This document shows, piece after piece, positions 1 to 64,000 of a stretch of 64,000 bases of DNA. A program made the translations under genes and the position numbers. The stretch spans positions 1,302,001-1,366,000 of the forward strand of contig JAWPMV010000001.1 in the NCBI GenBank assembly GCA_033391075.1. The letters run 5' to 3'. The DNA is from Bacteroidia bacterium. GTDB taxonomy: Bacteria > Bacteroidota > Bacteroidia > J057. Below the pieces are notes generated by a model. It was not told where the DNA came from, searched no databases, and saw nothing but the letters and a program-made list of their open reading frames with translations. How positions within the stretch are numbered: the stretch's first letter is position 1; every line of letters starts with the position of its first letter.

Positions 1-416
1 TAGTTATCATTAGCATCTTTATTATTGGGATCTATCTGAACGGCTTCAAAGAAATAGTTGGCAGCTGCCCGAAACATATTCATATCTCCAGCAGCAACAC
101 CGGCATTATTCCAAAGATTGGCATTGTCAGGGTCCTGGTCTATGGCTTCTTCGTAGTCACTCAAAGCCTGTTCGAATTTTTCTAATTGATAGTAGGCATC
201 TCCACGTGCTTCATAAACATTGGGATGCTTGTCATTCAATTCCACAACTTTGTCAAAGGTCTCAATCGCATCATAGAATTGTCTGTTTTTGAATTGTTGT
301 AGACCTTCCAGATACAATTTTTCGGCGCGAAAAGACCGGATGGTTGGATTTCGATCTTGCGCATTAATCCAAAGAGGAAAGAGAATGAGCGCTGAAAGCA
401 AAAGATTTCGAGTCAT
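1..416 (-). CDS. TPR-repeat secreted protein (3' end outside window)
   Basis: Reading the minus strand from ATG at 416 gives an open frame that runs off the left edge after about 138 codons, so the C-terminus is missing. The protein starts MTRNLLLSALILFPLWINAQ, a Sec signal peptide with a likely cleavage after the AQ pair. Helical TPR-like repeats of about 34 residues follow (for example around EGLQQFKNRQFYDAIETF, EARGDAYYQLEKFEQALS and NNAGVAAGDMNMFRAAANYF), each with the usual small and aromatic residues. TPR proteins act as protein-protein scaffolds; in Bacteroidota many are periplasmic or outer-membrane-associated. No enzymatic motif is visible in the part present. It points the same way as the secreted-protein genes to its right, but a 295-bp gap separates them, so co-transcription is not shown. 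Confidence 0.8.
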   Translation of the reverse strand, partial: MTRNLLLSALILFPLWINAQDRNPTIRSFRAEKLYLEGLQQFKNRQFYDAIETFDKVVELNDKHPNVYEARGDAYYQLEKFEQALSDYEEAIDQDPDNANLWNNAGVAAGDMNMFRAAANYFFEAVQIDPNNKDANDN

Positions 417-617
417 TTTCTTAGGATTTAGCTTTTTCCGAAAAAGGAAGAAGTTTTTTGTTAAATTTTCACTTTAAGTGCAAAGGGTTAAATTGCTCAT
501 TGTTAAGGTGTTTCACTCCTAATTCAGGATGAAGGTAGGAAACAATTATTAATTACACAAAATTGAATGGAAAGAAATTTGCTACCATTCGCGTTTTCGT
601 TTGAGTTTCAAAGCAGA

Positions 618-649
618 ATTATCCCGCCTTTTTGATAAGACGGGATAAT
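618..649 (-). terminator. hairpin in the gap downstream of the first S8 protease
   Basis: The nine bases ATTATCCCG at 618-626 pair with CGGGATAAT at 641-649 around a 14-base loop. It lies about 60 bp past the stop codon of the protease gene ending at 712, on the same transcript strand. There is no clean U-run after it, so it may be a weak terminator or an mRNA end-protecting hairpin. A second small hairpin (664-669 with 676-681) is nearby. Nothing else is seen in the gap 417-711. Confidence 0.4.
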
Positions 650-711
650 TCATGATTTTCCATATAAGCCCTAAAGCTTATTGAATTTTTTATATGTCGG
701 GATAAACTAGC

Positions 712-2841
712 CTAGGGAAGTATATGGAAGCTTTTACTGGATGAAATTCCTTTTTGAGTTCGTAGAATAAGAAAATAAAGTCCTGAATTCCAGTCATTTA
801 AATTAATGACTTTTGTTTGAATATCTGCCGCCCCTCGTAGGGATTCTTCTAATATTTTTCTCCCTTGTACATCTACAATTTCCAGTTTCGCTTGTTTATG
901 TAGGGGAATAAAATACTCAAGCTTAGCTTGATCTTTGGCAGGATTGGGGTAAAGAGAATTGATAAAATATCGGTCTGCAGGGGCTTGTTTCAGTTCCAAA
1001 ACTTCTGAATAAGAAAATGCTCCATTTTGGTCAACTTGCTTGAGACGATAGTAATTTTTAAGAGGGAAAGGTGAGGGGTCAGTGAAGGTATAGTCCTGGA
1101 TATTTGTGCTATTTCCAGCTCCCGCTACTTTCCCGATTTTTTCAAAAGCTCCTCCCTGACTCCTTTGAATTTCAAAATATGCATTATTGTTTTCTAGAGC
1201 AGTAGCCCAATATAAATGGGCCTTATTTTCCTCTATTTTACCCGTGAATTCCAACCATTCGACCGGAAATCCTCCCATAGCAGCGCTAAGGGCATCAAAA
1301 GCATTGAGTCTGCCATAACCTGTTGAATCATTTAAACCTGGACTTCCCATATCAATAGCTGTGCTGGTCAGGATACTTTTTACAGCAACATCCGTAAGGT
1401 TTGAATCCACGGAAATGATCAATGCAGCGATTCCGGAAGCAAATCCACAAGCACTTGAGGTTCCTCCGGCTTCGTCTACATAATTTCCCGTTGTAAAACC
1501 CAAGGCACCCATGCGGTCTATAGTTCTGATATCTGACTGGTCATCGCTTACGGGTACACAGACATCAACTTCCGGCCCAAATGGACAATAGGGGGGAAGA
1601 TCCCCGGTTTTTGTTATGGAGTTTACCGTGAAAACAATGGGATTATTTCCGGGAAAGTTTACACATGTTCTGCCAGGATCATTTTTGCCAGAAGCAAAAA
1701 TAACGATGGCTCCTTTTCCATTTCTCCCTAAAGTCTGGGCATTGTCAATTGCGCTGATAATGGCCGGGAACAAATTGGGGTCGCAAGAAGGATATCCCCA
1801 TGAATTATTGATGATATGTGCCTTTCCCTGGTTCCAAATCCATTCCATTCCGGTGGCTACATAACCCAGGAGGGTAGAAGGGTCTGCTTCGACATAAACC
1901 GGAAGAATCCGGGAATTGGGAGCCAAACCTGCTGCTCCCAGGTTATTATGGGTAGAGGCGATAACTCCTGAAATAGAGACGCCATGACCTTCATATGAAA
2001 ATTGAGGTTCTCCGTTTCCGGTACCTGCTGGCGAAAACCCACTGAGAACCCGGTCTGAATTATCGCTGGGATCTTTCATATCTTCATGAGGCTCTGCTCC
2101 TTCATCTACCATTCCTACGATTACCCAGTCATCTCCCAAAGTAATATCCCAGGCCTCTACGGCATCAATATCCATATCAACAGTTCCGGTTTGTCCGTCT
2201 ACGGTTTGTCCGGTATTATGCAGGGTATACTGTTCCGAGAATTTGGGATCGCTTGGGGTATGATACAATACCGGTTTAGCCATAAAGTTGGGATGAGCCC
2301 AATTCACCATACCGGATTCAAAGAGTTCATTGGCCAAATCCAGGCTATGCATAAGTTTGGAAACCTCTATAAAATAAAGGCCGACTTCGTCCTGTCCTAT
2401 TTTTGCATCTGTATACTTGTCCAGGATTTCCTTTACACGTATATCCTCCCAACTATCACCCGGTTCAAAGAGAATTTGCTCTGATAACCATACGGGCAAA
2501 TATTCATTGATTTCAAAGCCCCAGGAAGCATCTTTTACCATCTCGGGATTTGGGAAGAATTCCTGGATCAGTTTTTCCAGACTTTGCTCTGAAGGTTCTT
2601 TAAGGCGAATAATAATTCGTGGAGTGGCTCCTTGCTTCTTACCATGGACTTCCTCAATCAGGGGATGCGAAGTATTCATGATCTTTTGCCAGGAATAAGC
2701 TCCCTGAAAGTAAACGGAGAGAGAACTTCTGGTCTCATATATAGGCTTTTTCTCCTCGAAAGTATAATAGCCGAGGGTTTGTGCCTGAGATAATGATAGA
2801 AGCAGAGGAAATAAAAGAAAAATTCTAAAGTACCGAGACAT
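712..2841 (-). CDS. subtilisin-like (S8) serine protease with T9SS sorting domain
   Basis: This is a secreted serine endopeptidase of the subtilase family. I start it at ATG 2841 because MSRYFRIFLLFPLLLSLSQA is a good signal peptide; the frame stays open 31 codons further upstream, but that stretch would precede the hydrophobic core. The catalytic triad is visible in 709-residue numbering: Asp246 in GMVDEG, His286 in YEGHGVS and Ser462 in GGTSSACG. The oxyanion Asn lies in HIINNSWG near 345. An N-terminal region of about 200 residues probably acts as propeptide. A beta-rich segment follows the protease (LEFTGKIEENKAHLYW), then a type A T9SS sorting domain with SLYPNPAKDQAKLEY. It is a tandem paralogue of the next gene, and both lie downstream of giant surface-protein genes on the same strand. 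Substrates are unknown; maturation of neighbouring surface proteins or nutrient proteolysis are both possible. Confidence 0.93.
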   Translation of the reverse strand: MSRYFRIFLLFPLLLSLSQAQTLGYYTFEEKKPIYETRSSLSVYFQGAYSWQKIMNTSHPLIEEVHGKKQGATPRIIIRLKEPSEQSLEKLIQEFFPNPEMVKDASWGFEINEYLPVWLSEQILFEPGDSWEDIRVKEILDKYTDAKIGQDEVGLYFIEVSKLMHSLDLANELFESGMVNWAHPNFMAKPVLYHTPSDPKFSEQYTLHNTGQTVDGQTGTVDMDIDAVEAWDITLGDDWVIVGMVDEGAEPHEDMKDPSDNSDRVLSGFSPAGTGNGEPQFSYEGHGVSISGVIASTHNNLGAAGLAPNSRILPVYVEADPSTLLGYVATGMEWIWNQGKAHIINNSWGYPSCDPNLFPAIISAIDNAQTLGRNGKGAIVIFASGKNDPGRTCVNFPGNNPIVFTVNSITKTGDLPPYCPFGPEVDVCVPVSDDQSDIRTIDRMGALGFTTGNYVDEAGGTSSACGFASGIAALIISVDSNLTDVAVKSILTSTAIDMGSPGLNDSTGYGRLNAFDALSAAMGGFPVEWLEFTGKIEENKAHLYWATALENNNAYFEIQRSQGGAFEKIGKVAGAGNSTNIQDYTFTDPSPFPLKNYYRLKQVDQNGAFSYSEVLELKQAPADRYFINSLYPNPAKDQAKLEYFIPLHKQAKLEIVDVQGRKILEESLRGAADIQTKVINLNDWNSGLYFLILRTQKGISSSKSFHILP

Positions 2842-2980
2842 ACAGGCTTTCAATTCTAATTTGATCGAGACGAAACTATTTAATTGAATGGCTAAAAACA
2901 GGCAAATTGTGCTCAATCGCAGGAATAGATGCACAAGTGGAGAAAAGAGACTATTAAATTATCCCGGCATTTCTTTCCTC

Positions 2981-3020
2981 AAAAATAAAAAGGTCTTTCT
3001 ACCCCTGGCAGAAAGACCTT
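2981..3020 (-). terminator. rho-independent terminator after the second S8 protease gene
   Basis: AAGGTCTTTCT (2990-3000) pairs with AGAAAGACCTT (3010-3020), an 11-bp stem with a 9-base loop. Read on the minus strand the stem is followed by TTTTTATTTTTG, a good U-run. It sits 22 bp past the stop of the gene at 3042-5186 and separates the two protease transcripts. Confidence 0.88.
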
Positions 3021-3041
3021 CCCTATCGTTAAAAAATATCT

Positions 3042-5186
3042 TTATCGGCTGATTATGAATCTTTTACTCCGAATATTTCCTTTGCTGCTTTTCATGACAA
3101 GGGTATACATACCTGGACTCAGCTCAGTTACCGAAAGTTCCAGACTTCGGATTCCTTCTCCTGCCTCCAAAGTATGCTGTGCCAGCACTCTTCCCTGAAT
3201 ATCTACTATTTGATAATTCGCAGAAATACCTCTTGGAAGGGCATAGTCGAGATTGATCTGATCTACCGTAGGATTAGGATAAACGTTTGTCATACTCAGG
3301 CTATTGACACGATCTCTGGAAAGTTCGATGACAGCCGAGTAGCTGAATGCCCCATTTTGATCAACCTGTTTGATTCGATAGTAATTGGTTCCAAGAACAG
3401 GATCGCTGTCTGTATAATTGTAGGTGCTCAATTCGGTAGTTGAACCTGCACCCGCTAAGGAACCCAGATCAACAAATTCACCTCCCACGCTTCTTTGGAT
3501 ATCGAAACGTGCATTGTTTTGCTCACTTGCCGTAATCCATTCGAGCCTTACTACATCATTTATCAGTTCTGCTTTAAAGTCAAGCCATTCGACCGGAAAC
3601 CCACCCATTGCAAGGCTTACGGCTGCATCGGCACGCAAAAGACCATTTCCAGTACTGTCATTGAATCCTGGTGAACCCAAACTCATAGCTGTTGTATTCA
3701 TGATGATTTCTACATCCAGGCAAGTCAGATTAGGATCTTCTGAGAGGATCAAGGCTGCTACTCCGGAAGCAACTGCACAAGAGGTTGAGGTCCCACCAAA
3801 AAAGTCTACATAATTACCCAGGTCGAGTCCTTTGCGATTTGCGGCTACCGTTGCCGTATCTTGGCGATCTATTGATCTCACATTAGAGTTGCTTCCTGCA
3901 CTGGGAACTACTACATCCATAGCTGGTCCAAAGGGAGAATAAAAAGGCACATCTCCATTGCCATCCACAGCTCCAACAGTAATTACATTTGGTCTATTTC
4001 CAGGGAAATTGATACAAGTGGTACCCACATCATTTTCACCCGAAGCATAAATCACAACACAACCCTTACCATCTCTTCCCTTGATTTGTGCAGAGTCAAT
4101 AACGTCTACGAATGCGGGATAGAGGTTTTGGTCGCAGGATTTAAATCCATAAGAGTTGTTGATGATGTCAACCTGGGCAACTTTCCACAACCACTGCATA
4201 CCATTTACTGCATCCGAAACTACAGTTGCGGGATTAGCTTCGATATAGGCAGAAATCATCATACTATTTGGCGCTACACCTGCAATTCCCAGATTATTAT
4301 GACTTGCGCCAATCAAACCCGCTACAGATTGGCCATGACCTTCATATGGTAATTGAGATTCGCCTGTACCCACTCCTCCGGGAGCATAACCGGATAGTAG
4401 TCGGGTATTTCCTCCATCGTCTTCCAAATCTTCATGATCTTCTACCCCCTCATCCAGAATCCCAACTAAAATCGAGCTGCTGCCCATACTCAGATCCCAT
4501 GCTTCCGGTGCATTAATATCGATATCTGCTGTTCCGCTTACTCCATCTATTGACTGGCCTGTATTTTCGAATGAATATTGTTTGTCAAACTTGGGATCCA
4601 TCGGATGGTTTAACGTCAAGCCGCCCATAAAGTCAGGCTGGGCCCAATTTACCATCCCAGCTTCAACCAGGGCATTCCCCAGTTCAATACTGTGGATAAG
4701 CTTGCCAACCTGAATAGAAAATAAACCCAATTCATTTTTCTGAAGTCTGGCTTCAGGATACTTAAGGAGAATTGCATCTACGGTTTTCTGATTCCAGTTA
4801 GGGGAGGGATTGTAAAGGAGTTTGTCTGTAAGCCAAACATCCAAACGAGGATTTATGCTAAATCCCCAACTCATATCTTTAACAAAAGATGGGTTGAGAA
4901 TTAGCTCCTGCACCCACTCTTCAAGACTTTTATCGCTTTTCCCATTGAGTTCAAATACGACGTTTTTACTCGGTCTACTCTTTATCCCATGGACTGCTTT
5001 TAGGTCCGGATGATTGCTAACTACAAACTTCTCCCAGGCGACTGCCTGTTTAAATACAATCGAGAAAGAACTTGAATTGATTTTCAAGGGCTTTTTCTTG
5101 TCAAAAGTATAGTAGAAATTGTCTTGAGCTGATACATCAAGAAGCAGAAGGGGAAGCAAAAAAATGAGAAAGTAAATCTTTTTCAT
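3042..5186 (-). CDS. subtilisin-like (S8) serine protease with T9SS sorting domain, paralogue
   Basis: Second member of a tandem pair of secreted subtilases, about 714 residues from ATG 5186 (MKKIYFLIFLLPLLLLDVSA is the signal peptide; an upstream open extension is rejected because it precedes the hydrophobic core). The triad is Asp245 in GILDEG, His284 in YEGHGQSV and Ser467 in GGTSTSCA, with oxyanion Asn near 343 in DIINNSYG. The layout matches the neighbour: N-terminal propeptide-like region, protease, the segment FPVEWLDFKAELINDVVRLE, and a T9SS type A domain containing NVYPNPTVDQINLDYALP. The two proteins share phrases throughout, such as YYRIKQVDQNGAFSYS versus YYRLKQVDQNGAFSYS, which shows gene duplication. 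A strong terminator follows it, so it is probably transcribed separately from the first copy. The substrate is not predictable. Confidence 0.93.
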   Translation of the reverse strand: MKKIYFLIFLLPLLLLDVSAQDNFYYTFDKKKPLKINSSSFSIVFKQAVAWEKFVVSNHPDLKAVHGIKSRPSKNVVFELNGKSDKSLEEWVQELILNPSFVKDMSWGFSINPRLDVWLTDKLLYNPSPNWNQKTVDAILLKYPEARLQKNELGLFSIQVGKLIHSIELGNALVEAGMVNWAQPDFMGGLTLNHPMDPKFDKQYSFENTGQSIDGVSGTADIDINAPEAWDLSMGSSSILVGILDEGVEDHEDLEDDGGNTRLLSGYAPGGVGTGESQLPYEGHGQSVAGLIGASHNNLGIAGVAPNSMMISAYIEANPATVVSDAVNGMQWLWKVAQVDIINNSYGFKSCDQNLYPAFVDVIDSAQIKGRDGKGCVVIYASGENDVGTTCINFPGNRPNVITVGAVDGNGDVPFYSPFGPAMDVVVPSAGSNSNVRSIDRQDTATVAANRKGLDLGNYVDFFGGTSTSCAVASGVAALILSEDPNLTCLDVEIIMNTTAMSLGSPGFNDSTGNGLLRADAAVSLAMGGFPVEWLDFKAELINDVVRLEWITASEQNNARFDIQRSVGGEFVDLGSLAGAGSTTELSTYNYTDSDPVLGTNYYRIKQVDQNGAFSYSAVIELSRDRVNSLSMTNVYPNPTVDQINLDYALPRGISANYQIVDIQGRVLAQHTLEAGEGIRSLELSVTELSPGMYTLVMKSSKGNIRSKRFIISR

Positions 5187-5249
5187 ACCTACATTGTGTT
5201 TCCTACGACGATAGAAACTAATGCGAAGATAGGTCAAAGCTTACTATAT

Positions 5250-5295
5250 GGGAATAGCTTTATTCCCAATGGACAGTATTGCTGTTTTAACTGTC
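5250..5295. other. two small inverted repeats between secreted-protein genes
   Basis: GGGAATA at 5250-5256 pairs with TATTCCC at 5261-5267, and GACAGT at 5272-5277 pairs with ACTGTC at 5290-5295. They lie in the 154-bp gap between the stop at 5341 and the protease start at 5186. Neither has a U-run. They could be weak termination, RNA-processing or operator elements. Confidence 0.3.
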
Positions 5296-5340
5296 TATCA
5301 GATTTCTTAAGTGAAAATTATGAGATTTCGAATTAGTGCT

Positions 5341-5796
5341 TTACTGTGAAGTATCCAAGGCGTAAACCACTGAAATATTCTCGTATTCCCCGTTTTCGTG
5401 GATTTCAAAAATGAAGTTTGCAGTACCTTTTTGTAAGCTTTCTTCTGCAAAAAGACCCACTTCAACCAATTTGCTTTCTCCGGGTGCTAAATCACCAATT
5501 TCTTGTTTTTCTGGTAGCTCCAGACCGGGAACTCCACTAAGTTCCTTCGGGAATACAGCTACATTCAGGGCGGGATACTTACCTACATTTTTGATTGTGA
5601 AGCTAATCAACCCTCCTTCACCGGGATCAATGATATTATTGTCATTTTGATCCTGAAACTGAATATCGTCCTCTACCTGCAATTCCGGAAAGCCAAAATT
5701 CAGGCGAATAGATTTACTGCTGTCTTTGATGATTTGAGCCGACAAGCTTTGAAATCCCATAGAAAGGCAAAGGACAAAAAAGAGGGATCTGATCAT
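5341..5796 (-). CDS. small secreted Ig-like protein
   Basis: A 151-residue protein with a clear signal peptide (MIRSLFFVLCLSMGFQSLSA) followed by one beta-sandwich domain. The stretch DNNIIDPGEGGLISFTIKNV followed by GKYPALNVAV resembles CARDB/DUF11-like Ig modules, in which a D-x-N-x-(I/L)-D-P-x-E loop precedes an N-x-G strand; these are common in Bacteroidota secreted proteins. No catalytic residues, lipobox or T9SS sorting domain are seen, so it is probably periplasmic or released. It lies between the second protease and the small T9SS cargo gene on the same strand, with an 81-bp gap upstream that contains a hairpin. A binding or chaperone role for the neighbouring secreted proteins is a guess. 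Confidence 0.7.
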   Translation of the reverse strand: MIRSLFFVLCLSMGFQSLSAQIIKDSSKSIRLNFGFPELQVEDDIQFQDQNDNNIIDPGEGGLISFTIKNVGKYPALNVAVFPKELSGVPGLELPEKQEIGDLAPGESKLVEVGLFAEESLQKGTANFIFEIHENGEYENISVVYALDTSQ

Positions 5797-5841
5797 GTTG
5801 AAGGATTTAGCGATATTTTAGAAGGGAATGGATGAGAAATT

Positions 5842-5868
5842 GGGAGCGTTGTAAGCTACAACGCTCCC
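5842..5868 (-). terminator. 12-bp stem hairpin after the fibre/T9SS gene pair
   Basis: GGGAGCGTTGTA (5842-5853) and TACAACGCTCCC (5857-5868) form a perfect 12-bp stem with a 3-base AGC loop. It lies 9 bp past the stop of the gene at 5878-6405. The minus-strand U-run is poor; a short T-run follows on the plus side instead. It is most likely the terminator or 3' stabilising hairpin of the fibre operon. Confidence 0.65.
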
Positions 5869-5877
5869 GTTTTATCC

Positions 5878-6405
5878 TTAGTCTAATTTTTGAATATTAA
5901 AGGTTCTTAATATGGCGCCATCTTTATTTTTAAGGGCGAGCATATAATAGCCTTCCGGTACGCGTTCGAGGTCAAATTTGGTTTCCCATAGACCTGCGAC
6001 TTTTTGCCGCTGAACGGGTATTGGCGTTTCCTGACCCAGAAGATTATAAATCGCCAGCTCGAGTTCGATAGGTTGATCTGTACTCAATCGGATATTTACA
6101 TATCGTTTAAAAGGGTTAGGAGCAATTGTATAGTCTAAAATGATTTTGAGGTCATCGTCTATGTCCAACAGGATGTCATCGTGCTGTTGAAAACCCTGGG
6201 TCAGAATGAGGCTACCATTTAAGCTGGTTACGGTTGTAATAGCAGCCAATTCACCCACGGTGTAGGAGATATTTAGGCTACCTACAGTCGTATCATTTCC
6301 AGAGGCCGCAATGACATAGCGGTCGAGTTTCAATTGTGCATGAAGAAGCTGTGGAATACACAGGCCACTGATGCTGATTAGGATGACTAGAAAATTTCTA
6401 TACAT
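5878..6405 (-). CDS. small T9SS-sorted protein coupled to the S74 fibre gene
   Basis: A 175-residue protein with a signal peptide (MYRNFLVILISISGLCIPQL, then LHAQ), a short domain with the phrases SLNISYTVGEL and GSLILTQGFQQ, and a C-terminal T9SS type A sorting domain beginning near YTIAPNPFKRYVNI and ending in a short beta strand. The TVGE/LTQGFQQ phrases are familiar from many small Bacteroidota T9SS proteins of unknown function. Its ATG lies 3 bp after the stop codon of the giant fibre gene, so the two are almost certainly co-transcribed and translationally close. Because the fibre lacks its own sorting domain, this protein could be the T9SS-exported partner or anchor for it. That is inference. 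Confidence 0.85.
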   Translation of the reverse strand: MYRNFLVILISISGLCIPQLLHAQLKLDRYVIAASGNDTTVGSLNISYTVGELAAITTVTSLNGSLILTQGFQQHDDILLDIDDDLKIILDYTIAPNPFKRYVNIRLSTDQPIELELAIYNLLGQETPIPVQRQKVAGLWETKFDLERVPEGYYMLALKNKDGAILRTFNIQKLD

Positions 6406-6408
6406 GAC

Positions 6409-9400
6409 TTATTGCTTATTTTCAAGTTTGCTCAAACGCGCCTCTAATTCCTCGATCATTCTTTGTTGCTTATCCAATTTAGCTTTTTGTTCGGAGATTT
6501 GCCCTTGTTGTTCCTGAATACCTTTGATCAGTACAGGAATAAGGTCAGAATAAAATACTCCGTATGCATCAAGCTCTTCCTGGAAGGTTTCGCCGGTTTC
6601 AGGATTAACGCGTGATCCGTGAGTTTTTACAACTTCATTGATCACAGGTAAAATTTCCTGTGCAATCAGGCCTAATTTGCGTGATCCTTCCTGCTGATTT
6701 TTCCAGGCGAAAGATACCGGACGCAGCTTCATAATCTCTTCCAATCCATAGCCTATTTCCTCAATGTCTTCTTTCATTCTCAAGTCAGAGGTATTGATCG
6801 TACCATTAGTAGCAAATACTTCTGTGAATTTAAAGCTGGCATTACCCAGGCTATAGGTATTATCGGTATCTGGAATAATATTGCTATCTATGGTCAGGTC
6901 AGAGGTTGTTAGTGCTTTTCCTTCCCAATCAGTACCGTCATAATGCAATACTTGTCCGGATGTAGGTGCGTTTGCTGAAACCGCAGTTCCTTGCAATCCA
7001 TCAACCGTAAGCGTCGGGAAAGTACCACTTACATCTCCTGCACCAATTGTAGCTGTGGTTATATCATCAGAAGCATTGGTATCACCTGTATTCTCAACCA
7101 CATTCCCGCCGGTAATATTGATGCCTGTACCTGCGGTATAGGTCGTATTATTATCGGTAATAGTGGTATTGGTAACACCTGTAATACGTCCTTGTGCATC
7201 TACTGTAAATGCGGGAACCTGTGTAGCTGATCCATACGAACCTGCTGTTACAGCAGTATTATCAAGGTTGAACTCAGTTGTTGAGAGAGTCAAGCCTGTT
7301 CCTGCAGTATAAGTTGTGTTATTATCAGTAATGGTGGTATTGGTAACACCGGTAATAATTCCCTGGGCATCTACTGTCAATACGGGAACTTCTGTAGCAG
7401 AACCATAGGTGTTCGCTGTAACTCCTGAAGTTGGTAAGCTAAATTCGGTTCCTGTTAAGTCAAGACCCGTTCCCGCCGTATAGGTAGTATTATTATCAGT
7501 AATTGTGGTATTGGTAACACCTGTAATACGTCCCTGAGCATCTACGGTAAATGCGGGAACTTCTGTAGCGGAACCATAGGATCCTGCTGTTACAGCTGTA
7601 TTGTCCAGGTTGAAGGTGTTGCCACCCGTAAGTGTCAGACCCGTACCTGCCAGGTAAATACCGCCGCCGCCTGAAACAGTTGTATTGGTTACGCCTGTGA
7701 TTCTACCCTGCGCATCCACAGTAAATACAGGAATTTCAGTTGCTGATCCATAAGAACCCGCAGTTACAGCCGTATTATCAAGGTTAAATTCTGTTCCTGC
7801 CAGGCTTAATGCAGTACCGGCAGTATAGGTTGTATTATTATCAGTAACAGTGGTATTGGTAACACTACTGATTCTACCCTGAGCATCTACCGTGAAGACA
7901 GGTACCTCCGTAGCAGAACCATAGGTACTGGCAGTAACGCCTGTATTGGTCATGTTGAAGGTCGTTCCGGAAAGATCCATTCCGGTTCCTGCTGTGTAGG
8001 TCGTATTGTTATCAGTTATTGTTGTATTGCTAACTCCTGTGATACGACCTTGTGCATCTACAGAAAGGACAGGAACTTCTGTTGCAGAACCATAACTACC
8101 CGCAGAAACGGCAGTATTTGCCAGATTGAAGGTGGTTCCTGAAAGATCCAATCCTGTACCGGCAGTATAAGTAGTATTATTATCTGTTATGGTGGTATTG
8201 GTAACACTGCTAATTCTACCTTGTGCATCAACACTGAAAACAGGTACTTCTGTTGTTGAACCGTAGCTGCCTGCAGAAACTCCTGTATTCTCAAGGTTAA
8301 AGGTGGTTCCAGCAAGACCAAGTCCTGTACCTGCGGTATAGGTGGTATTATTATCGGTGATAGTCGTATTGGTAACTCCTGTTATACGTCCTTGTGCATC
8401 TACAGTCAGAACAGGAACTTCTGTATTGGATCCATAACTTCCGGCTGTAACTGCAGTGTTTGCCAGGCTAAAAGTAGTACCCGAAAGGTCCATGCCTGTA
8501 CCGGCAGTATAGGTCGTATTATTATCGGTAATGGTGGTATTGGTTACCGCTGTGATTCTCCCCTGGGCATCTACTGTTAAAGCAGGTACCTGAGTAGCAG
8601 AACCATAACTACCGGCAGAAACGGCTGTATTGGCAAGACTGAACTCACTTGCGCTCAGGTTGAGGCCTGTTCCAGCAGTATATTCTGTATTTGCATCTGT
8701 AGAGGGAGTCCAAACTCCTCCAACATACTTCAGAACATCATTGGTAGAAGGAGTTCCTGATGAGACATTCTCTCCCTGGATTTTCGTAACAGTTAGGGCA
8801 GAAAAGGTTCCTGTTACATCACCGCCAGCAGTTGATGCGGTAGTGATATCATCAGAAGCATCTGTATCACCCGTATTTGTAATCTGATTAGTTACATCTA
8901 TGTCAATCCCGGGTCCAGCGGTATAGTTCACATTTCCAGAAATGGTCGTATTGCTTACTCCTGTAATTCTACCCTGAGCATCTACGGTGAAAACAGGCAC
9001 TTCTGTATCAGATCCGTAAGAACCTGCGGAAACAGAAGTATTTTCAATGCTAAAGGTTGTACCTGTCAGGTCAAGTCCTGTACCTGCTGTATAGGTAGTA
9101 TTGTTATCTGTAATAGGAATTTCACTTACTCCTGTCAAACGACCCTGAGCATCTACAGTGAAAGCCGGTACTGCAGTTGCAGAACCATAAGTTCCACCCG
9201 TTACAGAAGTGTTGTCAAGATTCAGGGTGCTACCTGCGAAACTCAGGCCTGTGCCTGCAGTGATATTTACTGTATCATCAGCGGCTGGAGCCCACTGACT
9301 ACCATTCCATTTCAACACCTGATCTGTAGTAGGTGCTGTGGAGGCAACTGGATTACCCTGAAGGCCATCTACCGTTGGATTAGGATAGGTTCCATCCAAA

Positions 9401-12400
9401 TCCCCATTTGCAGCACTTCCATTCGTAATATCATCAGAAGCATCTGTATCACCAGAGTTCGTGATAGTCGTTCCAGAAACTGTTATTCCAGTTCCACCGG
9501 TGTACGGCAGAGCAACAGAACTACCGCCATTTGAAAGACTGATAGTTGTTCCGGAAATACTTAGGGTTTGAATCTCATTTGAAGCATCATTATCGGCGTC
9601 ATTGGTGTCATCAGTTGAAGGTGCCCACTGGGTCCCGTTCCACTTCAAAACTTGTCCCGATGTAGGAGCTGTATTGGCAACAGCATTTCCATTCAGACCC
9701 GTAACTGTAAGGGTAGGGAAGGTGCCATCAACATCCCCTGCCGCTGCAGTTGAAGTTGTGATGTCATCAGAAGCATCCGTATCCCCTGTATTGCTTACTA
9801 TATTGCTCGCAATGGAGATTCCCGTTCCGGCAGTATAGGTATTATCATTATCTGCACTGGCTTCCCACTGAGTTCCATTCCACTTGAGAACTTCACCTGA
9901 GGTAGGAGCTGTGTTGGCTACTGCATTTCCATTTAAGGCTGTTACGGTAAGGGTAGGGAATGTACCGCTTACATCTCCGGCAGCAGCTGTTGAAGTTGTG
10001 ATATCATCTGAAGCATCTGTATCCCCATCATTGTTGATTACATTAGCTCCCGTAACTGTAATTCCTGTTCCTCCTGTATAGGTATTACCCCCGTCGGCTC
10101 CAGGTGCCCATTGGGTACCGTTCCACTTAAGAACTTCACCCGTAGCAGGAGCCGTATTGGCTACTGCATTTCCGTTTAAACCTGTTACACTCAAGGTTGG
10201 GAAGTTCCCGCTTACATCACCTGCAGCGGCAGTAGCTGTGGTGATATCATCAGAAGCATCTGTATCTCCTGTGTTCTCGATTACATTGGCACCGGTAATA
10301 TTTACCCCTGTACCTGCTGTGTATATGGTTCCTTGGTCAAGGCCGGGTTCCCACTCTGTCCCATTCCATTTCAATACTTGTCCGGAAGAAGGAGCAGTTG
10401 CTGAAACTGAGGAGCCCTGTAGACCGGTTACGGTCAAAGAAGAGTATAGACCGGTTGCATCACCTCCTGCTGTACTACTGGTCGTAAGGTCATCACTTGG
10501 GTTGGTATCACCTGTGTTTTCGATGATATTACCTGCAGCAATGTTGATGCCTGTACCTGCACTGTAGATTTCACCTACGTCAGAACCCAGGGTCCACTGT
10601 GTACCATTCCACTTAAGGATTTGACCGCTAGTGGTAGGAGCCGTATTCGTAATAGGAGATCCCTGAAGACTATTTACATTCAGGTTCCCAAATGTCCCAT
10701 CAACATCTCCTCCTGCTGAAGAAGAAGTCGTAATGTCATCCGAAGGATCTGTATCCCCCGTATTTGTAACAATATTGTTAGTTATATCAATGGCTGTACC
10801 TGCTGTATATACAGGTAAGCTTACGGTATTTCCATCTGTGATAGAAAGGTCGCTTCCTGATACGGAAAGTGTTTGGAACTCATTGGTTGGGTCAGAGTCA
10901 GCATCCACTCCCAAATCACTCGAAGGTTCCCAGGAAGTTCCATTCCATTTTAGTACCTGACCTGAAGTAGGTGCAGTTGTAGAAATGGCAGATCCCTGTA
11001 TGCTGTTCACATTCAGATTTGCAAAGGTACCATCAACATCTCCACCTGCTGTAGAACCGGTAGTGATATCATCAGAAGCATCGGTATCTCCCGTATTATT
11101 GATGGTAGTATTAGGTGCACTTCCTGAAAGAGAAATACCTGTACCAGCAGAATAAATCGGTAGGTCAACTGAGTTTGAAGAAGAAATAGAAACCGTAGTA
11201 CCTGTAATACTCAGGTTCTGAATTTCATTGGTAACATCTGCATCATCATCTATATCATCATCTATAGAAGGTACCCATTGTGAACCGTTCCATTTTAGGA
11301 TTTGTCCTGCAGTAGGAGCATTATTAGCTACGCTATTGCCTTGAATCTGCGTAACAATCGGATTGGGATAAGTTCCTCCCAAATCTCCACCTGCGGCAGA
11401 ACCGCTAGTGATATCATCAGAAGCATCCGTATCTCCTGTATTGACAATAGTTGTATTTGGAGCGCTACCTGTTAGGGTAATCCCTGTTCCGGCAGAATAA
11501 ATCGGTAAGTCGATAGAGTTACCTGCGGAAATAGAAACAGTTGTTCCAGTGATGCTCAGATCCTGATTCTCATTATCTGGATCGGAATCATCATCCACGT
11601 CATCATCTATAGAAGGGGTCCATTGTGTACCATTCCATTTCAGAATCTGACCAGTTGTAGGAGCTGTATTGGATACAGGCGAACCCTGAATTCCAGCTAC
11701 AGTTGGAGAAGGATAGGTTCCATCCAAATCTCCGGTAGCAGGAGTTCCGATATTGATGTCGTCTCCTCCATTGGTATCCCCTGTATTGTTGATTATGGTA
11801 TTAGGGGCGCTTCCTGATAAAGAGATTCCTGTACCTGCAGAGTAAATGGGCAGGTTTACTGTATTACCGGCAGAAATGCCGAGGGTATTCCCTACGATGC
11901 TCAAGTCCTGGTTTTCATTATCAGGATCAGAGTCATCATCGACATCATCATCTGTAGAAGGAATCCATTGGGTTCCATTCCATTTCAAAATCTGTCCAGC
12001 ATTTGGAGCAGTATTAGAAACCGGTGATCCCTGAATTTGGGTTACGCTTGGATTTGGATAGGTACCTCCTAGGTCTCCACCAGCAGCAGATCCCTGGGTA
12101 ATATCATCCAGCGCATTGGTATCTCCGGTATTGTTAATCACAGTGTTTGGTGCACTACCTGACATGGAGATTCCTGTTCCTGCAGTATAAATAGGAAGGT
12201 TTACGGTATTGCTTCCACTAATTCCCAGCGTTATACCACTCAGACTAAGTGCCTGAATCTCATTGGTAGAATTGGTGTCGTCATCTTCGTCGTCATCGTC
12301 TTCTGGGGACCATTGTGAGCCATTCCATTTGAGGATTTGGCCGAATCCGGGTGTTGTATTGGATACTTTTAAGCCCTGAATTTTATCTACGGTCGGGTTA

Positions 12401-14253
12401 GGATAAGTTCCAGTGAGGTCGCCACCAGCCAGAGAGCCAATGGTGATATCATCCAGTCCATCAAGGTCACCGGTATTCGAAATTACCGTTCCGTTAATGG
12501 AGATCCCGGCACCCGCAGTATATTCGGGCGGATCAGGTAAAGTAACAGTGCCTCCTCCATTTGAAAGAGAAAGGACACTTCCGTTAAGGGTTAGAAATTG
12601 TATCTCGTTTGTTGGATTGGGGTCAGCATCATCATTGGTGCCTGGGGTCCACTGGTTTCCATTCCATGACAGGACTTCTCCTGTGTTTGGGATGGCTGTA
12701 GAAATGGGATTACCCTGAATTGCATTGATTGTTAGGTTGCTGAATATCCCGTTTGCATCTCCGCCTGCAAGGCTGGAGGTAGTTATATCATCATTAGGAT
12801 TGGTATCTCCGGTATTGGTGATTTGGGTAATGTCCGGATTAGAGGTGCCAGAAAGTGAAATCCCAACACCTGCAGAATAGGTAGGAATCGTAATCGTTCC
12901 TCCTCCATTGGATAGGATGAGGCTATTACCTGTTCTGCTCAGGGTTTGAATCTCATTGGTTGGGTCCGCATCCGGGTCCGTAGTTTCATCAACTGCGGGT
13001 TCCCACTGACCATTATTGAATTTCAAAATCTCGCCATTGGCAGGAGGAGTAAGCGAAATTCCATTTCCTCTAAGTCTGACTACACTTAAAGTTGGATAGG
13101 TGCCTGAAACATCTCCTGATGCGAGGGTATTTACGGTAATATCATCATTAGGGTCTGTGTCTCCGGTATTTGAGATTACACTTCCTACTATGCTAATGCC
13201 TTGTCCGGGTATATAGTTTACAAATGGCAGGTTTACTGAGCCCCCACCATTGGATAGGGTTAAAATGGTACCAGCAATGGAAAGCTGTTGCGTATTTATA
13301 TCATCATTAGCAGGAGACCAACTAAATCCATCCCACTTGAGTACCTGACCGATACCGGCACCTTGCTGGGCGATATCGAGTTCATTTCCTATTCCGCCAT
13401 CACCTGTAAGACGTGCAGTAACATTTACTCCACCACCTGAAGTTACATTATCCGGTGAAGGTCTCCATTCTGTACCTGTCCATTTCAGGACATCACCTGA
13501 AGCAGGATTGAGGTTGGCAATAGAGCGCCCCTGAATACTCAGGATTTCCGGATTGGGATAGGCTCCTCCAAGGTCTCCTCCTGCAGCTGTCCCGATGATG
13601 ATATCATCCGAAGCATCTGCATCCCCGCTATTGTATATGGTATCATTGGAAATGGTAATCCCGGTACCTGCGATGGAACCACCACCGCCACCATCTGGAA
13701 CTGAGATCCACATAGTTCCGTCCCATTTCAATACATCTCCTACATTGGGCGCGGGCGCCACAACATCTGAAATGCTCCCGATACCTCCGGCCAGGCTTTG
13801 CGCCTCTTCCGCATATAAACTATAAGGGACACTTTCCAAAGGAGTAGTACCCATGTTTACAAATCCCTGTCCGTTGTCAAGCTCAACCTGAAGGTTGTGA
13901 GTCTGAGAACCCCAATCAATGTTGTTAAATTGGCCAAGATTAGGAAGTCCCCCACCGATTACAGCTGTAAAAAGACCATATTCATTGGTCTGTACGGTGT
14001 GGATTTCCTGATAGACCACATTTCCTCCTTGCAATATGCTGAATCGCACATTGAAAGTTTGGTTGGTAAGCAGGGTTTGGTTGTCCCTTGCAACAGCTTG
14101 ATAAGGTATACCCTGTGGTACTACCTGGGCACTAAGATCGCCCAATAAGAGTGCAAAGAAGCAGAAGGTGAGCAGCAAAATTCTCGCATTCATATTCCTG
14201 AAGCTTTTGATGTTAGCAAATGAGTAGGAGTGATTAGATGATAATTTTTGCAT
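6409..14253 (-). CDS. giant repetitive fibre-like protein with C-terminal S74 chaperone domain
   Basis: This 2,614-residue secreted protein resembles a phage tail fibre or trimeric adhesin. From the N-terminus it has a signal sequence with a long basic leader (hydrophobic core ILLLTFCFFALLLGDLSA), then a domain with IPYQAVARDNQTLL and ESVPYSLYAEEA that is typical of Bacteroidota tail-fibre-domain proteins. A long repeat region follows, then the S74 intramolecular chaperone domain and a terminal coiled coil (EQKAKLDKQQRMIEELEARL). In the S74 domain TSDLRMK carries Ser2489 and Lys2494, spaced like the self-cleavage dyad of endosialidase-type chaperones, so autoproteolytic release of the last ~125 residues after trimerisation is predicted. 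No T9SS sorting domain is present. An internal Met at 14193 is an alternative start, but the leader around 14253 matches that of the gene starting at 26643, so I keep 14253. Likely surface-exposed; the ligand is unknown. Confidence 0.9.
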   Translation of the reverse strand: MQKLSSNHSYSFANIKSFRNMNARILLLTFCFFALLLGDLSAQVVPQGIPYQAVARDNQTLLTNQTFNVRFSILQGGNVVYQEIHTVQTNEYGLFTAVIGGGLPNLGQFNNIDWGSQTHNLQVELDNGQGFVNMGTTPLESVPYSLYAEEAQSLAGGIGSISDVVAPAPNVGDVLKWDGTMWISVPDGGGGGSIAGTGITISNDTIYNSGDADASDDIIIGTAAGGDLGGAYPNPEILSIQGRSIANLNPASGDVLKWTGTEWRPSPDNVTSGGGVNVTARLTGDGGIGNELDIAQQGAGIGQVLKWDGFSWSPANDDINTQQLSIAGTILTLSNGGGSVNLPFVNYIPGQGISIVGSVISNTGDTDPNDDITVNTLASGDVSGTYPTLSVVRLRGNGISLTPPANGEILKFNNGQWEPAVDETTDPDADPTNEIQTLSRTGNSLILSNGGGTITIPTYSAGVGISLSGTSNPDITQITNTGDTNPNDDITTSSLAGGDANGIFSNLTINAIQGNPISTAIPNTGEVLSWNGNQWTPGTNDDADPNPTNEIQFLTLNGSVLSLSNGGGTVTLPDPPEYTAGAGISINGTVISNTGDLDGLDDITIGSLAGGDLTGTYPNPTVDKIQGLKVSNTTPGFGQILKWNGSQWSPEDDDDEDDDTNSTNEIQALSLSGITLGISGSNTVNLPIYTAGTGISMSGSAPNTVINNTGDTNALDDITQGSAAGGDLGGTYPNPSVTQIQGSPVSNTAPNAGQILKWNGTQWIPSTDDDVDDDSDPDNENQDLSIVGNTLGISAGNTVNLPIYSAGTGISLSGSAPNTIINNTGDTNGGDDINIGTPATGDLDGTYPSPTVAGIQGSPVSNTAPTTGQILKWNGTQWTPSIDDDVDDDSDPDNENQDLSITGTTVSISAGNSIDLPIYSAGTGITLTGSAPNTTIVNTGDTDASDDITSGSAAGGDLGGTYPNPIVTQIQGNSVANNAPTAGQILKWNGSQWVPSIDDDIDDDADVTNEIQNLSITGTTVSISSSNSVDLPIYSAGTGISLSGSAPNTTINNTGDTDASDDITTGSTAGGDVDGTFANLNVNSIQGSAISTTAPTSGQVLKWNGTSWEPSSDLGVDADSDPTNEFQTLSVSGSDLSITDGNTVSLPVYTAGTAIDITNNIVTNTGDTDPSDDITTSSSAGGDVDGTFGNLNVNSLQGSPITNTAPTTSGQILKWNGTQWTLGSDVGEIYSAGTGINIAAGNIIENTGDTNPSDDLTTSSTAGGDATGLYSSLTVTGLQGSSVSATAPSSGQVLKWNGTEWEPGLDQGTIYTAGTGVNITGANVIENTGDTDASDDITTATAAAGDVSGNFPTLSVTGLNGNAVANTAPATGEVLKWNGTQWAPGADGGNTYTGGTGITVTGANVINNDGDTDASDDITTSTAAAGDVSGTFPTLTVTALNGNAVANTAPTSGEVLKWNGTQWEASADNDNTYTAGTGISIASNIVSNTGDTDASDDITTSTAAAGDVDGTFPTLTVTGLNGNAVANTAPTSGQVLKWNGTQWAPSTDDTNDADNDASNEIQTLSISGTTISLSNGGSSVALPYTGGTGITVSGTTITNSGDTDASDDITNGSAANGDLDGTYPNPTVDGLQGNPVASTAPTTDQVLKWNGSQWAPAADDTVNITAGTGLSFAGSTLNLDNTSVTGGTYGSATAVPAFTVDAQGRLTGVSEIPITDNNTTYTAGTGLDLTGTTFSIENTSVSAGSYGSDTEVPVFTVDAQGRITGVSNTTISGNVNYTAGPGIDIDVTNQITNTGDTDASDDITTASTAGGDVTGTFSALTVTKIQGENVSSGTPSTNDVLKYVGGVWTPSTDANTEYTAGTGLNLSASEFSLANTAVSAGSYGSATQVPALTVDAQGRITAVTNTTITDNNTTYTAGTGMDLSGTTFSLANTAVTAGSYGSNTEVPVLTVDAQGRITGVTNTTITDNNTTYTAGTGLGLAGTTFNLENTGVSAGSYGSTTEVPVFSVDAQGRISSVTNTTITDNNTTYTAGTGLDLSGTTFNLANTAVSAGSYGSATEVPVLSVDAQGRITGVSNTTITDNNTTYTAGTGMDLSGTTFNMTNTGVTASTYGSATEVPVFTVDAQGRISSVTNTTVTDNNTTYTAGTALSLAGTEFNLDNTAVTAGSYGSATEIPVFTVDAQGRITGVTNTTVSGGGGIYLAGTGLTLTGGNTFNLDNTAVTAGSYGSATEVPAFTVDAQGRITGVTNTTITDNNTTYTAGTGLDLTGTEFSLPTSGVTANTYGSATEVPVLTVDAQGIITGVTNTTITDNNTTYTAGTGLTLSTTEFNLDNTAVTAGSYGSATQVPAFTVDAQGRITGVTNTTITDNNTTYTAGTGINITGGNVVENTGDTNASDDITTATIGAGDVSGTFPTLTVDGLQGTAVSANAPTSGQVLHYDGTDWEGKALTTSDLTIDSNIIPDTDNTYSLGNASFKFTEVFATNGTINTSDLRMKEDIEEIGYGLEEIMKLRPVSFAWKNQQEGSRKLGLIAQEILPVINEVVKTHGSRVNPETGETFQEELDAYGVFYSDLIPVLIKGIQEQQGQISEQKAKLDKQQRMIEELEARLSKLENKQ
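7085..9265 (-). repeat. TVDAQGR repeat array inside the fibre gene
   Basis: Eleven units of about 44 residues (about 132-140 bp) carry the core (V/I)P(V/A)(F/L)(T/S)VDAQGR(I/L)(T/S) followed by TNTTITDNNTTYTAGTG. The boundaries given are approximate. One unit of the other repeat type is embedded at about 8690-8930. High DNA similarity between units makes this stretch prone to assembly collapse and to copy-number change. Confidence 0.85.
9266..13760 (-). repeat. GDTDxxDDI / LKWNGTQW repeat array inside the fibre gene
   Basis: Units average roughly 60-100 residues and carry NTGDTDASDDI, a GGD..G.YPNP or GTF segment, IQG or LNG, and (I/V)LKWNG(T/S)QW. I count 18 copies of the LK(W/F/Y)xG..W core in the whole protein, most of them here, with Asp-rich linkers such as DDDVDDDSDPDNENQ between some units. 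The boundaries are approximate. The regular period suggests a beta-structured stalk. Confidence 0.85.
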
Positions 14254-14400
14254 AAAGTAGTTAGTCAGTATAATGGATCTACTTTTATTTAAACGTGAGT
14301 TATGTTCCGACCCAAAGGGCCGGAATAACCATATTTACTCACATGAATGAACGTTTATAAATGAAGCCTAATCCTAAAAAGGTCAGGCCTACTAAGCTAC

Positions 14401-17400
14401 CTATTTCAGGATCAGTTTCTGTACCTGTATATCTTGATTCCCAAACTCTGACACAGTCAGACGATAAATATACAAACCAGCGGGCAATCTTCTGCCAGAA
14501 TTGTTAGTTCCATCCCAAATTATTTCATGGAATCCCCCCTCAATGCTATCTTTTGTCCATTCTGCAACCAATTGTCCTTTCTGATCAAGTACTTCCATTT
14601 TTATATCAAAGAAGTTTCCATTTTCCGGTAGGCTGTAGGGCAAATGCACTTCATTAACTGCCGGATTTGGATAGGCCAATCCCAGGAAGACTTTGTCTGC
14701 CTGAATTTGTTCTTCTATGAATGAGGCTGATCCAAACAGGATTTTGAATTTTCTTGTATTTTCTTCGCTCAGAGAACGATAGGAACTAACCATGGCCATA
14801 TCCACAAACTTCTGTCTCTCTACATCAAATAGATACAGTTGAAGTCCACTCGTTCCAAAAGATTCATTGTTCCAGGAAAGCTCTACATAAGGATCAGCGA
14901 GATTGCTGTTTACTGAGAATTCCCAAATGAAGTTCTTCTGAGTCGGTACGATATCACGGGTAAAGTTCTTGATGCTATCTGCCTCACGACTAAAGTTCAG
15001 TTCAAGATACTGACTCGGTCTTGGGGCGACATACCAGTCTTCTTTGTCCAGGCCTTCTTTCGCCTCCGGACTCATACCGATGGCTGCCAAACGAGAGGTC
15101 AGTCCTCCGCTTTTCATATGTATCCCTAATTTCCATTCTGCAGAATGAATGTTGGGAGACGGTAGGTCAGCTTCGAATAGGAAACCTGTACGGTTGATGC
15201 TGTTGTTTTTGATCACTGGAATCTTAAGGCTCATTGTCTGATTTGCTCTGACAAAGACTCCTCTATATTCACTTACGGTCGTTACAGCTTGATATCCAGC
15301 AGAAGAATAACCCAATGGAGATCCCTGAATTTTATCCGCATCCGGTAAGTTGGCCTGGAGTATATCGTTCCAGGATAAGTTGAATGCGTAGGGATTACCG
15401 ATCTGATTCCATCCCGGACTCAGTGTAATGCTGAAGGGATCTGATTTCTTAACCTGGGTAGTATGTCCGGCTCCCGTATTGAAGCTTTGGCTTTCTTTCG
15501 TAATCAACCAGTAACCAAGACCGGTTTCAATATTGTCCAGCCCTTCTGTATACTCCACACTTCCTCCTGTCTGATAGTGCCAGAACCTCCATTTGAAGAT
15601 GTCGTATTCTCCAAATTCTTCCAGGGTCGCTGAAATGGCATTATTGCTCAACACCAAAGGAATAGAGATGATATTGTAATCTGTTACATCCTTTCCAAAG
15701 GCCATATCAGTAAACTCATAAGGCATACCGGAAGGATAGTTGATATAGGTGTACCCAGTATCTGAATATGCATTAAAGCCTGCAGTTGTACCTAGTACTT
15801 CGAAATAGTATTCAACTCCTATTTCGTCTACCAAATCCGTACTAATATCAAAAATATAAGGATTGCTTGGAGCAGTCAGTACCATACGGGTAAAGGCTGA
15901 AGAATCAGAAATTCCTCTATAGTAGATGGCTACCTCTGCAACAATATTCAAGTCATCAATGATGATGCTACTTTCCACATCATTTCCTCCCCAATCGATA
16001 AAATCAGCAAAATCTTCCTGAACGATGAGGGGTTGAGGATTGTTGAAGTTGAGGGTTTCTTCGGGAGCGAAAGCAGAACCCTCAAAGCCCTGGTCAACGG
16101 TTTGTACACTCCATACATAAGTACCATCCGGCAGATTATTGATTCGCCAATTGAAATTGCCCTGAGTATTTCCTCTTACATGGATTTTCCTATACCCATT
16201 TGTCAGGTCCGCATGAGCAGATTGGATATGTTCTTTATCACTGGCTGGGCCAAAGTAGAGATTGTAACTCAAGCCATCTACCGTTGCCGCGTCAAATCCC
16301 GCAGGAGCTTCCCATTCAAGGACCAAAGTAGCGCCTACTACTCTATGTTCCAGAGAATCAGGAACGGGTGGCTGTACACTGGCTATTGTATCAATATTAT
16401 GGAAGATGGATAAGACTTCGTTATTATTTACATCCAGGCCTGTCATGATCAGGTCCAGTTGCCCATCATTATCATAGTCAATCCAGTCTGCACTTCCCTG
16501 AGCCATATCCCTCAGGTTTTGCGAGCTGAACAAATCCTGGGTAAAACCACCTAAGCCGTCATTTCTGAATAGAAGACTGCTTTTGTCGGCAGGATTAATA
16601 CCTGTCTGTCCATTTACTACAAAATCCGGCCAGTTATCATTGTTGAAGTCTCCCCAGAGGATATTTCCATTTGTCATGCTAACAGAACCAAGGCTGATTG
16701 GATTGAAGACGTCATTTGCCGCATCATAGCTATAGCCTACAGTAATAGGAGCAAAGCTGGGTCCGACGCTGTTATCTCCACTGATCAATACATCCAGGTA
16801 GCCATCATTATTGAAATCTGCCCAGTCTGCATCACTGTTTTTTGCAGTTCCGAGAGAACTGTTTGTGAAGAGGCTGAAACTGAATGGTCCATCATTGGTG
16901 AATAGCTGAATGGTAGCTCCATTAGAAAGAGATTCACCTGTAATCAGTACATCCATATCTCCATCACGGTCGTAGTCAGCAGCTTTGATGCTACCATTTC
17001 TCACGTCTGCAAAAGGAGAACTTACGGGATCGAATACCCCATCTTCATTTTCATAGAGGTCTGTTTGAGGAACTCCATTGGCATCATTTCCACTTATGAT
17101 CAGGTCGAGGTCGCCGTCATTGTCAAAGTCTGCCATTTCCATGTCTCCATCACTCAATGCAACAAGGTCACTTACTGCATTGGCATCTGCTGTAAACCTT
17201 CCGCCATCATTGTTATAGACAAATACTACATGATTACCAGGGTTGGCATTGTCGATACCACTGATGATCAGGTCGGCATCACCATCATTGTCATAATCGC
17301 CCCAAATGGCAGATGCATTTTGGATGTCATTCAGGTCAAGAGAAGCGTCTGGGTCTCTGACGAATCTACCTCCAGTACCGGAATTATATTCATTTCGGAT

Positions 17401-20400
17401 GATGTCTGTTTTTCCTGCACCTGCTGATTCTCCTACCATGAGGAAATCTATGTCTCCGTCCTGGTCGTAATCCGCACTGGCAACAACACCATTGGAAAGA
17501 CCTCCGGGTACTCCATTGGGGAATACATTGTTGGTGACTTCTTCAAATCCAGGAGGATTGAAGGTAAAGGCACCTGTGGCCCATTCTGATCCTTCAAAGT
17601 CAGGACGAATAGCCTGTACCCTCCAGGTATATTGGCGACCTGATACCAGACCTCCGACTCTCCATTCCAGGTTTTGACCTACATTTCCTTTCGCCACAAC
17701 TCTTCTCCATCCCTGATTTCCGGATGAAAGTTCTGCCATCCCTGCTTTTACAAATTCATCGTTTGCTGTAATACCAATAGAGACATTGTAGGTGTATCCT
17801 TCTGCATTATCTGGGGCTATCCAGCTCAGTTTTACTTTACTACCATCCACTTCTTCGTTTCGAATTTCTGGTGGATCTAGTGGTGAATTCTGGGTGCGAT
17901 CAATATTTCTATAGATGGTAAATGCATTGGCTACGCCTTCACCGCTCAGGGCAAGGTCCAGTTTCCCATCATTGTCATAATCTCCCCAGGCAATATCTCC
18001 CGTAATTAGGTTTTCAAGATTTGCACTTGCATTGGCATCTTGAGAATAATTGCCATTGGTGGCTTGTTTAAACACCAGGGTTTGGCCGATATTGCTGGCA
18101 TTTTCGCCCGAAAGAATGATATCTACACGATCATCGTTGGTATAATCTCCAAAAATTGCCTCACCACCTGCAAGAGCCGTAAGTCCGGCAGTACTGGCTG
18201 AGAAAGCTCCATTACCATCATTCAGGAAGATATCGGTAAAAGGAATCGTGCCGGAGTATCCGCTTATCAAAAGATCCGTATTTCCATCTCTGTCTACATC
18301 GGCGCAATCAAAACTTAGCTGAGTAAGAGATGGAATTGAGCTAAGCGTATTAGCTGAGCCATAAGTAGCATTTCCGGTATTTAACAATAGCTGGAATCCT
18401 CCATCACCCCCACTAAGGATGTCCAGGAAGCCGTCATTATTTACGTCTACAAACCTGACCTGAGCATTATCATTTGCGGGAACAACTACTGCCGGGATGG
18501 GAGAACTATAGCCATCCACCCCATCATTTCTTATTACCCTGATTTCATCTGCCGTTCCATTATTTCCACTAATCATGATATCCAGATCCCCATCATTGTC
18601 ATAATCTCCAAAATTCATTTGGCTATCACTAAGGTCAGGAAGGACCGGGAAGGAATTTTCAGTGAAATCTCCTCCGTTTTCATTTGTATAAATTCTGCTG
18701 ATAGCACCACTGGCACCCAGACCTGAAAGTGCAATGTCCAGCCAGGTATCCTCATCCAGGTCCACCCATTTTACAGTCCCGTTTCGGATATCAGCGAGTT
18801 TATTTGATAGAGTGGTATTTAATTGAAGGGTTCTGCCGTCGAGGTTTTCATACAAATAGGTTCCAAAGGCCGCAGAAGCGGATTCTCCTGCAATCAAGAG
18901 GTCCAAATCACCATCTTTATCAAAATCTCCCCAATTCAGGCTACTATTTTTCAACCCTTCAGGTATACCATTCGGGAATACCAATTGGTTCATGTTGACA
19001 AACACAGGTGGGCTATACACAAAGGTATCAGCCGGAGAGCTAAAGCCAGAGCCTTCAAAATCCGGTCCGATTGCCTGCACGGCCCACTCATAGGTTCCTG
19101 CGGCTAATCCTCTGATGCTCCATTGGGTGAGATTTCCTTGTCCGCCATTTGCAGCGATTTCGCGCAAACCTGTAGTCATATCCGCCATAGGGGAGAGGAA
19201 GTAGGTTGTACCTCCAGGATTCCTCAGGCGAATTTGATAAGAATGTGCGGGCAATAAAGCTGCAGGGATATTAGCAGGCGGTGTCCAGGTAAAAGTAACT
19301 GAGTCTGAGCTAATGATAGCCGGAGAAAGAACAGGTGCATCCGGCGTAACATTGGGGTTAGGGTCTATGTTTCTGTATATAGTAAATCCTCTTCGGGGTG
19401 ATGCATCTGCATACTGACCCGTTAGAATGAGATCTAGTTTTTGGTCTCCATCTATATCTCCAAATACAGGACTTGAGCCTTCATTGGAACCAAAAAGATA
19501 ATTGCTGGTAATAACATCTTTGGTAAAGGTCAGGGTACCTGCTCCATCATTGGTGTAGAGAGAGGTGGTACGATTTCCTTGAGAAACGCCATCCTGGCCA
19601 CTGACGATAAAGTCGGCATAGCCATCGTCATTGTAATCTCCCCAAATGCCTTTTCCATTTTTTACTCCATCAAATATTTGTCCCGTGGAAACAAAGGCTC
19701 CATTGGCAGGATTGTATCTGTAAACACGGGTAATGGGGACTACCTGATTGACCGTAGATTCTCCTGTAATTAGAAGGTCCTGATAGCCATCAGAATTGAA
19801 GTCCATCCAATCAATACTTCCTTGCTGTACACCATCCAGGGGTGCATCTGCTCCCATATCGGTGAATCCTCCCAGAGGTCCGTTATTGCGGTAAACTTTT
19901 GCATGCAAAACGCCTCCTTCTCTCCCGACAATAGCAAGATCGGCATATCCGTCCCGGTTAAAGTCTCCCCAGGCAATACTACTTTCGTTTACCTGAACCA
20001 GATTGATACTAGAATTTACGATGAAGGTATCCAGTTCTCGGATATTCTCATAGATTGCCGAGAAAGGATCACCAGAAGCATTTGCCCCTGTCAAAGCGAG
20101 GTCAAGGTCGCCATCATGGTCATAATCTGCCCAGTCGGCCTCTCCATTCTCTACATTTTCCAGGATAGCTGAAAGTCTGATGTTGAGTGAGAAAGAACCT
20201 GCTCCCAGGTTATCATAAATACGGGTAGCCAGGTTTCCATTACCAACATTTCCCAGTACGATAGCATCCAGGTCTCCATCATTGTCATAGTCTGCCCAAT
20301 CGGTATCGCTATTGAATACATTGAGGAATTGATTGGAAACTCCATTATCAAAGGAGAATACTCCATTTTTGTTTTTCAGGATGGCTGTGGATCCCAATCC

Positions 20401-23400
20401 ACTTTCGTCCAAACCGGAAATGATAAGGTCGAGATCATTGTCTCCATCATAATCTCCCAGGGCAATATCACCATTTGTGTATCCCGTTGGAGGAGTACCC
20501 GTAATCCGGGTAGCATTTTCATTTCTGAATGCTGGGGGTTGATAGGTAAAGGATCTTTCAGTAGTCCATAGTCCTCCTTCAAAATCCTGATCTACAGCCT
20601 GAACTTTCCAATAATATGTTCCGGCCGGAAGTCCTACAACTCTCCAGCTTTTATTATTACCTGTGTTACCCATCGTCGCAACTTTGCGGTAAGCAGAAGT
20701 TACATCAGCCATTGGGCTTTGTACCTGCGTCGAATTAGGGGCCGTACCCAGGTAGAAATTATAGGTGAAACCATCGTCGATATCTGTATATCCAGGTGGT
20801 TGATTCCACTGAAGCACTATCGTATCTCCGAAAACCGTATCAATAAGGCTCACTGGAGCATCCAATCGATAGGGAGTGGAAGTATCTATGTTCTCATAAA
20901 TTTTCAGGCTTTGTCCACTCAAGCTTTCCCCCAAGAGGGCCATATCCAATTTGCCATCATTATTGTAGTCTCCCCATGCAAGGGCAGCTCCATCACCTAC
21001 TTGTTGTAGAGGTAGGGCTCCAATGTCCATGGACACAAAAGTTTCAGCGACACTATCGTATCTGAATACTTTGGCTACGTTGGCCGAACTTCCGGTTCCA
21101 ACAACTACCAAATCGAGGTATCCGTCATTGTCATAATCTCCCCAGACCACAGATCCATTTTCTGCTCCAATCAGAACAGCCTCGGGAGCAAAAGTACCTG
21201 CTCCATTGTTTTTGTATAGTCTACAGGTTGGGCCACTGCCATTATTTCCACACATGATCAGATCAGGGAATCCGTCATTGTTATAATCTCCCCAGTCTAT
21301 CTCTGCTCGGTCCATCGCCGCAAATACAGAAGTAGTGAAACCTGAGAAGGAACCATTTCCATTATTTTTAAGGAAATAAACCGTCCTAATGGCTCCATCC
21401 GTACCTGTTGCAAAGATATCGTGATAGCCATCTCTGTCCACGTCAACAAAAGCTACATCTCCTGAGCTTATGCCCGGCAGTCCGATAATCTGTGGGGTAA
21501 GACCATTGCCATCATTACGATAAATTTCAAAATGTCTACTTCCAGAACCTTCCTCACCCATAAGTACGAGGTCCAGGTCTCCATCATTATCATAATCTGC
21601 CCAATCTGCTGCTCCATCAAATACGCCAGTTGGACTAGCCCATACTGTTGGGAAGCCGCCAGATCCATTGCTAAGATAGACTCTACTTAAGCCAGAACCA
21701 TTAGCCTGCTTTCCACTAATAAAGATGTCAAGATTATTGTCCTGATTTACATCCACCCATTGGACATGAGATTCTACCAGGTTAGGAAGGTTTATTCCGG
21801 AATTAATGAAACTACCTCCATTGATGTTTTGCAGTACCTGGCTTATTCCTGTACCTGACCTTTCTCCACTGATGAGAAGGTCTTTGTCTCCATCATTGTC
21901 AAAGTCTCCCCAGGCAAGGTCTCCTTTGTCAAGTCCTGCTGGTTGGGTCCCGAAGAGGGAAACGGTTTGATCTTTGAATACGGGAGGGGAATAAATAAAC
22001 GTTTGGGCATTTGCCGTAAATGGCCCTCCTTCAAAATCGGCATCTATAGCCTGAACCGACCAGAAATAGTTTCCGGGAGTCAGGTTTTTGAGGCGGAAAG
22101 TGGTGGTATCGTTTACCTGGCCCACTTTCACCAGTTTTCTTTTTCCGGTATTCAGCTCTGAATGAGCTGCTCTACTGTTTTGGGAGTTATTTGCTGTGCC
22201 GAGATAAATGCTATAAGATAATCCTCTTGAGTTAGGAACATTGTTGACTGCTTGCCAACTGAGGAGAACCTCAAAGCCTATAACAGTGTCTTGCAAATTG
22301 GTAGGAGCGGCCGGTTGGGTAACAGGATTCTGGTCAATATTTCTGTAAATATTGAAGCTTGGACCCGTTCCATTTTCTCCAACTATCGCAAGATCCAATT
22401 TCCCATCACTGTCATAATCTCCCCAGGCAGCATCACTCAAAGCTCCCACATTTTCAAAGGTACTACTAGCTACGTCTTCAAAAACGAAGTTTTGAGAACC
22501 CGGATTATAGCGATACAATTTTGCACTTTTTGCAGTAGTACCTCCATTTTGGCCTACTACCATGATATCCTTATAACCATCATTGTTGTAGTCTCCCATT
22601 ACGATGCTACCATCGCTGACTGCTTCAACAATACTTGAGGTCGGTGTAAAGGTTCCGTTTCGGTTGTTTTTCAGGATACGGGTCAGTCTTGTTCCTCCTG
22701 ATAAAGCGCCTATCTGGACAATATCCAGAAAACCATCTGCATCAAAATCAGCAAATTCCAGATCACCCGTAACGACAGGTGCCAGCCCTCCGCTTCCTGA
22801 TATCCATCCTCCATTCTGATTGTTTTCATAGAGGAATCCTGATCCGGCGCCTCCTATCGTTTCCCCACTGATTATAAAATCGAGATATCCATCATTATTA
22901 TAATCTCCCCAATCGAGAGAAGCATGTTCAATCCCATTTCCAATGTTGGAAGGGTTGAAGTTACCTTGACTGTCTTGTGTATATATGCGGGTTACCGGCC
23001 CTCCATTTGAACGTTCGCCCGAAACGATGAAGTCTAGCCTTCCGTCATTATTATGGTCTGCAAATTCTGCGGCACTGTGTTGTACTCCGAGAAATTGCAG
23101 GGTATCAACAGAGGTAAATCCCCCTCCGATATTGTTAAATATTCTGGTGATAGGAGTGGAACCATCGTTTCCTGTAATCAGGAGGTCGAGGTCTCCATCA
23201 TTATCATAATCTCCCCAATCTACGCTTCCATTTTTGACATCAATAAGGGCATCACTATTGGCCCCTCCATCAACAAAGAATCCATTGTCAAATTCATAGA
23301 GATTGGTCGCTGGATTTCCATTATCATCTGTTCCACAAACAACCAGATCGAGATTGCCATCACCGGTATAATCTCCCCAGGCAATATTTGCTTCGTCCAG

Positions 23401-26400
23401 CAAAACGGGTGGGATACTGGTAAACAGGCTATCTGTCCGATTTATAAAAGTAGGAAGCTCATAAACAAAGGATTTTGTAGGCGCAAAACTGGAACCTTCA
23501 AAATCCTGATCTATGGTTTGTACGCTCCAATTATAAGAACCTGGACGGAGGTTCTTCAGGACAAAGCTGGTATTGGTACCTGCTTCTCCCATATGTACAA
23601 CTGAGCGAATTCCAGTATTTATGTTAGAATTAGGAGAGCGGACATCTACGGTACCACTTCCTCCGGTGGTATCAACAAAAATGGAATAGGTTAAACCTCC
23701 TACACTATTTGCCGGATGATTGGTCGGTGGATCCCAGGAAAATTCAACGTCAAAACCAGATAGTCTCTGATCCAGATTGGTCGGGGCATTCGGGATATTA
23801 TTGGCATCCGTATTTCTATTTCTGTAAAGGCGGGTAATATAGGTAGAGCTACCATTAAGCGCTCCAGCTATTGCTACATCCAGCTTCTTGTCATTGTCAT
23901 AATCTGCCCAGGCGATAGAACTTCCTGCACTCACATCTGCCAGATTGGATGAGGCATTCAGGTCTTCGGTAAAATTCCCCAGTCCATCACCTGAATTTAA
24001 GAGGACTTTGGTACGAGCGATTCCATTAAAATCGATCCCACTAACGATGAGGTCTGAATAACCATCATCATTATAGTCTCCAAATTCGATGTCTCCATTT
24101 TCTAATCTTGCATCCGGTGGGAAACTTCCTCCGGTTGAGTAGATAGACGGAAAAGGGGGCGGAAGGGGAACATACTGATAGACTTCGGCTACAGGTTGTG
24201 TGCCATCATTACCCATTACGGCAAGATCGAGGAATCCATCATTATTTATGTCGCCAAAGGCAATGGAAGACTGATCTACAGCTGTAATTGAGCTAATGCC
24301 GGAACTGAAGTCCGAGAAGGTGCCATCTCCATTATTTTCGTACATGGCTCTCACTTTCCCTATATCTCTTCCCGTTACGAAGAAATCCAGCCATCCATCT
24401 TTATTAAAGTCTCCGAAAAGTGCTTCGCCGAATTCAACTCCCACAAAGTTGCCGGAAGGAAGAATATCGGATGAGGCATTGGAGTCGTAAGTGAAGCTAC
24501 GGATTCCACTTCCTACATTATAATCATTTCTGTATAGGCGGGTAATAGGTCCCAAAAAGGTTGCACCATTAAAGCCTCTGCCACTTAATAGAATGTCAAT
24601 ATCACCGTCATTATCATAATCTCCCCAGTCAACACTCCCTGAATATACTCCCGCAATTTGTCCGGAGAGCGTAACATTCTCTACCAGGGTTCCGCCGATA
24701 TTTTCAAACAAGCGGCTAATTCCAAAAGAAGAAATTTGCCCACTGACGAGCAAGTCAAGGTCTCCATCATTATCATAATCTCCCCAGGCTGCATCCGAAA
24801 GATCCATATTGGCATTTAAACCAAGCTGAGACTGTGTGAAATTATTTCCACCTATATTCTGCCAAACCTGAACCACACCATTATTTTGCCCCGGTGCATT
24901 TCCTCCTACAATGAGCAGGTCAAGATCGCCATCCCCATCATAATCTCCCCATTCCAAATCACCATCTCTTACTCCTTCCTGGGTACTTGCTGGAAAGACA
25001 ATGGCAGAACGGTCTTCAAAAACGGTAGGAGGGGAGCTTGGAGGAGTGTAATTAATGCTATTCGTGGCTGAGAATTGTCCTCCTTCAAAATCCTGATCAA
25101 CTGCCTGGACACTCACAAAGTAAGTTCCTGCAGGTAGCCCACTTATCGTCCAGCTAGTTCCCTGAATGTTTCCCTGATGGAAATATCTCCTGATTCCTGT
25201 GCTTGGATCTGCATGAGCAGCCTCTATGTCATCATCATTGGCATTGGTGCCAATAAATATATTGTAACTGTATCCATCTATTTCATTCGCTGGTGCTCCG
25301 GGAGGAGCATTCCAACTAATATTGATGGAAGAGCCCGCGGGCGTCAAAACAGGTGGAGAACTAATCTGAAGAGGAGTAGTATTATTGGTAGGATTAATAT
25401 TGTCGTAGAGTTTGTGGCTAAATACTGCCGGGAATGTTTTTCTTCCCAATACGGCCAAATCAGGCTTTTTATCAGTATCTATATAGCCCATTGCTATCGC
25501 TGCACCATCATCTACTCCTTCAAAATCGGGAACACTTATCTGGTTAAAGCTTCCTGTTTGGGTGTTAAAATAGAGTTCCAGGGTTCTGTCAGCATTGGTA
25601 CTGCCACTTTTTCCTGCCAGCACTATATCCAACCATCCGTCTGTATTATAATCCATCCAAATCGCTTCCCCATCTCTAATTCCCGTAAAACTGGTAGAGA
25701 TCGCCTCAAAAACACTATTGCCTTTATTTTGCAGAACCTGTGTCACAAGATTACTCCCGTCATCACCTGCGAGGAGAATATCCAAATCTCCATCATTGTC
25801 ATAATCTCCCCAGGATACACTACCTGCACCGAGGTTTTGAAGATTGGCTACTGGAGTGAAAATCAGATTTCCGTTTCCTACATTCTGGAAGATCCGTGTA
25901 GAAGGAGTATTATTAGAAGGACCATTCATACCGGTCATGATGAGGTCCAAATCTCCATCAGCATCATAATCTCCCCAATCCAGTTCGCCATCTTTCATGG
26001 CTGTCAGGTTGACGCTAAGGTCCTGGATAAAAGAATTATTGTCGTTTTCATATACTCTGGCGATCAGACCTGAAGATTGGGTCTCTCCCATGATGGCGAG
26101 GTCCAAATCTCCATCATTGTCATAATCTCCCCATTTTATGCTGCCGCCATCAACCCCTGCTCCGCTCAGACTAATAGGGGCGGTACCTCCATATGTTCCG
26201 GTCGCTAGTCCATTTCCTCTATAAATAAGGGTATGACGGACATTACTTCCATCTACTCCACATATGGCCAAATCCAAATCACCATCTCTGTCATAATCCC
26301 CAAAGTCAGCACTCACATCGCGCAATTGAAGAATATTACTCCCATTGCTGATATAAGAGTTTCCGACTTTTCTAAAAATATCCGTGAAAGGAAGAGAGGT

Positions 26401-26643
26401 ATTGGTTTTTCCGGCGGTCAGTATTTCCGGAATATTGCTGGCGTCATTATCTACATTGGCAAAAATAACTTCGGCTTCCGAAAGGTCTGGCGCTCCCCAG
26501 GTGCTTGTGGAGTTTTCAAAACCTTGAGCCCCTGCTTCTAAAGATGAAAAGCAGAGGATCGCTATAAAACCAAAACTAATAAGCTTTCCGGCAGATAGGC
26601 CGTTGCAGCAAGTATATGAGCGAAATGCATTTTTTATTTGCAT
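14401..26643 (-). CDS. giant FG-GAP (49-repeat) beta-propeller surface protein with T9SS domain
   Basis: A 4,080-residue secreted protein. After a signal peptide with a long N-region (core ISFGFIAILCFSSLEAGAQ) come FG-GAP/VCBS-type repeats with the core WGDYDNDGDLDLLISG, whose DxDxDG loops match calcium-binding loops of integrin-type beta-propellers. By eye I find 48 clear units plus one degenerate unit at the N-terminus (VIFANVDNDASNIPEILTAG), in seven groups of seven. Each group is followed by a fibronectin-III-like module ending in a phrase like SVQAVDQDFEGG. The simplest reading is seven 7-bladed propellers alternating with seven FN3-like domains. The C-terminal ~600 residues hold a region with GWNQIGNPY and a FlgD-like T9SS type A sorting domain (AYPNPAVNEVHLPYSLPE, ending QVQKLILK). 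It should be exported by T9SS and attached to the cell surface. Roles in adhesion, matrix or prey binding are possible but not shown. Confidence 0.92.
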   Translation of the reverse strand: MQIKNAFRSYTCCNGLSAGKLISFGFIAILCFSSLEAGAQGFENSTSTWGAPDLSEAEVIFANVDNDASNIPEILTAGKTNTSLPFTDIFRKVGNSYISNGSNILQLRDVSADFGDYDRDGDLDLAICGVDGSNVRHTLIYRGNGLATGTYGGTAPISLSGAGVDGGSIKWGDYDNDGDLDLAIMGETQSSGLIARVYENDNNSFIQDLSVNLTAMKDGELDWGDYDADGDLDLIMTGMNGPSNNTPSTRIFQNVGNGNLIFTPVANLQNLGAGSVSWGDYDNDGDLDILLAGDDGSNLVTQVLQNKGNSVFEAISTSFTGIRDGEAIWMDYNTDGWLDIVLAGKSGSTNADRTLELYFNTQTGSFNQISVPDFEGVDDGAAIAMGYIDTDKKPDLAVLGRKTFPAVFSHKLYDNINPTNNTTPLQISSPPVLTPAGSSINISWNAPPGAPANEIDGYSYNIFIGTNANDDDIEAAHADPSTGIRRYFHQGNIQGTSWTISGLPAGTYFVSVQAVDQDFEGGQFSATNSINYTPPSSPPTVFEDRSAIVFPASTQEGVRDGDLEWGDYDGDGDLDLLIVGGNAPGQNNGVVQVWQNIGGNNFTQSQLGLNANMDLSDAAWGDYDNDGDLDLLVSGQISSFGISRLFENIGGTLVENVTLSGQIAGVYSGSVDWGDYDNDGDIDILLSGRGFNGATFLGPITRLYRNDYNVGSGIRSFTYDSNASSDILPSGNFVGVEFGEALFGDFNKDGWLDFFVTGRDIGKVRAMYENNGDGTFSDFSSGISSITAVDQSSIAFGDINNDGFLDLAVMGNDGTQPVAEVYQYVPLPPPFPSIYSTGGSFPPDARLENGDIEFGDYNDDGYSDLIVSGIDFNGIARTKVLLNSGDGLGNFTEDLNASSNLADVSAGSSIAWADYDNDKKLDVAIAGALNGSSTYITRLYRNRNTDANNIPNAPTNLDQRLSGFDVEFSWDPPTNHPANSVGGLTYSIFVDTTGGSGTVDVRSPNSNINTGIRSVVHMGEAGTNTSFVLKNLRPGSYNWSVQTIDQDFEGSSFAPTKSFVYELPTFINRTDSLFTSIPPVLLDEANIAWGDYTGDGNLDLVVCGTDDNGNPATNLYEFDNGFFVDGGANSDALIDVKNGSVDWGDYDNDGDLDLLITGNDGSTPITRIFNNIGGGFTSVDTLQFLGVQHSAAEFADHNNDGRLDFIVSGERSNGGPVTRIYTQDSQGNFNPSNIGNGIEHASLDWGDYNNDGYLDFIISGETIGGAGSGFLYENNQNGGWISGSGGLAPVVTGDLEFADFDADGFLDIVQIGALSGGTRLTRILKNNRNGTFTPTSSIVEAVSDGSIVMGDYNNDGYKDIMVVGQNGGTTAKSAKLYRYNPGSQNFVFEDVASSTFENVGALSDAAWGDYDSDGKLDLAIVGENGTGPSFNIYRNIDQNPVTQPAAPTNLQDTVIGFEVLLSWQAVNNVPNSRGLSYSIYLGTANNSQNSRAAHSELNTGKRKLVKVGQVNDTTTFRLKNLTPGNYFWSVQAIDADFEGGPFTANAQTFIYSPPVFKDQTVSLFGTQPAGLDKGDLAWGDFDNDGDKDLLISGERSGTGISQVLQNINGGSFINSGINLPNLVESHVQWVDVNQDNNLDIFISGKQANGSGLSRVYLSNGSGGFPTVWASPTGVFDGAADWADYDNDGDLDLVLMGEEGSGSRHFEIYRNDGNGLTPQIIGLPGISSGDVAFVDVDRDGYHDIFATGTDGAIRTVYFLKNNGNGSFSGFTTSVFAAMDRAEIDWGDYNNDGFPDLIMCGNNGSGPTCRLYKNNGAGTFAPEAVLIGAENGSVVWGDYDNDGYLDLVVVGTGSSANVAKVFRYDSVAETFVSMDIGALPLQQVGDGAALAWGDYNNDGKLDMALLGESLSGQSLKIYENIDTSTPYRLDAPVSLIDTVFGDTIVLQWNQPPGYTDIDDGFTYNFYLGTAPNSTQVQSPMADVTSAYRKVATMGNTGNNKSWRVVGLPAGTYYWKVQAVDQDFEGGLWTTERSFTYQPPAFRNENATRITGTPPTGYTNGDIALGDYDGDNDLDLIISGLDESGLGSTAILKNKNGVFSFDNGVSNQFLNVFNSDTDWADYDNDGDLDAIVLGNVGNGNLATRIYDNLGAGSFSLNIRLSAILENVENGEADWADYDHDGDLDLALTGANASGDPFSAIYENIRELDTFIVNSSINLVQVNESSIAWGDFNRDGYADLAIVGREGGVLHAKVYRNNGPLGGFTDMGADAPLDGVQQGSIDWMDFNSDGYQDLLITGESTVNQVVPITRVYRYNPANGAFVSTGQIFDGVKNGKGIWGDYNDDGYADFIVSGQDGVSQGNRTTSLYTNDGAGTLTFTKDVITSNYLFGSNEGSSPVFGDIDGDQKLDLILTGQYADASPRRGFTIYRNIDPNPNVTPDAPVLSPAIISSDSVTFTWTPPANIPAALLPAHSYQIRLRNPGGTTYFLSPMADMTTGLREIAANGGQGNLTQWSIRGLAAGTYEWAVQAIGPDFEGSGFSSPADTFVYSPPVFVNMNQLVFPNGIPEGLKNSSLNWGDFDKDGDLDLLIAGESASAAFGTYLYENLDGRTLQLNTTLSNKLADIRNGTVKWVDLDEDTWLDIALSGLGASGAISRIYTNENGGDFTENSFPVLPDLSDSQMNFGDYDNDGDLDIMISGNNGTADEIRVIRNDGVDGYSSPIPAVVVPANDNAQVRFVDVNNDGFLDILSGGDGGFQLLLNTGNATYGSANTLSSIPSLTQLSFDCADVDRDGNTDLLISGYSGTIPFTDIFLNDGNGAFSASTAGLTALAGGEAIFGDYTNDDRVDIILSGENASNIGQTLVFKQATNGNYSQDANASANLENLITGDIAWGDYDNDGKLDLALSGEGVANAFTIYRNIDRTQNSPLDPPEIRNEEVDGSKVKLSWIAPDNAEGYTYNVSIGITANDEFVKAGMAELSSGNQGWRRVVAKGNVGQNLEWRVGGLVSGRQYTWRVQAIRPDFEGSEWATGAFTFNPPGFEEVTNNVFPNGVPGGLSNGVVASADYDQDGDIDFLMVGESAGAGKTDIIRNEYNSGTGGRFVRDPDASLDLNDIQNASAIWGDYDNDGDADLIISGIDNANPGNHVVFVYNNDGGRFTADANAVSDLVALSDGDMEMADFDNDGDLDLIISGNDANGVPQTDLYENEDGVFDPVSSPFADVRNGSIKAADYDRDGDMDVLITGESLSNGATIQLFTNDGPFSFSLFTNSSLGTAKNSDADWADFNNDGYLDVLISGDNSVGPSFAPITVGYSYDAANDVFNPISLGSVSMTNGNILWGDFNNDNWPDFVVNGQTGINPADKSSLLFRNDGLGGFTQDLFSSQNLRDMAQGSADWIDYDNDGQLDLIMTGLDVNNNEVLSIFHNIDTIASVQPPVPDSLEHRVVGATLVLEWEAPAGFDAATVDGLSYNLYFGPASDKEHIQSAHADLTNGYRKIHVRGNTQGNFNWRINNLPDGTYVWSVQTVDQGFEGSAFAPEETLNFNNPQPLIVQEDFADFIDWGGNDVESSIIIDDLNIVAEVAIYYRGISDSSAFTRMVLTAPSNPYIFDISTDLVDEIGVEYYFEVLGTTAGFNAYSDTGYTYINYPSGMPYEFTDMAFGKDVTDYNIISIPLVLSNNAISATLEEFGEYDIFKWRFWHYQTGGSVEYTEGLDNIETGLGYWLITKESQSFNTGAGHTTQVKKSDPFSITLSPGWNQIGNPYAFNLSWNDILQANLPDADKIQGSPLGYSSAGYQAVTTVSEYRGVFVRANQTMSLKIPVIKNNSINRTGFLFEADLPSPNIHSAEWKLGIHMKSGGLTSRLAAIGMSPEAKEGLDKEDWYVAPRPSQYLELNFSREADSIKNFTRDIVPTQKNFIWEFSVNSNLADPYVELSWNNESFGTSGLQLYLFDVERQKFVDMAMVSSYRSLSEENTRKFKILFGSASFIEEQIQADKVFLGLAYPNPAVNEVHLPYSLPENGNFFDIKMEVLDQKGQLVAEWTKDSIEGGFHEIIWDGTNNSGRRLPAGLYIYRLTVSEFGNQDIQVQKLILK
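16078..26500 (-). repeat. seven ~1.5-kb super-repeats (7 FG-GAP units + FN3-like module each)
   Basis: The FN3-like end motif (Q(A/T)(V/I)xxxFEG) is found at about 25079, 23493, 22026, 20574, 19050, 17589 and 16078. The intervals are therefore roughly 1586, 1467, 1452, 1524, 1461 and 1511 bp. Between consecutive motifs there are seven FG-GAP units each time. The protein copies have diverged, so the array is old, but the DNA still carries many short near-identical stretches such as the plus-strand string TCATTGTCATAATC. Confidence 0.85.
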
Positions 26644-26707
26644 AAGTAGTATAGCAGTGAATTAATTACTAACTATTAAAAAATCGTGTCTCGGTTGTGG
26701 CTTCTAT

Positions 26708-27433
26708 TTATTCCTCTAGTCCTCCGTCATCCGGTGGAGGTAAAGGATTTCTACCCCAGATCAAATAGGAGACCGTTCCGACAACTACGGCGCCTATCGG
26801 AGCCAAAATGGCCCAAAGAGGTGTATTATTCTTTATAACAAAGTTATTACTGAATGCTTCTATTTCTGTAATGGGAGTACCGATGAATTTCATGCGATAT
26901 CCCTCTCCCGGCTTGATTGATTTGTCCTTGGGGACTTGCCAGGTATATTGTGAGCTTTCTGATACCAGAGTTATGGTATCTATGGGGGTGTCATATTGAT
27001 AAAGTTCCAGGGTAAGGGTATCCAGATAGCTGTTTCCTCCAAACCATTGAAAGGTAATAGGTCCCCCTAATTTTACTCTTTCTCCTTCTATGGGTGAGTC
27101 TACAAAAAAGCTGGGAACAGCAGTTATATAAAAACTGACGTCCGCCTGCAATCTTTGAAACTCGTTGAGGGCATCCCATTTAATCTCATAGGATCCGGGA
27201 GCGATCTGGTCTCCGAAACCTGTGCCACTTAGCTGCTTGAGTGCGATAGTATCTGATTCTAGTAGTAAAAAGAGTCTAACCGTGTAAGTTCTTTCGGCAG
27301 TTTCATCTAATAGATCATAACGCACAACAACACTATCCCCTCGGGGTTCCAGATCGGTAATTTTGATGTTTTGTGCAAGGCATGGGAATATGATTCCCAT
27401 AAAGAGAAGACAATGAAGTATCCGTTTAGCCAT
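26708..27433 (-). CDS. secreted Ig-like protein with C-terminal membrane anchor
   Basis: The 241-residue protein starts at ATG 27433 (MAKRILHCLLFMGIIFPCLA is a signal peptide; 16 more codons upstream are open but unlikely to be used). The mature part is beta-rich. It first has a segment NIKITDLEPRGDSVVVRYDL like the small-domain proteins found beside Bacteroidota surface systems, then an Ig-like domain starting SPIEGERVKLGGPITFQW, reminiscent of Kre9/Knh1-type or Bacteroidota Ig modules. Near the C-terminus a hydrophobic stretch (PLWAILAPIGAVVVGTVSYL) is followed by a short polar tail PPPDDGGLEE, which predicts a membrane anchor. It is the first gene of the minus-strand run, 64 bp ahead of the 4,080-residue protein, so a shared transcript and a role in anchoring or assembling it are plausible. 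I know of no named family that fits exactly. Confidence 0.75.
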   Translation of the reverse strand: MAKRILHCLLFMGIIFPCLAQNIKITDLEPRGDSVVVRYDLLDETAERTYTVRLFLLLESDTIALKQLSGTGFGDQIAPGSYEIKWDALNEFQRLQADVSFYITAVPSFFVDSPIEGERVKLGGPITFQWFGGNSYLDTLTLELYQYDTPIDTITLVSESSQYTWQVPKDKSIKPGEGYRMKFIGTPITEIEAFSNNFVIKNNTPLWAILAPIGAVVVGTVSYLIWGRNPLPPPDDGGLEE

Positions 27434-27970
27434 AGATATGCATTCTGTCAAATAATACACCAAACTTAGCCATTGAAACATAATTTTTTACAATTTATAC
27501 ACGAAAGCGCATACTAAAGCTTCAATGGCTATTAAATAACCTCTATTTCACAGCTCTCTTACATGAACTGAAAAAATCTAACATTCCTTTTCAAACGAAT
27601 AATGCAGGTTGATATTATGACGGACCTTTACCCCAAAGGTCTTGACATGTGTTCAGATCTGTGGACAATCTTTATCCACAAATTTATTTCCCCTGTAAAA
27701 TTAATCAAACTATTTTAGAAGAGAGCGGTAATTCAAAGTATCTATTTGCAAGATAAGTTGAGTAGGCAAAAAGCCTTATTTTCTTAAAATGAATGGTAAA
27801 ATACCCTGTTTAAACCGCTTGGATGTCTGTATGTTCCGTTCTGACGTAATTCCTTGGCTTTTGGCTATTTATCCTGCAAAAAAATGAAAAGCTTGGAATA
27901 TTATCTGTAACTTGGATTCTCTTTGGTAGGAGCTGCCATTTCCCTGGAAATAACAAATGCGGGCCTAAAA
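27434..27970. other. 537-bp AT-rich divergent gap with DnaA-box-like sites
   Basis: No gene is seen between the minus-strand operon and priA. The gap holds TTATCCACA (27672-27680, a perfect DnaA-box sequence), a facing site TGTGGACAA (27660-27668, one mismatch on the other strand), and TTATACACG (27495-27503, one mismatch). It also has a hairpin (GACCTTT 27623-27629 with AAAGGTC 27635-27641) and several AT-rich runs. This could be a DnaA-controlled promoter region or part of an origin; see findings. Confidence 0.5.
27461..27493 (-). promoter_or_regulatory. candidate Bacteroidota-type promoter for the giant-protein operon
   Basis: On the minus strand TAAGTTTG (27461-27468) matches the Bacteroidota -7 box TAnnTTTG exactly. 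A TTG (27491-27493) lies 22 bp upstream, at the long end of the accepted spacing for the -33 box. Transcription would start near 27453, leaving a leader of about 20 nt before ATG 27433. Confidence 0.45.
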
Positions 27971-30427
27971 GTGAACACGATCGTAGAAGTCATACTCCCC
28001 CTTCCGGTAAAATCCAATTTTCATTACAAAGTTCCTGAAATCTTACGCGATCAGGCGAGCCCTGGAAAGCGGGTTTTGGTCAGTTTTGGTAAAAGGAAAA
28101 TCTATACCGGACTCATCAGAAAAGTAGAAGAACTCTCGGCAGAAGAAGAAGGGACAAAGCTCAAATATCTGGAAGAAATACTTGATCCGGAGCCTTCATT
28201 CAAAGAAGCTCAATTAGCGCTTTTTGACTGGATTGCCTATTACTATTCCTGCACAGCAGGCGAAGTTTTTAAAGCTGCCCTTCCCCTTGGACTCAAGCCT
28301 GAAAGTGCACTTAAAGTTGAAATGGCGCCCGGACTGAACTGGACGGATTTTCAGTTAAATGATAAGGAGTTTCTCCTGATGGAAGCCCTTGACATACAGC
28401 CTGTACTCAATTTTAAGGAAGTATCCGAAATCTGGTCTGTTGCCAATCCCAATCCTCGTTTGAAAACCATGGAAGCCCGTGGCCTGATCAAGGTTTTTCA
28501 GGAGGTAGAAGATACCTATAAACCCAAATACAAAAGCTATTTGCGTTTGGCGGATGCCTACACAGAAGAACATAAAATGCATGAAGCCCTGGATTCTATA
28601 ACTCGATCAGAATCTCAGGAAAATCTGCTGATGCGCATTATTGCTGCTTATCACAAAGGAAATCTGGTTCCCAAAACGGATATCCAGAAAGAATTGGAGA
28701 TCGGTTCTCATGTTGCCACTGCTTTGATAAAGAAAGGCTTTGTGTTGGAAGAAAAGGTGCTGGTCGATAGGCTGGAACTTTATGGATATTCTCCCAAACC
28801 TTCTGATATCGTCCTGAATCCGGATCAGAATCGTGCCCTGGGAGAAATCAAAGGCTATCTCGAGGAAACGCCCTTGAAACCCGTACTGCTGCATGGAGTT
28901 ACCGGAAGTGGGAAAACGCATATTTATATTGAGTTGATCAAAGAAGCCCTGGAAGAGGGGAAACAGGTGCTTTACCTCTTGCCAGAGATTACCCTGACCA
29001 AGCAGATTATTGACCGATTGAAAAGTGAGTTTGGAGAAAATGTAGGGGTGTACCATAGCCGCTTCAATGATCATGAACGCGTAGAGATCTGGCAGAAAGT
29101 AAGGAAACGGGAATACCAATTGGTGATTGGGGTGAGATCTGCGATTTTTCTGCCTTTTCAGGATTTAGGACTGATAGTAGTGGATGAAGAACATGATACT
29201 TCTTTCAAACAATATGAACCGGCCCCCCGATATAATGCCCGGGATGTTTCTGTTTATTATGCCTTTGCGAATAAATGCCCGGTTATTCTGGGCTCGGCAA
29301 CTCCTGCATTTGAAAGTTATCACAATGCGCTAGAGGGGAAATATCATTTGGTAGAATTGAAAAAACGCGCAGTCGCCCGTTTTATGCCCGAAATCGAAAT
29401 TGTGGATATGCGGGTGCAAAGAAAAAAGAAACTTACCAATGGAATCTTTTCCTCTGTTTTAGAAAGAATGATTGGGGAAACCCTGGCCAGAGATGAGCAA
29501 GTGATCCTCTTTCAGAATCGTCGTGGGTATTCTCCTTATCTGGTCTGTGAAACCTGTGGGCATGTGCCCCAGTGCATCAATTGCGATATCAGCATGACCT
29601 TTCATAAGGAACGCAAGCATCTGCGTTGCCACTATTGTGGGCATACTGACCTCAATACCCAAAAATGTGAGAACTGCGGGAACTACACCCTCAAAAGAGC
29701 GGGGATCGGTACCGAAAAAATCAAGGAATCCGTGGAGGAGGTGTTTCCCAATCATGTAGTGGAACGCATGGACCTGGATACAACACGGACGAAGACGGGC
29801 TATCGCAACCTGATCAATAAATTTGAAAATCGGCAAATCGATATTCTGGTTGGAACACAGATGGTGTCGAAGGGGCTCGATTTTGACAATGTGACCCTGG
29901 TGGGAGTGATCCTTGCAGACAATCTATTGACCTTTCCGGACTTTCGGGCATATGAGCATGCCTACCAATTGTTGACACAAGTGAGTGGGCGAGCTGGAAG
30001 GAGTACTAAAAAAGGGCATGTGATCGTACAGAGTTTTATGCCAGATAATCTGGTCTTGGGAGCGATAGAAAATGAGTATGAGAAATTTTACAATCAGGAA
30101 ATCATTGGTCGCCAACAAATGGGCTATCCGCCTTTCTCTCGCATTATACGGATAGAGATTCGCCACAAGGATATGCGATTTGTAGAAAGGGAAAGTTTGA
30201 GATTGCACGGATTGCTTAAACCCTTTTTTGGCGTGAATCTTCTTGGTCCTGACTTTGCCCTGGTACCCAGAGTCAGAAATACCTACCGTATGCAGTTCAT
30301 GATCAAGGTGTCTAAAAAACTGGGGACTAAACAATTGAGAGATATCTTATTCAAGACCATAGATACCTATTACCAAATGGCGCCAGCCAAGAGTCTACGA
30401 ATCATTGTGGATGTTGATCCAGCTTAA
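27971..30427 (+). CDS. priA: primosomal protein N' (PriA helicase)
   Basis: PriA is the 3'-to-5' DNA helicase that recognises stalled or collapsed forks and loads the primosome for replication restart in the cytoplasm. The N-terminus IVEVILPLPVKSNFHYKVPE is the typical DNA-binding domain start. I choose GTG 27971 because the family begins just before this motif; TTG 27923 is in frame and would add 16 residues. No ATG is available. Motifs in order are Walker A GVTGSGKTH (about residues 309-317), DEEH (405-408), and the zinc-binding insert with eight Cys between CETCGHVPQCINC and CHYCGHTDLNTQKCENCG. These are followed by GTQMVSKGLDFDNV and QVSGRAGRS (helicase motifs V and VI). At about 818 residues the length is normal for the Bacteroidota form. 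It converges with the hydrolase gene, 2 bp apart at the stops. Confidence 0.96.
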   Translation: MNTIVEVILPLPVKSNFHYKVPEILRDQASPGKRVLVSFGKRKIYTGLIRKVEELSAEEEGTKLKYLEEILDPEPSFKEAQLALFDWIAYYYSCTAGEVFKAALPLGLKPESALKVEMAPGLNWTDFQLNDKEFLLMEALDIQPVLNFKEVSEIWSVANPNPRLKTMEARGLIKVFQEVEDTYKPKYKSYLRLADAYTEEHKMHEALDSITRSESQENLLMRIIAAYHKGNLVPKTDIQKELEIGSHVATALIKKGFVLEEKVLVDRLELYGYSPKPSDIVLNPDQNRALGEIKGYLEETPLKPVLLHGVTGSGKTHIYIELIKEALEEGKQVLYLLPEITLTKQIIDRLKSEFGENVGVYHSRFNDHERVEIWQKVRKREYQLVIGVRSAIFLPFQDLGLIVVDEEHDTSFKQYEPAPRYNARDVSVYYAFANKCPVILGSATPAFESYHNALEGKYHLVELKKRAVARFMPEIEIVDMRVQRKKKLTNGIFSSVLERMIGETLARDEQVILFQNRRGYSPYLVCETCGHVPQCINCDISMTFHKERKHLRCHYCGHTDLNTQKCENCGNYTLKRAGIGTEKIKESVEEVFPNHVVERMDLDTTRTKTGYRNLINKFENRQIDILVGTQMVSKGLDFDNVTLVGVILADNLLTFPDFRAYEHAYQLLTQVSGRAGRSTKKGHVIVQSFMPDNLVLGAIENEYEKFYNQEIIGRQQMGYPPFSRIIRIEIRHKDMRFVERESLRLHGLLKPFFGVNLLGPDFALVPRVRNTYRMQFMIKVSKKLGTKQLRDILFKTIDTYYQMAPAKSLRIIVDVDPA

Positions 30428-30429
30428 CC

Positions 30430-31287
30430 TTATATACTTTTGAGAAATCCGATAAGCGCCTGGTTGAAGGCTGCAGGATCATCCAGACTGGGAATATGGC
30501 CTGTATTGGGAATTAGTTGGTGAGCGTTGGGATAATTATCTCCCATGAGTTCAAGCATATCTTGTATAGCTTTTTTCCCATTTCTGCCTTCTGTCATGAA
30601 ATCAAATTCTCCCTCAATCAGGAGAATGGGAAGAGTTGATTCCCGAATGGCTTCCGTATAATCGACAGAATCTACCAGAGATTTAAAGTTCTTGAGCATT
30701 TTAAAATCACTACCGTAAAAGATTTCGTCCCTGACAAAAGAAATCGTTTGCTCATTAGCAGAAACAAATTTGGCAGCTATATTAGCCAACTGCTTTTGTT
30801 TCATCATCCGGGAAGTCAATCCATTTACTTTGGAGTTGATTTTGTTCAGTTCTTTAAGAGAACCATTGCTTACGGGCGCACTAATGCTGGTAAGACTCAG
30901 CAGGGTATCAGGATCTTGCTTGAGAATTTCATATCCCAGGATAGCACCTAGTCCATGCCCCACTAAATGAAAACGCTGAACTTCCAGGTTCCAGGTGATC
31001 TCAATTACATCCTGAACCAGGGAAGATAAGCTATATGCATCGGCATTGCCTGATTTGGGCTTGTCCGACAAACCATGACCGCGTAAAGAAATAGCTACAA
31101 CCAGATAATCTTCTGCCAGTGCATCAATGTTGGGTAGGAATACCCGACAATCCATGCCCAAATTGTGAAGCATGACAATAGCATCTCCATCCTGATTACC
31201 TTTTATCCGGTATTCATAGTTTACTCCTTGTGATCCCAGGAAGTAATGACTTTTGGCATTGCTCAGTTGTCGTATCAGTGGCTTCAT
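30430..31287 (-). CDS. alpha/beta-hydrolase fold protein with Gly at the nucleophile position
   Basis: The 285-residue protein has the alpha/beta-hydrolase fold pattern: oxyanion region MLHNLGMDCRVF, SLRGHGLSDKP, the nucleophile elbow, then acid Asp229 in IEGEFDF and His264 in PNTGHIPSLDD. The elbow reads VGHGLGA, so residue 112, normally the Ser nucleophile in G-x-S-x-G, is Gly (codon GGA). The protein should therefore not act as a classical esterase or peptidase. It may be a ligand-binding or scaffold relative, or may use another mechanism. There is no signal peptide, so it is cytoplasmic. It is a single gene, tail to tail with priA, with a 526-bp gap upstream. The rest of the sequence is intact, which argues against simple decay. 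Confidence 0.85.
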   Translation of the reverse strand: MKPLIRQLSNAKSHYFLGSQGVNYEYRIKGNQDGDAIVMLHNLGMDCRVFLPNIDALAEDYLVVAISLRGHGLSDKPKSGNADAYSLSSLVQDVIEITWNLEVQRFHLVGHGLGAILGYEILKQDPDTLLSLTSISAPVSNGSLKELNKINSKVNGLTSRMMKQKQLANIAAKFVSANEQTISFVRDEIFYGSDFKMLKNFKSLVDSVDYTEAIRESTLPILLIEGEFDFMTEGRNGKKAIQDMLELMGDNYPNAHQLIPNTGHIPSLDDPAAFNQALIGFLKSI

Positions 31288-31813
31288 CTATAGCTTTATT
31301 TTTCCCACGCTAATATGTCAAAAACTTTTCAGTGGACAAATCCATTTCCTTGAGAAACATATACACCTCTTGCTCAGAAACAGTATATAAGTTTCTGCAA
31401 GCCTCTATTTCCATTCCATTTTTAGCCTGATTCTAAGGCTTGCAAATAATAATATGAAAAAATATCAAGGTAACTTTTAGAGTAGGTTTGGCCGCTATGG
31501 TAACGAAAAAAGCTAAAAAGAACATATAATAGTAGGAAAGGTGCTTTATCTGCTGCTTTTGCTACTTAAATGATCTTTTTGTTCACTTTTGAGGAATTTT
31601 TTAGGTGAAAAAAGCTGATTCTATAGGAATTGCTACAGTGTTTTGATCCCTTTGACCATAGAAAAGGAGTTTTTATAAAAAATAGGAAAATGACCGATGG
31701 AGTGTATATACGTCCCTATTATATGGCTGAAAGGCAAATAGTCCAAGGGAGCTTAGGGACACCTTTCTTCATATTTTGAACTATATTGCTGTACCTATCA
31801 AAATTAATAATCT
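31288..31813. other. 526-bp gap without a gene
   Basis: This AT-rich divergent gap separates the hydrolase and the small lipoprotein gene. A TAnnTTTG match (TAGGTTTG, 31483-31490) faces right but has no -33 box at the normal distance. No coding frame, RNA gene or repeat is recognised. Confidence 0.5.
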
Positions 31814-32251
31814 ATGAAACCCATTGTTCTACTTTTAGTCTGTATGTCCTTTTTTTCTTTCTTTTCCTGTAAATCTTCCTACCAACCTGATGTTTATAAA
31901 AAAGAGCAAATTCGCTTTGGCAGCGGGGGAGGTTTTACTGGTGCTGTAACAGAATACTGTCTGTTATCTTCCGGCCATCTTTTTTTGAAAGAACATGGAG
32001 ATACAACTTTCACCCAAATCAATAAGATCTCGAAAGGCGATGCAAAAGCGCTCTTTACGGAAGCCATTGAAAAGGACATCCCTACTTATAAGATGAAGGA
32101 GCCTTACAATATGTACAAATTCATCCACTACATGAATGAAGAAGGAAGCAATGAATTGGTTTGGGGAGTGGACGATACGAGCAAAAACGGCGGTGGAGAA
32201 ATCGCGGGTTTTCATATGAAGCTGATGCAGCTAATTAATCCTGCAGAATAA
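31814..32251 (+). CDS. small lipoprotein of unknown function
   Basis: This 145-residue protein has a type II signal peptide: the hydrophobic stretch VLLLVCMSFFSFFSC ends in a lipobox Cys19, so the mature protein is lipid-anchored. The remainder is a single small domain with GSGGGFTGAVTEYCLLSSGH and later ELVWGVDDTSKNGGGEIAGF. This layout recurs in small Bacteroidota lipoproteins, but I cannot name a function. It precedes the M4 protease gene on the same strand by 106 bp. That gap holds two palindromes, so the genes are probably separate transcription units. Confidence 0.8.
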   Translation: MKPIVLLLVCMSFFSFFSCKSSYQPDVYKKEQIRFGSGGGFTGAVTEYCLLSSGHLFLKEHGDTTFTQINKISKGDAKALFTEAIEKDIPTYKMKEPYNMYKFIHYMNEEGSNELVWGVDDTSKNGGGEIAGFHMKLMQLINPAE

Positions 32252-32301
32252 ACAAGGAAATTTCCTTGTCTAATGATAGTCTGCACTGATTTCAGTCAGA
32301 C
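32252..32301. terminator. palindrome and hairpin after the small lipoprotein gene
   Basis: ACAAGGAAATTTCCTTGT at 32252-32269 is a perfect 18-bp palindrome directly after the stop codon. A second inverted repeat follows: GTCTG at 32279 with CAGAC ending at 32301, flanking ACTGA/TCAGT around a TT loop. No strong U-run is seen, so this may be a tandem terminator or a protein-binding site. Confidence 0.4.
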
Positions 32302-32357
32302 GATTCCCTCCATGTTTATATAACAAACCTACATTTTACCAAACAAGCTCAAGACCT

Positions 32358-35300
32358 ATGAGAAAATTCTATGTCTTATTTCTGTTGAGTGGATTTCTGT
32401 TTTTGAATCATCTGCTCACTGCACAAACACATCCTTTTTCAAAAAAAATGAAAAGCCAGCAGGCAGAGGCTCCGATTGTACGTAGCCCTCAACGTCTGAA
32501 TGGACCCGCTATTCCGGTAAATATCGGTCGGTTTCCTCAACAATCTTATACCTATAAAAGTATTCCAGGTTCTCCGGGATTGAAAGTTGATAGAAGCTGG
32601 TTGAACAATCAAAGCAAAACTCAGGTTTTATCCTGGGGGGATCATGGATTGCCGATTCATATATATAGCAAGGTACAGGGAAGCCATGCCAAAGCGATTG
32701 CAGCTTCGGATCAGCTCTTGTTTCAACAAAGTATCGCTCACCTAAATAGTATTCAGGCGATTTTAGGTTTGAAGGATCCTTCCCGAGAACTACAATTAAA
32801 AGATATAGAAAGAGACAATCTGGGATTTGCTCATATAAAACTATCTCAGGTTTATCAGGGAATACCACTCTATGCCTCAGAAATGAGTCTGCATTATAGC
32901 CCCGATAATGAAATCATCATGACCGGGCGTTATCAACCTACTCCAAGCCTAACGGACATACATCCGAACCTGGATGTAGATGCTGCTATTCAGGTAGCGA
33001 TGAATGAACTTGCCAATGAAGTTCATGTGAGAGAATTGACAGAAGCTGAGCAGGAACTCCTGAACTATGTGGCTCCTCAAACTCAATTGGTGATTTATGA
33101 AACTTCAGGATTTCTACGCCAACAAAAGCTTGCCTGGCATTTGGTGATCCGTCCCAATCTCCTACATCGCTGGGAATACATAATAGATGCCAAAACGGGG
33201 GAAATCCTCAATGAGTTCGATCATACCTGTACCATTGGCCCGGTTAGCGGATCAGGTCAGGATTTGAATGGTCAGAATCAGACGCTCAGGTTGTATGAAT
33301 TTGGTACGAATCAATATACCATGATCAACAGCCAAACCTCTATGTATAAATTTCCCAATGATCCCAATCGTCAACCCAATGGAGGAGATGGAGTTATTGT
33401 TACACTTGACTGGCAAAACAATCGGGTCAATAACAATAATTTTGTGGAGGTTACTTCTAATAATATAAATAACTGGAGCAACGTAAGTGTATCTGCCCAT
33501 AATAATGCCGCTGTCGTTTACGAATACTTTGAAAATACTTTTGGCCGTCAGTCTTATGATGGACAGGGAGGAGATTTGATTTCATTTATTAATGTAGCAG
33601 ATGATGATGGAGGGGGTTTTGACAATGCTTTCTGGAATGGTGCTGCTATGTTTTATGGGAATGGACGTCAGGCCTTTTCTCCTTTGGCGGGCGCACTGGA
33701 TGTTGCTGCACATGAGATTGCACATGGGGTAGTCCAGGAAACGGCCAACCTGGTTTATCAGGATGAACCCGGAGCTTTGAATGAATCTTTTGCAGATGTA
33801 TTTGGGGTTTTGGTGGACAGGGATGATTTTGGATTGGGAGAAGATATTATTCCCAATACAAACATCTTCCCAACTGGTCTCCTGAGAGATGTAAGTAATC
33901 CTAATAATGGATTCCCCGCGGGCTCAAATCCTTTACAAACTAATGGCTATCAACCCGCCAATGTAAGTGAGCAATTCAGAGGTACGCAGGACAATGGAGG
34001 GGTACATATCAATAGTGGTATCCCTAATAAGGCCTTCCACAACTTTGCTACCTCAACCTCCAAAGCAATTGCGGAGCAGGTTTATTACCGGGCTTTGACT
34101 CAATACATGACACGTTCGTCCAAATTCATTGACTGTCGTATCGCTGTGATTCAGGCTGCTTCTGATTTACATGGAGCCAATTCTTCTCAGGTAACTGCCG
34201 CCAGAGCTGCCTTCGACGCAGTAGGTATAACAGATGGATCAGGGACCAATACCAATCCAACCGTTCCGGTCAATCCCGGTAATGAATCAATCGTCAGTTC
34301 TGATGTGAATGCGGGAGACCCCAATACTTTGTACGTATCAACTAGTACGGGTACCGATTTTATGCCTTTAAGCCAATCTACCCACAGAAAGAAAATCTCT
34401 GTAACGGATGATGGAAGCACAGGTTATTTTGCAGACAGTACGGGGAGCATCCACCAGATCAGCATGAATCCGAATAGTCCCAGCGACCAGATTTTATTTG
34501 CGAATCAGGGATGGCCGGCATTTGATAATGTGGCAGTATCTAAAGATGGGTCGAAATTGGCCATGTTGACAACCTTGGTAGATACGAGTATGTACATCGT
34601 TTCTTTTACCCGAAATGAATTCCTGATTTATAAACTCTTCAATCCTACCACTGCACAGGGAGTAAGTACGGGAGATGTTCTTTTTGCTGATGTGATTTCC
34701 TGGGATTTAAGTGGAGAAAATGTTCTATATGATGGATTCAATATCATTCGAAGCCCTAATAGCGCCGATATCGAATACTGGGATTTAGGCTTGATCAGGG
34801 TTTGGGACAACTCCACTGGAAATTTTGGAGACGGACAGGTATTTAAGCTCTTCTCAGGTTTACAGCCTGGAGAAAGTGTGGGGAATGCAGTTTTCTCTAA
34901 AAACTCTCCCAATGTGATAGCCTTCGATTTCTTTAATAATACTACAAATGAAAACCTGGTTATGGCCGCCAACATTGAGACAGGAGCTTTAGGGACTATT
35001 TTCCAAAATTCACAACTGGGCTATCCAACCTATTCTGTAAATGATGGACAATTGCTATTTGATACACCTGTTACTTCTCAAGGCCAAACTGTACCCGGTA
35101 TAGCAGTGATTGACCTGGCAGCTGATAAAATCAATCCTGCAGGTAATGCCGCATCGGCTCTGATAGCTCAGGGACGTTGGGCTGAGTGGTATGCAGACGG
35201 ACAACGTGATACCAATACAGGATTAGAAGAATATGTGGAGGAATCCAGCTTATCTTTATTCCCCAATCCGACTACAAACTTCCTGAGAGTGGAATATGAG

Positions 35301-35495
35301 CTGAAGGAAACTGCCGAAGTACAAATTGAGGTATTGGATATGCTTGGGAATAGAGTATCAAGTCAGAATGCAAATACCCGAGGAATAGGTATCAATACGG
35401 AAGAGATTTCTGTGGCTGATTTGCCTGCAGGAATTTATCTGCTTCAACTGCAGGTAGAGGACGGGAGCCAAACGCTGAAATTTGTGAAGCAGTAA
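32358..35495 (+). CDS. secreted M4 (thermolysin-like) metalloprotease with T9SS domain
   Basis: This 1,045-residue zinc endopeptidase has a signal peptide (MRKFYVLFLLSGFLFLNHLL) and an FTP/PepSY-type propeptide up to about residue 290. The catalytic domain carries HEIAH at 452-456 with Glu453 as the catalytic base, zinc-ligand Glu476 in NESFAD 20 residues after His456, and GGVHINSGIPNKAF holding the thermolysin-type catalytic His near 557. After the peptidase C-terminal domain there is a beta-propeller-like segment of about 300 residues (for example VSKDGSKLAMLTTLVDTS, TolB-like). A T9SS type A sorting domain follows with LFPNPTTNFLRVEYEL. The protein should be exported across both membranes by T9SS and processed outside. 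A propeller between peptidase and sorting domain is less usual than PKD or FN3 modules. Confidence 0.94.
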   Translation: MRKFYVLFLLSGFLFLNHLLTAQTHPFSKKMKSQQAEAPIVRSPQRLNGPAIPVNIGRFPQQSYTYKSIPGSPGLKVDRSWLNNQSKTQVLSWGDHGLPIHIYSKVQGSHAKAIAASDQLLFQQSIAHLNSIQAILGLKDPSRELQLKDIERDNLGFAHIKLSQVYQGIPLYASEMSLHYSPDNEIIMTGRYQPTPSLTDIHPNLDVDAAIQVAMNELANEVHVRELTEAEQELLNYVAPQTQLVIYETSGFLRQQKLAWHLVIRPNLLHRWEYIIDAKTGEILNEFDHTCTIGPVSGSGQDLNGQNQTLRLYEFGTNQYTMINSQTSMYKFPNDPNRQPNGGDGVIVTLDWQNNRVNNNNFVEVTSNNINNWSNVSVSAHNNAAVVYEYFENTFGRQSYDGQGGDLISFINVADDDGGGFDNAFWNGAAMFYGNGRQAFSPLAGALDVAAHEIAHGVVQETANLVYQDEPGALNESFADVFGVLVDRDDFGLGEDIIPNTNIFPTGLLRDVSNPNNGFPAGSNPLQTNGYQPANVSEQFRGTQDNGGVHINSGIPNKAFHNFATSTSKAIAEQVYYRALTQYMTRSSKFIDCRIAVIQAASDLHGANSSQVTAARAAFDAVGITDGSGTNTNPTVPVNPGNESIVSSDVNAGDPNTLYVSTSTGTDFMPLSQSTHRKKISVTDDGSTGYFADSTGSIHQISMNPNSPSDQILFANQGWPAFDNVAVSKDGSKLAMLTTLVDTSMYIVSFTRNEFLIYKLFNPTTAQGVSTGDVLFADVISWDLSGENVLYDGFNIIRSPNSADIEYWDLGLIRVWDNSTGNFGDGQVFKLFSGLQPGESVGNAVFSKNSPNVIAFDFFNNTTNENLVMAANIETGALGTIFQNSQLGYPTYSVNDGQLLFDTPVTSQGQTVPGIAVIDLAADKINPAGNAASALIAQGRWAEWYADGQRDTNTGLEEYVEESSLSLFPNPTTNFLRVEYELKETAEVQIEVLDMLGNRVSSQNANTRGIGINTEEISVADLPAGIYLLQLQVEDGSQTLKFVKQ

Positions 35496-35602
35496 TGAAA
35501 TGAAGAGCAAGGAAGAAGAAATTTCAAAGCCTAAGCTCTCATTATGGGAAACAGCAGTCTGAGTTAAATGGACTATTTCCTTCTTCCTTGTTTTTACTTC
35601 AT

Positions 35603-35632
35603 AAAAAAGGCCCTGATTCCAGGGCCTTTTTT
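35603..35632. terminator. bidirectional rho-independent terminator
   Basis: GGCCCTG (35609-35615) and CAGGGCC (35620-35626) form a GC-rich stem with an ATTC loop, flanked by six A before and six T after. It works in both directions, serving the M4 protease gene (+) and the cupin gene (-), whose stop codon overlaps its edge. Confidence 0.9.
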
Positions 35633-36386
35633 AATGATGGCTTTCTTTGCCGTATTTCTTTAAAGCAGTTTCTACCTCCAAAATGGGTACACGCATCTTT
35701 CCATTGCCCAGTTCTTCCTTTTCATACATATCCAGGTTGTAGATATCATATTGCTTCCCATTCAGATCCAGCATGATTACATCAAAGGTAAATGCCTGAT
35801 CAGTATTTGCTACAAACCAGTGGACATTGTCCCGTTCATCTGATATAGTAGAGCAATCGCCTCTTTTAATGTGTTGATCTGAACTGGGAGAAATGATCAT
35901 ATGATTTTCCTCTTGTCCATGATTGTTATAATTCCTCAGTTGCATTTCTCCCTTTAGAATCAAATGAGCAGAACTCATATTGGCATGTCCGTGAGGAATG
36001 ATGGCTCTCCCTTTTTTCATCCCAAAGATTTTTTTGGTAAAGGCCGTCCGGCTGGGAAGCCCTTCTAATTTGGGAAACTTGACATAGCGTGTCGCGACTC
36101 CAAGGTCGGGATATTCAAAACCCTTGATGAGTTCCTCAAATTTGATAAAACGCAATAATTCCTCCAGTTCAATCTTTTGGTAGAGGGCCTCTATCTTGTT
36201 CTGCCATTCTGAGGGACTAATTCCTGCTTTTCTCAGGTCCTTACAATAGCTTTCGAGGTCCAATGCCCAATGCTCGATAATGGGCTTTACCTGATAGCTA
36301 AAAGCCTCTGTAAGAAAGAGAGAATCGAATAGTGCATAGCTTGTTACACTTTTTATCAGATGTTGACTGAAGTCTCTCCGTTTCAT
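35631..36386 (-). CDS. cupin-domain protein, possible Tat substrate
   Basis: The 251-residue protein begins MKRRDFSQHLIKS, a twin-arginine-like start, followed by a weakly hydrophobic stretch (VTSYALFDSLFL). Export by the Tat route is possible but not certain. The middle is helical. A cupin beta-barrel follows: the first motif is in IPHGHANMSSAHLILKGEM (His, His and Glu as potential metal ligands) and the second in RDNVHWFVANTDQ. The exact substrate cannot be read from this. It is 11 bp downstream of the sodium:solute symporter gene and very likely in its operon, so it may act on or sense the imported compound. No cysteine-dioxygenase or germin-type fingerprint is complete. Confidence 0.75.
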   Translation of the reverse strand: MKRRDFSQHLIKSVTSYALFDSLFLTEAFSYQVKPIIEHWALDLESYCKDLRKAGISPSEWQNKIEALYQKIELEELLRFIKFEELIKGFEYPDLGVATRYVKFPKLEGLPSRTAFTKKIFGMKKGRAIIPHGHANMSSAHLILKGEMQLRNYNNHGQEENHMIISPSSDQHIKRGDCSTISDERDNVHWFVANTDQAFTFDVIMLDLNGKQYDIYNLDMYEKEELGNGKMRVPILEVETALKKYGKESHH

Positions 36387-36397
36387 GATCTATAAAT

Positions 36398-37984
36398 TTA
36401 GAGTTTGACGAATTCGAGTTTTTTCGGAGGAAATCGATTTTGGGTAAATCTTGAAACAAGGAGGATCGATACCAGTCCACTCAACATGGCAAGGCTTCGG
36501 AAAGGAAATAGGACGGTCCCTTCTTCTACCATAGGATAGGGGATAAGAACGGGAATGCCGAGTATAGGCTCCCCTCCGCCAAAACGTAGAATAGCAGCTA
36601 CAAAAAAGCCAGCTATAGCACCTGCTTTATTAGCTTTTGGGTCAAAGAGTGCGCAAACAAGAGCTGGGAAAAGCAAGCAGTACACAAAGTCGCTACAGAG
36701 GTACCAAAGGGCATATACACTTTCGACTTTTAAAGAAAGGAAAGTAGCAGTTATGCCAATGATGTAAACAAAGCGTTTGATCATTTTGCTCAATTCCTCA
36801 TCTTTCAAATCGGGTTTGATAAGGGGACGATAAACGTTCCAGGCAGATAAGGAGGAGGCCGAAAGGATAGAAGAATCTATAGAGGACATCACTGCTGCTG
36901 CCAGACTTGCGAGGCCAAGTAAAGCGACCCAGGGATGGGTGAGATGTTTAAAAACATAAGGAAGGATATGAGCAGCTGTTTCTGGACCTTCCAATCCCAT
37001 AGTTCCCCACTCTGTAACCCCGCCAACCATACCAATCATGGCGGCAGGAGTCGCAACGAGTATGCATATTACCCCTGCAGCTATAGATAACCACATGGCA
37101 GTCTTTTCATTTTTGGCGGCAAGTACTCGCTGGAAATACACCTGCCAGGGAATTCCGCCCAGCATGAGTAAAAGGGCAAAATCCCACCAGTTCCAAAAAT
37201 AATCGCCCATGCTTTCATAGTCGGGTAGGAGGGAAGCGGCACTTCCATGCTTTTCTACATAAAGGGGCCATACTTCATTCATGCCTCCAACAGCACTCAG
37301 AACAATAGGCAATACCAGAAAAAGTCCCAGGATCAGCAATCCCAATTGTACGATATCTGTATAGGCTACAGATTTTAGTCCACCAATCCCTGTATAAACA
37401 ATAGCTACCAAAGCGGATATAATAATGGCGCTATCTGTATTGATCCCCAGGATAATCGAAAAGGTCGTTCCCAAAGCAGTAAGGATGGCTGCAATCCAGA
37501 ATATTTCGCCCATCACAGCTGGAATGAAAAAGAGACCTGTACTCTTGTCTCCAAATCTTTGTTCGAGGGGATCCAGCATAGTTCGGAACTGGTAGCGTCT
37601 CATTTTTCTTGCGAAAAACAGACCCCCTATGATAAGGCTTACTGCATATCCCCAGGGAGCCTGAACCCAGAGTAGACCACTGGATGCAGCAACTTCTGCA
37701 GTCCCGTTTATGAAACCACCACCAATCCAGGTAGCGGCCATCGTAAAGACCGAAATCCAAAGGGGAAGCTTTCGTCCAGCTAGCAGGAAGTTGTCGGTTT
37801 TGTTTTCCTCTGACTTATCTCCTGCCCAAATTCCTATAGCAAAAATGAGGTAATAAAAGAGTACGACTACGATCAATCCAGCCAGGTCCAGTTCAAAAAC
37901 CCACCTTCCTATGACGATCAATATGGCAGCAATAAGCAAGCTTAAGGCTGCAAAAATTCGGGGCTTTTTGTCTGGCTTAATCAA
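36398..37984 (-). CDS. CHT1-like sodium:solute symporter, probable choline transporter
   Basis: This 528-residue inner-membrane protein has about 13 hydrophobic helices and belongs to the SSS family. Two features resemble animal high-affinity choline transporter CHT1 (SLC5A7) as I remember it: TWIGGGFINGTAEVAASSGL and the later run from TMLDPLEQRFG through GEIFWIAAIL to GGLKSVAYTDIVQLG. Sodium-coupled choline uptake is therefore the best guess. It starts with TTG at 37984-37982, preceded by AAGGA (37992-37996) at a 7-base spacing; no ATG is available nearby. It is divergent from phosphatidylcholine synthase 48 bp away, which uses choline as substrate. The cupin gene follows in the same operon. 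Other small cationic or organic solutes cannot be excluded. Confidence 0.88.
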   Translation of the reverse strand: MIKPDKKPRIFAALSLLIAAILIVIGRWVFELDLAGLIVVVLFYYLIFAIGIWAGDKSEENKTDNFLLAGRKLPLWISVFTMAATWIGGGFINGTAEVAASSGLLWVQAPWGYAVSLIIGGLFFARKMRRYQFRTMLDPLEQRFGDKSTGLFFIPAVMGEIFWIAAILTALGTTFSIILGINTDSAIIISALVAIVYTGIGGLKSVAYTDIVQLGLLILGLFLVLPIVLSAVGGMNEVWPLYVEKHGSAASLLPDYESMGDYFWNWWDFALLLMLGGIPWQVYFQRVLAAKNEKTAMWLSIAAGVICILVATPAAMIGMVGGVTEWGTMGLEGPETAAHILPYVFKHLTHPWVALLGLASLAAAVMSSIDSSILSASSLSAWNVYRPLIKPDLKDEELSKMIKRFVYIIGITATFLSLKVESVYALWYLCSDFVYCLLFPALVCALFDPKANKAGAIAGFFVAAILRFGGGEPILGIPVLIPYPMVEEGTVLFPFRSLAMLSGLVSILLVSRFTQNRFPPKKLEFVKL

Positions 37985-37991
37985 TTTGGAT

Positions 37992-37996
37992 TCCTT
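37992..37996 (-). promoter_or_regulatory. Shine-Dalgarno supporting a TTG start of the symporter
   Basis: AAGGA on the minus strand lies 7 bases before TTG 37984. Shine-Dalgarno sequences are rare in this window, so its presence decides this start. The whole divergent gap to the phosphatidylcholine synthase start is 48 bp and must hold both promoters. Confidence 0.55.
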
Positions 37997-38032
37997 TTAG
38001 TATTTTGCGCAAATTAATTGTGAAACAGGAGT

Positions 38033-38731
38033 TTGCCTAAACTATCAGATAAAATCGCCGCCTGGGGCGTCCACATCTTCACCTCGCTTGGACTTTTTAC
38101 AGGTTTCCTTGCCATCATTGCTATTACTGAAAAGTCATGGCCTCTAGCTTTCTTTTGGCTATTTATCAGCTTTATCATAGATGGAGTTGATGGAAGCCTT
38201 GCACGGAAATTTAAGGTAAAAGAGGTACTTCCTTATATGGATGGCAAAAACATCGATTATGTGATTGATTTTGCCAATTATGCCATCATACCTGTCTTTT
38301 TCTTCTATGAGGCGCAGATGGTCCCGGAAATATGGATGTACCCTTGTTTGGCTGTTATGCTACTTTCCTCTGCCCTTTATTATGGAAAAGAAGGCATGGT
38401 AGCAGATAATGAATACTTCGTAGGATTTCCGGTTTTATGGAATTTGGTTGTTTTCTTCGGCTTCTTTGTTTTTCATAATATCCCTGAACTCAATATTTTC
38501 CTGACCTTCTTTTTCGGCATACTTCATTTCATTCCGATCAAATATGCCTACCCCAGCCATTCCAAGAAATACTTCTGGCTACATCTGGTAGCTACTATAG
38601 CCTTTTTCTTTCTGGCAGCTGCACTTCTCTACTATTATCCTCAGGAAATATTAGCCCTGGAAATCGCTTTGGTCCTTATTGTAGTTTACTTTGGTGCCGT
38701 AGCTGTTTTAGACACCTGGTTCAATAATTAA
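38033..38731 (+). CDS. pcs: phosphatidylcholine synthase
   Basis: A 232-residue integral membrane CDP-alcohol phosphatidyltransferase. The family motif DGxDGxxAR...G..xD...D is seen as DGVDGSLARKFKVKEVLPYM followed by DGKNIDYVIDFANY. The LPYxDGxxxD arrangement is the bacterial phosphatidylcholine synthase (Pcs) variant, which condenses CDP-diacylglycerol with choline to make phosphatidylcholine and CMP. About eight hydrophobic helices cover the rest. The only start after the in-frame stop at 38021 is TTG 38033; an AGGAG (38027-38031) sits just 1 base before it, an unusually short spacing. The divergent CHT1-like symporter would supply choline. Its 3' end overlaps the convergent PBP1A gene by 4 bp. 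Confidence 0.9.
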   Translation: MPKLSDKIAAWGVHIFTSLGLFTGFLAIIAITEKSWPLAFFWLFISFIIDGVDGSLARKFKVKEVLPYMDGKNIDYVIDFANYAIIPVFFFYEAQMVPEIWMYPCLAVMLLSSALYYGKEGMVADNEYFVGFPVLWNLVVFFGFFVFHNIPELNIFLTFFFGILHFIPIKYAYPSHSKKYFWLHLVATIAFFFLAAALLYYYPQEILALEIALVLIVVYFGAVAVLDTWFNN

Positions 38732-41259
38732 TCGAAGGCATCCAGGTCATCTGAAGTAGGCGTATCATTTTTATTCTCTTCGAAGATGACGGCCTTACAA
38801 TTGAAATTCAGATCACCCATGTTTTCAGGTCGCGCAAAATTGTCCGTTGGCAAGCCAATTCGGGCATCTGCATAAACCTGTTTCATATAGAGGGCAAAGA
38901 TGGGAAGAGACATATTGGCTCCCTGGCCATATTTGATGGATCGGAAATGGATTCTTCGGTCAGAAGCGCCTACCCAAACACCTGTTACCAGATTAGGAGT
39001 TACACCCATGAACCAACCGTCAGACTGATTCTGAGTAGTACCGGTTTTCCCTCCGATCTCATTGGTAAATTTGTATTTGAAACGAAGTCTTTGACCCGTA
39101 CCGCTATTGACAACCCCTTTCAGGAGTTCGAGAATCTTATAGGCATCTTCTGCATTCATGGTTTCAACCGGCTTCTGCGAAAATTCGGCCAGAACTTTGC
39201 CAGATTTATCTTCGATGCGGGTAATCAGAATGGGCTCATTTCTCACTCCGTAATTGGCGAAAGTAGAATAGGCTGAAGTCAGCTCCATTACGCTGAGGTC
39301 TGTAGTACCCAAAGCCAGAGAGTGAACCTCATCCAGTTTTGATTTGATTCCCATTCTGCGGGCGAAATCAGCTACAGCTGCAGGAGAAACTTCTGAAATC
39401 AGGCGAGCAGTTACTACATTGAGAGAGTTTGCCAAGGCATGTTTCAGGGTAACTTTCCCGCCAACTTCTCCTCCAGAGTTTTTTGGCTCCCAATAGCCCC
39501 CTTCAGGTAGGGGGATGGCCACGGGTTGGTTGAGGACTCTATCACAAGGACTAAATCCTGACTCAATGGCTTTTCCATATACAAAAGGTTTGAAGGTAGA
39601 ACCCACCTGCCTTTTGCCTTCGGCTACGTGATCGTATTTGAAATGCTTGTAATCTATTCCTCCTACCCAGGCTTTCACATGGCCATTGCTGGGATCAATA
39701 GATACCATGCCTGTTTCCAGATAGCGAGCGTAATGACGAAGTGAATCCAGGGGACTCATCGTTGTGTCAATTTCTCCATCCCAGCTAAAAATTGTCATGG
39801 GCACTTTCACCCGAAATTCTTTATCTATTTCTGCATCTGATTTTTTAGCTCGTTTGGCAGCGATATATCGGTAAGACTGGCGTTTCAGGGCAATCAGAAT
39901 TGAGGGATCCTCACTGAGTATCTTTTTCCCTTTTCTCTCCACCCGGTCAAAGTCCTTCTGAAGGCTTTTCATATGCGCCCTGACTGCTTCTTCTGCATGC
40001 GCCTGCATACGGCTGTCAAGGGTGGTATGAACCCTTAAACCATCCGTGTAGAGGTTGTATCCATTTTCTTTACACCAGGCATTAAGTTGCTTTCTTACTC
40101 TTTCACGGAAATAAGGAGCCAGTCCTTTCACATGGCTATATTCCTGAGATGTCAGAGAAGCATTGAGCGGAATCGCTTTGATGCTATCAACATTGACCTT
40201 CTCTGCATTGAGGACTCCATAGCGCACCATCTGTTCGATGATGGTATTTCGGCGATCCTTGGTTCTCTCCGGATGTCGAAAAGGATTGTAAACCCCCTGA
40301 CCTTTTAGCATACCTACAATGAGGGCCGCTTCTTCTACAGTCAAGTCTTTTGCGCTTTTATCAAAAAGGCGATTAGCTGTTGTTTCTATACCGAAAGAAG
40401 TACCATAGATATTGACCGTATTGAGGTAGGCCTCCATGATCTCCTGTTTGGTGAATTTTCGTTCTATATATGCAGAAACCAGGTATTCTTTTACCTTACG
40501 GATGATAGTAGGTTCTTTTCCGACTTCATCATATAGGTTACGGGAAAGCTGCATGGTGATGGTACTTCCCCCACGTATTTCATCCCCTGTAATCAAACTC
40601 CAGAGTATAGAGAAAAAGGATTTGGGGTCTATACCTGAGTGTCCGTAAAAGCGAACATCTTCTGTAGATACCAGGGCATTGATAACATGCTCTGACATTT
40701 GGTTCAGTTTTACATTTACCCGATTTTCCCTCGAATAATATTTCATCAAAACTTCCCCATCTGCTGAAATCAACTGAGTCGAAAGATCCGAATCAGGATT
40801 TTCGATCAGGGTCATCGGAGGAAGATCTGTACTGATGTATAAAGTAAAGGCAAGACCACAGAGAACCAGCAGGCCAATAAATCCAAAAAACAGTTTCCGG
40901 GGAAGCTTAAAAGCCGGATCCAGTATTTTGAAACTTTTGGAAGTAGGAGCTTGACTCTCTTCTTTGGTAAATGGCATAAATTTTTCTTTTGCAGGGACCT
41001 CTTCTATTCTGTTATTATCCTCAAGTATCGGTCCACTCATTTGTTTCGCCGGGACTTCTCTTTCACGAGTATTATCCTCAATAATAGGGCCTTTCATCTC
41101 AGCGACTTCTTCCACTTTCGGAGTGGCTTCCTCACTTAAGGTGACTTCTTCAACAACTGGTGGAGTCTCTTCTGTCTTGGATTTTTCCTCAGCAAATTTC
41201 TGGAGCTCCTGGTCAATTATGTCCTCGAGATCAAAGGAGTCTTTATTTGGGTCTTGCAT
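38728..41259 (-). CDS. bifunctional penicillin-binding protein 1A
   Basis: Class A PBP (843 residues) that polymerises and cross-links peptidoglycan at the inner membrane's outer face. An acidic, Pro-rich cytoplasmic tail of about 120 residues precedes one membrane segment (about 122-143). The GT51 glycosyltransferase domain shows STEDVRFYGHSGIDPKS with catalytic Glu200 and RGGSTITMQLSRNL. The transpeptidase shows SxxK at Ser554-Lys557 (GSTFKPF), SLN at 612-614 and KTG at 738-740 (GGKTGTTQNQSDGW). The cytoplasmic tail contains an 18-residue direct repeat (residues 55-72 and 74-91, with GPI(I/L)EDN and EVPAK). The length of the catalytic part is normal. It is a single gene, with a 495-bp upstream gap and convergent overlap with pcs. 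Confidence 0.95.
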   Translation of the reverse strand: MQDPNKDSFDLEDIIDQELQKFAEEKSKTEETPPVVEEVTLSEEATPKVEEVAEMKGPIIEDNTREREVPAKQMSGPILEDNNRIEEVPAKEKFMPFTKEESQAPTSKSFKILDPAFKLPRKLFFGFIGLLVLCGLAFTLYISTDLPPMTLIENPDSDLSTQLISADGEVLMKYYSRENRVNVKLNQMSEHVINALVSTEDVRFYGHSGIDPKSFFSILWSLITGDEIRGGSTITMQLSRNLYDEVGKEPTIIRKVKEYLVSAYIERKFTKQEIMEAYLNTVNIYGTSFGIETTANRLFDKSAKDLTVEEAALIVGMLKGQGVYNPFRHPERTKDRRNTIIEQMVRYGVLNAEKVNVDSIKAIPLNASLTSQEYSHVKGLAPYFRERVRKQLNAWCKENGYNLYTDGLRVHTTLDSRMQAHAEEAVRAHMKSLQKDFDRVERKGKKILSEDPSILIALKRQSYRYIAAKRAKKSDAEIDKEFRVKVPMTIFSWDGEIDTTMSPLDSLRHYARYLETGMVSIDPSNGHVKAWVGGIDYKHFKYDHVAEGKRQVGSTFKPFVYGKAIESGFSPCDRVLNQPVAIPLPEGGYWEPKNSGGEVGGKVTLKHALANSLNVVTARLISEVSPAAVADFARRMGIKSKLDEVHSLALGTTDLSVMELTSAYSTFANYGVRNEPILITRIEDKSGKVLAEFSQKPVETMNAEDAYKILELLKGVVNSGTGQRLRFKYKFTNEIGGKTGTTQNQSDGWFMGVTPNLVTGVWVGASDRRIHFRSIKYGQGANMSLPIFALYMKQVYADARIGLPTDNFARPENMGDLNFNCKAVIFEENKNDTPTSDDLDAFD

Positions 41260-41754
41260 AATTCTTCTTTAAAACAGCTTCCAGCCGTTAAATTACATTA
41301 TTTTGGCTCAAAATGCATTCCATTTTGACGTATGCAAAAAAAGAAAAAGGGGATGGGTTTTTAGCTCATCCTATTATTCGCAGGATTTGCTTGAGAGTTT
41401 GGCTTTATACAGCTTTTATTTGCCTTTTCGTCCCAAATTTTCCTTTTCGCTATTTTTTGAGCTTAAAATGAGCCCATAGCTCCCGGTTTTCTCAAATCTG
41501 AAATCAAAAATGGGGCATTTTTCTTCCCTCCTCTTAATTATTTACGAAACTATATTTCTTAATATTTTATCTATCCCCTTCATTATCAGTGATTTCTTGT
41601 TACCATTTGCCGAAATATCTGTATCGCCAACTTTTACAGAATATTTTTCAGAATGAGAGAAAAGATTAAATTAGCGACTGCGTGAAATACGAAGGGTCCC
41701 GGATGTTTCGTTTTTTCATACATTAGCGTCAATTAAATTTTTGCTCCAACCAAT
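41260..41754. other. 495-bp divergent gap without a gene
   Basis: This AT-rich region lies between the PBP1A start and the NTF2-like gene start. I see no coding frame, RNA gene, TAnnTTTG promoter match or large repeat. Short homopolymer T-runs dominate. Confidence 0.45.
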
Positions 41755-42588
41755 ATGATTATGAAATTGATAAACAAAATTGCTCTGCAGGTATTGACCT
41801 TCGCTTTGCTTTTGAGTTCTGGCCAACTTATCGCACAGGACAATGCGGATGATCGCAAAGTGCTGGAAGATATGTTGTACGAATTTGCAGAAGCATATGG
41901 TAGCCTTCCCCAAACAAAAAATGTAGAAAGTGTATTACAGTTTTTCAGCAAAGACGCCACTTCCAACATATTTGTATTTAATATCTCCGGTAAGTCTCGA
42001 GTTCAAAACTATAAGACTACGGTAGGATTTGAAGCTTATATGAATAAGATCATCGCCTCTGAAGGCATCACATTCAAATATGATGTTACAGATGTTGTTG
42101 ATGTGACTGTAGGAAATGGGATTGCAAGTGTAGTTTACAAAGTAGACTATGAAATCAAAGAAACTGACGGACTTTGGGTGAAAGGGAAAGAGACAGTTAC
42201 TCTTGCACTTGAGAAGAAAAAAGGAGACTGGCTCATCGAACACTATACTTTCGTCCAAATGGAGGACGAGAAACTAAAAGGAACCTGTCTGGTTGAGATG
42301 TATGTAGGCGATACAAATGCCGAATCCATTGTTACCCGCACCGTTGTTCCTAATGGTCGTTCTTACGAATCCAAATTTGACAACTTTGAATTCCGCTCTA
42401 TAGAAGGAGATTGGGTAATCAAAGTTCAGGACAATCTTTACAAGCGTCTGAAAACCGGACCTCTCTATCAGATTTCTGAGGACGGTGAAGAAGAAATTGG
42501 AGCACCTACAAGTAAAAAGGCTACGATCATGATGATCATCGAAGACTCGCTTTATGAGGACAGCTGCGCCAGACTAAAAGTAAAATAG
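41755..42588 (+). CDS. secreted NTF2-like (SnoaL/ketosteroid-isomerase fold) protein
   Basis: A 277-residue exported protein. Two nearby starts are possible, ATG 41755 and ATG 41761 (MKLINKIALQVLTFALLLSS); both leave a signal peptide ending near GQLIAQ. The N-terminal mature domain has the NTF2-like pattern: DRKVLEDMLYEFAEAYGSL as the first helix, SVLQFFSKDATSNIFVFNIS, and strands GNGIASVVYKVDYEI and KKGDWLIEHYTFVQ. Such pockets bind small molecules or are catalytic, but no diagnostic active-site set is visible. The C-terminal ~90 residues (LVEMYVGDTNAESIVTRTVV) form another beta-rich domain. It is a single gene with its own terminator. Function is unknown. Confidence 0.75.
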   Translation: MIMKLINKIALQVLTFALLLSSGQLIAQDNADDRKVLEDMLYEFAEAYGSLPQTKNVESVLQFFSKDATSNIFVFNISGKSRVQNYKTTVGFEAYMNKIIASEGITFKYDVTDVVDVTVGNGIASVVYKVDYEIKETDGLWVKGKETVTLALEKKKGDWLIEHYTFVQMEDEKLKGTCLVEMYVGDTNAESIVTRTVVPNGRSYESKFDNFEFRSIEGDWVIKVQDNLYKRLKTGPLYQISEDGEEEIGAPTSKKATIMMIIEDSLYEDSCARLKVK

Positions 42589-42609
42589 AGATTCTATCTA
42601 AAGAAATTT

Positions 42610-42646
42610 AAAAGAGCCGCATAAGAATATGCGGCTCTTTTTTTTT
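42610..42646 (+). terminator. rho-independent terminator
   Basis: AAAAGAGCCGCATA (42610-42623) pairs with TATGCGGCTCTTTT (42628-42641), a 14-bp stem with an AGAA loop and a T-run to 42646. It follows the NTF2-like gene by 21 bp. Confidence 0.93.
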
Positions 42647-42668
42647 ATGATATTTTACCAAAACTAGT

Positions 42669-42762
42669 GTCATTGTGAGCCTGTAATACAGGTGAAACAA
42701 TCTCCTTGACTTCGATAAATTATTTGGAAAGAAGGGGATTGCTTCGGTCCCCTCGCAATGAC
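42669..42762. repeat. intergenic inverted repeat (CATTG...CAATC family)
   Basis: The left arm begins GTCATTGTGAG (42669) and includes GAAACAATCTCC. The right arm has GGGGATTGCTTC and ends CTCGCAATGAC (42762). The two arms are imperfect reverse complements, 94 bp in total. Similar CATTGCGAG/GAAGCAATC palindromic repeats are widespread intergenic elements in bacteria. Confidence 0.75.
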
Positions 42763-42794
42763 AGGATTGTTGAAAACGCTAAGAAAAAACGTGT

Positions 42795-42880
42795 TGGCGT
42801 ATTGGTGTATTTGAGTTGCAGATAAGCTTGTTCCCCCCAACAAGAACACAGGCGCTCAAGAACACCAGAACACTCCCTTT
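42795..42880. repeat. GAACAC-rich intergenic palindrome, copy 1
   Basis: A left arm GTGTTGGCGTATTGGTGTAT faces a right arm containing AAGAACACCAGAACAC, in the gap before the RmlD-like gene. Related elements lie at 49918-50000 and 51178-51265. Boundaries are approximate. Confidence 0.6.
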
Positions 42881-42915
42881 CTCCCTTCTCCAATCCTTGT
42901 TCCTTGTTCTTACTT

Positions 42916-43836
42916 CTAAATACTCCCCGCCATTTCCTTCATCTGTCTGTCCACATGAGCCAGACCCTGAGCCAAACTATGGGGCTTGTAATCCAAATCC
43001 AGTTGGGCTTTGGTAATAATGAAACCTGTTACAGGAGGACGCTTGGCGGCCTGATTTAGAGAGAGACTATCCGTTTCCGCAATCAGGGATTTATCCAGTT
43101 TCCAAAAGTCAGCTACTTTGTAAGCAATGTCAATAATAGACATCATCTCTGCTCCTGAAATATGGTATATGCCACTAGCTTCTTTCATTACAGCAGCTAC
43201 GGAAGCTACAGCCAGGTCTTCAACCAGGGTAGGGCAGCGAAACTGATCCGAAACGACCTTGATGTTTTTTCCTTTCTCCAATGAATCTTTGACCCATAAC
43301 ACAATATTGCTGCGAGACATGGCAGGCGTTATTCCATAAAGCAGCTGGGTTCTCAATATCGCATGATCACATCCGCTGGCTTCGACCACCTGCTCCGCCC
43401 TTAGCTTTGAATTCCCATAATAACTCAAAGGAGCTGGACTATCTGATTCTTTATAAGGACCTGAACTTCCGTCAAACACAAAATCTGTTGAGATATGGAT
43501 CAGGCGAGCTCCCAGCTCTTTGCAAAGCTTGGCCAGATTGTCTACCGCATCTACATTGATATTGTCGCACATTTCATGTTCTGTTTCACATAGGTCCACC
43601 TGTGTGACAGCGGCTGTATGTATGACATGTGTGGGTTTGAATTCCTCAAAGGCTTTGGCTACTCTTGCATGATCACAGATATCAAGTTCTTTGTACTGAT
43701 ATCCTTCTCGGACAGGATGTCGGTTTACGCCTCGGGAAGTAGCAAGTAAGGAAGTGTTGACACGATCCTGGAGGATATGAATAATCTTTTGACCAAGAAG
43801 GCCATTACTTCCTGTGAGCAGAATTCTTTTTTGCAT
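42916..43836 (-). CDS. RmlD-like NAD(P)-dependent sugar-nucleotide reductase
   Basis: The 306-residue protein is an extended short-chain dehydrogenase with the RmlD/RfbD (dTDP-4-dehydrorhamnose reductase) pattern: the nucleotide-binding loop TGSNGLLG near residues 8-15, an HTAAVTQVDLCE segment, ISTDFVFDG with the catalytic Thr near 117, and Y140-x-x-x-K144 in YYGNSKLR. RmlD makes dTDP-L-rhamnose, but no rmlA, rmlB or rmlC gene is present in the window. The call is therefore family level; some Bacteroidota relatives serve other sugar or cofactor reductions. It lies 27 bp downstream of the lipoprotein gene starting at 45099 and may share its transcript. It is cytoplasmic. Confidence 0.82.
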   Translation of the reverse strand: MQKRILLTGSNGLLGQKIIHILQDRVNTSLLATSRGVNRHPVREGYQYKELDICDHARVAKAFEEFKPTHVIHTAAVTQVDLCETEHEMCDNINVDAVDNLAKLCKELGARLIHISTDFVFDGSSGPYKESDSPAPLSYYGNSKLRAEQVVEASGCDHAILRTQLLYGITPAMSRSNIVLWVKDSLEKGKNIKVVSDQFRCPTLVEDLAVASVAAVMKEASGIYHISGAEMMSIIDIAYKVADFWKLDKSLIAETDSLSLNQAAKRPPVTGFIITKAQLDLDYKPHSLAQGLAHVDRQMKEMAGSI

Positions 43837-43863
43837 GGGTAGTTCCGTGTGTAAAAGAGAGAA

Positions 43864-45099
43864 TCAAATTCCCAATTGGTAGAGATCACCATTTCGCACA
43901 CTGCAATAGATCAAGCGTGCATCGGGAAATTCTTTTATAGCTTCAACAAAAGCCGAATTGGCTTTTTCTTCATCTTCATAGAATCGGTAAGTAACCGCAT
44001 ATTTATCCGTGCCATCTCCTCTGCGAATCTTCAAATGGTGAGGCACATCTTCACCAGCTCCCAAATGACTGCGAACCCTCATTTGAGCCATTTGTTTGTT
44101 CTCTGCCCATTCAATGACAACCACATAGATGTTTTCTGGTTTTTCTGTAATCTCAGAGGGACTTTCGAGAATACGAGCCAAAGCTTTTTTGTATTTGGAA
44201 TCCTGATCACTGGCTACAAATTCCTTCGCTGTTTCCAACTCTGCCAGATAGGGATAAGGGTCAGTACTGGTACCATGCACCATCGCTACGCCCACTTGTC
44301 GAGTTCCGGGATTTGAGACAAAATGTACATCCGTAAAGGATTCTAAGGCAGACTGGAAATCTTCATCTATGCGCTTTTTATAAGCTTCATTATTCCCCTC
44401 CATGATGATTTCTCCATACAAAACCATGTCGCGAAAGGGTTTCATATTCTGGAAAGGATATTCACCATTTCTGGATTCGGTCCGGGCATTCATGAATTTC
44501 ACATAAGCCTGAAATTCCTTTGAGCCCAGTTCTGCAATTTTATCTTCAAGGAAAGGTGCAGAACCTATGGAGGTAAACATGCCCTCTGCCGCTGTCATTG
44601 TCATGCCCAAGCGGTTCAATTCTTCCTGGAATTCTCCCCAATTTTTATCCAGACTCTCTGGATCCATATTTTCAAATAAGGGAGTGATAAAAGTGATCAG
44701 AGAAGAATCTCTTTGCTCCATCAAAGCTAAAATCTCTGCTTCAGAGCTTATGTTTTTCGATAAAACTTTTTCAGCATAAGCCTTCAATTCAGGCAATAGC
44801 TGATCAGGATCGTCTTTTACCAATCCATAAAGAAGAGGAAATTCTTCCTCAAATGATCCGTTGGCAACACGCGCATTTGCCATGTCAAGGCCTCGGCTTT
44901 GTTGAGCAGAGTTTTCTCCTGCATCACTTAAGCTTCCGGCTATGCCTTCCTGCTCTGTGCCGGCAAATCCTGAGTCACTTCTTTCTGTAGAAGCGTTTTT
45001 TCCGGATTCTGTGCCTTCACAGGAAAAAAACATAAATCCTGCAAGGATAAGTACAAGAAATTGTGGGGGAAACTTGGAGGACTTGGTGAAAAAAATCAT
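43864..45099 (-). CDS. lipoprotein of unknown function
   Basis: A 411-residue lipoprotein: the hydrophobic stretch FLVLILAGFMFFSC ends in lipobox Cys27. A low-complexity, Ser- and Gly-rich linker (EGTESGKNASTERSDSGFAG) leads to an alpha-rich domain with many acidic residues (for example AEILALMEQRDSSLITFITP). A C-terminal alpha/beta region contains YVVVIEWAENKQMAQMRVRS and RFYEDEEKANSAFVEAIKEF, the latter perhaps a SPOR/DUF-like repeat fold. I do not recognise the family. It is expected to be attached to the outer or inner membrane. It shares its strand with the RmlD-like gene and is divergent from prc. Confidence 0.7.
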   Translation of the reverse strand: MIFFTKSSKFPPQFLVLILAGFMFFSCEGTESGKNASTERSDSGFAGTEQEGIAGSLSDAGENSAQQSRGLDMANARVANGSFEEEFPLLYGLVKDDPDQLLPELKAYAEKVLSKNISSEAEILALMEQRDSSLITFITPLFENMDPESLDKNWGEFQEELNRLGMTMTAAEGMFTSIGSAPFLEDKIAELGSKEFQAYVKFMNARTESRNGEYPFQNMKPFRDMVLYGEIIMEGNNEAYKKRIDEDFQSALESFTDVHFVSNPGTRQVGVAMVHGTSTDPYPYLAELETAKEFVASDQDSKYKKALARILESPSEITEKPENIYVVVIEWAENKQMAQMRVRSHLGAGEDVPHHLKIRRGDGTDKYAVTYRFYEDEEKANSAFVEAIKEFPDARLIYCSVRNGDLYQLGI

Positions 45100-45421
45100 G
45101 GGATTGTGTTAAACCTCTAAACAAATATACGCCTTTGGGAGTGATAAAGTATGATTATCCTGTAAAAGAATATGTCTGGTGATGATATTGACCCCTCTGG
45201 CATACATTTGGCTGCGTTAGATTAAACGGAAAAGAAAAGGAATGTTTCAAATAACATTCGTAAATTTTCATTCAGGGTATTAATTCTAAATCTGTTTGGG
45301 CTAAACGAATCTAATTATGTATTTTTCACGTTAGAGTGAGTAAGTCTCCCAAATTAGCACATCACAAATCTAAACCGGAGCCCGCAAGGGCTAAATATTG
45401 ACTCAGATTTATAACAATCTT
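45100..45421. other. 322-bp divergent gap with a GCAA-loop hairpin near prc
   Basis: It contains the promoters of the lipoprotein gene and prc. The only clear structure is AGCCC-GCAA-GGGCT (45379-45392), a short GNRA-type tetraloop hairpin 29 bp before the prc ATG, which probably lies in its 5' leader. No gene is seen. Confidence 0.5.
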
Positions 45422-47524
45422 ATGAAGTTTAAATTTCTTGGTTTTAGTTCCATCTTAGCGGCACTATTAGTTTTTAGTTCTTACACTATTTATGAAGGTG
45501 GCGAGGAAAAATCGAAAGCTCTCTTAAAAACTATCAAGCGAAGCATGAGTCGCTTCCATTATCAACCTCAGGATATCAATGATGAGTTCTCCGAAAAGGT
45601 ATTTAATCACTACCTGGAGTCGCTTGATCCTTCCAAAAGATTCCTGATGGCTTCCGATGTAGAACAGTTGAGACAGTTTACATATAAAGTCGATGACGAA
45701 CTGGAATCAGAAACTTTCCAGTTGTTTGATCTTTCTGTTTCTCTATTTGAAAAGAGAAGAGAAGAGACCAAAGCATTCTATCAAGAAATACTGGAAGAAC
45801 CTTTCGACTTTAATATAGAAGAAAGTCTGGAAGGAGATCCGGAAAAGATGCCTTATGCTTCTTCGGGTGAAGAACTGAAAGAGCGCTGGCGCAAATCCCT
45901 TAAACTCCAAACCCTTTCCCGCCTGGTTACCGATATGAATAAGCAGGAAAAAAAGAAGCAAAAGGATAGTGGAGAAGAAGCCATGGAGATTAAACCCATG
46001 GAACTTTTGGAAGAAAATGCTCGTGCAAGAGTTTTGAAATCTCACAATGAGTGGTTCAAACGCATGGAGCAGGAAACCCTCAAAGATAAAAGAGCTGATT
46101 ATATCAATGCGATCACGACTACCTATGATCCGCATACAGAATACCTTCCTCCCAAAGACAAGCAAGCCTTTGATATCCGTATTTCAGGTAAACTGGAAGG
46201 AATCGGAGCCCAGCTGAATGAAGAGGATGGGATGATAAAAGTTGTACGCATTGTACATGGTAGTCCTTCTTTCCTTCAGGGAGATTTGGAAGTAAATGAC
46301 AAAATCCTAAAAGTTGGACAGGGAGAAGAAGAACCGATTGATGTAGTAAGCATGAATCTGGATGATGCCATCCAATTGATTCGTGGGAAAAAAGGAACAG
46401 AAGTTCGCCTGACCGTACAAAAGCTGGACGGAAATGTGATTACTATTCCTTTGATCAGAGACGTGATCATCATCGATGAGACCTACGCAAAATCAGCCAT
46501 CCTTAAAGCAGATAACAATAAAAAGAGTGTAGGATACATTCATCTTCCCAAATTCTATTTCGATCTGAATGACCGCTATGGTCGTCGCGCTGCTACGGAT
46601 GTTTCAGCCGAGATCGCAAAACTAAAAGAGCAAAAGGTAGATGGAATCATCCTCGATCTGAGAAATAATGGAGGTGGTTCTTTGGCTGATGTAGTCGAAA
46701 TGGCTGGACTCTTTATCGAAGAAGGGCCTATCGTTCAGGTAAAATCTCGTGAAGGTAAGCCTTACATCCTGAGAGACCGCGACCCACAGGTACAATACGA
46801 AGGTAAATTGGTGGTTTTGGTAAATGAATTCAGTGCTTCAGCATCTGAAATCATGGCCGCTGCCATCCAGGACTATAAAAGAGGAATCGTTGTTGGAACC
46901 ACCACTTATGGTAAAGGTACCGTTCAAAGATTTGTTGATTTGGATGACCTGATCAGAGGTTCGTATGAAATCAAACCTTTAGGTGATCTGAAAATGACAA
47001 CTCAGAAATTTTACCGCATCAATGGTGGTGCTACCCAATTGAGAGGAGTTGTACCAGATATTCAGCTTCCGGATGAGTATAGCTTGCTGGATATTGGTGA
47101 AAGAGAAAATGAGCACTCTATGGCCTGGGATGAAATAGAAGCAGTTCCTTTTGCAATAGAAAGAAATGCTTTCGGCAATCTATCTCAGATCAAAAGCAAA
47201 AGCGAAGGAAGGATAGCTTCAAATCCTACTTTCCAATTGATTCAACAAAATGCAGAGCGCCTCAAGCGTCGCCAGGAATCTGAAGACTATCCCTTGAGCC
47301 TTGAAGCTTATCGTGCACAGCGCAAAAGACTCAATGAAGAATCAGAGAAATACAAAGATATTTCCAAAGATATCGATGGTTTCGATGTATCTCTTCTCCA
47401 GATTGATCTGGATGCTGCCTCAGAAGACGAAGGCCGTCTTGCCCGTATGGAAAAATGGCAAAAAGACCTGGGCAAAGATCCTTATGTATATGAAGCTGTT
47501 CAGATCATCAAAAGCATGAAATGA
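45422..47524 (+). CDS. prc: tail-specific (carboxy-terminal processing) protease, S41 family
   Basis: The 700-residue periplasmic protease starts at ATG 45422 (MKFKFLGFSSILAALLVFSS is the signal/anchor); a TTG eight codons upstream is in frame but less likely. It has the long N-terminal domain typical of Prc/Tsp (YDPHTEYLPPKDKQAFDI), a PDZ domain (GIGAQLNEEDGMIKVVRIV to IRGKKGTEVRLTVQ), and the S41 catalytic core. In the core the SASASE motif (about residues 471-476) holds the Ser and TTTYGKGTVQ the Lys (about 498), a Ser-Lys dyad. A C-terminal helical region follows, as in Prc. It cleaves the C-terminal ends of misfolded or tagged envelope proteins and can trim peptidoglycan hydrolases. A strong terminator ends the unit. 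Confidence 0.94.
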   Translation: MKFKFLGFSSILAALLVFSSYTIYEGGEEKSKALLKTIKRSMSRFHYQPQDINDEFSEKVFNHYLESLDPSKRFLMASDVEQLRQFTYKVDDELESETFQLFDLSVSLFEKRREETKAFYQEILEEPFDFNIEESLEGDPEKMPYASSGEELKERWRKSLKLQTLSRLVTDMNKQEKKKQKDSGEEAMEIKPMELLEENARARVLKSHNEWFKRMEQETLKDKRADYINAITTTYDPHTEYLPPKDKQAFDIRISGKLEGIGAQLNEEDGMIKVVRIVHGSPSFLQGDLEVNDKILKVGQGEEEPIDVVSMNLDDAIQLIRGKKGTEVRLTVQKLDGNVITIPLIRDVIIIDETYAKSAILKADNNKKSVGYIHLPKFYFDLNDRYGRRAATDVSAEIAKLKEQKVDGIILDLRNNGGGSLADVVEMAGLFIEEGPIVQVKSREGKPYILRDRDPQVQYEGKLVVLVNEFSASASEIMAAAIQDYKRGIVVGTTTYGKGTVQRFVDLDDLIRGSYEIKPLGDLKMTTQKFYRINGGATQLRGVVPDIQLPDEYSLLDIGERENEHSMAWDEIEAVPFAIERNAFGNLSQIKSKSEGRIASNPTFQLIQQNAERLKRRQESEDYPLSLEAYRAQRKRLNEESEKYKDISKDIDGFDVSLLQIDLDAASEDEGRLARMEKWQKDLGKDPYVYEAVQIIKSMK

Positions 47525-47543
47525 TCAGTTAATTAGATAAAAG

Positions 47544-47576
47544 AAAAGAGCTGGCTTTAATGAGCCAGCTCTTTTT
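47544..47576 (+). terminator. rho-independent terminator of prc
   Basis: AAAGAGCTGGCT (47545-47556) pairs with AGCCAGCTCTTT (47563-47574), a 12-bp stem with a 6-base loop and a T-run. It ends 38 bp before the next gene's ATG. Confidence 0.92.
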
Positions 47577-47614
47577 GCTATATTTTGGTATCAATCAATA
47601 CAGCTGTTAACCCA

Positions 47615-49918
47615 ATGCAACGCCTGCTACTTATATTCATACTAGCTTTTCTGTCTCAATCCTGTATGCTTCAGGGGACACCAAAAACCGGGGACCAAAA
47701 GCCGGGCAAGGCAGATATGTACGAAAGCTTCAACAAGCATCGAAGTTTACTGATCGTATATGGAAGCGGAGCAGAAAAGGAAACGGAAAAGTATCGTCAA
47801 TTAGCCAACTCTCTAAAAGAAAGGATGGGAGGTGGTAGGAGGCCCCTTGAGATAATGATCCAATCCGATCAGGAATATGCCATGGAACAATGGAAAGAAA
47901 TTCCTGGTTTTCTCATAGGAACTCCTGCATCAAATAGTCTCCTGGCAAGACTAAATCCCTTCTTGCCTTTTCAGCAAAGTGATAGCAGTTTCTATATTAA
48001 CGGGCAAAACTTTGAAGAAAAGGAGCAAGCCTACCAACTTAGTTTTTTCCCAAATCCAGATAGTCAATGGACACCTATAACGGTTGTTTCCGGGAATTCT
48101 GAGCAAGCTGTATTGAATTTGCTGGATCGATTGACTTCAGGCCGAAGATTTAGAATTTGGGGCTCTTTACCTTATCAGGTTTATGAGGACGGAAAGCGAA
48201 TTGCGATGGGGGATTTTGATGAAGATTGGAAAGTGGATACAGAACTGAGTTGGTATTTTGACCCTCAGCCTCACCCACGATTTGAATCCGCAGGTATCGA
48301 GATTTATGAACATTCAACAGGTCTTGAGCAAGAAGAGTTAGAGAGGATAGGAAAGAAGGTTCTGGACGAAATAGAAATAGTTAAGAGCTTTTGGGATACA
48401 GAGAAGGAGTTAGATAAAATCTCCCTCAATCTGTATGGAAGCCCTGAAATCATGGGAATGATGAAGGGAGAAATGAAAGCCTGTTATCAGGATTTGGATA
48501 AAAATGATGTTCACATTCTCGCCCATGAATATTTTCCCGGCTTAAGCAAAGAGTCTCAGTATCTTTGGATTCTGAGGGAAATTACTGGAGGGGAAGCCAA
48601 TCCCGTTCTGCAAAGGGGCCTGGCTGTATATTTCTCTGAAGACTGGCAACGGAAAGGACATCGTTATTGGACTGCCAAACTCTTCCGTTCCGGCGACTGG
48701 CAGAATATCGATGAGCTTTTGGCGAACCATAGCAATGAATATGCATCCCTCATTACGCAGGGAGCACTTTCTGCCACCTTGGTTGAATTTCTTCTGGAAG
48801 AATGGGGCAAAGAGATTTTTCTGGAAAATTACACCAGTTGGAGCCCGGCAAAAAAGGAATTAAAAAACCTGAATAAAAAATGGATCAACTACCTCAGCGA
48901 TCTTTCCAATAGCATCACCGATGAGCAAAGGGAAATAGAACTTCCGCCTTATCTGAAAGGGATGACTTTTGCCCATGAAGGCTATGCTGTTTACAACGGC
49001 TATGGATCAACTTTGGCAAGAAAATCTCTGGAAGAAATCAAAGCCCATAATGTGAATACCATTTCCATTGTACCATATTCAGGATTAAGAGAAACCAATA
49101 AACCCAATCCTGTTCGATTCAGCAGGGGATCAGGAGGAGAAAATGATATCTCAGTCGTTTATGCCAGTCGGGCCGCACAGAATTTGGGCATCAAGACCAT
49201 GATGAAGCCTCAAATCTGGTTTGGGAGATCTTGGCCGGGGGATCTGGAAATGCAAAATCAGGAGGACTGGGATCAGTTCTTTAGTTACTATCGGACCTGG
49301 ATTCTGCATTATGCACTTCTGGCAGAGATACATGAATTCGATCTGCTTTGTATTGGGGTCGAATTTGTCAAAGCTAGCACACAGCAACCCAAAGCCTGGG
49401 CACAATTGGCTAGAGATTTGAAAAAGATTTTCTCCGGAAAAATCACCTATGCCGCAAACTGGGGGGAAGAGATTGAAAAACTATCTCCAGAGCTATCAGC
49501 TGAACTCGATTTCCTGGGAGTCGATTGTTACTATCCCCTAAGCGATAAGACCTGGGCCAGTGATGAAGACCTGAAAGAAGGGTTTAAGAAAACCATGAAA
49601 AAGCTGTCAAAAATCAGCAAGAAACATGGCAAACCCCTCGTATTTACAGAAGTCGGTTTCCGAAGTATTCCCGAGGCATGGAAAGAACCTCATGCTGAAG
49701 CCAAAGATGATAAGGCCCTGGAAGAAGACCAGGCCCGATGTTATCAGGTAGTTCTTGAAGCCATGCGGGACGAGGATTGGCAGAGAGGCATGATCTGGTG
49801 GAAATGGCCCTCCTATATGAATTATGGCAATCGCTCGCCACAAAGCTTCTCTCCGGCCGGCAAAATGGCGGCTCAGGTGCTGAAAGAGTATTATGGGAAG
49901 AATGAGATTTGGGAGTAG
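47615..49918 (+). CDS. lipoprotein with C-terminal GH113-like glycoside hydrolase domain
   Basis: This 767-residue lipoprotein starts at ATG 47615 (MQRLLLIFILAFLSQSC, lipobox Cys17; a TTG ten codons earlier is rejected). The C-terminal ~310 residues look like the GH113 TIM barrel: MTFAHEGYAVYNGYGST, LLCIGVEFVKAS with a Glu near 583, and VFTEVGFRS with a Glu near 679, matching the acid/base and nucleophile places of that mannanase-type family. The N-terminal ~450 residues hold a region with AHEYFPG and RGLAVYFSEDWQ. This resembles a gluzincin (peptidase MA-like) fold, but the second zinc His of HExxH is missing, so it is probably not a protease. The protein would sit on the outer membrane and act on a beta-mannan-like or other glycan. 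Substrate not proven. Confidence 0.8.
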   Translation: MQRLLLIFILAFLSQSCMLQGTPKTGDQKPGKADMYESFNKHRSLLIVYGSGAEKETEKYRQLANSLKERMGGGRRPLEIMIQSDQEYAMEQWKEIPGFLIGTPASNSLLARLNPFLPFQQSDSSFYINGQNFEEKEQAYQLSFFPNPDSQWTPITVVSGNSEQAVLNLLDRLTSGRRFRIWGSLPYQVYEDGKRIAMGDFDEDWKVDTELSWYFDPQPHPRFESAGIEIYEHSTGLEQEELERIGKKVLDEIEIVKSFWDTEKELDKISLNLYGSPEIMGMMKGEMKACYQDLDKNDVHILAHEYFPGLSKESQYLWILREITGGEANPVLQRGLAVYFSEDWQRKGHRYWTAKLFRSGDWQNIDELLANHSNEYASLITQGALSATLVEFLLEEWGKEIFLENYTSWSPAKKELKNLNKKWINYLSDLSNSITDEQREIELPPYLKGMTFAHEGYAVYNGYGSTLARKSLEEIKAHNVNTISIVPYSGLRETNKPNPVRFSRGSGGENDISVVYASRAAQNLGIKTMMKPQIWFGRSWPGDLEMQNQEDWDQFFSYYRTWILHYALLAEIHEFDLLCIGVEFVKASTQQPKAWAQLARDLKKIFSGKITYAANWGEEIEKLSPELSAELDFLGVDCYYPLSDKTWASDEDLKEGFKKTMKKLSKISKKHGKPLVFTEVGFRSIPEAWKEPHAEAKDDKALEEDQARCYQVVLEAMRDEDWQRGMIWWKWPSYMNYGNRSPQSFSPAGKMAAQVLKEYYGKNEIWE

Positions 49919-50000
49919 GGAAGTGCGCAGGTGCTTTGTTGTTCATGTGTTTTCGTTTTTTTCCCCAGAACACCAGAACACCAGAACACATGTTCAGCCC
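49918..50000. repeat. GAACAC-rich intergenic palindrome, copy 2
   Basis: The gap after the GH113-like gene carries CAGAACACCAGAACACCAG on the right and the facing TTGTTGTTCATGTGTTTTC on the left. The right arm ends by about 49990, just before the MazG-like stop at 49994. It resembles the copies near 42.8 kb and 51.2 kb. Confidence 0.65.
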
Positions 50001-50317
50001 CACTCCCTCCCTGCATTTAGCTCTTCTTTATCCCGATAGGCCTGCTCCAGGTCTATCTCAAAGCGATTGGCTAGTTCCAGCAGATAGCTCAGTACATCCG
50101 CCATTTCCCCTTCTATTCCATCCTTCTTATGGGATTTTCCCTCTTCCAAAAAGAGTTTTTTTCGTTTTCGGATGGCTTTCGCTAATTCTCCGATCTCTTC
50201 TGTGAAGAGAAGAAAGGTTTCCAGATCATTGCTGCTGTCCCATCCGCGTTCTTTACAAATTTCTGCCTGATACGCTTGCAATTGTGGGAGACTGGGAGAT
50301 GTCGGAATTTGTGCCAT
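49994..50317 (-). CDS. MazG-like nucleotide pyrophosphohydrolase
   Basis: A 107-residue all-alpha NTP pyrophosphohydrolase. It starts at ATG 50317 (MAQIPTSPSLPQLQAYQ); the frame is open 49 codons further upstream, but that part is basic, unlike the family, and would run into the TerC gene. The metal-binding motif is the paired EExxE of FTEEIGELAKAIRKRKK, followed about 30 residues later by ExxD in EGEMADVLSYLLELANRF. Such small MazG proteins hydrolyse canonical or damaged (d)NTPs to NMP and pyrophosphate in the cytoplasm. The substrate is unknown; house-cleaning of aberrant nucleotides is the usual role. It is divergent from the TerC gene by 70 bp. Confidence 0.88.
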   Translation of the reverse strand: MAQIPTSPSLPQLQAYQAEICKERGWDSSNDLETFLLFTEEIGELAKAIRKRKKLFLEEGKSHKKDGIEGEMADVLSYLLELANRFEIDLEQAYRDKEELNAGREWG

Positions 50318-50387
50318 AGGATTTCCTTTGGGAGTCTTGAAGGGAAATCGAAAATATTTACTTTTTTTGTGGAAATAAAAGAAACAA

Positions 50388-51173
50388 ATGGAAACATCTA
50401 TTTTTGGAGACCTGATGACCCTGGCAATGCTACTGCTGCTGCAAATGGTTTTGGGTTTCGACAATCTACTCTACATTTCACTCGAGTCTAAAAATGCACC
50501 ACCTGAAAAACAGGCTTATGTTCGCAAAGTGGGAATCGGACTGGCAATTGTTCTGCGAATTGTTCTCCTGTTTATCCTGCTATCTGTTATTCAGTATTTC
50601 CAGGATCCCATCCTCGAATTTCATGATGGCTGGTTTGAAGGGAGCTTCAATATTCACAGCCTGATTGTTTTGCTGGGAGGAGGTTTCATCATTTATACAG
50701 CGATGAAAGAAATCTGGCATATGATCTCATTGGAGGATCATGCCGAACATGCGGCAAAGAAAAGCAAATCTGTGGGCCAGGTGATCTTTATGATCATTGT
50801 TATGAACCTGGTTTTTTCCTTTGATTCTATCCTGAGTGCCATGGCGCTTACTGATGTATTTTGGGTAATGGCCACAGCAATTGTTTTGGGTGGACTTATG
50901 ATGATCTGGTTAGCGGATAGAATCTCTTCCTTTCTCCAAAAGAACAAAATGTACGAGGTATTGGGCCTCTTTATTCTCTTCCTCGTAGGCATTATGCTTA
51001 CCTCTGAAGGCGGTCACCTGGCTCATATCAAAATCTTTGGAAACGAGATTACAGCTATGAGTAAGACAACTTTCTATTTCGTTCTGGTCATTCTGGTTAT
51101 TACAGATGTGGTGCAGGGCCGATATCAAAGAAAACTTACCGCCCAACAGGCAGCAAAAAAGCCTTTGAGCTAA
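50388..51173 (+). CDS. TerC-family integral membrane protein
   Basis: The 261-residue protein has about seven hydrophobic helices and TerC family marks: LGFDNLLYISLES in the first helix pair and NLVFSFDSILSAMAL in a later one, with the conserved Asp in both, plus FILFLVGIMLTSEGGH. TerC proteins are proposed to export metals, notably manganese, and to support metalation of exoproteins. They were first linked to tellurite resistance, but most genomic copies are not in tellurite clusters. It is a single gene in the inner membrane; the 3' gap holds a GAACAC-type repeat. No ter-operon partners are nearby, so a general metal-homeostasis role is the best guess. Confidence 0.88.
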   Translation: METSIFGDLMTLAMLLLLQMVLGFDNLLYISLESKNAPPEKQAYVRKVGIGLAIVLRIVLLFILLSVIQYFQDPILEFHDGWFEGSFNIHSLIVLLGGGFIIYTAMKEIWHMISLEDHAEHAAKKSKSVGQVIFMIIVMNLVFSFDSILSAMALTDVFWVMATAIVLGGLMMIWLADRISSFLQKNKMYEVLGLFILFLVGIMLTSEGGHLAHIKIFGNEITAMSKTTFYFVLVILVITDVVQGRYQRKLTAQQAAKKPLS

Positions 51174-51177
51174 AATA

Positions 51178-51265
51178 GAGTGTTCAAGTGTTCTCGTGTT
51201 CTTGTATTCATGTTTCGGGCTAAATCATCCGGAACCCCAGAATACGAGAACAACAGAACACACTA
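51178..51265. repeat. GAACAC-rich intergenic palindrome, copy 3
   Basis: The left arm TGTTCAAGTGTTCTCGTGTT and the right arm ACGAGAACAACAGAACACAC are imperfect reverse complements around an unpaired centre. They fill the convergent gap between the TerC gene and the LysR gene, where they could act as a bidirectional terminator. Related to the copies near 42.8 and 49.9 kb. Confidence 0.65.
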
Positions 51266-51281
51266 AGACCTGCCCAACTAT

Positions 51282-52160
51282 TTACAACATCCCCAAAAAA
51301 CTCCTCAATACGGGATTGGGATTGTCCTTTTTCCAAATCACAGACAACTCAGCTTTCTGAGGGATATCGGGTATGCGCAAAAACTTCACCTTGAAGTCAA
51401 AACCGTGTTGAAGAGAAGTCGGGACAATGGCTATTCCCATTTTGCTTTCGACCAATTTGAAGATGGTATTGGCGTGGATGGATTTATGTGTGCTTTTAGG
51501 TGTAAAGCCCTGGTCTTCACAGATACTCAGGATTTTCTTGTAGTAATAATTGCTGTAATCGGTAGAAAAGAAAATGAAATTCTCGGATTGCAGCTGTTTC
51601 ATATTGTGGAAGCCAGTCTCTTCCAGAGGATGAGTCTCCGGTAATACGACTGAAAAACTATCGACAAAGATCAACTTCTTTTCCAACTCTTCCGGGACCT
51701 TATCAATGCGGACAAATCCAATGTCCAGTTTTTCCCGCAGCACTTGCTCCAATTGAATATGTACAGACAATTCCTCCAGGACGCTACCTATTTTAGGGAA
51801 GGTATTATTTAGTTTTAGCAATAAGTCAGGGATTACATTCTGCATAGCCGAACCTACAAAGCCGATGCGCAATTCCCCTTCTTCTCCTATTTCGATACGC
51901 TTTAGCTGGGCCTCTATGCTCTCAAGTCTGTCAAAGATCAAATTAGCTTCCTGCTGGAAATACCGCCCCGCCGCAGTCAACTTAACCTTGCGTTGATTTC
52001 GTTCAAAAAGTTGTACCCCCAGGACTTCCTCCAATTGCCGTACCTGGCGACTTAATCCCGGCTGAGAAATGAAGAGACGCTCTGCTGCCTTTCTAAAATG
52101 TAATTCTTCTGCTACCGTCAAAAAGTACCTGAGATGTCTCAATTCATATTGATAACCCAT
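51282..52160 (-). CDS. LysR-type regulator divergent from hut genes
   Basis: A 292-residue LysR-family transcription factor. The N-terminal winged HTH (about residues 5-65) shows LRHLRYFLTVAEELHFRKAA, ERLFISQPGLSRQVRQLEEV and LFERNQRKVKLTAAG. The C-terminal effector domain begins near GELRIGFVGSAM and ends with the DNPNPVLRSFL signature of the CatR/BenM subgroup. The gene is divergent from hutH by 91 bp, the classic layout for a regulator controlling the neighbouring operon and itself. The likely co-inducer is urocanate or histidine, although most known hut regulators are HutC (GntR) or HutR-type, so a LysR control would be a variation. A palindrome in the gap may be its site. Confidence 0.9.
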   Translation of the reverse strand: MGYQYELRHLRYFLTVAEELHFRKAAERLFISQPGLSRQVRQLEEVLGVQLFERNQRKVKLTAAGRYFQQEANLIFDRLESIEAQLKRIEIGEEGELRIGFVGSAMQNVIPDLLLKLNNTFPKIGSVLEELSVHIQLEQVLREKLDIGFVRIDKVPEELEKKLIFVDSFSVVLPETHPLEETGFHNMKQLQSENFIFFSTDYSNYYYKKILSICEDQGFTPKSTHKSIHANTIFKLVESKMGIAIVPTSLQHGFDFKVKFLRIPDIPQKAELSVIWKKDNPNPVLRSFLGML

Positions 52161-52194
52161 GGTTATTAGTTGTTGACTTAAATGGTCTTGGTAA

Positions 52195-52207
52195 GTATCA
52201 ATGATAC
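52195..52207. promoter_or_regulatory. candidate LysR operator between regulator and hutH
   Basis: GTATC-AAT-GATAC is a perfect inverted repeat of 5-bp arms (52195-52199 with 52203-52207). It lies 35 bp ahead of the LysR start and 44 bp ahead of the hutH start. LysR proteins bind T-N11-A-type dyads of this size. It is the only clear dyad in the gap. Confidence 0.5.
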
Positions 52208-52251
52208 GAATAATTTTATAAAATCGATCACCCGTTTATCTCAGATTCTAA

Positions 52252-53808
52252 ATGGAAAAGAATGCTTTTCATTATGGTGAAGACCATTTAACTGTTGAAC
52301 TTGGCCTGAGCCTCTTGAATGGACGTATCCGGGGACAGCTTTCTGAGCCTGTCCGGACCTCTATTCAGAATTGTAGTAAAATCGTGCATGATATCGCTGA
52401 AGGGGAAGACGCTGTCTATGGCATCAATACCGGTTTCGGCCCGCTTTGTACGGTTGCGGTTTCCTCAGAAGAAACCAGAGCGCTACAGGAAAAATTACTC
52501 AAAAGCCATGCAGTTGGGGTAGGAACGCCCATTTCTCCCGATATCTCCCGACTCATGCTGATTCTTAAAGTTCATGCATTGGCTAAAGGGCATTCAGGAA
52601 TTCGGATGGAAACCATGAAGCGAATTCTGTGGATGATTGATGAAGAAATTTCTCCCTGGGTTCCAAGTCAGGGTTCAGTGGGAGCCTCAGGTGATTTGGC
52701 ACCTTTGGCCCATCTGTTTTTGCCTTTGATTGGTTTGGGAAAGCTTTGGTGGAAAGGAGAGCTCTATAAGAGTTCGGACCTCTTGCAAAAATTTAAGCTA
52801 GAGAAAATCGAACTGGGTCCAAAGGAAGGCCTGGCCTTGATAAATGGAACTCAATTTATAGCTGCGCATGCAGTCATGGTGCATGAGAAATTCAGGAGCT
52901 GTTTGGAACATGCTGATCTCATTGGTGCCATGATGCTGGAAGGATTGCAGGGCTCTGGGAAACCTTTTTCTCCGGAGCTTCACGAACTTAGGCCCTATAA
53001 GGGAAGCCTCCATGTCGCTCAGAGAATTTCATTTTATCTCCAGGGCTCTGAAATTCTGGATTCGCATGCTGATTGTGATAGGGTCCAGGACCCTTATTCT
53101 CTTCGTTGCATGCCACAGGTTCACGGAGCCTCTCGCAATGCTTATATACACCTCAATGAGATGCTGGAGGTCGAAATGAATTCTGTAACAGACAATCCCC
53201 TCATCTTTGAGGATGGGCACAGCATCAGTGGAGGGAATTTCCACGGACAACCTTTGGCTTTGCCCTTGGACTATGCATGCCTCGCAGCAGCTGAACTAGG
53301 CAATATTTCCGACAGAAGAAGCTATCTTTCTTTGACAGGTGTATATCCTCCTGTTCCCAAACTATTGATGAAGAATACCGGCTCCAATTCCGGTTTTATG
53401 ATTCACCAATATACTTCTGCTGCTTTGGTGAGCGAAAATAAATCTCTTTGCTTTCCAGCCAGTGCAGATAGTGTACCCACCTCTTTGGGACAGGAAGATC
53501 ATGTCAGTATGGGATCGATCAGTGGACGTAAGACTTTGCAAGTCCTCGAAAATGTAGAGAAAATACTAGCTATAGAATTGCTCCTGGCAGCACAAGCAGT
53601 CGATTACCAGAGACCCAGAAAGTCCAGTCCGGTGCTAGAAGAGGTTCATTCTTTTGTGCGAGGCAAAATTGACCATAGCGAAGAAGATAAAGTCTATACA
53701 GGTGATATCGAAGCAGCTATACAACTCATCAAAGATCAATCTTTAATCAAAATATCCCATGAATATATCCACAGATCAGAAACGGATGACTTATTCCGAA
53801 TTCATTGA
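52252..53808 (+). CDS. hutH: histidine ammonia-lyase
   Basis: HutH removes ammonia from L-histidine to give urocanate, the first step of histidine degradation. The 518-residue protein has the family hallmarks: [10 protein letters not shown] with the active-site Tyr at 56, and [15 protein letters not shown], in which Ala145-Ser146-Gly147 cyclise to the MIO electrophile. [10 protein letters not shown] and the QEDHVSMG segment near the C-terminal core are also present. The length is typical (about 500-520). It heads the operon hutH-hutU-hutI-hutG-hutF; its 3' end overlaps hutU in another frame, suggesting translational coupling. It is divergent from the LysR gene. Confidence 0.96.
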
Positions 53809-55456
53809 TACCTACGCCAATCACCCCAATTATAAATCACCACAAGGCCCTCAACTTCATGCCAAATCCTGGCAGACAGAAGCAGCCTTACGCATGTTCC
53901 TGAATAACCTGGACCATGAAGTAGCCGAGGACCCGAGTAAGTTGGTGGTTTATGGAGGAACCGGGCAAGCAGCCAGGAATCCTGAGGCCGCTCTTCAGAT
54001 TATCAAATGCTTGCTAGAGCTGGACAATGATCACAGTTTGCTGGTACAATCTGGTAAGCCCGTGGGTATCGTAAGGACACATCCGGAAGCTCCCCGAGTA
54101 TTGATTGCTAATAGTAATCTGGTTCCGGCCTGGGCAAACTGGGAGCATTTCGAAGACCTCAAGGAAAAGGGCCTGATGATGTACGGACAGATGACTGCGG
54201 GAAGCTGGATTTATATCGGTACGCAGGGGATCCTTCAGGGAACCTATGAAACCTTCGTTGCCTGTGGACAAAAGCATTTCAATGGAGACCTCAGGCATCG
54301 TTTGTTAGTGACGGGAGGACTAGGAGGAATGGGGGGCGCTCAACCTTTGGCTGCAACCCTGGCTGGTGCGACATTCCTGGGAGTAGATGTCGATCCAGAA
54401 CGCATCCAGAAACGCATAGATACGCGCTATATCGATAAAATGACCCATGACTATGAAGAAGCTGTAAAATGGGTGCTGGAAGCGAAAGAAAAAGGAGAAA
54501 ACCTGTCTGTAGGTTTGGTAGGAGATATTGGAGATGTCTTGGAAAAATTGATCGCTGACGGGATTACTCCCGATATTCTCACGGATCAAACCTCCGCCCA
54601 TGATCCCTTGCATGGATATGTGCCTCATGGAATGAGCCTGAAAGAGGCAGAACGCCTGAGATCAGATGATCCGGAAACCTATCAGGAAAAAAGCCTCAAG
54701 AGCATGGCGCGTCATGTGAGTTTCATGTTGGAGATGAAGAAAAGAGGCAGCATTGTTTTCGATTATGGTAACAATCTACGCGAATTTGCTGTTCAGGGTG
54801 GAGAGAAAAATGCATTTGATTTCAAGGGCTTTGTCCCGGAGTATATTCGACCCTTATTTTGCGAAGGAAAAGGCCCTTTCCGATGGGCAGCCTTATCGGG
54901 GGATCCCGAAGATATTCGTGTTACGGATGATGCCTTGATCGCCGCTTTTCCCGAAAACCACCACATGATTAACTGGCTCAAGGAAGCTCGCGAAAAAGTA
55001 GCTTTTCAGGGTTTGCCTTGTCGGATTTGCTGGTTAGGGATGGGAGAAAGAGAAAAAGCTGGTTTGATCTTCAATGAACTTGTAAGAACGGGCAAAGTGA
55101 AAGCTCCGATTGTGATTGGTCGAGATCATTTGGATTGTGGTTCTGTTGCTTCTCCTAATCGGGAGACAGAAGCCATGAAAGATGGAAGTGATGCCGTATC
55201 AGACTGGCCTTTACTCAACCTCATGTCCAATGCATCGGGAGGAGCCACCTGGATTTCCTTTCACCATGGAGGAGGAGTTGGAATGGGATTCTCCCAGCAT
55301 GCAGGTATGGTGATATTGGCTGATGGAACGGAAAGGGCTGAAAAATGTATCAAACGTGTCCTCCACAATGACCCAGCTCTGGGAATCTTTCGACATGCCG
55401 ACGCTGGCTACGAAATCGCTCAGAATACCTCCGATCAATTTGATTTAGGCATTTAA
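53759..55456 (+). CDS. hutU: urocanate hydratase
   Basis: HutU uses tightly bound NAD+ as an electrophile to hydrate urocanate to imidazolonepropionate. The 565-residue protein shows the family features: [35 protein letters not shown], the NAD-binding loop [15 protein letters not shown], and [11 protein letters not shown] with the conserved Cys near 424. The start at ATG 53759 overlaps hutH by 50 bp; a second ATG (53786, MTYSEF) would reduce the overlap to 23 bp and cannot be ruled out. The length is typical of the ~560-residue class. It is cytoplasmic. hutI follows after 2 bp. Confidence 0.96.
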
Positions 55457-55458
55457 TT

Positions 55459-56691
55459 ATGGAAATACTTATAGGTCCCTTCGCTGAATTGCTGAGCTTT
55501 GAAGGTCTCGGTCTCAAAGGTGCCATCAGCGATGAGGAACTCTTGATCCAAAAGGAGGCAGGGGTATGGGTTAAAGATGGAAGGGTTCTGAAGACAGGAC
55601 CTTTCCATGACTTAAGAATAGAAGCCAATACCCAAAATGTAAGGATAAGTCATTTGGATAGCCCAATGGTAGCCTTGCCTGGCTTTGTGGATGCTCATAC
55701 CCACATTTGTTTTGGGGGAAGTAGAGCCAGGGACTACGCTATGAGAAATGCGGGTAAATCCTATCTGGAAATCGCCAGAAGTGGAGGCGGAATCTGGGAC
55801 AGTGTACAACAAACCCGTAATGCTTCAAAAGCAGACTTGATTAGCGGAATAAAAAACCGAGCTGCCCGACATCTGAAAGACGGAATCACCACGATAGAGG
55901 TGAAAAGTGGATACGGATTGAATCTGGAACAAGAACTTAAGATGCTGGAAGCCATTCGGGAGGCGAATTTGGAAACAGAAGCCGAGCTGATCCCCACTTG
56001 TCTGGCTGCTCATATCTGTCCCAAAGATTTTGATGGGGAAAAAGAAGCCTATCTTGCTTATATCCTATCGGATATTTTACCTGAATTGAAAAATCGCAAG
56101 CTCACAAATCGAGTAGATATATTTATTGAGGATACAGCCTTTGAGGTGGGGATGTCTAAAGATTTTTTGCTGAATGCAAAAGCTCAGGGTTTCGATTTAA
56201 CAGTACACGCAGACCAATTTCATTCAGGAGGAAGCAAAATTGCTGTAGAGGTGGAAGCCAGGAGTGCAGATCACCTGGAAGCAAGCGGAGAAAAGGAGGT
56301 AGAAATACTGGCGAAAAGCAATACCGTTGCTGTAGTCCTGCCCGGAGCCTCGATGGGATTGGGAGAACCCTTTGGGCCAGCCAGAAAACTCCTGGATGGT
56401 GGAGCTTCTCTGGCAATTGCATCTGACTGGAATCCTGGTTCGGCGCCTATGGGAAACCTATTGACCCAGGCGGCTGTTTTAGGTACCTATGAGAAACTCA
56501 GTACAGCAGAAACCCTTTCTGCATTGACTTTCAGGGCAGCGGCAGCTTTGGGTCTGGAAGATAGAGGAAGATTGTTAGGGGGGATGCGGGCAGATATAGT
56601 CGCCTTCCCCGTGTCAGATCATCGGGAAATCCTCTACCATCAAGGCTCCCTAAAACCAAATATGGTTTGGAAAGCCGGTAAATTGTGCTGA
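55459..56691 (+). CDS. hutI: imidazolonepropionase
   Basis: HutI hydrolyses 4-imidazolone-5-propanoate to N-formimidoyl-L-glutamate. This 410-residue amidohydrolase-superfamily enzyme has the metal-binding HxH in PGFVDAHTHICFGG, TIEVKSGYGLN, the metal His in LTVHADQFHSGGS, and the Asp of AIASDWNPGSAPMGNLL. The length is normal. Its ATG is 2 bp after the hutU stop, so it is in the same operon. Downstream, the hutG gene follows after 27 bp. No regulatory structure is seen between the genes. Confidence 0.95.
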   Translation: MEILIGPFAELLSFEGLGLKGAISDEELLIQKEAGVWVKDGRVLKTGPFHDLRIEANTQNVRISHLDSPMVALPGFVDAHTHICFGGSRARDYAMRNAGKSYLEIARSGGGIWDSVQQTRNASKADLISGIKNRAARHLKDGITTIEVKSGYGLNLEQELKMLEAIREANLETEAELIPTCLAAHICPKDFDGEKEAYLAYILSDILPELKNRKLTNRVDIFIEDTAFEVGMSKDFLLNAKAQGFDLTVHADQFHSGGSKIAVEVEARSADHLEASGEKEVEILAKSNTVAVVLPGASMGLGEPFGPARKLLDGGASLAIASDWNPGSAPMGNLLTQAAVLGTYEKLSTAETLSALTFRAAAALGLEDRGRLLGGMRADIVAFPVSDHREILYHQGSLKPNMVWKAGKLC

Positions 56692-56718
56692 TCCTGTTCC
56701 CTTAAATGATTCATATCT

Positions 56719-57528
56719 ATGTCAGAGGTTTTTCAGATTATTGAGCCGAAGTCTTCTTTTGTTCCCGTTTTGTTGAGCATCCCTCATCTGGGAACAGAAT
56801 TTCCGGAGGAAGTCCGAAATCACTATGTGGAGGAACTGGCTGCAATTCCGGATGATACTGATTTCTACCTGGATCAACTGTATGATTTTGCCTCAGAAAT
56901 AGGTATTACCATCATTCAGGCTCGCTACTCTCGTTGGTTGATTGACCTCAATCGTGATCCCCAAAATGTCTCATTATACAAAGACGGTCGAATGATCACA
57001 GGTCTTTGTCCAAGGGTAGATTTTAAGGGAAATGCGATATACAAAAGCACGGAGCTGGAGCCAGATGAGGAAGAGTTAAATAGACGAAAGGATGCCTATT
57101 ATTTCCCCTATCACAAAAAAATCAGCGAAATTCTCCAAGGCTGGCGCAAAGAACATACTCATGTTTTACTCTGGGATGCACACTCTATCCGAGCCTATGT
57201 GAAGTCCATCCAGCAGGAAAAATTCCCCCAACTCATCCTGGGAAATAATGACAGGAAAAGTGCGGATGGAAAACTCATCGATCTGGCCTTACGGGAGTTG
57301 GGATCTCTTGGGCATGAATTGACGCATAATCATCCGTTCAAAGGAGGCTATATTACCCGGAGCAAAGGCGATCCTGAAAATGGGATTCATGCCTTACAAC
57401 TGGAAATGATCAAAACCCTCTACATGGATGATGCAGAAATTTTGTATCATGAAGAAAGGGCAGGAAAACTAAAACCCCTGCTTAAAAACACCCTATTATC
57501 ACTTTCTCAGTTACTCAAAAGCCTTTAA
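56719..57528 (+). CDS. hutG: N-formylglutamate deformylase
   Basis: This 269-residue protein belongs to the N-formylglutamate amidohydrolase family, which releases formate from N-formyl-L-glutamate to give glutamate. Family marks are LLSIPHLGTEFPEEVRN near the start, IPDDTDFYLDQLYDF, SRWLIDLNRDPQN, WDAHSIR and NHPFKGGYITR near the C-terminus, with several His/Asp/Glu candidates for metal binding. It is not the arginase-like formiminoglutamase also sometimes called HutG. The next gene encodes the matching deiminase, so the five-step route is complete. It is 6 bp ahead of hutF in the same operon. Confidence 0.93.
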   Translation: MSEVFQIIEPKSSFVPVLLSIPHLGTEFPEEVRNHYVEELAAIPDDTDFYLDQLYDFASEIGITIIQARYSRWLIDLNRDPQNVSLYKDGRMITGLCPRVDFKGNAIYKSTELEPDEEELNRRKDAYYFPYHKKISEILQGWRKEHTHVLLWDAHSIRAYVKSIQQEKFPQLILGNNDRKSADGKLIDLALRELGSLGHELTHNHPFKGGYITRSKGDPENGIHALQLEMIKTLYMDDAEILYHEERAGKLKPLLKNTLLSLSQLLKSL

Positions 57529-57534
57529 TTCGAA

Positions 57535-58908
57535 ATGAAGACTTATAAGTTTAAGGGATTACTGACGAAAAATGGCTGGTTGGAATCTGCCTATGTTCAG
57601 GTGGATGATCAGGGAATCATACAAGAGATTGGCCAGAAAAGAGTTTCTGATTTTGAATCGGTAGATGCCTATGCATTGCCGGGCTTCCAGAATGCCCATT
57701 CGCATGCCTTTCAGTATGCAATGGCAGGTTTGGCGGAAAGGCATAAAGCTTCAGCTATGGCAGATGATTTCTGGTCATGGAGGGAAGCCATGTATCAGCT
57801 GGCCCTGAGTATGAACCCGGATCAAATGGAAGCAATCGCTTCTATGTTATATGCTGAGATGTTGCGGCAGGGCTATACAGAAGTTGCAGAATTTCATTAC
57901 CTCCATCATGACAAAGATGGGAAGCCCTATGGAAATCTGGCTGAAATGGGCGAAAGGCTACTGGCCGCAGCTCAAAAAACAGGAATAAAAATTAGCTTGA
58001 TTCCCGTTTTCTACCGCTATGGAGGTTTTGGGAAAGCTGCCAATGAACGGCAAAGGCGATTTCTGAGTCAGGACCTTGAAGCTTATCTCAAATTATTTGA
58101 TGAAAGCCGGTCTGCAAGCAGGAATTATCAACATGCCAGGGTTGGATACGCGGCGCATTCTATGAGGGCGGTTGCTACTTCAGACCTGAAAATGCTCTGT
58201 CAGGTACGCCAGCCTGAATTTCCCCTGCATATGCACATAGCAGAGCAGAAGCAAGAGATCAAGGAATGTATACAGACCCTAAAAGCTCGCCCGGTAGAAT
58301 GGATACTCGATAACCTGAATCTTGGTCCCAATTTTCATTTGGTGCATTCGACGCATATGAGTCGTGATGAGTCTCGAGCCCTGGGAGAAAGTGGTGCCCA
58401 TGTGGTTCTTTGTCCGAGTACCGAAGGCAATCTGGGAGATGGACTTTTTCCTTTACATAGCTTTCAGGAACATGGGGGGAAATGGAGTATTGGCACGGAT
58501 AGTCATATTGGGCTAAATCCATTTGAAGAACTTCGCATCCTGGATTACGGACAAAGAATACATAGCCATAATCGCAATAGTTTTATTGGTACAGAAGCAG
58601 GGGACAATGGAGAAAAAGCCCTTGAGATGGCTTTCTTTGCCGGGAAAAAAGCTATGGGAAAGGAAGTGGAAGATTTCTTTGAAGTAGGGGAGGCCCTGGA
58701 TGCATTGCTCATTGATCCTGATGCTCCCCTCATTGCTAGTAGTAGCCTCGAAAACCTGACCTCAAGCATTGTTTATACCTCTGATGCCTCTATGCATAAA
58801 GGTACGCTACTGAATGGCGAATGGAAGGTACGTGATGGGAAGCATATTGATCATTCCTCAATTACCAAAGATTTTGCTAAGGCGATAAAGGCACTGGGAA
58901 ATCGCTGA
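57535..58908 (+). CDS. hutF: formimidoylglutamate deiminase
   Basis: HutF converts N-formimidoyl-L-glutamate to N-formyl-L-glutamate plus ammonia. The 457-residue amidohydrolase has the HxH motif in PGFQNAHSHAFQYAMAGLAE, the typical FWSWREAMYQLALSM, a His in LHMHIAEQKQE, another in VHSTHMSR, and Asp in IGTDSHIGLNPFEELR. The FWSWR segment separates it from chlorohydrolase and guanine deaminase relatives. With hutG it forms the Pseudomonas-type branch, in which ammonia is released before formate. The stop codon abuts the stop of the convergent glycosyltransferase gene. Confidence 0.94.
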   Translation: MKTYKFKGLLTKNGWLESAYVQVDDQGIIQEIGQKRVSDFESVDAYALPGFQNAHSHAFQYAMAGLAERHKASAMADDFWSWREAMYQLALSMNPDQMEAIASMLYAEMLRQGYTEVAEFHYLHHDKDGKPYGNLAEMGERLLAAAQKTGIKISLIPVFYRYGGFGKAANERQRRFLSQDLEAYLKLFDESRSASRNYQHARVGYAAHSMRAVATSDLKMLCQVRQPEFPLHMHIAEQKQEIKECIQTLKARPVEWILDNLNLGPNFHLVHSTHMSRDESRALGESGAHVVLCPSTEGNLGDGLFPLHSFQEHGGKWSIGTDSHIGLNPFEELRILDYGQRIHSHNRNSFIGTEAGDNGEKALEMAFFAGKKAMGKEVEDFFEVGEALDALLIDPDAPLIASSSLENLTSSIVYTSDASMHKGTLLNGEWKVRDGKHIDHSSITKDFAKAIKALGNR

Positions 58909-60000
58909 TCAGGCGATCGCTCTCAGAATTTGTTCCTGGAATACTTCGATGCTGAAATCTTTGGCTCTCTGACTGGCCATTTGAGATAGGCTTTGCATAA
59001 TCTCCGGGCTATGTTTTAACTCCTGAATCTTGGCTTCTATCTTTTCTAATTCTCGCATATCGAGGTGAAATCCATCTTGTCCTTCCCGGATGATTTCTAA
59101 AGGCGCACCTACAGGAGGAACGATAGAAGGAATCCCATAACTCATGCCTTCCAGCAAGGTCATACCGAAAGTTTCCGGCCATTCAATTGGATGAGATAGG
59201 CTTAAGAGGAGATCGGTTTTAGCATAATACGGATGAACGTTTTCTTTAACCTCCTCCAGACTTAGATTTTGAGGGATAGAGGTTTCTCCCAAAAACTGCA
59301 GGATTTGTTGCTTTTTCTGGCTGATAATGAGCGTGAAATGAATTTCAGGGAGCTTTTTGGCTAATTCGATATACTCAAAAATTCCTTTTGCCTTTTTCAA
59401 GGAACACATCATCAATACCTCAAATGTATCTGTTGATCCTTGCTGCTTTTCCTGGGGCGCATATTCTTTAATCATTTCCATAAATTCCCTGGGTAAAGCA
59501 TTATAAACTACCTCTTGGGGAATGTGTGGGAAATCATGGTATTCCTGTAAATATTTTGATACAAAGATCAGTTTGTTGGCACTCAATCGTATTACAGTCA
59601 GGAGTAGTTTCGTAAATAAAGGAGGCTGAAATTCAGTCTCATGCACATGATAAATCACTTTTTTCCCCATAAGCCATCCCGCCAAGCCTGCTCCAAAAGG
59701 CAAAATTGTATTGGCATAAATGCATACATCCTTTCGCCAGTATCTCAATAAACTGAAAAATAAAAATACTTGACTGAGGCTGAAATGGATGAGGCGAATG
59801 TATTTATTGGGATGCCATTTATACCAGGCATGAAAGCGATTGATACCTCTGAGGCCATCTAAAAATCCAGGGCCTTTGTTGGTAAAAAGATCCACTTCTA
59901 TTCCTGCGGAACTCAGCGCGTTTACCACATCTGCCAGAACCTTCGGACTCCCGGTGAAATTATTGTACAAATGAGCAATAACGATCCGCTTCCTGTTCAT
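58909..60000 (-). CDS. GT4-family glycosyltransferase
   Basis: A 363-residue GT-B fold glycosyltransferase. The N-terminal half contains IVIAHLYNNFTGSPKVLAD, a short Gly-containing acceptor loop, and YHVHETEFQPP. The C-terminal half has MCSLKKAKGIFEYIELAKK and the donor-binding EX7E region ETFGMTLLEGMSYGIPSIVP. It transfers a sugar from an activated donor to a growing glycan at the cytoplasmic membrane; donor and acceptor cannot be read from sequence. It is the last gene of the minus-strand glycan cluster, 11 bp after the second glycosyltransferase, and no terminator-like hairpin is visible before hutF. Confidence 0.9.
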   Translation of the reverse strand: MNRKRIVIAHLYNNFTGSPKVLADVVNALSSAGIEVDLFTNKGPGFLDGLRGINRFHAWYKWHPNKYIRLIHFSLSQVFLFFSLLRYWRKDVCIYANTILPFGAGLAGWLMGKKVIYHVHETEFQPPLFTKLLLTVIRLSANKLIFVSKYLQEYHDFPHIPQEVVYNALPREFMEMIKEYAPQEKQQGSTDTFEVLMMCSLKKAKGIFEYIELAKKLPEIHFTLIISQKKQQILQFLGETSIPQNLSLEEVKENVHPYYAKTDLLLSLSHPIEWPETFGMTLLEGMSYGIPSIVPPVGAPLEIIREGQDGFHLDMRELEKIEAKIQELKHSPEIMQSLSQMASQRAKDFSIEVFQEQILRAIA

Positions 60001-60011
60001 GTGTTTCCTGA

Positions 60012-61268
60012 TTAATGGGTATAATCAATAATCTTTTCCTGTTTGAGAATTTTTCTGTAAATCTCATTCACCATTTTCCCTTTAGCTTCCCAGGCAAACC
60101 AGCTCTCAAATCTGTTTCTTGCTCCTTTTGAGAGAACCTTTCGGTAAGCTGGATCCGCTGCCAGACGATGTATGGCATGTGCCAGTAAATCCAGGCTTTC
60201 TTCATAGTCGATAAAAGGAACCTTGATTCCTGAATTTTCATCTATGGATTCGCCGGGACCCGAATTGTCCAGACATATGACAGGGATGCTATGCACAAAG
60301 GCTTCTGGTACGACCATACCGGCACCTTCATGGGAAGGAAAAAGAAAAATATCGCTCTTCTTGTATATCTCCTCCAGTTTATGCTTCTCTATCCAATCAA
60401 TGAATCGGATTTGTTCTGATACCTTCAATTCTTTCGCCAGGCGAATCAGGTAATTTTTATAGGGACCTTTGCCGACGATTGTAAGGCGGACCCCATCTTT
60501 GCGGAGAGGATTAAGTTCATGGTAAAATTTTGCAAAAGATCTGATTGTGAGATCAAAAGCCTTTAAAGGAACAAAGCGACCGATTGATAATAGTTCCAAT
60601 ACAGGATGTTCTTCTTTCTCATCTGCCTCTTGCCAGGGAGCACCTATTGCCGGCATATGGATGATGCGTTTGCTATTCCCTGGTATGCGGTTTTTTACAT
60701 CATGGTTTACAGCCAAAATAACTTCTGATGCTTCGATTCCCTTCTTAAGATTAGGACTCAGCACCCAGAAGGCTAATTTGATCCACCATCTGATGCGATC
60801 TTTCAGGTATTCTACAACTCCATAGTGGGGAAGAATGTAGTCTTTGCGAATCTTGGTATGATGACCAATTGGCCCCCAAACCGTTGGCATGCCCAGTTTC
60901 CAAAGAAAGTTGGGAATCCAGTCATTATGGAAATTTAGGTTGTGGGCGATATCGAAATCAAGGTCCATTTCCCGGACGAAATTGGGAACTGTCCTTTGCC
61001 ACAGGTAGAAATAGGGGAGGGCCCCAAATGAACCTCGTTTCCAAAACCTTTGATACTTGGGAAGGTCGTATCCAAAGAATCTCATATTGGATTCCTGACT
61101 CAATTCCTGCTCTTCCAGGTAACGCTCAATATGCGGCAGGTTATTCTCGCGGGTAATAACAATGACCTGGTTGTATTTGGCCAGTTCTTTTACCCAATTC
61201 CAGCCAGTTCCATCTTCGGAGCCTTTGTAGGGATTTATTGCATATGCTGTAATGAGGATCGTTCGCAT
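60012..61268 (-). CDS. GT4-family glycosyltransferase
   Basis: A 418-residue GT-B glycosyltransferase. The N-terminus MRTILITAYAINPYKGSEDG has the Gly-containing loop of the family; LLSIGRFVPLKAFDLTIRSF and GKGPYKNYLIRLAKEL form the donor domain, and EGAGMVVPEAFVHSIPVICL is the EX7E-like donor-binding stretch. The protein has no membrane helix and should act at the inner face of the membrane. It sits between another glycosyltransferase (11 bp) and the hexapeptide acyltransferase (8 bp) on the same strand, so it belongs to one operon. The product is probably a lipopolysaccharide-type or exopolysaccharide unit. Confidence 0.9.
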   Translation of the reverse strand: MRTILITAYAINPYKGSEDGTGWNWVKELAKYNQVIVITRENNLPHIERYLEEQELSQESNMRFFGYDLPKYQRFWKRGSFGALPYFYLWQRTVPNFVREMDLDFDIAHNLNFHNDWIPNFLWKLGMPTVWGPIGHHTKIRKDYILPHYGVVEYLKDRIRWWIKLAFWVLSPNLKKGIEASEVILAVNHDVKNRIPGNSKRIIHMPAIGAPWQEADEKEEHPVLELLSIGRFVPLKAFDLTIRSFAKFYHELNPLRKDGVRLTIVGKGPYKNYLIRLAKELKVSEQIRFIDWIEKHKLEEIYKKSDIFLFPSHEGAGMVVPEAFVHSIPVICLDNSGPGESIDENSGIKVPFIDYEESLDLLAHAIHRLAADPAYRKVLSKGARNRFESWFAWEAKGKMVNEIYRKILKQEKIIDYTH

Positions 61269-61276
61269 AAATGCTA

Positions 61277-62005
61277 TTAAGCAGGTTGAAGGTCCTTTAG
61301 TTCAACTTTGGGGAGATGAATCTGCTTGATAACTTTCGCAGGTACTCCCCCAATGATTGTATTGGCGGGGAATGATTTGGTAACTACTGCTCCGGCGGCT
61401 ACAATACAATTATCTCCGATACTCACGCCATCTAGGACGGTAACTTTCGCCCCAATCCAGCAATTTCTTCCAATCTTTATCCCCTTTCTACTGACTCCCT
61501 GAAGTCGGATAGGTAACTCAGGGATATCATATTTATGGTTTTCGGGATGGCAACTCAGGTAAGCTCCTATGATACAATCCTGGCCAATCTCCAATCCGCC
61601 AGCTCCTCCTAAATGCGCAAAATCGCCCAGACCCACATTATCACCTATTCTTATAAAGGCTCCAAGCTCATGAAATGTTTGGGAAATAACCAGTCGGCTA
61701 TATGCTCCAATGTTTACATTATTCCCCAGTTCCAGGGCTTCCTTGCCTAATGCACTTAGGTATGCTCCTTCATGTATCTGGACAAATTTACCGAATTTCA
61801 TATTTCGGAGATTGAAAAACCGAACCCCTCTGCCTAAAAAAAGCAAAGAAGGAATTTTCCCCCTGAAAAGGAGTTTAAATGAGCGTATAAAACAGATGAG
61901 TCTTTGGAAAGCGAGGGAAAGAATGATATGATCTCTTACCCCATCATCCAGGACAAAATCCGGATTTTTCCTTCGAGCAAAGCTTATCAGTATTTTCTTA
62001 ATCAT
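61277..62005 (-). CDS. hexapeptide-repeat acyltransferase
   Basis: A 242-residue left-handed beta-helix acyltransferase. ATG 62005 ([17 protein letters not shown]) is chosen because it overlaps the upstream stop as ATGATTAA, a coupling arrangement. Hexapeptide repeats run through [56 protein letters not shown] and [18 protein letters not shown], ending in the typical [14 protein letters not shown]. The His of [10 protein letters not shown] is in the usual catalytic place for O-acetyltransferases of the WbbJ/CysE type. It probably adds an acetyl group to a sugar of the glycan made by this cluster. Confidence 0.9.
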
Positions 62006-63320
62006 GCTTTTCTGATTCTTCCCCAGCAATTTCCAGGTATGCATTTTCTATGCTTTCCAGGCTTTCTTCCAGCACTACATTATTGAGTAAGAGGTAGGTG
62101 GATGCTTTGTGTTTCCTATCAAATTCGCCAAATAAGGCTTTAAAATCAGTAGTTAATTTGCGGATATCTTCCGCACTCAATTCCTGCTTTCTGGCCAAAA
62201 TAAGCTCAGGATCCGCATAAAGTAACACATTGAGATCTGGCTTGAAGACAAAGCGATAAAGGGCTTTGATAAAGGCCGGTGGCAGGACTATGTTTGCTCT
62301 TTTGCTATCTACGATATAATCGAAATAGTAGCGATCATAGAGAATGATATGCCCTTTGAGACTATGCTTGAGGTAAACATAAAATTGACCCAGCACATAA
62401 TCGCAGTAATAGTACATGAAACGAACAAAAGAAGAAATCTTGCTCTTATTGGTCCCTGTTCTGGGTAAAGTATTGGCAGCCTTTTGCTCTGCCTCCTGTT
62501 TCCCATATTTATAGGAACTGAGAATTGGCAAAATAGAGGGCCTTTGCCTTAGCAACACAATTTCCTTGCGATATTTTTCTGCGAGGATTTTGCGGGTTTC
62601 TTCCAGAATGGTTGATTTACCGGCTCCATCAACTCCACTAAAGGTGATCACCATGCCGGGATCTTTTAGTCTATCTCTGAAACTGGAGGCCTTCAACAAT
62701 AAACCGGTCCATCCCTGGTTGTCGGAAAAATTTTGAATTCTGGCAATGAGCTTTTTGCGATGGGGCAGCAAATCAAAGATATTATCTCCCAACTCCTCCA
62801 ATTGGTATTTGGTCTGAATGTACTGCCTGACTTCTGCTTTTTTCTGTCCGTCCAATTGATGATAAAAGTCGATATACTTCTGCGGAATCTCAGAGGAATT
62901 GAGCGTATAAAAGAGGCTTAGATAGGCGAAAGAATGCTGCAAACTGGCAATTTTGATTCCTTCCAGGTTCAAATTGCTGAATTCCAGAATTTCCTCTGTT
63001 TGAAGAAAGACATTGAATTTCCATTTACAGGCATGAATCAAATCCATTTCCAGAAAACTCCCATCCTCAAAGAATATCTCTGCGTAGAGCGCAAATGATT
63101 TCTCCCGAAACCGCACCCGTTTCACATAATTTGAGTCCTGGATCAATCTTTTCCATTCCCGGATCTCCTTTTTGTCGATGATCAGGTCAATATCACTTTT
63201 TTCGGGTATGTGATACTGAGTAGGATAAAAATATTTGAGGTAAGCATATCTCAGCTTCCTGCTTCCTTTAAAAAGTTCCTGTATAAATTCCTGACGCTTT
63301 CCTAACTTGATTGTCTGCAT
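61998..63320 (-). CDS. nucleotidyltransferase-like / P-loop kinase two-domain protein
   Basis: A 440-residue protein. The N-terminal ~200 residues resemble a nucleotidyltransferase fold with [11 protein letters not shown] (the D-x-D pair) and [12 protein letters not shown]. The C-terminal half is a thymidylate-kinase-like P-loop domain with [16 protein letters not shown] (Walker A) and [11 protein letters not shown], where the DRY resembles the TMP-kinase motif. Such fusions recur in surface-polysaccharide clusters, but the substrate is unknown; phosphorylation of a sugar or lipid carrier is a guess. Its 3' end overlaps the acyltransferase start by 8 bases (ATGATTAA), and it lies 16 bp downstream of the kinase-like gene at 63337. 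Confidence 0.83.
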
Positions 63321-63336
63321 AATTCTTTTGTTTTCC

Positions 63337-64000
63337 TCAATGGGTGTGTTGCAAGGCCTGATCCCAAATATCCATTAGCCAGTGTACCTGCATGTGAACA
63401 GATTCTTCATCCATATAAATGCGGAGGTAATAGCTAATGATGTATAAGAGGTAAAGCTTGTGGTAGTACTGGAGATCCAGGCCATATTGCTTGCAGAGTC
63501 GTTTGCTGTGGGGCAAGCGAAAGCTGCGACTGATTTCCCTTAAAATCTGATCATAATTCTGGCGAAGTAAGAGGACGCCTGACTGATACATATAGTGGTA
63601 GAGGTCGAAAAACAAAGGCAAGCCCTTCCGCGACAATTCCCAATCATAGAGGTGTACATAGTTGTCAGAGAGGTACATATTCCAGGGAGTGAAGTCGCCA
63701 TGCGCGAGAGAGGTCTGGAAAAACTTCGCAGGACTCAGGCTTTTGGTGAGCTTGATCAAATTATCAATGATCCGATTCAGGACCGGATTGTTGATGGCAG
63801 GATCAAGCACTTCCCGGGTACAAATCCTGCTTAAGTTCTCATGTATCTCTCTGTAAAAGGTGGAAGAAGCCATAATCTCTTCCTTGGCGGTAAATTTGTA
63901 AATCTCACTGAGAACTTCGATGTGCATGTCTTCCAGTCGCGCTACTTCGCGTGCAGGAGTCGGTTTTATATTGCTGAGGATAAGGCAGCCCTCTTTGGAG
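63337..64000 (-). CDS. aminoglycoside-phosphotransferase-like kinase (5' end outside window)
   Basis: The open frame continues without a stop to the window's right edge (about 220 codons are visible), so the N-terminus is missing. The APH/choline-kinase catalytic loop is clear: LAHGDFTPWNMYL (Brenner motif HGD..P.N) followed by VHLYDWELSRKG with the metal-binding Asp. In glycan clusters such proteins phosphorylate a sugar, lipid or choline-like acceptor rather than antibiotics. It lies 16 bp upstream of the kinase fusion and should be co-transcribed. An ATG at 63927 is internal. Confidence 0.85.
   Translation of the reverse strand, partial: SKEGCLILSNIKPTPAREVARLEDMHIEVLSEIYKFTAKEEIMASSTFYREIHENLSRICTREVLDPAINNPVLNRIIDNLIKLTKSLSPAKFFQTSLAHGDFTPWNMYLSDNYVHLYDWELSRKGLPLFFDLYHYMYQSGVLLLRQNYDQILREISRSFRLPHSKRLCKQYGLDLQYYHKLYLLYIISYYLRIYMDEESVHMQVHWLMDIWDQALQHTH

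Follow-up and report, generated by a model that had tools for sequence, protein, structure and literature searches.

The stretch of DNA analysed here (the window, 64,000 nucleotides) belongs to a genome of 9.49 Mb in five contigs and contains two divergent genes separated by 48 bp. On the minus strand, 36398-37984 encodes a predicted Na+/choline symporter of the CHT (SLC5A7-like) type, a protein of 528 amino acids that matches the Pfam SSF family with E 5.6e-42, while the gene on the plus strand, 38033-38731, encodes a predicted phosphatidylcholine synthase, Pcs, of 232 amino acids that matches the Pfam CDP-alcohol phosphatidyltransferase family with E 3.3e-07. The first listed start is TTG in both cases; for Pcs no start further out is possible, since the reading frame is closed by a TGA four codons upstream. 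The intergenic region (37985-38032) is presumed, from its position only, to hold both promoters; it and the two genes lie exactly where a preliminary description of this DNA had placed them. A foreign base composition for the pair was considered and rejected, given G+C values of 0.45 for CHT and 0.40 for Pcs as compared with 0.43 for the window. Just upstream in coordinates, a 1045-aa protein (32358-35495, plus strand) appears by eye to have a stretch similar to HExxH and, at its C-terminus, a tail resembling a Bacteroidota secretion sorting domain.

A cupin-fold gene (35631-36386, minus strand) lies 11 bp downstream of the symporter gene and may be co-transcribed with it in the window. It gives weak matches to the PCO_ADO and WbuC-type cupin families, both below cut-off. 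The preliminary description had suggested that this gene might be a third member of a choline module, a proposal that we reject: no homologue of the gene was found (E <= 1e-5) at any of 80 CHT loci, taken as the closest 80 of 266 relatives, and G002 and G004, two genomes of the same family as that of the window, keep the cupin and carry neither CHT nor Pcs, in G002 within a different gene context. We judge the cupin to lie outside the module discussed below.

In order to place the symporter we compared it by phmmer with all solved structures. The highest score is that of sfCHT from Salimicrobium flavidum (PDB 9rws; 629 bits, E 5.7e-188), with an alignment that spans almost the whole protein. 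This CHT comes from another phylum and was characterised in 2026, when choline uptake driven by an inward Na+ gradient, block by HC-3 and loss of activity in a W99A mutant were shown for it (PMC13220886). Human CHT1 scores 387 bits (E 8.5e-115 and 1e-114), with 44.7% identity over 481 aligned residues, whereas the next-best solved match, vSGLT, reaches 69 bits (E 2.5e-18) and the sodium/glucose, multivitamin, sialate-type and iodide symporters do not exceed this value. The resemblance to animal CHT1 that had been pointed out earlier is thus, as judged by alignment, far beyond chance. The window's genome contains 23 match rows to the SSF family, which correspond, on our reading, to 20 open frames, three of them divided between two rows each; nine of the others, taken for comparison, are 23-27% identical to the symporter. 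An AlphaFold2 model of the symporter (mean pLDDT 70.6, from only 7 sequences) was too weak to use; a LeuT fold is nevertheless likely, given that the protein aligns at length and with a high score to a solved structure of this fold.

Residue roles established for human CHT1 (PMC11589582) were transferred to the window symporter through the phmmer alignment. The choline pocket of the human protein is lined by the aromatics W62, Y67, Y91, W141, W254 and W406 (PMC11589582), five of which are kept in the window protein, Y67 being replaced by F91. All of the Na+-site side chains are retained, S367 and S368 in place of human S346 and S347 at Na2, and D210, D370 and S371 in place of D188, D349 and S350 at Na3 (PMC11589582). 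The exit-path residues R47, Q259 and R260 are kept as well, and S263, the fourth residue named for this path (PMC13220886), is changed to A. Fifteen positions were checked across the 80 nearest homologues (S263 is outside the 15), and all are invariant in 80/80 with the exception of that of Y67, where 63 homologues have Y and 17 have F, the latter in genomes both with and without Pcs. Mutation of Y67 to alanine kills human CHT1.

The product of 38033-38731 is matched by five NCBIfam phosphatidylcholine synthase models with scores of 113-150 bits, as opposed to 39 bits for the PssA model. Each of the five is named for a single lineage, and in all cases the score of the window protein is below the model's own cut-off of 300-440 bits (at best 149.8 versus 350). 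When one such model was run over an even sample of the phylum none of the 26 matching genomes reached its cut-off. It is because the curated cut-offs are missed, the models are lineage-named and 0/26 genomes pass that we refer to the protein as a Pcs homologue, albeit one that, on sequence grounds, very likely works as Pcs. Its motif, DGSLARKFKVKEVLPYMDGKNIDYVID at residue 53, is an exact fit to DGX2ARX8PX3GX3DX3D, given for the Legionella enzyme (PMC7867332), and the motif is present in the window protein and in all 48 of the homologues that neighbour a CHT gene. It was not found in the genome's PssA (101 bits versus a cut-off of 107) or in its second CDP-alcohol transferase, where the spacing is shorter and there is no such P. 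The AlphaFold2 model of Pcs (pLDDT 93.3, pTM 0.90) has a predicted CDP-alcohol phosphotransferase fold, with phosphatidylserine synthase (7b1k, 7pow) as the best Foldseek match at a query TM of 0.64-0.67; a profile search of PDB sequences found no solved Pcs. The exact motif and the margin of the five Pcs models over PssA bear out the earlier naming of the divergent gene as Pcs.

These details bear on a reading in which the symporter carries some other quaternary amine, such as betaine or carnitine, and the Pcs-like enzyme uses another head group to make a different lipid. The change of Y67 to F falls within the pocket, the window Pcs is only ∼40-60% identical even to its nearest partner homologues and lies below every Pcs cut-off, and some Pcs homologues may not make phosphatidylcholine (PC) (PMC10434233). 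However, the five other pocket aromatics and every Na+-site side chain are kept, F occupies the Y67 position in 17/80 homologues irrespective of whether Pcs is present, the Pcs motif is exact, and the linkage of other CHT members to BetAB, described below, points to choline. We consider this alternative decidedly unlikely.

The recurrence of the pair was established in two ways. In an even sample of the GTDB phylum (395 genomes; E <= 1e-10 for Pcs and E <= 1e-70 for CHT) the Pcs model matches 26/395 genomes and CHT 8/395, and all 8 of the CHT genomes also have Pcs. The corresponding hypergeometric probability is 1.1e-10, a value that ignores kinship and overstates independence in that five of the 8 CHT genomes are from one genus. 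The two genes are divergent neighbours in 4 of the 8, the window included, and lie on different contigs in the other 4. The synteny of the pair in related genomes, proposed in the preliminary description as a check, was then assessed in a scan of named genomes, many of them draft metagenome bins, using the CHT alignment and the closest 80 of 266 relatives. A tblastn search placed Pcs within 6 kb of CHT in 48/80 of these loci; a count of neighbours by ORF calling gave 45/79, missing L082 and others, and the tblastn count is preferred. Pcs is upstream on the opposite strand in 45 of the 48 loci, upstream and co-directional in 2 (L073 and L142, Pcs then CHT) and downstream and co-directional in 1 (L128, CHT then Pcs). 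The aligned ends of the two genes are separated by <=500 bp in 37 loci, 35 of them divergent, and among the 43 loci with a full 6 kb of upstream sequence 27 have Pcs. By family the 48 loci comprise 30 from Saprospiraceae, 5 from Haliscomenobacteraceae, 4 from Lewinellaceae, 2 from Balneolaceae and 7 from genomes to which no family name is assigned. Among the carriers of the pair are the cultured strains Flavilitoribacter nigricans DSM 23189, Phaeodactylibacter xiamenensis KD52 and Rhodohalobacter sulfatireducens WB101 (L082, L109 and L138). Apart from CHT itself and Pcs, the most frequent family among the neighbours occurs at 9/88 loci.

With Pcs close by in 48/80 loci, in three arrangements, and CHT accompanied by Pcs in 8/8 genomes of the phylum sample, it is scarcely credible that two unrelated genes came to lie side by side in the window by chance, and we reject this explanation, even though Pcs is found in 0/12 of the other genomes of the window's family that were searched. 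The functional link between transporter and synthase put forward at the outset is supported by the same counts. In 22 of the 32 loci without a nearby Pcs the genome has Pcs elsewhere, in some cases owing to contigs that end early. More distant Pcs homologues from further genomes of the phylum (L071, L036, L065, L069, L070, L072 and similar) sit in other gene contexts and CHT is not alongside; no transporter could be recognised by eye beside the distant Pcs at 16 loci, most with ∼1.5 kb of flanking sequence.

Phylogenetic trees of the two proteins point to a shared history. The window CHT belongs to an eight-member clade (SH-aLRT 100) with Pcs nearby in 8/8, and in a separate tree of Pcs the window protein groups with the other seven members of that clade (L073-L077, L079 and L083; SH-aLRT 99). 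The Pcs alignment (A2) consists of the window and 38 of 43 references, L091, L099, L138, L146 and L148 having been excluded either because they are near-duplicates or by choice; Pcs rows that end at contig ends or have no listed start had been dropped from the references. Distances in the two trees are correlated over 49 rows (r 0.66, a value reached in 0/999 permutations), which shows that the genes have travelled together and not that they interact, since shared descent of whole genomes also yields such a correlation. Along the CHT tree the presence or absence of a neighbouring Pcs switches a minimum of 15 times, as compared with a mean of 26.0 for shuffled states, of which 0/500 were as low, so that the pairing is either often lost or often made.

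Within the window's order (22 genomes) a match to the Pcs model is found only in the window's own genome and CHT only there and in G010. In a separate search, weak matches to the window Pcs, with E 2.7e-7 or worse, were obtained from 11/59 other genomes. The pair may have arrived in the window's genome by transfer. G010, which is from the same family, has a CHT that is 57% identical to that of the window and derives from another branch of the CHT tree, and it lacks Pcs. Its CHT gene (L182:7832-9373, plus strand) is divergent from a Sulfotransfer_5 gene (L182:7076-7807, minus strand; 78 bits) that occupies the place taken elsewhere by Pcs. No such gene was found in 93 other loci searched; choline sulphate synthesis is our guess as to its role.

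Because G010 and 10/80 of the CHT genomes (L102, L115, L117, L119, L131, L133, L135, L141, L144 and L151) have no Pcs, it is clear that CHT does not always serve this enzyme. In six of the ten a betaine-aldehyde dehydrogenase gene adjoins CHT, namely those of Cerina (L119), Algoriphagus chordae (L131), Arenibacter (L133), Echinicola (L135) and A. aquimarinus (L141 and L144). The six dehydrogenases pass the NF009725 cut-off of 593 with 760-775 bits and fall just short of the TIGR01804 cut-off of 668.6 with 641-666 bits. BetA (TIGR01810, cut-off 732) is also present in three of the six, scoring 823 in L119, 832 in L133 and 819 in L135; in L141 the GMC gene reaches no more than 321 bits against BetA, that of L144 has no BetA match at E <= 1e-150, and no GMC gene was called beside CHT in L131. 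In L102, L115, L117 and L151 neither BetA nor betaine-aldehyde dehydrogenase was found beside CHT. Of loci from genomes that do have Pcs, L113 (Balneolaceae, Pcs elsewhere) has CHT followed by BetA at 780 bits, and in L142 (positions 3-3916) a single strand carries Pcs, then CHT, then a GMC oxidoreductase that misses the cut-off with 504 bits, an order that reads as if choline were split between PC and oxidation. That CHT accompanies two different choline-using pathways argues for choline as its solute, the BetB linkage providing a second, independent sign.

The same linkage suggests a reading in which choline is imported mainly for oxidation to glycine betaine, an osmoprotectant, and the adjacency of Pcs is secondary. 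CHT adjoins BetA and BetB genes above cut-off (TIGR01810, NF009725) in Cerina, Arenibacter and Echinicola and a BetB gene in three Algoriphagus loci, osmoadaptation is suggested by the sfCHT authors (PMC13220886), and the window's genome has two BetA-like GMC oxidoreductases. The latter, however, score 526 and 509 bits against the BetA cut-off of 732, the aldehyde dehydrogenase that adjoins the first of them has only 237 bits against the BADH cut-off of 668.6 and is not BADH, none of these genes is near CHT, and in the window's own CHT clade Pcs is nearby without exception. Betaine production as the main purpose of import is therefore unlikely. Choline oxidation could still occur in this organism, because the first GMC oxidoreductase exceeds the NF002550 cut-off for the choline dehydrogenase subfamily (617.9 versus 605). 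A 613-aa SSF symporter of the same genome that is not CHT-like is encoded by a gene overlapping the start of a BetA-like GMC oxidoreductase gene on the same strand (G000:C1, 2540437-2543908; L180:4437-7908). No match to choline kinase was found in the window's genome, a point in favour of the Pcs route. Four matches to the PEMT family make a methylation route to PC possible as well; the family also includes other methyltransferases.

Taken at the level of sequence, the protein families, the retained binding and catalytic residues and the recurrent pairing of the two genes are established. From them we infer that choline is the actual substrate of both proteins and PC the product in the cell, and we think it likely, with good confidence, that CHT and Pcs form a choline-to-phosphatidylcholine module. 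The symporter would import choline using the Na+ gradient and the membrane enzyme Pcs, divergently transcribed, would condense it with CDP-diacylglycerol to yield PC and CMP; PC would be made only if the surroundings supply choline, and the 48-bp gap may provide for shared regulation of the two genes. Of the module as first described, the CHT-type transporter, Pcs and the link between them have been retained, the cupin has been removed, and formation of PC from imported choline is what the retained parts would predict. The accompanying statement that PC is uncommon in Bacteroidota needs qualifying. There are records of PC for Rhodothermus, Aliifodinibius and Fodinibius, genera that some authors put in separate phyla, and of a lipid named 'diphosphatidylcholin' for Salinibacteraceae, while the polar lipids given for other Bacteroidota are mostly lipids other than PC (PMC5167729); Pcs matches, as noted, extend to 26/395 genomes. 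For Lewinella, Rhodohalobacter and Saprospiraceae we found nothing specific on PC in the open-licence literature.

The pair is both real and recurrent; its parts are known, and what is new is the way in which they are combined. We found no report of it in the open-licence literature, subscription papers being mostly outside the search. The supply of Pcs by a choline importer is known from rhizobia and Brucella, where imported choline is likewise joined to CDP-diacylglycerol by Pcs; there, however, the importer is the ABC system ChoXWV with its binding protein (PMC8371380, PMC10434233), whereas in the window it is a single-protein Na+ symporter back to back with pcs. Human CHT1, with which the window symporter shares the pocket and Na+ sites save for Y67, feeds acetylcholine synthesis, whereas the partner gene in the window is predicted to make a phospholipid. 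The available parts of the paper on sfCHT, the closest solved relative, mention no link to Pcs or PC, 'phosphatidylcholine' appearing once and 'operon' never (PMC13220886). The CHT proteins of Cerina, Arenibacter, Echinicola and Algoriphagus, ∼58-61% identical to that of the window, are likewise beside a choline-using pathway, but their partner genes oxidise choline toward betaine and their genomes have no Pcs match.

Bacteria that carry the CHT-Pcs pair thus probably use environmental choline to make a membrane lipid resembling that of eukaryotes. More broadly, we lean towards a picture in which CHT is, in Saprospiraceae and allied lineages, a plug-in choline importer paired by evolution with either Pcs, for membrane PC, or BetAB, for osmoprotection, the pairing with Pcs changing the membrane toward eukaryote-like PC in response to choline from algae, animals or decaying matter. 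If true, this would account for what bacterial CHT proteins do in the cell; the sfCHT authors call the physiological roles of prokaryotic homologues unclear (PMC13220886). For many prokaryotic CHTs the pair suggests a role that is specific and testable, the supply of choline for PC in Bacteroidota; it singles out Saprospiraceae, Lewinellaceae and Haliscomenobacteraceae as groups that are likely to make PC, and it would provide the Pcs pathway with a second kind of importer besides the ABC system ChoXWV, one that consists of a single protein and can be probed with HC-3.
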